Shown: piece by piece, positions 1 through 23,121 of the stretch
Position numbering within the stretch: the stretch's first letter is position 1
How the letters are laid out: each line of letters opens with the position of its first letter
Origin: a virus
Direction: 5' to 3' (one strand)
Virus record (IMG/VR): IMGVR_UViG_3300042691_003544
Location: 1 to 23,121 of that record
DNA: 23,121 nucleotides
Made by a program: the position numbers and the translations under genes
The notes under the pieces: generated by a model
The model's input: only the letters and a program-made list of their open reading frames with translations
Told to the model about the DNA's origin: nothing
The model's database searches: none

Positions 1-3000
1 GTTGACCAGCAGATGGATGACATACGTAAGAACCTTCCGTTCCGTCGTGAGTTCTCTGAGATTGATTCTTCTAAAGGTGCTATCGAGTGGCTGGCTGCAA
101 CTGTTGCCCAGCAAGGGCCGAACATCCTTGAGTCTATTGGTGTTGCTGCCGCAGGTTTCTTTGCAGGTGGCGCAGCAGGTGGCCCTTTGGGTGCGGCAGG
201 TGGTGCACTGGCTGGCTTGGCAGGTAAGACTGCCTTTAAACAATCTGTACTTGCGGCTCTAAAGAAACAAGCAGCAGGCGAAGCATTAGATGTAGCCGAA
301 ACTAAACTGCTTAAAGAAGCGGCTGGTATTGCAGGTGCAACAATTCTTAGTGTGGGTCAGAACTACGCCACTGGTGCGGCTGATATTTATGGTGAGTTCC
401 GTGAACAAGGGTCGGGTGCTGATGATACCAACGCTCGTCTTGCTGCTTTGTCAGGCGCAGTTCCTTATGCTGTTCTCGAATCTCTCCCTGAGTTCTTACT
501 AGCTTCCCGTCTATTTGGGCGTGGTGGTATATCTGCCAGAGGTGGTTCAACTAACCTACAAGATATTCAGGGTAAAACCTTTCTTGGGACACAAGCCCTT
601 CGTGGTGGGGAACTACTTAAGCGTGGAGCAAAAGGTGCGGCAGTCGGTGGTACGGCTGAAGGCTTAACTGAACTAGGACAAGAGAGTCTGCTTATTGGTA
701 TGACAGGTCAGGACTTTACTGATGCTGATGTACAGAACCGACTCCTTGAATCCTTTGCTGCTGGCTTTGGTGTTGGCGGTACGATTGGTGCTGGTGCTAA
801 CCTACGACGCGGCCCTATCGGCAAACAACCTACCAACTTGTTGAACCCCGGTCAGACTACTGACCCACCTCCTAGCGACTCTCGTGAAGTAACCCCCGTA
901 GGCGGGCCAACCCCCTCAGGTGGTATGGGCGCACGCCCTGACTTCGTAGCTGGTGCTGCTGGTGTTCGTGCATCTACGCCGGGCGACCGCATCTACACTG
1001 GCCCAGTTGAGCCTAATCAGTTTGGTGGTGCGCAAGGCGTGCTTGACCTCGGTGGTATCCCTGTGGCTGAAGCCAAGGCTCGCAGCATGCAAGGCAATGT
1101 GCAACCACAACGGGTATGGGATGTAACCACTCAATCGTGGCGTGAAGTTAGCCCACAAAGTGCAGATGAACAAGTAGCCGCTAATTTCCAACAGAAACGT
1201 CAGGAACGTATTCAATTAGGGCAATACATCAATACCCTAAAACAACAACTTGCTAATCCTAATCTGCCCCCACAAGAACGGGCTAATTTAGAACGGCAAT
1301 TAGCGCAAGCCACTGAAGCGATTCGTACTACGACTGATGTTATAGATACCACTCAGTTTGCTAGAGAGCAAGCTGGGCAACCGCCTATTCGGCAAGAATT
1401 ACCAACAGTAGACCCTAATCAGTTGGCGTTGCAGTTTGCGCCTCCTGCCCCTAGTGGCGTAGGCTTTACTGACCAAGCTGCACCTATCGTAAACCCTGCT
1501 ATGCAGCAGGCAATGAACTTGGCACAAAGCCGTGAAGCTCAGGTACAGGCGCAAGCCGCAGCCGCCGCACAGCGTGAGGCTGACCTTAATAAATTGCAGG
1601 CACGTGGGCAAGCCCAACGTCAACTGGATATTGCTCAGCAAGCTATGGACGCTGCCCGGGCACAACAGCAACAGACACAGCAACAACTTCCCACGAAACC
1701 GTTGCCTATACGGCAGCCTCAGCAGTTGGAATTGTTTAGCCGTAGAGAAGCTCCGCGCCCATCCCGTGCTGAAGGTCTACGTCGTGGTGTAGGTACGCAA
1801 CTTCCTGAGCCAACCACTCCCGTGTTGCCTGTCCAAGACTTGCGCCGTAGTCCTCAAGTGCCTTTGTTTACTCAACAAGGCGCTCCATCTATGGCCGCTC
1901 TCAGAAGTGCAGGGACACAGCAACAAGTTGTACCGACAGTGCAGCAAGGCGCTACCCAGATTGCTCCAACAGGTGCACCTGTTACTGCGGTTACTTCTGA
2001 AGCAGCTAAGGGTGTGGCACTTAAGAAAGAAAAGACTGGCACGATTACCTTTGAAGATGGCTCTATATATACAGGGCAATTGAAGAAGGGCGAGCCTAAT
2101 GGTCAAGGTACTTTGATTTATTCGGACACATCCACATACACGGGGCAGTTCAAGAACGGCAAACCACAAGGTAAAGGTCGTTTTGAAGATGCAGATGGTA
2201 CTGTATTCGATGGTCAATTTGAAGATGGAGATTTCATACAACCTGAGGTAACAGAAGATGCCACTCAAAAAGGGAAGCAGCAACAAGGTCGTCAGTCAAA
2301 ACGTAAGCAAGATAATGCGGGAGTACAAGGCGGGGGGCAAACTGGGCAACAGCCCACGACCCAAGAGCAAGGCGGCGGCACTGAAACAGGCGGTGGCGGC
2401 AAGTCTCTCAAACGCGGGAAGAAGCAAGAAGTAACTCCTGACGAGACACCCCCACCCCCACCTCCTAAGGGGGGTAAGGCTCTAAAGAAAGCCCCAGCAA
2501 AAAAGACTGAGGCTAAGGCTGAAGCCGCACCCAAAGCAGCCAAGTTGCAGAAAGGCCCGAGTGGTTTAGCTGCAATGGTTGGTCAGCTTATGGGTACTAC
2601 GGCTCAACCTACTGTGGTTGAGAGCCAGCCTAAACGTGGGCCGAATGAAGCCAGTGCTGAAACAGTCGCAGCCAATGAAGAACTCGACATGGCTATCGAG
2701 ACTGCTGAAACAACTAAGAACGCAGCAGCTTATGCCGAGGCTTTGTATGACATTGTGTCTGCTTATGTAACCTCAGCAGACCGTACGTATCTACGTAAGA
2801 CATCCACAAAGTTCTTGACAGATGAAGGTGGTGTACCGAAGGGCGACTATGTAGCTGCTCTGCGTGAGATTGCGTTGGATGAAGAATCCATCTCTCCAAA
2901 GTCACGCCTGTATGGTTTGTTGGCTGATGCTGGTTTGTTAAACGATGTGAACGTACTGAAGAACGTACGTGTCCCCGGCGCAAAAACTACACAAGAAGCA

Positions 3001-6000
3001 GTGGTAGGAGAAACCATTGGGGCAAACTCTGAGATTACTCCTGAAGAAAGCCTTGCTAACTTCATTGATTCCAATCCACAATGGCCTAACCGCAAGCAGT
3101 TGGTTGACAAACTCAAACAACTCTACGGCAAGATTGACGATGATAATTTTCTTGTCGGTAAACGTGGTCGCATCAAAGACTTCTTTGACACTAATGGGAA
3201 TCCCTTAGTAACTCAACCTGCTGGTACGTCTTACTTTATCCCTAATACTGTGGCTGAAGAAAAGACTACCAAGTCTGATTTCGTAGCTAAGCATGAAACC
3301 GCCCGTAAAGAATTGCGGGACTTGGAAGATACTGAAGACCAGACCACACTGGATGACCTTCAGTTTGACCCATTCTATGACCGCAAGCCAAACAGTGATG
3401 ATGACTGGCGTGCTTTCCGTTCTAATGGTAAACCCTTAACGCCAATGAAAGTTGGCCCACTGCGTTTGTTTGCGGCTCGGGTTATCTCTAAGTATGCTCG
3501 TAAGCCACGGGTATCTGTGTTTGCGAATATCCAAGACATGAAGCGTAGCAACCCTGCCCTGTTTGAAGCAGCAGCAAAGGCTCGTAAAGATGGTGACATC
3601 GAGGCGGTCAATGCCGCAGGTATGGCTTGGGGTGACAACGTGGTTCTGTTTGCAGACCTCATCCACTCTGAAGAACACGCCCGCTTTATCATTGCCCATG
3701 AAACTCTTGGGCACGTAGGTTTCCGTGGATTGTTTAGCAATCAAGCACTTAACAAGATTCTCCAGTTCGTTGCTGATGCTGACCCTCATCTCACAAATGA
3801 GGCGATTGTCTACGCAAACGGCAAAGGAATCCCATTCCTCGAAGCAGTCGAGGAGGTGTTGGCAGACCGTGCTGCTGCCATTGACAATAACACAATCCTT
3901 AGGTTTTGGAACTGGTTAAAAGACCAATTGAATAAACTTGGCTTGTCGTTCAACGATGACGCAGCCCGCTACCTTATCAGCCTATCACGCAAGTACGTGC
4001 GTCAGGGCGTTGGGCGTAGTGAAGTCAACACCTCTGGTCTCTATAAAGAAATCAACGAGGCACTGGCTACTGAGCAGTCCGACATTGAAGTATTACGCTT
4101 TGCCCAGTCTGCCGCCCAAGGTTCTGCTAACTTTGCACAGAACTTTGTAAACCGCAACTTTGCCGTTTATGGAAACCTTGAGCGTTCCATCCGTGACATT
4201 GTGGATGCTTCACAGAAGTCTGCCGAAATGCGCAAGCAAGGCAAGGGTGTCCTTGCCAACGTACGTAACGTGGTTCAAAAGGTTCTTGATGGTATTCAAA
4301 CCCAAGACAACATGGCTCGTAAGTCTAAGGGCTACTTCAAAATCTTTAGGTTGCTGCAAGACCAAGCGGCTCGTCAAACTGAACTTAAGACCCAGTATGC
4401 TGAGATAACCAATATTGCCCATGAAGCTAAGTTCCTTGGGTTTGGTGAGGGTTTAACGTCTGAGCAAAGTGTCCGTGCCGGTGAGTTGATGGCATACGCT
4501 ACGCTGTTTAAGATGAACCAATTGTCGGATAACGCTATTGCCAAGATGGACAATATCGTGTTCTATGACCCGAACAATCTTGAGCCTATACCTAAGATAA
4601 ACGTAGACGGATTTAACCAGTTAAAACAGGTTGGTCGTATGACTCCTGAGGAATTCCGTAGCGGCTTTAAAGTTCAGCAGGGTACTGAAGAACGCCCAAT
4701 GACTGAGGAATATAAAGCGGAACTGGCTGCGCAACGGGACAAAGAGCTTGCCATTATGGAAGCAGGTAGGAATCGGGAACTTGCCCGCCTGCAAAAGAAA
4801 CTGGCTGCGGCTACTAATGAGGAAGCCAAGCTAGAGTTTGAGCTACGCATTAAGCGTCTTGAGAGTAGATACGCCAGTAATGTAGAAAGTACCAAGCGGT
4901 ACTACACCAAGCAGATGAACGATAAGACCTATGAGGCTCCTCGTCTAACGGATTCTCTTGACTGGTTTAAAGATGTTGATGGTACTGTAATCGAGAATGA
5001 CGATGGTACTGTGACCTACACAGGTACAAGTATTGAGTATCAGGTGTACTTGCAGTTCCACGAGGCTATCTCTAAATCGGCTGCGGATGTATTGATTGGT
5101 AAGTATCTTGGTGCTATCCACGAGCAAGCCCGTGCCATTACCTCTGGTGTTGGGGCATCGTTTAACCAGTCGCTAACTGCACAGGAAACTAAGTTCATTG
5201 AGGACATAGTTGAGCAGTACGACCGCATGCGGCTAAAGGATTCAGGCTACAAGAACAACCGTTTTGAGATGAGCGAGTCTGCCCAAGAGGATGCTAACGA
5301 GTGGCTACGTATGAAGTTTGCCCGTGCGTTCTATACCGACCTTGCCCTGACTGACCTAGCCAAAATGGTCGAAGGCTATACCCCCGCAGAGGTTGATACG
5401 ATTGTCCGTGGTATGCGCAAGAAACTTCGTACCAAGGTAGACCCTGACATAGATGACATTCGGGATAGTTCTATTTGGGCATTAGAGCATCGCATTGAAG
5501 AACGGGCAATGTTTGCCGCCTCTATTAATGATGACCAGTTCTACGCCAAACGAACCATTGCTGGTTCGTACGTTCCCCTCATCCGTGAAGGCGATTGGCA
5601 AATTCGTATTCAAGCCTACAAGACTGTCAACGGACAAGAAGTTCCTATTAAGTTACGCCAAGGGCAACAAGACTCTTTGTTCTACGGCAAGACCGCTAAC
5701 CAAAAAGATGCCCAAGAAGTTCAAGACGAACTGGACAACCTCTTTTCAGGTGAGCATGACATGCGTGATGCCGATGGCAATATGCAGACAGTTAAGTTGC
5801 GAGCCATTGCATCGGTTGCAGAACAGACTCCCGCCCTTGTGGACATCCTCCACTACGACGAGGTAATGTATTCGCTCAGTCGTTTGGGTATCAACATTAC
5901 CCCTGAGCAACGGACAACCTTGGTTCAGAAACTTACTGCACAGAACACTCGTGCCCGTGCAAACCTGAAGCGTTCGGGCGTACCGGGCTGGGATAAAGAT

Positions 6001-7989
6001 GTTGTCAAGAGTGCGTCGGCTTACCTAGAACAGCAGGCATATACCGCAGCTAATAAAGAGTTCCGCCATCAGTACGATGAAGTGCTTGATAACCCGTTCA
6101 ACTGGCAAGGTGACCCTACCCGTTTAGAAGAACTGCGGGTTAAATGGGAAAGCAGTACTGGCGAGGCTAAAGAGATTGCCGCTCGGGAGTATTTCCAAGA
6201 GAAGTTCTACTACGATAATGCCGTTGAAGTTATTGATGGTAAGCGGGTGGAGCGTGGCAACTGGTACAAAGAACGTGCCAAGTCTTTGCTTGACTGGAAA
6301 GAATCCACGGGTGACATCGTTCATGCTGACGACATTTGGACAAACAACGAATGGTCTGTTGCGGCTCGTACTTGGGCGGCTATTGCCCAACTTGGTGGCT
6401 CTATTGCTACTGGTGTCACACAGATGCTTTCGTTGCCAACCAACTCATGGGCGTACCTCTCAGCCTTTAATCCTAAGAATGGATTTGGCTTAGGGTTAGG
6501 CGCAGGTCGTGCCGCCACATTGTTATTTGACTATGGTCGCAAAGCAGGTAGCTTCCGTTACGCCAATCTAGACTACATCAAAGGACAGATTAAAGAACTC
6601 CAAGATAGTGGTGAAGATAGGAACAAGGATGGGCTGACGTTTGCCGAACTGAACTTCCTCCAAACCATGACGGAAGAACAACGCCTTGATGCCGCACAAT
6701 TTAACGCTTTGACTGGTACTAGCCGTGGTCGTAAGATTACTGGCAATCCAACCGCACAAAAAGTTATTCAGGTATGGATGCTTCCATTCAGTTATTCCGA
6801 ACAATTTAACCGCCGCACCACACTCCTAGCAGCATATCGTGGTGAGTATGACCGTCAACGTGCTGCTGGCCTAGCCCACAATGAGGCTGACCTTGCCGCC
6901 CGTGCTGCGGCATCTCGTGCCGTTGATGCTACCCAAGGGGATTACGCTCAGTACAACCGCCCTGCTTTCTTCCGTGGTGGACTCCAGTCGTTCATCTATA
7001 TGTACAAGCAGTACCCTATCTTGATGGTTCAGTTGCTAAAGAACATGAACTATGAAGGTCGTATCATCATGCTCGGGTCGTTGCTCTTGTTATCCGGAGT
7101 ACGGGGCATACCGGGTTCTGACGACATCTTGGACATTGTTGATGGTATTGCTCAGCGCCTTGGCTTGAAGGTTGGCTCGATTGAAAAAGAGTTTGCTCGT
7201 CTGACCCGTAGCGTATTCGGTGATGAACTAGCGGCAGAGATTAACCCAATCATCATGCGTGGTTTGCTTGACCACTTCACTGGTCTTTCATTCTCGAATC
7301 GCTTAGGTCTTGGGGACATCATCCCCGGAACTGGCTTGCTTAAACCATCGGCTACCAAGCAGGAGATTCTGCGTGAGGTGGTAAATATTGCAGGTGCACC
7401 AACGTCTTTCTTGGCAGGTGCGTTTGAGTTTACGTTTAACACATTGCCTGCGGTAGCCACAGGGCGTAAAGGACTAAGTTCCTTAGCGACTGACTCTCCC
7501 TTTACGGCTATTAAGAACTTGGGTACTGCGTTTAAGTTTTACGACACAGGTGCGATTGTCGACACCAAGGGATATGTTGTAGCGCAGAACGCCACCACTT
7601 GGGAAATACTTGGTAAGGCACTAGGTTGGTATCCATCCCGTGCTCAGGCACAGATGGACTGGTTGATGGCTGACTCCCAAGAACAAGCATACATGTCTAT
7701 GATTAAGACTGAAGCTACCCGCCAAGCAGTTGCCGCTCGATTGTCAGGCGATGTGGATGCTGAGAAGGATGTCAAGGAATACATCAAGTCATGGAACGAA
7801 AGCACCAAAGGGACACGCCTAGAGATTCGCAACTTTGAGAAAGGTTTAAATCAAGCCTTCCGTGAAGCCAAGAAACCACTAGCGTTACGTGCCCTCAAGT
7901 CCTCCGCTAAAGGTGGCAGAGCAGAAGCTAAGGAGTTGCTACGCATTTACGGCGTAGACGAGGAAACCCTTTCGGGCATCCCCGACTAA
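1..7989 (+). CDS. Giant multidomain phage protein (polyvalent/PLxRFG-like), 5' partial
   Basis: The frame is open from base 1, so the Met at base 13 is probably internal and the true start lies to the left; at least 2662 residues are visible. Numbered from that Met: a Gly/Ala-rich N-terminal part; Gln/Ala-rich low-complexity sequence at about 390-640; MORN-like repeats at about 677-741; a Pro/Lys-rich spacer with six prolines near 813; a zincin-like HETLGHVGFRG with H1229, E1230 and H1234; a charged coiled coil at about 1575-1637; and a C-terminal segment from about 2316 (RPAFFRGGLQSFIYMYKQYP) followed by a hydrophobic stretch. Giant proteins with this layout in podovirus-like phages and prophages are known as polyvalent, DarB-like or PLxRFG proteins. 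They are packaged in the virion and are thought to enter the host with the DNA and protect or remodel it. Virion location and protective role are inferred from family. The gene faces all others in the window. Confidence 0.8.
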   Translation, partial: VDQQMDDIRKNLPFRREFSEIDSSKGAIEWLAATVAQQGPNILESIGVAAAGFFAGGAAGGPLGAAGGALAGLAGKTAFKQSVLAALKKQAAGEALDVAETKLLKEAAGIAGATILSVGQNYATGAADIYGEFREQGSGADDTNARLAALSGAVPYAVLESLPEFLLASRLFGRGGISARGGSTNLQDIQGKTFLGTQALRGGELLKRGAKGAAVGGTAEGLTELGQESLLIGMTGQDFTDADVQNRLLESFAAGFGVGGTIGAGANLRRGPIGKQPTNLLNPGQTTDPPPSDSREVTPVGGPTPSGGMGARPDFVAGAAGVRASTPGDRIYTGPVEPNQFGGAQGVLDLGGIPVAEAKARSMQGNVQPQRVWDVTTQSWREVSPQSADEQVAANFQQKRQERIQLGQYINTLKQQLANPNLPPQERANLERQLAQATEAIRTTTDVIDTTQFAREQAGQPPIRQELPTVDPNQLALQFAPPAPSGVGFTDQAAPIVNPAMQQAMNLAQSREAQVQAQAAAAAQREADLNKLQARGQAQRQLDIAQQAMDAARAQQQQTQQQLPTKPLPIRQPQQLELFSRREAPRPSRAEGLRRGVGTQLPEPTTPVLPVQDLRRSPQVPLFTQQGAPSMAALRSAGTQQQVVPTVQQGATQIAPTGAPVTAVTSEAAKGVALKKEKTGTITFEDGSIYTGQLKKGEPNGQGTLIYSDTSTYTGQFKNGKPQGKGRFEDADGTVFDGQFEDGDFIQPEVTEDATQKGKQQQGRQSKRKQDNAGVQGGGQTGQQPTTQEQGGGTETGGGGKSLKRGKKQEVTPDETPPPPPPKGGKALKKAPAKKTEAKAEAAPKAAKLQKGPSGLAAMVGQLMGTTAQPTVVESQPKRGPNEASAETVAANEELDMAIETAETTKNAAAYAEALYDIVSAYVTSADRTYLRKTSTKFLTDEGGVPKGDYVAALREIALDEESISPKSRLYGLLADAGLLNDVNVLKNVRVPGAKTTQEAVVGETIGANSEITPEESLANFIDSNPQWPNRKQLVDKLKQLYGKIDDDNFLVGKRGRIKDFFDTNGNPLVTQPAGTSYFIPNTVAEEKTTKSDFVAKHETARKELRDLEDTEDQTTLDDLQFDPFYDRKPNSDDDWRAFRSNGKPLTPMKVGPLRLFAARVISKYARKPRVSVFANIQDMKRSNPALFEAAAKARKDGDIEAVNAAGMAWGDNVVLFADLIHSEEHARFIIAHETLGHVGFRGLFSNQALNKILQFVADADPHLTNEAIVYANGKGIPFLEAVEEVLADRAAAIDNNTILRFWNWLKDQLNKLGLSFNDDAARYLISLSRKYVRQGVGRSEVNTSGLYKEINEALATEQSDIEVLRFAQSAAQGSANFAQNFVNRNFAVYGNLERSIRDIVDASQKSAEMRKQGKGVLANVRNVVQKVLDGIQTQDNMARKSKGYFKIFRLLQDQAARQTELKTQYAEITNIAHEAKFLGFGEGLTSEQSVRAGELMAYATLFKMNQLSDNAIAKMDNIVFYDPNNLEPIPKINVDGFNQLKQVGRMTPEEFRSGFKVQQGTEERPMTEEYKAELAAQRDKELAIMEAGRNRELARLQKKLAAATNEEAKLEFELRIKRLESRYASNVESTKRYYTKQMNDKTYEAPRLTDSLDWFKDVDGTVIENDDGTVTYTGTSIEYQVYLQFHEAISKSAADVLIGKYLGAIHEQARAITSGVGASFNQSLTAQETKFIEDIVEQYDRMRLKDSGYKNNRFEMSESAQEDANEWLRMKFARAFYTDLALTDLAKMVEGYTPAEVDTIVRGMRKKLRTKVDPDIDDIRDSSIWALEHRIEERAMFAASINDDQFYAKRTIAGSYVPLIREGDWQIRIQAYKTVNGQEVPIKLRQGQQDSLFYGKTANQKDAQEVQDELDNLFSGEHDMRDADGNMQTVKLRAIASVAEQTPALVDILHYDEVMYSLSRLGINITPEQRTTLVQKLTAQNTRARANLKRSGVPGWDKDVVKSASAYLEQQAYTAANKEFRHQYDEVLDNPFNWQGDPTRLEELRVKWESSTGEAKEIAAREYFQEKFYYDNAVEVIDGKRVERGNWYKERAKSLLDWKESTGDIVHADDIWTNNEWSVAARTWAAIAQLGGSIATGVTQMLSLPTNSWAYLSAFNPKNGFGLGLGAGRAATLLFDYGRKAGSFRYANLDYIKGQIKELQDSGEDRNKDGLTFAELNFLQTMTEEQRLDAAQFNALTGTSRGRKITGNPTAQKVIQVWMLPFSYSEQFNRRTTLLAAYRGEYDRQRAAGLAHNEADLAARAAASRAVDATQGDYAQYNRPAFFRGGLQSFIYMYKQYPILMVQLLKNMNYEGRIIMLGSLLLLSGVRGIPGSDDILDIVDGIAQRLGLKVGSIEKEFARLTRSVFGDELAAEINPIIMRGLLDHFTGLSFSNRLGLGDIIPGTGLLKPSATKQEILREVVNIAGAPTSFLAGAFEFTFNTLPAVATGRKGLSSLATDSPFTAIKNLGTAFKFYDTGAIVDTKGYVVAQNATTWEILGKALGWYPSRAQAQMDWLMADSQEQAYMSMIKTEATRQAVAARLSGDVDAEKDVKEYIKSWNESTKGTRLEIRNFEKGLNQAFREAKKPLALRALKSSAKGGRAEAKELLRIYGVDEETLSGIPD
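2041..2235 (+). repeat. MORN-type repeat block inside the giant phage protein
   Basis: Three successive units of about 23 residues are visible (about residues 677-741 counted from the Met at base 13). Each has the pattern F-x-DG-x-x-Y/F-x-GQ-x-x-x-G: FEDGSIYTGQLKKGEPNGQG, then a unit with TYTGQFKNGKPQGKG, then one with TVFDGQFEDGDF. This matches the MORN consensus (YxGxxxxGxxxGxG), a beta-hairpin repeat known from membrane- and lipid-associated proteins and from many bacterial proteins. The block sits between low-complexity, Gln- and Lys-rich segments, so it is probably an independent inserted module. Confidence 0.8.
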
Positions 7990-10850
7990 ACAACCTTGAG
8001 TTGCCCGTGAGTTAGGTCGTTCACCGAATGGTCAGCGTCATCCAAGATTCCCAATAAACGTGGGTGATTTAGGTTGATGCCGACCACATAGCATTGCGGA
8101 ATCTTAATACCAACATCTTTACCGAAGTACGCTTTCTGTGATTTCGGTGTGGCAATAATCCCTTCCATCTCAAACTCTTGGATAAATGCTTTGTAGTCAT
8201 AGCCACGGGTGCTAAGCCATTTCCGTAGCTTGGTTCTTTCGACAAGCACTGTGCCACTCTCGAACTTGCCATCGTAGGTTTTGCGGAATAAGTCGTAGCG
8301 TACAAGGATGTCTGCAATATACGGGCGATTGTTGTCCCGCATTGGCTTCTGTCCGGGGGTGTGCATGACAGTCAAAGTTGCATCCATGTTCTCGTTGATG
8401 AACTCGCCCAGTGCATCGAAGGCATCCATACGATTGGTTGCCGCAGATACTTTCATGGACTTCAGTTCACCTAGTGCCCATTCAGTTGCGTCTTGATAGT
8501 CATACTGGATAAGCCCATACTCCTTTGCCAACTGGTTACCCAAGTCTGAAAGCACAACACCGACTTCCCAAAAGCGCTCGTCACCAGTAAAGCTAACACC
8601 ATATTTCTTAGGGAACTCATTGATAGCGTGGTCAAGCATTGCCTTCAAACCATCTATACCCAACGGCATTAAGTGCCTAATAAACTCCTGCCCTACTGTG
8701 CCGTAGTTGTTCATTAGGAACGCATGTATCTGCCGACCTACTTGGCTACCCTTGGTAAACAGTGGGTGCGGTGCAACATTAAACTCAAGCAGTCGAGCGA
8801 GCTTGGCGTCCGTAGCATGACCACCTGCGTACAACATACTGTGCAGTGATTCGTTGGTCGATACAGTCATGGTGGTTGCCCACTCTTTGGTTGCTCGTTC
8901 TTCTGCACTACGATTCAAACGTGCCTTGTCCCTACCCTGCGATGTCCAGTAGATAAGGTCGCCTGCTTCTTCACGGTCAAGCATCGTCAGTTCGTCTACT
9001 GTCATGGGTAGGTTGCCATGCAAAGAAAGACGTGAGAACAAACTGTTCTGTGTGAACTTACCACCGAAGTGGAGTTGGTCAGGGTTGCCCCATATGGATT
9101 GCATCATGTACTGACCGAGCGTCTTACCGCCACCAGTCTTGCCATACAAGGACAGAATCAAACCTTTCAAGCCACTGACCTTGAGCAATGGTGTTGCAAA
9201 TGAGAAGCCAATCAGGAACTTGTGGAGTTTTAAATCGGCAGAGTCAAGGATACGGGTGAAGTTAACCCATTCTTGCAGGTCTCCTTTTGTGCCGTACATG
9301 TCCTCAGATAGCTTGCCGACCCCTTGGGCTAGGTTGACTTGCTCAATATTTACTGTGCCGTTGGAGTCCCGGCGAAGAAGCGAACTGCCAATCACAAACT
9401 CGTTGTAGTTTGATTTCCAACCCATTGATGAGTACAAGTTTGTTAGCCCTCGGCGTTGCTTCAACTCCTCCATGTATGAACGTAAAAGCATTTGGAAGTT
9501 TTCCGTTTGTGACTTGTTAAAAAGAAGGATGCCTTGGTCTGCGATTGTGGTAGAGAAGTCACGGCTACCATGTGCTAAGTTGGCTTGACGCATTACCAAC
9601 TCAGTCCACCCAACGTGTGGGCGATTCCACATAAAGCGAACTACCTCATAGCCAAGTCCTTCATCCTTACCATACCCCACTGGGTATAGGTCGAACTTGC
9701 ATACGTCAATATCTGTTTCTTCAATGACCATCTTCATACCATCAGTGGTACGTTTAAATGGTTTGGGTACTGGCACTACTGCGGCAATAGGGTCAACCAT
9801 AGCCGCCATTGATTTGACCTCAGCTAGTTGTGTACCTAGTCGTGCGGGGCTACCAATCTTGTCCTTAAACTTACAACCCTTACAACCCTCAGGTCGCTCA
9901 AGCATAAACTTCTCGCACAGTGTTGGGCCTGTTGCGCCGTTCTTCCAGTTCTCAATCTTGGTGGTTACTTCACTCTCATTAAAGTTTGCGTATTCTTTAC
10001 TCCATTTAATTGCAGTAGCTACTGGCTCTTGGCAATAGGCGGCGACACCCATCATCTTCCACCAAAAGGGTTCAGTCACATCGTTCTGATTCTCAGCACC
10101 CCATTTAATTTGTTGGCATCCTGCGACCACTCGCTCTGCATTTGCAGGTTGGTATTCATGCTTGACTGCCATAGCATCCAACAACGTATTGTTGCGTGTT
10201 GGTTGTGCGGGTGGCTCATAAGATGAGCCATGAGTAAACGGCTCGAGTACTGCCCACAACTGGTTGTAGGTTACATCGGGAGCATCTCTTAACAAAACCG
10301 CAGTCTTATTACCCTTGGGATTCACACACCCAATCGGTCTAAGAATACGTGCGTTATCTCCTGTCACACCAATATCAGGTGTGAACCCTTTGTCCAAGCA
10401 AGCCGCCTTCAGTGCGTTAGCCAATGGCTTCCACTGCGCAGGCGCAACCGCCGTATCAAGAATCCAGTAAACGTGTAGCCCATTACCAGACGAAACAATC
10501 ATCGGCATGGGTAGCCCAACATCTTTGACAAAGGCAATCAGAGCCTTGGCCCCTTCGCTTGCATCAATGAATGGCTTTGGCTTTCCATTCTTACCAATAC
10601 CGCAGTCAACGTCTATCGCAAGTACCTTTGTACGCTCAACGAACTCCTGCTTCCTACGCTTCTCCGTAAATGTAGAGATGGCGTAGTACGTGTTCTGCCC
10701 CCTGTCATTCAGAGCCTGTGCAACTTGTGCGAGTTTTTCTACCGAATCAAAGTAACCATGTCTTGGTGCAGGGTTGTCCCGCTCAAAACTAGCTATGCAA
10801 TACAATCCTTCAGTTGGTAGTACTCGCTGAAAAAAACTCAGCGTGTCCAT
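7986..10850 (-). CDS. Phage primase-helicase (AEP-type primase fused to DUF927-like AAA+ helicase)
   Basis: This 954-residue protein likely lays RNA or DNA primers and unwinds the phage fork. The N-terminal third looks like an archaeo-eukaryotic primase: LAIDVDCG with D80 and D82, SSGNGLHVYW with H126, and DNARILRPIGCVNPKG at 165-180. A small Cys segment follows (C310, C321, C324, then SPARLG), typical of the link after phage AEP domains. The C-terminal part is a P-loop helicase: Walker A GKTGGGKT at 570-577 and a Walker B-like MTVDEL soon after. The end (about 850-940) resembles a winged-helix tail. It is the last gene of the minus-strand operon. Its start follows a weak GGGG ribosome site that adjoins a G/C hairpin, and its stop overlaps the stop of the convergent giant gene. 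Fold assignments are by motif only; the family-level call is firm. Confidence 0.88.
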   Translation of the reverse strand: MDTLSFFQRVLPTEGLYCIASFERDNPAPRHGYFDSVEKLAQVAQALNDRGQNTYYAISTFTEKRRKQEFVERTKVLAIDVDCGIGKNGKPKPFIDASEGAKALIAFVKDVGLPMPMIVSSGNGLHVYWILDTAVAPAQWKPLANALKAACLDKGFTPDIGVTGDNARILRPIGCVNPKGNKTAVLLRDAPDVTYNQLWAVLEPFTHGSSYEPPAQPTRNNTLLDAMAVKHEYQPANAERVVAGCQQIKWGAENQNDVTEPFWWKMMGVAAYCQEPVATAIKWSKEYANFNESEVTTKIENWKNGATGPTLCEKFMLERPEGCKGCKFKDKIGSPARLGTQLAEVKSMAAMVDPIAAVVPVPKPFKRTTDGMKMVIEETDIDVCKFDLYPVGYGKDEGLGYEVVRFMWNRPHVGWTELVMRQANLAHGSRDFSTTIADQGILLFNKSQTENFQMLLRSYMEELKQRRGLTNLYSSMGWKSNYNEFVIGSSLLRRDSNGTVNIEQVNLAQGVGKLSEDMYGTKGDLQEWVNFTRILDSADLKLHKFLIGFSFATPLLKVSGLKGLILSLYGKTGGGKTLGQYMMQSIWGNPDQLHFGGKFTQNSLFSRLSLHGNLPMTVDELTMLDREEAGDLIYWTSQGRDKARLNRSAEERATKEWATTMTVSTNESLHSMLYAGGHATDAKLARLLEFNVAPHPLFTKGSQVGRQIHAFLMNNYGTVGQEFIRHLMPLGIDGLKAMLDHAINEFPKKYGVSFTGDERFWEVGVVLSDLGNQLAKEYGLIQYDYQDATEWALGELKSMKVSAATNRMDAFDALGEFINENMDATLTVMHTPGQKPMRDNNRPYIADILVRYDLFRKTYDGKFESGTVLVERTKLRKWLSTRGYDYKAFIQEFEMEGIIATPKSQKAYFGKDVGIKIPQCYVVGINLNHPRLLGILDDADHSVNDLTHGQLKVV

Positions 10851-10865
10851 AATATCCCCGTTAGT

Positions 10866-10884
10866 GGGGGGTAGTTAGCCCCCC
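10866..10884. promoter_or_regulatory. G6/C6 inverted repeat upstream of the primase-helicase gene
   Basis: Six G (10866-10871), a seven-base loop TAGTTAG and six C (10879-10884) form a perfect stem in the 40-base gap between the XRE-like gene and the primase-helicase gene. On the minus strand it ends about 15 bases before the primase ATG. It has no T tract, so it is not a standard terminator. The C run could also pair with the GGGG of the primase ribosome binding site, so the hairpin may tune translation or mRNA stability. Confidence 0.5.
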
Positions 10885-10890
10885 TGTCCC

Positions 10891-11178
10891 TCAGTTAAAA
10901 CGCTTCATAAGTTCGTCAAGGCGTTCTTTCCTCTGCTTCTGTTCCATAGCAATGACGGCAGGCGTAGGCCATTTGTCATCCACCATGATAGAAAGCAATT
11001 GTTTGAGGACAGTCCTGACAGTACCATCGTTAGCTTTGCGGATAACTTTCCCCCGCACCCAACCATAATACGTCATACGACTGACACCGAATAGGGAAGC
11101 CATGTCACTGGTTGTCAGCATCATGTGCTTCCGCAATGCCTCGACCTTTGTAAAGTCAATAGGCATATTAGGCGTCAT
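10891..11178 (-). CDS. XRE/Cro-like helix-turn-helix protein
   Basis: This 95-residue protein has a helix-turn-helix around residues 18-40: LTTSDMASLFGVSRMTYYGW has the spacing of the Cro/C1 type fold, with the recognition helix starting at VSRMTYYGW. The rest is helical and basic to the C-terminus. It probably binds DNA as a regulator or replication accessory. The ATG used here lies inside the end of the upstream gene, giving an 11-base overlap. A second Met (residue 5) falls just after that stop and could be the real start. Because it sits between the putative ssDNA-binding protein and the primase-helicase it may act on the replication operon itself; that role is inferred from position only. 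Confidence 0.7.
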   Translation of the reverse strand: MTPNMPIDFTKVEALRKHMMLTTSDMASLFGVSRMTYYGWVRGKVIRKANDGTVRTVLKQLLSIMVDDKWPTPAVIAMEQKQRKERLDELMKRFN

Positions 11179-12139
11179 CTGCGGCTACCTCCCCAACGAG
11201 TGCGGCAATCTCATCAGCCAATGATGCGGCAGATGGTGCAGAGGCAACGGCAGGTTGTGCCTTAGCCTGCGGTGCAGTAGCCGCCTTCTTGGGTGCACCA
11301 AAACCACGCTTCGCAGTAGCAGGTTGTTCTGCCACGGGGATAGGAGCAGGTTCAGGTTGAGCCACTACGGGAGCGGGCTTCGGTGCAACTTGTTGTGGTG
11401 CGGCAATCTTAGGTACTGCCGGGGCCGCAGATGTACGCAACTCACCAGTAATCTGACGAACTTCTTCTGTGCCAAACAGTCTATCAACTTCCTGTTGGGT
11501 CACTTCATCCAAGAAACCGCCAAAGTCAAACTTCAGTTTAGGGAATGACGCATCGGTATCAAAGGACACACGAGTACGGACAATCTCAGCAGGGATACCA
11601 CGGAGCGACAACTCCTTTTGGTATTTGCTTAAGCCTTGTAAAGCGGCAGGGGTAACGGACAACAAGTATACAGGCCCAGTTGGGTCATCAGCCGATACAA
11701 CTGCCAAACGCTTTTGGTCAGAGCAGGCTTTGATTTGTTTACCCTGCGGAGTAATTTTGCTACCCCATGCGTTCTGTGGGCAAGAGGCACACAGGTCATT
11801 CTGTGGCTCAGCACTGGATGCATCAGGTGATACACCATCCATAGAGAAGCAGTCAGGAGAAGCAGGCTCGCTCTCAGGTGTCCACGCTTTGGCATACCAA
11901 GTCTTAGATAGGCGTGGGTTCGCACCGACTACAACAATATCCAATGACGTAGAGTCAAGGACAGTCTCAGTACCGCCCTCAACAATACGGAAACGGCTAC
12001 CCTTAATAGAGATACGTGCAGTAGCTTCGCCACTACCGATACCGCCTGCCAATGACTGGGCTAGGATAGAAGGAACACCAACACGTTGAGCGAGGTGGGA
12101 AGGAACTTGCACGTTGGCAAGAGTAATTGCATTGCTCAT
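11168..12139 (-). CDS. Conserved phage protein with four cysteines and acidic tail, putative ssDNA-binding protein
   Basis: In this 323-residue protein the N-terminal 200 residues look folded and contain four cysteines, C97, C117, C120 and C139, in the pattern NDLCASCPQNAWGS then KACSDQKRLAVV, suggesting a metal site. Residues about 245-300 form an Ala/Pro-rich flexible linker, and the protein ends in a hydrophobic/acidic tail (AALVGEVAADDA). A core plus disordered linker plus acidic tip is the layout of single-stranded DNA-binding proteins, and the position inside a primase, polymerase and nuclease operon fits. I do not see an OB-fold signature, so the function is inferred from layout and context. 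A strong ribosome site (AAAGGAG) precedes the ATG. Confidence 0.55.
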   Translation of the reverse strand: MSNAITLANVQVPSHLAQRVGVPSILAQSLAGGIGSGEATARISIKGSRFRIVEGGTETVLDSTSLDIVVVGANPRLSKTWYAKAWTPESEPASPDCFSMDGVSPDASSAEPQNDLCASCPQNAWGSKITPQGKQIKACSDQKRLAVVSADDPTGPVYLLSVTPAALQGLSKYQKELSLRGIPAEIVRTRVSFDTDASFPKLKFDFGGFLDEVTQQEVDRLFGTEEVRQITGELRTSAAPAVPKIAAPQQVAPKPAPVVAQPEPAPIPVAEQPATAKRGFGAPKKAATAPQAKAQPAVASAPSAASLADEIAALVGEVAADDA

Positions 12140-12163
12140 AGATATTCTCCTTTAGTGAGCGGG

Positions 12164-12385
12164 TTAAATACGATTGGTCGCACGTTTAGCTTTAGCAAAA
12201 CCACTGGTTAAGCTATTGTTTTGTATTGCCACTGCTCGTGCTTTCTCAGCGGCAAACATCTCTAGTTGATTCTCGTTACTGATATTCAGCTTACGCTTTA
12301 CTTTATCTGCCGTAACATGTTCTGCTATGGCTTGGTGTGCCCCATCGTAAGCGGCTTGCATAATCCATCTACGTATCCATCCCAT
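12164..12385 (-). CDS. Small phage protein of unknown function
   Basis: This 73-residue protein is basic and helical, starting MGWIRRWIMQAAYDGAHQAI with no clear domain. Its ATG follows the stop of the upstream gene after a single base (TAACATG), and its ribosome site GGAGG lies inside the end of that gene, so translation is probably coupled. The amphipathic, Trp-containing N-terminus could touch a membrane or a partner protein. I do not recognise the family. Confidence 0.6.
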   Translation of the reverse strand: MGWIRRWIMQAAYDGAHQAIAEHVTADKVKRKLNISNENQLEMFAAEKARAVAIQNNSLTSGFAKAKRATNRI

Positions 12386-12386
12386 G

Positions 12387-12791
12387 TTAATCCTCCACTC
12401 GGTTAGCGGGTTTACGAATGTTCACTTCCAACTTTGTGCCGTAGTTGACACCGGGGGGAACGACCTTGTTTGCATCTATATAGCCACGTACTGCTATCTT
12501 GCTGACACGTTTTTCAAGCATGTCATATGCTTCTTGTGTGCGAATGAAATCAAGCACTGCATCCCAATCGCCTACATTGGCATAGTCTGTTGTGGTTAAG
12601 AACGCAGTGCCGTGCTTAGTCTTGAACGATGTCACACCTTGCAAGTCAGCTTGTTCTTTAATCCACGCTTCTATCTTCTCCATCTTGGCTTTGATAACCG
12701 ACACTCGGTCTTTTACTTCAGCCTCCATAGATTCTTTCTGCAACCTAAGTTTCATGTAGGTCGCCACTACATCATCTACATTTACAGTCAT
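12387..12791 (-). CDS. Conserved phage protein with N-terminal coiled coil
   Basis: The start is taken at the ATG at 12791 (134 residues). A longer frame would begin at a GTG three codons upstream, but that GTG is part of the likely ribosome site AGGTG, which has proper spacing to the ATG. Residues about 10-50 form a charged helix likely to be a coiled coil. The rest contains FKTKHGTAFLTTTDYANVGD and later LEKRVSKIAVRGYI and VPPGVNYG, a pattern I know from short phage proteins encoded next to replication genes, with unassigned function. The ribosome site overlaps the stop codon of the helicase gene (AGGTGA). Confidence 0.65.
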   Translation of the reverse strand: MTVNVDDVVATYMKLRLQKESMEAEVKDRVSVIKAKMEKIEAWIKEQADLQGVTSFKTKHGTAFLTTTDYANVGDWDAVLDFIRTQEAYDMLEKRVSKIAVRGYIDANKVVPPGVNYGTKLEVNIRKPANRVED

Positions 12792-12796
12792 AGTTG

Positions 12797-14350
12797 TCAC
12801 CTATTAGTCTGTTGTTGAATTAAATCAAGAAGCAGTCCTTGCAACTTCTGCTTGTTCTTCAATCGCTCATACATCTTGTACTCAAGGTCTGTCGCCTCGA
12901 TGTGGATGACGTTCGATACATGCTTCTTGCCGATACGCTCAATGCGCCCGTTTGCCTGAACATATTGTTCGTTGCTAGTTATCGGGCCATACCAGACAAT
13001 GGTAGATGCACTTGTTAGCGTTAAGCCGTGCGCCATTGTTGCGGGGTGAGCAACTAGCACATGTGGATTTTTAGCATGTTGAAAGTCATGGAAAATTTGG
13101 TTGCGCTTTGATGCAGATACTTCACCATTCACAACTGCTACTGTCCAATGCTTGCTAAGTTCTTTCTCCAACATATGCAAAGTACCCGTCAGTGGTACGA
13201 ATACAATTACCTTCTCTCCTGCTTCTTCAATTACCTCCTTTACTAAATTAACACGTGGGGTACAGTCCAACTCAATGTTCTGTCCATCGTCACCATAGGC
13301 TACACCACAGGCTATCTGAACTAACTTCTGAATCTTGACTGCTTCATTAACTGCCGTAATAGTTCCATCGGTAGTCATCTCAGTTACGAAATGCCGTAGC
13401 ATTTGCGAATAATGTTTCTTCTGTTCGGGTGTTAACTCCACCTGTCTTGTCTGCACAACTGTATCAGGCAAATCGAAACACTCATCACGGGTATACCTTA
13501 CCGCAGGTTGTAGGATGTGCTTAACTATATCTACTGATTCGGGGCGAGGTACAAACTTCCATTGCCCAATCTTCATCATGACCTGTTCACGGAAAGCAGT
13601 ATATGTTTTTGTACAGTATGGACTGTTAACTAATTTAGCCAGTGCCCATGCATCTGTTGGGTCGTTGGGTGTAGGTGTCCCAGTCATCAACCACAAACGT
13701 GTTGCTGAATTAGCTTCCAACCATTTGCGGAATACCTTGAACCTTTGTGTTGATGGATTGCGTAGCACCGCCGCCTCATCAATGATTACCAAATCAAATA
13801 GACCAATGGCTTCGTTTGAAATAATGTTAAAGCCATCATGGTTAATGATGTAGAAGTCAACCTCTTTCTTGAGAAGTTGTTTGCGTTTGTCTGCCGTACC
13901 ATGAAGGACAGTGAACTTACGATGTGGGAATCCTGTAAAGATTGCGTCACCCCATACCCGTTCCAATGTGGATAGCGGGGACATGATGAGAACCTTTTTA
14001 ACCTGCTTGGTTTTAATCAAATAGTCAGCCGCCCATAGAGCAGACTGCGTTTTACCAGTACCGATTTCATTCAACACCAACCCGCGTTGATTGAGCGTCA
14101 AGAACGCAGCAGTATCTTTCTGATGGCTATACGGGATATGCTGTCCGGGCCAGTTGTAATAATGCAAGATAGGAGAGGGCGCATCAATACCCAAGTTGCG
14201 CAGTACACGTACTTCATCAAGGCTATGCGGGGTAAGGACAAGCGGTATCCCCCGTACCATTACAGTCTTTGCAGTCGGGATACTGTCGAGTACCCGATTG
14301 GGATTGTTTAATTTAAGGGCAAGGGTCTTAGCCCTTTCAACTACTAGCAT
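12797..14350 (-). CDS. SNF2-type superfamily 2 helicase/ATPase
   Basis: The start is taken at the ATG at 14350 (517 residues); the TTG further upstream lies before the ribosome site AGGTG and is unlikely. The SF2 motifs are complete: an SNF2-like YSHQKDTA, Walker A NEIGTGKT (GTGKT at 97-101), motif II VIIDEAAVLRN (D191, E192), motif III LMTGTPTPN near 222, and motif VI QANGRIERIGKK near the C-terminus. In motif II the usual DEAH is DEAA. It most likely translocates on duplex DNA to drive replication or recombination. SNF2 helicases paired with a VRR-NUC nuclease are common in phage and prophage replication modules, and the VRR-NUC gene is directly upstream here, overlapping the coupled start region. 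Confidence 0.9.
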   Translation of the reverse strand: MLVVERAKTLALKLNNPNRVLDSIPTAKTVMVRGIPLVLTPHSLDEVRVLRNLGIDAPSPILHYYNWPGQHIPYSHQKDTAAFLTLNQRGLVLNEIGTGKTQSALWAADYLIKTKQVKKVLIMSPLSTLERVWGDAIFTGFPHRKFTVLHGTADKRKQLLKKEVDFYIINHDGFNIISNEAIGLFDLVIIDEAAVLRNPSTQRFKVFRKWLEANSATRLWLMTGTPTPNDPTDAWALAKLVNSPYCTKTYTAFREQVMMKIGQWKFVPRPESVDIVKHILQPAVRYTRDECFDLPDTVVQTRQVELTPEQKKHYSQMLRHFVTEMTTDGTITAVNEAVKIQKLVQIACGVAYGDDGQNIELDCTPRVNLVKEVIEEAGEKVIVFVPLTGTLHMLEKELSKHWTVAVVNGEVSASKRNQIFHDFQHAKNPHVLVAHPATMAHGLTLTSASTIVWYGPITSNEQYVQANGRIERIGKKHVSNVIHIEATDLEYKMYERLKNKQKLQGLLLDLIQQQTNR

Positions 14351-14354
14351 GTTG

Positions 14355-14663
14355 TCACCTGTCAAGTTTCTCTTGTATAACTACACTCAGTTGGTCAATA
14401 GTTTCTTGGTCAAACACGACCATCCACCAACCACCTGCCTTCTGTATCTTTGCACCACACTGCATCTGCAACGCAGTAGGCTTCTTTGTCCTATCTGCTT
14501 TCACCTCAATGCCAAGGAACTGCCCCCTGACTATGGCTATGATGTCGGGTATTCCTGCCATCCCAAACCCATTGTTTGCAGGGAAGAAATACCAAATACC
14601 TTTTGCCTTTAACACCTCGACAACCTTACGTTTTACCTTACCTTCGGGTGTCATAGCACTCAT
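14355..14663 (-). CDS. VRR-NUC domain nuclease
   Basis: At 102 residues this is about the size of a stand-alone VRR-NUC domain, a PD-(D/E)XK fold. The active site is visible as GIPDIIAIVRGQFLGIEVKA with D40, E53 and K55, followed by KPTALQMQ with Q66. Stand-alone viral VRR-NUC proteins are taken to be structure-specific endonucleases that cut branched DNA such as Holliday junctions. It is encoded immediately before the SNF2-type helicase and its stop codon is part of that gene's ribosome site (AGGTGA), so the two are probably made together and may work together. A second Met at residue 4 is possible as start; the first has a usable AAGGGG upstream. Confidence 0.9.
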   Translation of the reverse strand: MSAMTPEGKVKRKVVEVLKAKGIWYFFPANNGFGMAGIPDIIAIVRGQFLGIEVKADRTKKPTALQMQCGAKIQKAGGWWMVVFDQETIDQLSVVIQEKLDR

Positions 14664-14705
14664 CTTACGCCCCTTTACACACTTGTCAAGTTTTATTTTA
14701 TTAGG

Positions 14706-15365
14706 TTAAACCCTAGCACTATCACAGTCATGTCGGGCAGGGCAAAACCTGCACAATCCTGATGGTCTAGCAGGCCAGTTGTCGTGCTCAAAACTTGTAT
14801 GAATCCGTTGGATACGCTTCATAATGTCTGCCCATAGCGTGTTGGTTTCCCCCCTGTGGTAGGTCTCTGTGTCCATCTCCATTGTCTTGAGCCACACTAG
14901 GGAAGTGCGTACCGATTGCACGTCAGGGAAATGCTTAAACACTTGGGCGGCGAACAGTTGCATTTGGAATTGGTCAGCGTTTCGTTTACCAGTTTTCCAA
15001 TCCATTACATTCGCAATGTCTTTATTGATTACAAGGATGTCAAGTTTAGAACGTAGCCATGCGTCAGCATCGTACCAACCTGTTGGGGTAAGGTTTTCGT
15101 TGAGTACAAGTTCTTTCTCGATGTGTAGTTCACCCCCCTTAGAGATGCGCTCGACCGATGCGCACAGGGGTTCGTAGTGCGCAATCTCTTGGGGCAGTAG
15201 GGCAGAGGACTTAAGCCTATGCTCAAGGTATTCATGGATTCTTTCGCCATACTTACTGGCATCACCACCTGCGTCAACAACATCTTTGACAATGCGTTGC
15301 CGAAAGTAGCGATACGGACAGTTCTCGTATAGCTTGATTGCCGAATAGGAGTGGCTTAAGTGCAT
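14706..15365 (-). CDS. Cas4/RecB-like PD-(D/E)XK exonuclease with predicted Fe-S cluster
   Basis: This 219-residue protein has the RecB/Cas4-type nuclease core: H44 in GERIHEYLEH, D109 in SKLDILVI, DWKTGK with D122 and K124, and a QFQMQLFAA motif. Four cysteines, C16 in YENCPYRYF and C205, C208 and C214 in CRFCPARHDC, are placed at both ends as in Cas4 and AddB, where they hold a 4Fe-4S cluster. It probably degrades or resects DNA ends during phage replication or recombination. There is no cas gene nearby, so this is a replication-module nuclease and not a CRISPR part. The ATG has GAGGGG upstream. The 60-base gap before it is open in the same frame back to the previous stop. Confidence 0.88.
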   Translation of the reverse strand: MHLSHSYSAIKLYENCPYRYFRQRIVKDVVDAGGDASKYGERIHEYLEHRLKSSALLPQEIAHYEPLCASVERISKGGELHIEKELVLNENLTPTGWYDADAWLRSKLDILVINKDIANVMDWKTGKRNADQFQMQLFAAQVFKHFPDVQSVRTSLVWLKTMEMDTETYHRGETNTLWADIMKRIQRIHTSFEHDNWPARPSGLCRFCPARHDCDSARV

Positions 15366-15413
15366 AAATTGTAGCCCCTCGGGGTGTCCTTGGGGTTCTC
15401 TGTTTGATGGAAA

Positions 15414-15424
15414 GTACAGTGTAC
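15414..15424. promoter_or_regulatory. Short palindrome GTACA-G-TGTAC in the gap before the nuclease gene
   Basis: A perfect 5-base inverted repeat with one central base lies two bases downstream of the 77-residue gene (its stop is at 15426-15428), in the 60-base gap before the nuclease gene. A second G/C repeat, CCCC-TC-GGGG, lies at 15375-15384 just before the nuclease start and overlaps its ribosome site. The first could be an operator half-site pair and the second could hide the ribosome site. Both are short and may be chance. Confidence 0.25.
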
Positions 15425-15425
15425 A

Positions 15426-15659
15426 TCACTCATGCATACGGCGCAAGATGTCGTACTTTAATATTTCCAACTGGGCAATTACTTCGGTTACGTTGTCTAT
15501 CTTGGTGGAGTAGCGCATGTATTTGTCGTCTGCCTTAAGCATGATAAGAACATCAGTCGCACCCCCCTCCTCGACACGTGCCATTGCCGACTCCAACATG
15601 GCAACAACTTCCTGCTTACGGGTATTTCCTACTATTTCAGTCAAGTTTGTGATGCTCAT
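15426..15659 (-). CDS. Small phage protein downstream of DNA polymerase
   Basis: This 77-residue acidic protein is mostly helical with a central beta-like TDVLIMLKADDKYMRYS. No motif identifies it. Its ATG overlaps the stop of the polymerase gene (TAATG), so it is translationally coupled to the polymerase, which suggests a small accessory role in replication. That role is inferred from position only. It ends with a TGA after which the same frame stays open into the nuclease gene. Confidence 0.65.
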   Translation of the reverse strand: MSITNLTEIVGNTRKQEVVAMLESAMARVEEGGATDVLIMLKADDKYMRYSTKIDNVTEVIAQLEILKYDILRRMHE

Positions 15660-17536
15660 TATGTATCTCCATAGTTAGTTGCGTAGCCTGCTTCGCAAGC
15701 CACAGGTAAATCGGTACACCAGCTAGGTGCAGTGGACATAATCGTGACAAGATGTTGCTCTGCCTCTGACGCCCTGTCCTCCGGGGCCGTGATGATAATC
15801 TCATCATGTACTTGGAAAGCCACGTGGTAGTGTTGCCCAATGGCAGTCATCTGTTCTGATACAACAATCCTAGCCATCGCTTGAATGAGGTTCTCTGTGA
15901 CCTTACCCCCATAGATTTTTGTCCATGAGATGTCGTCTGTCTGCCCAGTCATCACTCTGTCTTTGATTGCCTTACGATATGTTCGTGCGTCACCGATGTA
16001 CTCGTAGTTCGTTCCGTTGATGCGGAGTGCGGGGTAGCGTATATACAATCCGTTAGGCAGCCTTATGCCCTGCTCGTCATACTCCAACATCTTGGCAATA
16101 GAACCTGTCTGTCTTGCTACGATACCACCCAGTGCGCTTCCACACTTCTGCCACAAGGAAACAATCTTGTGATTCTTTTGCCGATACAAACGCACAATCC
16201 TGTCGGCTTGGTCTAGGCTAATCTTCACACTAATATCACCTTGTCCAATCTCTAGGGTGCGTCTGAACTTCTCAGCCCCCATGCCGTAGCCAAGTCCCAA
16301 GATACAAGTCTTACCAACAAAGCGTTCTATCTTGTCAGCCTTGGTTATGGCTCGCCCATAAACTTCCGATGCGAACTCACTATATACATCACGACCTTGT
16401 GCGAACGCACTAACTAAATCGTGTTGCTCTGCTACCCAAGCTACCATGCGAGCTTCAATCTGTGATGAATCACATGCCACAAGAACTTGTCCGTTAGGTG
16501 CTTTCAATGCACGGCGGATTGTGTTGTTCCCACGAGCAGGCAAGTTTTGTAAGTTCAGCTTGTCACCCCCTGAGAACCTGCCTGTGTGCGCACCATAATA
16601 GTTGAGCATGATTGGCAGGCGACCTCGCTCGGACACCCCAATCAAATTCTCGGTGCGAGTTTCTTCTAGTGTGGACTTCACGCCGAGCCTCGCAGCGACC
16701 GCGACCTGAACCTTCTCATTAGGATGCTCGAGAAGTTCGATGAACTCCTTGTCGGTCTTTCCGAACGCAAATGTTTCCTTGCCTGTGCGCAGACTTGTTT
16801 TAGTTGGGGGGTCAATCCCCAAGTTAGTTAGGTACTTCGCAAAGATTTGATTACTCATCAACGTCTTGGTGATTGCTTCGTCACTAATACCAGTGAGTCC
16901 CATGTCGGTGATAAGGTCACGCTTCTTTGCTTTGACTTCCTCAAGATGTTGTTGTAAAAGTTCTTTGTCAAGTTCAATCGTAGGCTCGGTGTACATGCGT
17001 AGCGTTTGGTCAATGACCATCAACTCACTGGTAGGAAATCCTTTGCACAATTTCTTGAACAACTGGTAAGTTAACTCCACATCGTTCTTGCAGTACTCCC
17101 CGTACTGGGCAAGTTCTGCGGGGGTGAAGTCAGATTTCCTTTTCCCTAGCGCATTGAGAACGTCATCACCTTTAGCCCCCAACTTATAGTAAGTAGCCAA
17201 GGCTTTGAGCGAACCCCCCACAGTCATCTGATGGGTTGGTCTTGCCATAGATAAAGTATCAAGCCACAACTTCGGCTTGATTCCATAGTGCCACGATAAG
17301 ATTGCCCCATCAAAGGCGGTGTTGTGACAAAGGATTGCTTTGTCTTTATAGTCCAACGACTTCAAGAACTTGGCAGGGTCACTGCCTGAGTACCAGTCGG
17401 TAGGGTAGTTGTTAACCTTGATGCCTACCCCGATGACCTCAAACAAATCGCTACGAACATATTGTTCGGTGGTCATCTTTGACAAGGAGAAGTCCTTGTC
17501 GTAGTAGGTTTCAAAGTCAATGGTCACAATGTCCAT
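15659..17536 (-). CDS. Family A DNA polymerase with 3'-5' proofreading exonuclease
   Basis: This is the replicative polymerase, 625 residues from the ATG at 17536. An ATG eight codons upstream (17560) is also in frame, but it has no ribosome site and lies inside the small upstream membrane-peptide gene; the chosen ATG directly follows that gene's stop and has a GAAAGAAG upstream. Proofreading residues are complete: D7/E9 in IDFET, N72/D76 in HNTAFDG, Y148/D152 in YCKNDVEL. Polymerase motifs are complete: A VACDSSQIEAR with D356; B RFVGKTCILGLGYGMG with R405, K409 and Y417; C VHDE with D578. The residue matching E. coli Phe762 is leucine (L413). There is no 5'-3' exonuclease domain, as usual for phage enzymes of this size. 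Confidence 0.95.
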   Translation of the reverse strand: MDIVTIDFETYYDKDFSLSKMTTEQYVRSDLFEVIGVGIKVNNYPTDWYSGSDPAKFLKSLDYKDKAILCHNTAFDGAILSWHYGIKPKLWLDTLSMARPTHQMTVGGSLKALATYYKLGAKGDDVLNALGKRKSDFTPAELAQYGEYCKNDVELTYQLFKKLCKGFPTSELMVIDQTLRMYTEPTIELDKELLQQHLEEVKAKKRDLITDMGLTGISDEAITKTLMSNQIFAKYLTNLGIDPPTKTSLRTGKETFAFGKTDKEFIELLEHPNEKVQVAVAARLGVKSTLEETRTENLIGVSERGRLPIMLNYYGAHTGRFSGGDKLNLQNLPARGNNTIRRALKAPNGQVLVACDSSQIEARMVAWVAEQHDLVSAFAQGRDVYSEFASEVYGRAITKADKIERFVGKTCILGLGYGMGAEKFRRTLEIGQGDISVKISLDQADRIVRLYRQKNHKIVSLWQKCGSALGGIVARQTGSIAKMLEYDEQGIRLPNGLYIRYPALRINGTNYEYIGDARTYRKAIKDRVMTGQTDDISWTKIYGGKVTENLIQAMARIVVSEQMTAIGQHYHVAFQVHDEIIITAPEDRASEAEQHLVTIMSTAPSWCTDLPVACEAGYATNYGDT

Positions 17537-17538
17537 AA

Positions 17539-17685
17539 TTATTTTCTTCTTTCTAGCCATATGAGTGCGTACACAAACATGGCAAAAACTAAAACAAAAG
17601 AACCGATGACTATGACTGCGAACTTAATCCCAAACCATAGTGCATCAGCCATTACAAGAGCGAACATCAGAAGGAAGTCACTCAT
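17539..17685 (-). CDS. 48-residue single-span membrane protein
   Basis: This small ORF fills the gap between the DUF3310 gene and the polymerase gene. It starts MSDFLLMFALVMADALWFG, continues with a second strongly hydrophobic stretch (about residues 21-43: KFAVIVIGSFVLVFAMFVYA) and ends with the basic tail LERRK. The pattern is one or two membrane segments with a cytoplasmic basic end. Its ATG overlaps the stop of the upstream gene by eight bases, GAGG lies nine bases before it, and its stop sits three bases before the polymerase ATG. The tight fit on both sides supports translation. The function is unknown. Confidence 0.6.
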   Translation of the reverse strand: MSDFLLMFALVMADALWFGIKFAVIVIGSFVLVFAMFVYALIWLERRK

Positions 17686-18070
17686 CACCTCTTACCTCAA
17701 CAAGTTTGTCGATGTAGTGCCGTGCTTTCTTGATGTCGGCAATGCCACCTTTAACATCACAACGTGCAAGATATTTGATAGCGTTACCACGTAGGAATCC
17801 TGCGAACTGCTCAGGTGTCATCCATGCTTCCATTGCTACCCAAGGTTGTACGTTCATATTTTTGTAGTGACTTCCACCAACTTGTTGTTGGTCGGCTTTG
17901 CCACTTGCTACGGGGTGTGCCTTGTCTAGCATAGAACCACTAAGCACACGCTTGCGTACCGCATAGATAAGGGGTAGCGCACACTTGAACTTCGTGGCAA
18001 CTTCTTTGGGTACGGCACTTGGGTTTGCCAAGAGATACTCTGCGACCTTCGTTGATTTAGATTTTTTCAT
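17678..18070 (-). CDS. DUF3310 phage protein with N-terminal helix-turn-helix
   Basis: This 130-residue protein has two parts. Residues about 5-42 look like a small helix-turn-helix (KVAEYLLANPSAVPKEVATK then LIYAVRKRV). Residues about 62-127 match the DUF3310 family: QVGGSHYKNMNVQPW, GNAIKYLARCDVKGG and KARHYIDKL. DUF3310 proteins are widespread in tailed phages and are sometimes annotated as nucleotide kinase-like, without solid proof. The HTH fusion suggests DNA binding. The gene overlaps the upstream one by four bases (ATGA). Confidence 0.82.
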   Translation of the reverse strand: MKKSKSTKVAEYLLANPSAVPKEVATKFKCALPLIYAVRKRVLSGSMLDKAHPVASGKADQQQVGGSHYKNMNVQPWVAMEAWMTPEQFAGFLRGNAIKYLARCDVKGGIADIKKARHYIDKLVEVRGDE

Positions 18071-18264
18071 TTGTCTTTTCCTACTGAGTTAAGCCATGCA
18101 CATTCTTCCTCTAACACCTTGACCCGTGCACGTAATAGGTCAATGTCCTTCTGTTGTTCAGCCCATGAGGCATCCCATACATCCTTACTCCATCCACCAT
18201 CATCTTCGTACGCTACACCCCCAATAAAGTTTGCATACGTACCATCACGCTTTTGAATGTCCAT
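18067..18264 (-). CDS. Small phage protein with C-terminal coiled coil
   Basis: This 65-residue protein begins MDIQKRDGTYANFIGGVAYE, is Trp-rich in the middle (GGWSKDVWDASWAEQQ) and ends in a heptad-like helix (DLLRARVKVLEEECAWL) that probably forms a coiled coil. A strong AGGAG precedes the ATG at good spacing. It is coupled by an ATGA overlap to the DUF3310 gene downstream. I do not recognise the family. Confidence 0.65.
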   Translation of the reverse strand: MDIQKRDGTYANFIGGVAYEDDGGWSKDVWDASWAEQQKDIDLLRARVKVLEEECAWLNSVGKDK

Positions 18265-18272
18265 ATCGACTC

Positions 18273-18362
18273 CTAGTTAATTAAGATAAGACTGCCTACG
18301 ATTACTGCAAATAGCAAATACCAAATAGCAAACAGTTGCCATACACTATCTCCTTGATACAT
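18273..18362 (-). CDS. 29-residue single-span membrane peptide
   Basis: A short ORF in the 108-base gap between the zinc-ribbon gene and the 65-residue gene. The peptide begins MYQGDSVWQLFAIWYLLFAV and is hydrophobic to its end. A textbook ribosome site, AAAGGAG, lies six bases before its ATG and starts within the stop of the upstream gene. Its TAG overlaps the ribosome site of the next gene. The strong site and membrane-like composition favour real translation. An overlapping 21-residue ORF in another frame (ATG 16 bases further down) is less convincing. The function is unknown. Confidence 0.5.
   Translation of the reverse strand: MYQGDSVWQLFAIWYLLFAVIVGSLILIN
18308..18332. repeat. Direct repeat CAAATAGCAAA, two copies
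   Basis: Two exact copies of an 11-base sequence at 18308-18318 and 18322-18332, 14 bases apart, lie inside the 29-residue peptide ORF. The spacing is not a multiple of three, so the repeat does not simply reflect repeated amino acids. It could be iteron-like, a protein-binding site, or chance in an AT-rich gap. Confidence 0.35.
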
Positions 18363-18372
18363 ACGTTCTCCT

Positions 18373-18738
18373 TTACCAGTCGTCACCTTTCGGTATGTCA
18401 ATACCCAAGTCCTCATAGTTTGAGTACTGGTTATCCTCATCTGCATCTTCAAACATAGACTTCGTTGGGGTATGTTTAACTACAACTTGTTTCTCTGTCT
18501 TTGGCTTGGCTTTCTTAGGCACACCATAGAAAGCAGACATAAGCGTATCGGTTGCTTTCTCTACGTTTATCTTCTTAGCTTTCTTTGGTGCTTTGCGCAG
18601 AGGGGCACTCTCCCATCCTTCAAGAGTAGCACCCCTAACACCACACTTACATGACCATCGCCTGCGGGTCTGTACTGTGACTGCGTTCCATCGTGTGTCT
18701 AGGCACTTCATTCGGGTTTTGCACTGTGGGCATTTCAT
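18373..18738 (-). CDS. Zinc-ribbon phage protein
   Basis: The start is set at the ATG at 18738 (121 residues); a TTG four codons upstream is possible, but TTGGAG then serves as the ribosome site of the ATG. The N-terminus is a zinc ribbon: MKCPQC with C3 and C6, then DTRWNAVTVQTRRRWSCKC with C30 and C32. The spacing and the Arg run resemble NrdR and Ogr/Delta-type zinc ribbons that bind DNA or RNA polymerase. A Lys-rich linker (KAPKKAKKINVEK) leads to an acidic C-terminus (FEDADEDNQYSNYEDLGIDI). A regulatory or nucleic acid-binding role is inferred. The first 92 bases overlap, in another frame, the end of the upstream 299-residue gene. Confidence 0.75.
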   Translation of the reverse strand: MKCPQCKTRMKCLDTRWNAVTVQTRRRWSCKCGVRGATLEGWESAPLRKAPKKAKKINVEKATDTLMSAFYGVPKKAKPKTEKQVVVKHTPTKSMFEDADEDNQYSNYEDLGIDIPKGDDW

Positions 18739-19546
18739 TAAACACTCCAAACTTTCTACGTAAATCTATACTGTAAGTAGTACATACTTTGTCTACTTCC
18801 TCAATGACTTCTTCTACTGATACTGTTGAAGAATAATATCCTGTACTAACAGATTTTATAAATCCTTTTAGTAAGTCTATCGAACACTCACCATCTCTGA
18901 GGGATGTGTATAGAACTTCTTGCCATGTATCAGAACCCCAGTCAGGCATCTCCCATTGGTGACGATTGATACCTACACGTTCTGCTTCTACTTTTTTAAT
19001 GAGTGATTCAAGTACACCCATCCGTGCTCGTACTTTAATCGCCATTTTGAATTTACGCAATGCACGTAACCACATTAGTTTGTTTTCTTTTATCACATCA
19101 GTACTGTTAAGAGGTGGCTTTGCATTAGTAGGTTCATAAGTATTGAGGTCAAACTGTAAGCCATCAAACACATCGTAAGCAGGCGCAGTTTTAAAGTAGT
19201 CCCATGTATAACCATCGGGATGGTCTTTACAATACTTTCTATACCCAGTAGTAGATGTTACTGTGTATCTACCAGTAGCTTTACGTGTCCATAGGAATGG
19301 AATAGCACGTTGGAGTGCTTGGCTCAGAGTGATGCTACAACGTCTTGCTTCTTGTGAAGTTAACTTAAACGTAAACTTGTTGTCAGGTGTGAATACACCG
19401 ACTACTGCTGTATCGAATCGTAGTTCATAGGTATCACCTACCTTATACATACGTGCCCATGACTGCACGGGTCTACCTGCATCAGGGTTACGTGCCCTTG
19501 TAAACCACTCAGCAACTTCTCCATACGAAAGTTTATCTGTACGCAT
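18647..19546 (-). CDS. Phage protein of unknown function, 299 residues
   Basis: No domain is recognised. The protein is soluble-looking and rich in Trp, Tyr and Lys/Arg, with motifs such as SYGEVAEWFTRARNPD at the N-terminus, a central basic helix (WLRALRKFKMAIKVRARM) and acidic VEEVIEEVDK near 245. A good ribosome site (AAGGAA) precedes the ATG. The final 31 residues (from about FGVFNEMP) are coded in a 92-base overlap with the zinc-ribbon gene and look unstructured. The gene lies in the AT-richest part of the window. Confidence 0.6.
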   Translation of the reverse strand: MRTDKLSYGEVAEWFTRARNPDAGRPVQSWARMYKVGDTYELRFDTAVVGVFTPDNKFTFKLTSQEARRCSITLSQALQRAIPFLWTRKATGRYTVTSTTGYRKYCKDHPDGYTWDYFKTAPAYDVFDGLQFDLNTYEPTNAKPPLNSTDVIKENKLMWLRALRKFKMAIKVRARMGVLESLIKKVEAERVGINRHQWEMPDWGSDTWQEVLYTSLRDGECSIDLLKGFIKSVSTGYYSSTVSVEEVIEEVDKVCTTYSIDLRRKFGVFNEMPTVQNPNEVPRHTMERSHSTDPQAMVM

Positions 19547-19555
19547 ATCTATTCC

Positions 19556-20191
19556 TTATCTTGTTAGTTTGTGTGCTACTACTGTTGCGGTTAAAGAACC
19601 CAAGTCCACATCCACTTGCGTGTCGGTCTTGGTACGTTCAACTATCTTGCGATGGCGTTCCTTATACTCCTCAGGAATCAAGTCCCATAAGGGTTGCCAC
19701 ATCTTGAGGGCAGGGGCTAAGGTTGCATGTGCATTGATAATCTTCTTGACTTGTTCCACAAAAAGAGTTCTGCGTTCAGTCACTAAGCGTACTCTTTCCT
19801 TGTATGCAATAGCTTCTGCTTTGATGTCCTCAAACAAAGTAATATCTTTAAGTGTGAGTTCCGTATTGGAATAGTAGCCTGTGTTCTTTACTGGAAAGTC
19901 ATCAGTCTTAGGTATGCTATACGGATAAGGTCGCTTGTTAGTTAGGGGGCATGCTATGTTTAAGTCAACGTCACCAACTTTAGCGATAGTTATTTTTTCT
20001 ACCTCGTTAAAAAAGCAAGAAGGTAATGCGTTCATTGAAGGAATATACGATGCGAACATGCGGTTGTATACCCTGTCTGCCCAGTCTTTAGGATAAGATT
20101 GTACTGCTTCATCTACCTGCTTATCAAAAATTCTCATTGCATTTTTAACAATAGTTTCTTGTAGTTCTTTACTAAATCTTACTGTTGCCAT
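19556..20191 (-). CDS. Possible Nmad5-type nucleotide-modification associated protein
   Basis: This 211-residue protein shows features I associate with the Nmad5 phage family. The N-terminal FSKELQETIVKNAMRIF is followed by NRMFASYIPSMNALPSCFF. The C-terminal half has a long helix (RVRLVTERRTLFVEQVKKII), then LAPALKMWQPLWDLIPEE. Nmad proteins were predicted by genome context to act in base modification or its control in phages; no biochemistry is assigned to Nmad5. The call is by remembered pattern, not by search, so treat it as tentative. It is preceded by AAGGGAG and starts one base after the stop of the upstream small gene. Confidence 0.45.
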   Translation of the reverse strand: MATVRFSKELQETIVKNAMRIFDKQVDEAVQSYPKDWADRVYNRMFASYIPSMNALPSCFFNEVEKITIAKVGDVDLNIACPLTNKRPYPYSIPKTDDFPVKNTGYYSNTELTLKDITLFEDIKAEAIAYKERVRLVTERRTLFVEQVKKIINAHATLAPALKMWQPLWDLIPEEYKERHRKIVERTKTDTQVDVDLGSLTATVVAHKLTR

Positions 20192-20192
20192 G

Positions 20193-20405
20193 TCATTCTC
20201 CCTTCTTGGTTAGGTTATATATTGTTATCTGTGCTTGCTCTAACACCTCGTCAATGTTAAGCATCTCTTGGGTCGCAGGGTCATCAGGGTATAACTCCTT
20301 GACAAGATACGATAAGTTGTTGATTGTTTGTATCGCTTGGTCTGCTACGTTCATACGTATCTCCTGCTTTAGTTGTTTATAAAACGGGCTAACTATCACC
20401 ATCAT
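20193..20405 (-). CDS. Small phage protein, two possible starts
   Basis: From the ATG at 20405 the product is 70 residues; from an internal in-frame ATG at 20354 it is 53 residues. Both starts have a strong AGGAG at good spacing. The first overlaps the upstream gene by 17 bases. The shared part is helical (NVADQAIQTINNLSYLVKEL) and acidic, with no recognised domain. The shorter form may be the main one because its ribosome site lies outside the upstream gene. Confidence 0.6.
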   Translation of the reverse strand: MMVIVSPFYKQLKQEIRMNVADQAIQTINNLSYLVKELYPDDPATQEMLNIDEVLEQAQITIYNLTKKGE

Positions 20406-20970
20406 TTATCTCCTGTAAGTTATTAGCTTCAATAGTTTCTTTAACTGCTTTATCGCTAGTTAAGTGGTCGTAGTCACGCTCAAGGTCACGATACAACTTC
20501 TGCATGTAACCTTTAAAAATAGCTATGCTCTCTGCTTCAAAATCAATCATGTCTTGGGTCAATGCCATGTCTAATGCCGTAGCAACTTGCTCGTGCGTTT
20601 CTGTTGGTTGGTCAAGGGTATCTGCAAAGTTGTCACAGTCCACGCTAAAACAAGTAGAGTTCTCGTGGTAGTAGTGACCCCTATGCGTAACCTTCAAGTA
20701 CACACTACCGCCATGTTCCATCAACTTGCGTATCGCTATGTACTGGTTAGGCTTGAAGTGCTTGTCGATAAACAACTGTAAGTTATCTATCTTCCCTTCA
20801 AAGCAAGCACCATCACCTTGTGACCAAAAGCCTGAGAAGTAGATGTTATCTACCTCTATGCCAACTTCTGCCATGTCTTGCTTAAAGCAGTCGTACTCTG
20901 AATCCCACCACTTAACATGTTCTACGTTGATGTGTCGGTACTTATCAATCAGGCTTTCGGATATGTTCAT
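20389..20970 (-). CDS. Conserved phage protein with FSGFWSQGDGA motif
   Basis: This 193-residue protein contains IYFSGFWSQGDGACFEG around 43-60, a signature I recall from a family of tailed-phage proteins of unknown function. It is followed by VYLKVTHRGHYYHENST and a helical acidic C-terminus. The N-terminus (IDKYRHINVEHVKWWDSEYD) also fits that family. A cytoplasmic, host-directed role is often supposed but unproven. It overlaps the upstream vWA gene by four bases (ATGA) and has only a weak ribosome site, so it probably depends on translational coupling. Confidence 0.7.
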   Translation of the reverse strand: MNISESLIDKYRHINVEHVKWWDSEYDCFKQDMAEVGIEVDNIYFSGFWSQGDGACFEGKIDNLQLFIDKHFKPNQYIAIRKLMEHGGSVYLKVTHRGHYYHENSTCFSVDCDNFADTLDQPTETHEQVATALDMALTQDMIDFEAESIAIFKGYMQKLYRDLERDYDHLTSDKAVKETIEANNLQEINDGDS

Positions 20971-22133
20971 GACATCAATACCACTTCACCGAATGGTGCT
21001 TCACCTGCATCGGTAGATACCCACAGTACAGGATAGCTAGGCATATCACCGAAGTCATCACAACATAAGTCGGTTAGGAATACACAGGCTATGGGGTTGA
21101 TGTCATTGTCAGCAAAGTATTTAAACACAGGGCTAAAGGCAGTACCTCCACCGCCGTGTGCCTTGATGTTCAGGCTATCATCACGCTCATACTTCTCGTA
21201 GTGTGATACCTCGCTATCGAAGTACACCACATGGATACATGATGGGTTGCCATCTTCCTTGATAGCGTTAATCTCACCTGCAAACTGGGCAAGAATGTCC
21301 TCATCAATAGACCCTGAGCAGTCAACTGCAATGGCTATCTCACCGAGGGATTCACCACTTGTACTTGGTAGGTATAGCCCTTGGGATAAGAACCTACGAT
21401 TAGGTCTAGCGAATGAGCGTTGGTCACTCTTGCATTTCTCTACGAACTTATGAAGCACATCACGCCAGTCAACCTTAGGTGCAAGTACATCATTGACCAG
21501 TCGCTCTAGTCCTGCACTCATCTTGCCCATCATCTTTGCGGCTTGTGCCGCTTGTGCTACACGTACTTTCCATTCAGCCTGTTGTTGGGCTTGTTCAGCA
21601 GGGGTATTGCCACCATCTTGGCAGTCATCCATAGCTTCAGTACCATCACCACCTGTGCCGTCATCGGGTTCATCGGGCAACAAGTTGTAGATACCATCGG
21701 TTGTTTGGTTGCCTGCTTGGTATAGCTGAGGGTTAAGTAGTCCGAAGGATGGCATCTTGCCAATGTTCTCATCGGTCAGTAGTTGGTTAATAACGTAGTC
21801 ACCTGCCTTGTTCCAACGCTTATGCTGACGTTCGCCTCGTCTGAAGTTATGGTCAAGCATGGGGTGTAAGCACTCATGGGCTACGATGAACTTACGTTCT
21901 TCATCGTTCATCTCTTTGATGAAGTGAGGGTTGTAGCCAATACGCTTGCCGTTAGTCCATGCAGTCTTGCATGTATAGTCTTTAACAAAGGGCATGTTGA
22001 GTGCCACATTGCCAATGAATGGATGCTCAAGTACCAATGCGGTACGTGCCTTAGCAAGTAGCCTATCAAGGGCTACTTCCTCTGCACTTGTCAGAGGCTC
22101 TCGGTCTTTGTGGTTAGGTACGACTGAAGTCAT
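20967..22133 (-). CDS. DUF2201-like metallopeptidase/vWA protein
   Basis: This 388-residue two-domain protein has an N-terminal zincin-like region with HECLH (H86, E87, H90) in FIVAHECLHPMLDH. A Gly/Asp-rich acidic linker (about 154-175) leads to a von Willebrand A-type domain with a MIDAS site, AIAVDCSGSID (D271, S273, S275), then AHGGGGTAFSP and a third metal-ligand region FLTDLCCDD. This matches DUF2201 proteins, which are usually encoded beside MoxR-type AAA ATPases. In that pairing the vWA protein is thought to dock onto the ATPase to insert metals or remodel partner proteins. The gene directly upstream is a DUF3150-like gene, and a possible ATPase lies beyond it. A good AAGGA precedes the ATG. 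Confidence 0.88.
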   Translation of the reverse strand: MTSVVPNHKDREPLTSAEEVALDRLLAKARTALVLEHPFIGNVALNMPFVKDYTCKTAWTNGKRIGYNPHFIKEMNDEERKFIVAHECLHPMLDHNFRRGERQHKRWNKAGDYVINQLLTDENIGKMPSFGLLNPQLYQAGNQTTDGIYNLLPDEPDDGTGGDGTEAMDDCQDGGNTPAEQAQQQAEWKVRVAQAAQAAKMMGKMSAGLERLVNDVLAPKVDWRDVLHKFVEKCKSDQRSFARPNRRFLSQGLYLPSTSGESLGEIAIAVDCSGSIDEDILAQFAGEINAIKEDGNPSCIHVVYFDSEVSHYEKYERDDSLNIKAHGGGGTAFSPVFKYFADNDINPIACVFLTDLCCDDFGDMPSYPVLWVSTDAGEAPFGEVVLMS

Positions 22134-22134
22134 C

Positions 22135-22983
22135 TTAGATTCCTTTCATGAATACGGACATCTTGTCCATGATTTGCTTAGCTTCTACTGCCGTGTCACG
22201 GCGTAGGTCGGGGTCATTACGTAGTGCTTCAGGATGTTTGAGTAATGCACCTTCTACCTCTAGTCTTAAGGCTTCAAGATTAGGGTCATCCATGAAGTTA
22301 AGTCTTGGCAGTAGGGCACACATCTCTTTGGTGTTCTCTACTAAGGTGTCACGGAAGATAGCTTTGGGGTCTGCTAACTTCTCAGCCATATGCTTGACAC
22401 GTTCGTACAGTCTGTCCCATACCTCTTTCATAGCTACGTTCTGTGCTTCTGCTACTCTACGCTCAACATCTTCTTGGATGCGAGTCAGTTCCTCTGAAGC
22501 GATACTCACACGGAAGTCGCTACTTGGTACAGGGAATATCGCCATGTCCATTCTGAACTTACGTGCTATCTCCACCTCATCAGGATAGTCAGCATCGTTA
22601 TACAGTCCGTTGAGTAAACGCTTGGCATCCAGTCGCAACTGGTCATAGTTCTGTATGAACTGGTCAACAAGGTACTGCCATTCATTCTTCTCCTTACGGA
22701 AGTCAGTCATGAAGGCTAGGTAGTTGGCAGAGGGTAGCATCTGCGTACCCTCCATACCCCAAGGTAAAGTATTGTCATAGAACTTAGTGCGGATATGGGT
22801 AGTTTTCTTATGCACATGGTCAAGCAAGTCATTGGCAGGCAGTAATGCCTTGTTGTATCTACCTGCTTGGGTAGATGTGCCGTAGGTATTGGCAACATCT
22901 TGTGTTGCTTTCTTATCGTACTTGCGAGCAGTCCATTGGGATACGGATAACTGTACAAGTAAGGCTCTGTCATTCAGATTCAT
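22135..22983 (-). CDS. Conserved phage protein, DUF3150-like
   Basis: This 282-residue protein is helical, with a conserved-looking N-terminus (RALLVQLSVSQWTARKYDKK) and the patterns GRYNKALLPANDLLDHVHKK and NTLPWGMEGTQMLPSANYLA. These match a protein I recall beside MoxR and vWA genes in phages, related to DUF3150. The C-terminal half is charged and coiled-coil-like (IQEDVERRVAEAQNVAMKEV). No catalytic motif is visible. It lies between the presumed ATPase and the vWA gene and is coupled to the latter (one base between stop and ATG), which suggests a shared complex. A strong AAGGAG precedes its ATG. Confidence 0.7.
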   Translation of the reverse strand: MNLNDRALLVQLSVSQWTARKYDKKATQDVANTYGTSTQAGRYNKALLPANDLLDHVHKKTTHIRTKFYDNTLPWGMEGTQMLPSANYLAFMTDFRKEKNEWQYLVDQFIQNYDQLRLDAKRLLNGLYNDADYPDEVEIARKFRMDMAIFPVPSSDFRVSIASEELTRIQEDVERRVAEAQNVAMKEVWDRLYERVKHMAEKLADPKAIFRDTLVENTKEMCALLPRLNFMDDPNLEALRLEVEGALLKHPEALRNDPDLRRDTAVEAKQIMDKMSVFMKGI

Positions 22984-23005
22984 AGTAGGTACTCCTTCTG
23001 TTGGT

Positions 23006-23023
23006 GAGGGGCATATGCCCCTC
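23006..23023. promoter_or_regulatory. Perfect 18-base palindrome in the gap upstream of the DUF3150-like gene
   Basis: GAGGGGCATATGCCCCTC reads the same on both strands. It lies between the stop of the partial upstream gene and the ribosome site of the DUF3150-like gene. As RNA it would form a G/C stem with a CAUAUG top. There is no T tract, so it is not a classical terminator. It may be an mRNA processing or stability hairpin, or an operator. Confidence 0.55.
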
Positions 23024-23029
23024 GGTTGA

Positions 23030-23121
23030 TTAGAACAATACGTCTTGGTGTTTCATTGCCCACTTGGTAAACGCTTGCGTGTTAGACAGTTCGGGTTTCT
23101 TACGTGAGGCATACGACACAG
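23030..23121 (-). CDS. C-terminal end of an upstream gene, possibly MoxR-type AAA ATPase (partial)
   Basis: Only the last 29 residues are inside the window, ending KPELSNTQAFTKWAMKHQDVLF at a TAA. The frame is open to the window edge. No motif can be tested in so short a piece. The guess of a MoxR-like ATPase rests on the usual order of such a gene before a DUF3150-like and a DUF2201-like vWA gene. It could be something else. Confidence 0.4.
   Translation of the reverse strand, partial: VSYASRKKPELSNTQAFTKWAMKHQDVLF

Follow-up and report, generated by a model that had tools for sequence, protein, structure and literature searches.

The giant virion protein encoded at the start of the window (the whole stretch of DNA analyzed here, the 23,121-base virus record IMGVR_UViG_3300042691_003544) carries a single in-frame cassette of MORN repeats, which the ancestor of one phage clade appears to have acquired into a linker of this probably ejected, polyvalent-type protein. 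In our reading, the cassette is most likely a protein-docking or self-association module, and we give this account as a whole a probability of roughly 0.5. MORN repeats, PLxRFG giant proteins, and polyvalent proteins are each already known; our literature searches returned no report of MORN within an internal virion protein. MORN repeats are frequent in cells and rare in known phages. Similar proteins with and without the block provide a natural insertion/deletion comparison, and the role of the cassette in infection is directly testable.

The window holds the 3' part of the giant gene, 2,662 codons in length, with the 5' end cut by the start of the contig (Table 1). Relative to the protein of contig L003, approximately 172 residues are absent at the N terminus, and full-length relatives in IMG/VR are about 2,710 to 2,970 aa long. 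The NCBIfam PLxRFG model (NF032893) matched residues 2207 to 2620 of the protein at 151.4 bits against a cutoff of 100. MORN is the sole Pfam family matched, and Pfam recognized no further enzymatic domain alongside MORN, the HEXXXH motif, and PLxRFG.

The genomic context is that of a late structural gene. In relatives, the gene directly 5' of the giant gene encodes an SLT transglycosylase internal virion protein, and the same run of genes also holds an internal-virion-protein match (phrog_511) and tape-measure-like matches; terminase and tail fiber genes were found elsewhere in the genome of one relative. The giant gene forms the end of this podovirus-like structural module, and 3' of it, on the opposite strand, lie genes for a DUF927 primase/helicase-like protein, an SNF2-type helicase, an exonuclease, and a DNA polymerase. 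The giant protein is encoded together with virion components, and we infer that it is probably packaged and ejected into the bacterial host. The original prediction had placed MORN repeats, flanked by low-complexity spacers, in a giant virion protein of the polyvalent type, a description supported by the PLxRFG match, the HEXXXH motif, the late-structural context, and the adjoining SLT protein. The length of the SLT protein differs by clade, at 705 to 765 aa in phages with MORN versus 867 to 1021 aa in L008, L011, L017, and L020 (measured from stop to stop; gene coordinates compared, L004:7365-9473 versus L020:6376-9426), and the SLT domain of the L020 neighbor protein is scarcely recognizable.

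Table 1. Features of the giant virion protein gene, in window coordinates.
Feature	Position	Strand	Basis or remark
Giant PLxRFG-family polyvalent-type virion protein gene	1..7989	+	ORF; NF032893 above cutoff; full-length relatives
QLELF, conserved, copy 1 (beta-clamp consensus QLxLF)	1723..1737	+	Sequence motif
QVPLF, second conserved QxxLF motif	1855..1869	+	Sequence motif
MORN insertion/deletion cassette, approximate, ~70-75 residues	2032..2256	+	Alignments against MORN-less relatives
MORN unit 1, K678-N700	2032..2100	+	Structural definition; beta-hairpin in model
MORN unit 2, G701-Q723	2101..2169	+	Pfam, structural definition, model
MORN unit 3, G724-F745, 22 residues	2170..2235	+	Pfam, structural definition, model
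Conserved region with HETLGH (HEXXXH, 3697-3714) and downstream EEVLAD; candidate zincin-like metallopeptidase	3436..4035	+	
C-terminal PLxRFG (tail-700) domain	6619..7860	+	Common to giant structural proteins of Pseudomonas F116-type phages

Several lines of evidence indicate that the block is a genuine three-repeat MORN domain, with its fold taken from a structure model. We delimited the units according to Sajko et al. (PMC7725318), whose structure-based definition of a 23-residue unit places GxG at positions 1 to 3, LxY at 5 to 7, G at 10, and YEGEW at 13 to 17. The phage units depart from it in places: the first G is absent from unit 1, position 10 of unit 2 is Thr, and Leu or Phe replaces the Trp of YEGEW. 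The Pfam MORN model (PF02493) scored 41.2 bits on the whole protein against a cutoff of 22.5 (E 1.1e-10), and a six-frame search gave two matches above cutoff, at 31.5 and 22.8 bits; there are only two matches for three units because the Pfam model is out of phase with the units. In a phmmer search of the PDB, the block matched Plasmodium MORN1 at 9e-25. An AlphaFold model, built for a 91-residue construct with seven homologues, contains seven strands, corresponding to three hairpins plus one, with mean confidence of 90 to 93 for 10-residue blocks across residues 11 to 70 of the construct. The best PDB match to this model found by Foldseek was Trypanosoma brucei MORN1 (6t4r; TM 0.72, rmsd 1.0, 69 columns), and TM scores to solved MORN proteins reached 0.73. 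A chance or low-complexity match was rejected, given these E-values and the structure model.

The three MORN units had been predicted at 2041 to 2235, which corresponds to residues 681 to 745 counted from the first base of the window, or 677 to 741 counted from the ATG at base 13. This range lies inside the block at 2032 to 2235, and Pfam, the PDB sequence match, and the structure model all agree with it. The MORN match is significant and the predicted structure contains beta-hairpin repeats, so neither of the two outcomes that would have counted against the prediction was observed.

Although the surrounding protein is shared more widely, the MORN block is present in only some of its relatives. 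The survey of homologues that had been proposed for the same insert found MORN in 12 IMG/VR contigs (L003, L004, L005, L006, L007, L009, L010, L012, L013, L016, L018, and L019) and no MORN in 10 (L008, L011, L015, L017, L020, L049, L050, L051, L070, and L225). Alignment of the two groups revealed a clean in-frame presence/absence, with junctions after LKK and before ATQKGKQQQ, at a site in the linker between the N-terminal region and the metallopeptidase-like region. An assembly chimera was rejected, since the 12 contigs share the insert at one site. A maximum-likelihood tree of 14 rows, computed from columns outside the linker, requires one change and supports the MORN group at 100/100. Because the deepest (outgroup) clade is without MORN, gain is a simpler reading than loss, and on the best reading the cassette was gained once, in the common ancestor of the MORN-bearing clade. 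An older gain with subsequent loss is the less probable alternative on this single 14-row tree. The G+C content of the MORN block falls in the 4th percentile among windows of the giant gene, which is compatible with a foreign origin.

In deeper relatives, the linker has other content. L049 has the longer insert, of more than 100 residues, located at the MORN site before the metallopeptidase region, and neither Pfam nor a PDB sequence search gave a significant match to it; the insert of L050 and L051 is shorter and charged.

Purifying selection acts on the MORN block at about the level seen in the rest of the protein, and more strongly than on the flanking linkers. Values of dN/dS are 0.05 to 0.09 in MORN versus 0.10 to 0.46 in the flanking linkers, and L003 and L006 are 65% identical in MORN versus 42% in the upstream linker. 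Many positions of the block are invariant among relatives. These data bear on the idea that the block is a passive spacer, a stable beta-stack that acts as a folded bead parting two halves of the linker, without a partner. The disordered surroundings and the different content at this site in other relatives would fit a spacer; however, across about 30% divergence MORN has changed about as little as the folded parts of the protein, with its many invariant positions, and a second phage family also acquired a MORN array. We therefore judge a passive spacer to be quite unlikely.

The second family came from a scan with a generic MORN sequence, which found L157 (L157:6246-9920), a giant virion protein with six to seven MORN units in a linker (L157/L159; IMG/VR 3300037502_000223). 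The array is followed by an HExxH region, which matches the metallopeptidase part of the N4 virion RNA polymerase family, and a DNA ejection protein gene adjoins the L157 gene. MORN is present in 1 of the 58 loci of this family, some of the others ending before the site, and the nearest full-length relative, L161, is cleanly without it. No homology between the two MORN-bearing giant families was detected outside MORN, and hhalign of the N-terminal regions detected no deep homology between them (probability 3.7%). MORN was apparently acquired twice independently, in the same kind of linker, and two acquisitions in like sites argue for a function.

We found few other MORN repeats in phages. The window DNA had no match among cultured phages, and only the C terminus of the giant protein matched them, with no cultured relative containing the MORN block. 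Searched against cultured phage records, the block had a single match, a short MORN protein of a Streptococcus prophage; MORN queries matched 3 of 50,697 records. The cellular MORN loci that we inspected contained no giant virion protein and mostly encoded MORN-dominated or secreted-type proteins, and no source emerged from them when we attempted to trace the cassette to the nearest cellular MORN.

The original prediction had proposed that the block helps the protein meet a host membrane or lipid during DNA entry, and our analysis argues against this role. A version in which MORN binds inner-membrane lipids while the protein threads into the cell rests on the MORN name, for which junctophilin provides a precedent, and could draw on the co-purification of Trypanosoma brucei MORN1 (TbMORN1) with phosphatidylethanolamine (PMC7725318). 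However, the MORN core is acidic (pI about 4.3 for the block; across three divergent members that we checked, pI 4.2 to 4.5 and net charge -4 to -7), TbMORN1 did not bind membranes or vesicles, and the authors of that study warn against inferring lipid binding from MORN (PMC7725318). In addition, sister phages manage without the block. Since these close relatives have the whole protein without it, the block is, as far as the sequences indicate, dispensable for DNA entry as such. Overall, we consider lipid binding during entry improbable.

Protein docking is preferred over a membrane role because the block is acidic and because MORN1 makes protein-protein contacts without binding membranes. MORN repeats are described as protein-protein interaction modules in the TbMORN1 study, which also cites a MORN4-Myo3a groove complex (PMC7725318). 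In the mechanism that we propose, the ancestor of one phage clade would have gained a MORN cassette in a flexible linker of the giant virion protein, and the protein would be ejected into the host with its MORN block. The aromatic groove of the beta-hairpin stack may then grip a partner peptide or protein, which would be met inside the virion or, with higher probability, once the protein has been ejected into the host. Counting against docking, three repeats are few compared to MORN proteins with documented groove binding, and folding stability alone could explain the conservation of MORN.

Alternatively, MORN may act within the virion, where it would help the giant protein to pack, multimerize, or become ordered, whether in the capsid or in the ejection apparatus; pairing with the SLT protein is one way in which it could do so. 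MORN1 proteins dimerize and oligomerize (PMC7725318), and the SLT neighbor is shorter in phages with MORN than in the MORN-less L008, L011, L017, and L020 (705 to 765 versus 867 to 1021 aa); both points speak for such a role. Core assembly must nevertheless work without MORN in sister phages, and the MORN-less L050 and L051 have neighbors of 608 to 628 aa, so SLT length does not track MORN throughout. We regard a role confined to the virion as possible, albeit doubtful.

The same linker contains two QxxLF motifs, both located approximately 160 to 310 bases 5' of the MORN block. Two such motifs are present in every relative that covers the linker, and L006 has five copies; we noted the motifs in L006, L008, L015, and L051, and several relatives have exactly QLSLF, which has been used as the full beta-clamp-binding consensus (PMC4549789). 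In the nine representatives compared, Q1 and F5 never change, Leu or Met occupies position 4, and positions 2 and 3 are variable; the second copy in L225 is QGILF. Local shuffling of the linker gave an expectation of 0.01 to 0.04 copies. In the 58 loci of the L157 family, there was no excess of QxxLF (1 versus 1.8 expected), and we therefore rejected the idea that giant virion proteins generally have this motif.

The motifs are a sequence signal that matches the bacterial sliding-clamp-binding consensus, and they may bind DnaN. Taken with MORN, they suggest that the linker may serve as a docking strip for host proteins, an accessory-module region that would contain MORN and the two QxxLF motifs here and other content in other lineages. 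We tentatively propose a more specific scenario, which we think rather unlikely as it stands, in which the QxxLF motifs in the linker of the ejected protein would hold the host beta sliding clamp (DnaN) while MORN grips a second host protein, so that the polyvalent protein would be tethered to the replication machinery of the host from the very start of infection. If the clamp-like motifs are real, host replication would be a target of genome-delivered proteins.

Downstream of the linker, the HEXXXH region is a candidate zincin-like metallopeptidase of the polyvalent type. HETLGH and EEVLAD are invariant in eight relatives, and the HEXXXH form occurs in some polyvalent-protein metallopeptidases (PMC5512222, Iyer et al. 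2017). The region had no Pfam match. Its structure model was of low confidence (pLDDT 58), too poor for a structure search, and we dropped the attempt to identify a metallopeptidase fold by that route.

Compared to known systems, the block resembles MORN1 of trypanosomes and apicomplexans (6t4r, 6t4d, and 6t6q) and MORN4 (6jle) in its beta-hairpin fold and consensus, with 25 to 37% identity and rmsd of about 1.0 to 1.8 over 65 to 73 columns; however, those are free-standing eukaryotic proteins with many repeats, whereas the window block has three units and is inserted in a phage protein. SETD7 likewise has another residue in place of the Trp of YEGEW (PMC7725318). The PLxRFG giant proteins of F116, H66, and related Pseudomonas phages, annotated as structural or internal virion proteins, match the C-terminal 400 residues above cutoff, but the alignment is confined to the C terminus, and it is the family of the window to which the N-terminal half, the linker, and MORN are particular. 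The MORN block had no match in the records of PLxRFG Pseudomonas phages, and the long ORFs that we checked in two PLxRFG phages, 8P and Y11, contained no QxxLF motifs. Polyvalent proteins (PMC5512222) are similarly giant and multi-region, with a late-gene context and an HEXXXH metallopeptidase motif; in contrast, the main text of that paper mentions no MORN, and the window protein is assignable by Pfam for MORN only. The L157/L159 protein differs in having six to seven repeats and HExxH in place of HEXXXH, and it has neither a QxxLF motif nor detectable homology outside MORN, yet it too has a MORN array in a low-complexity linker 5' of a metallopeptidase and is encoded by the last gene of the structural run shown.
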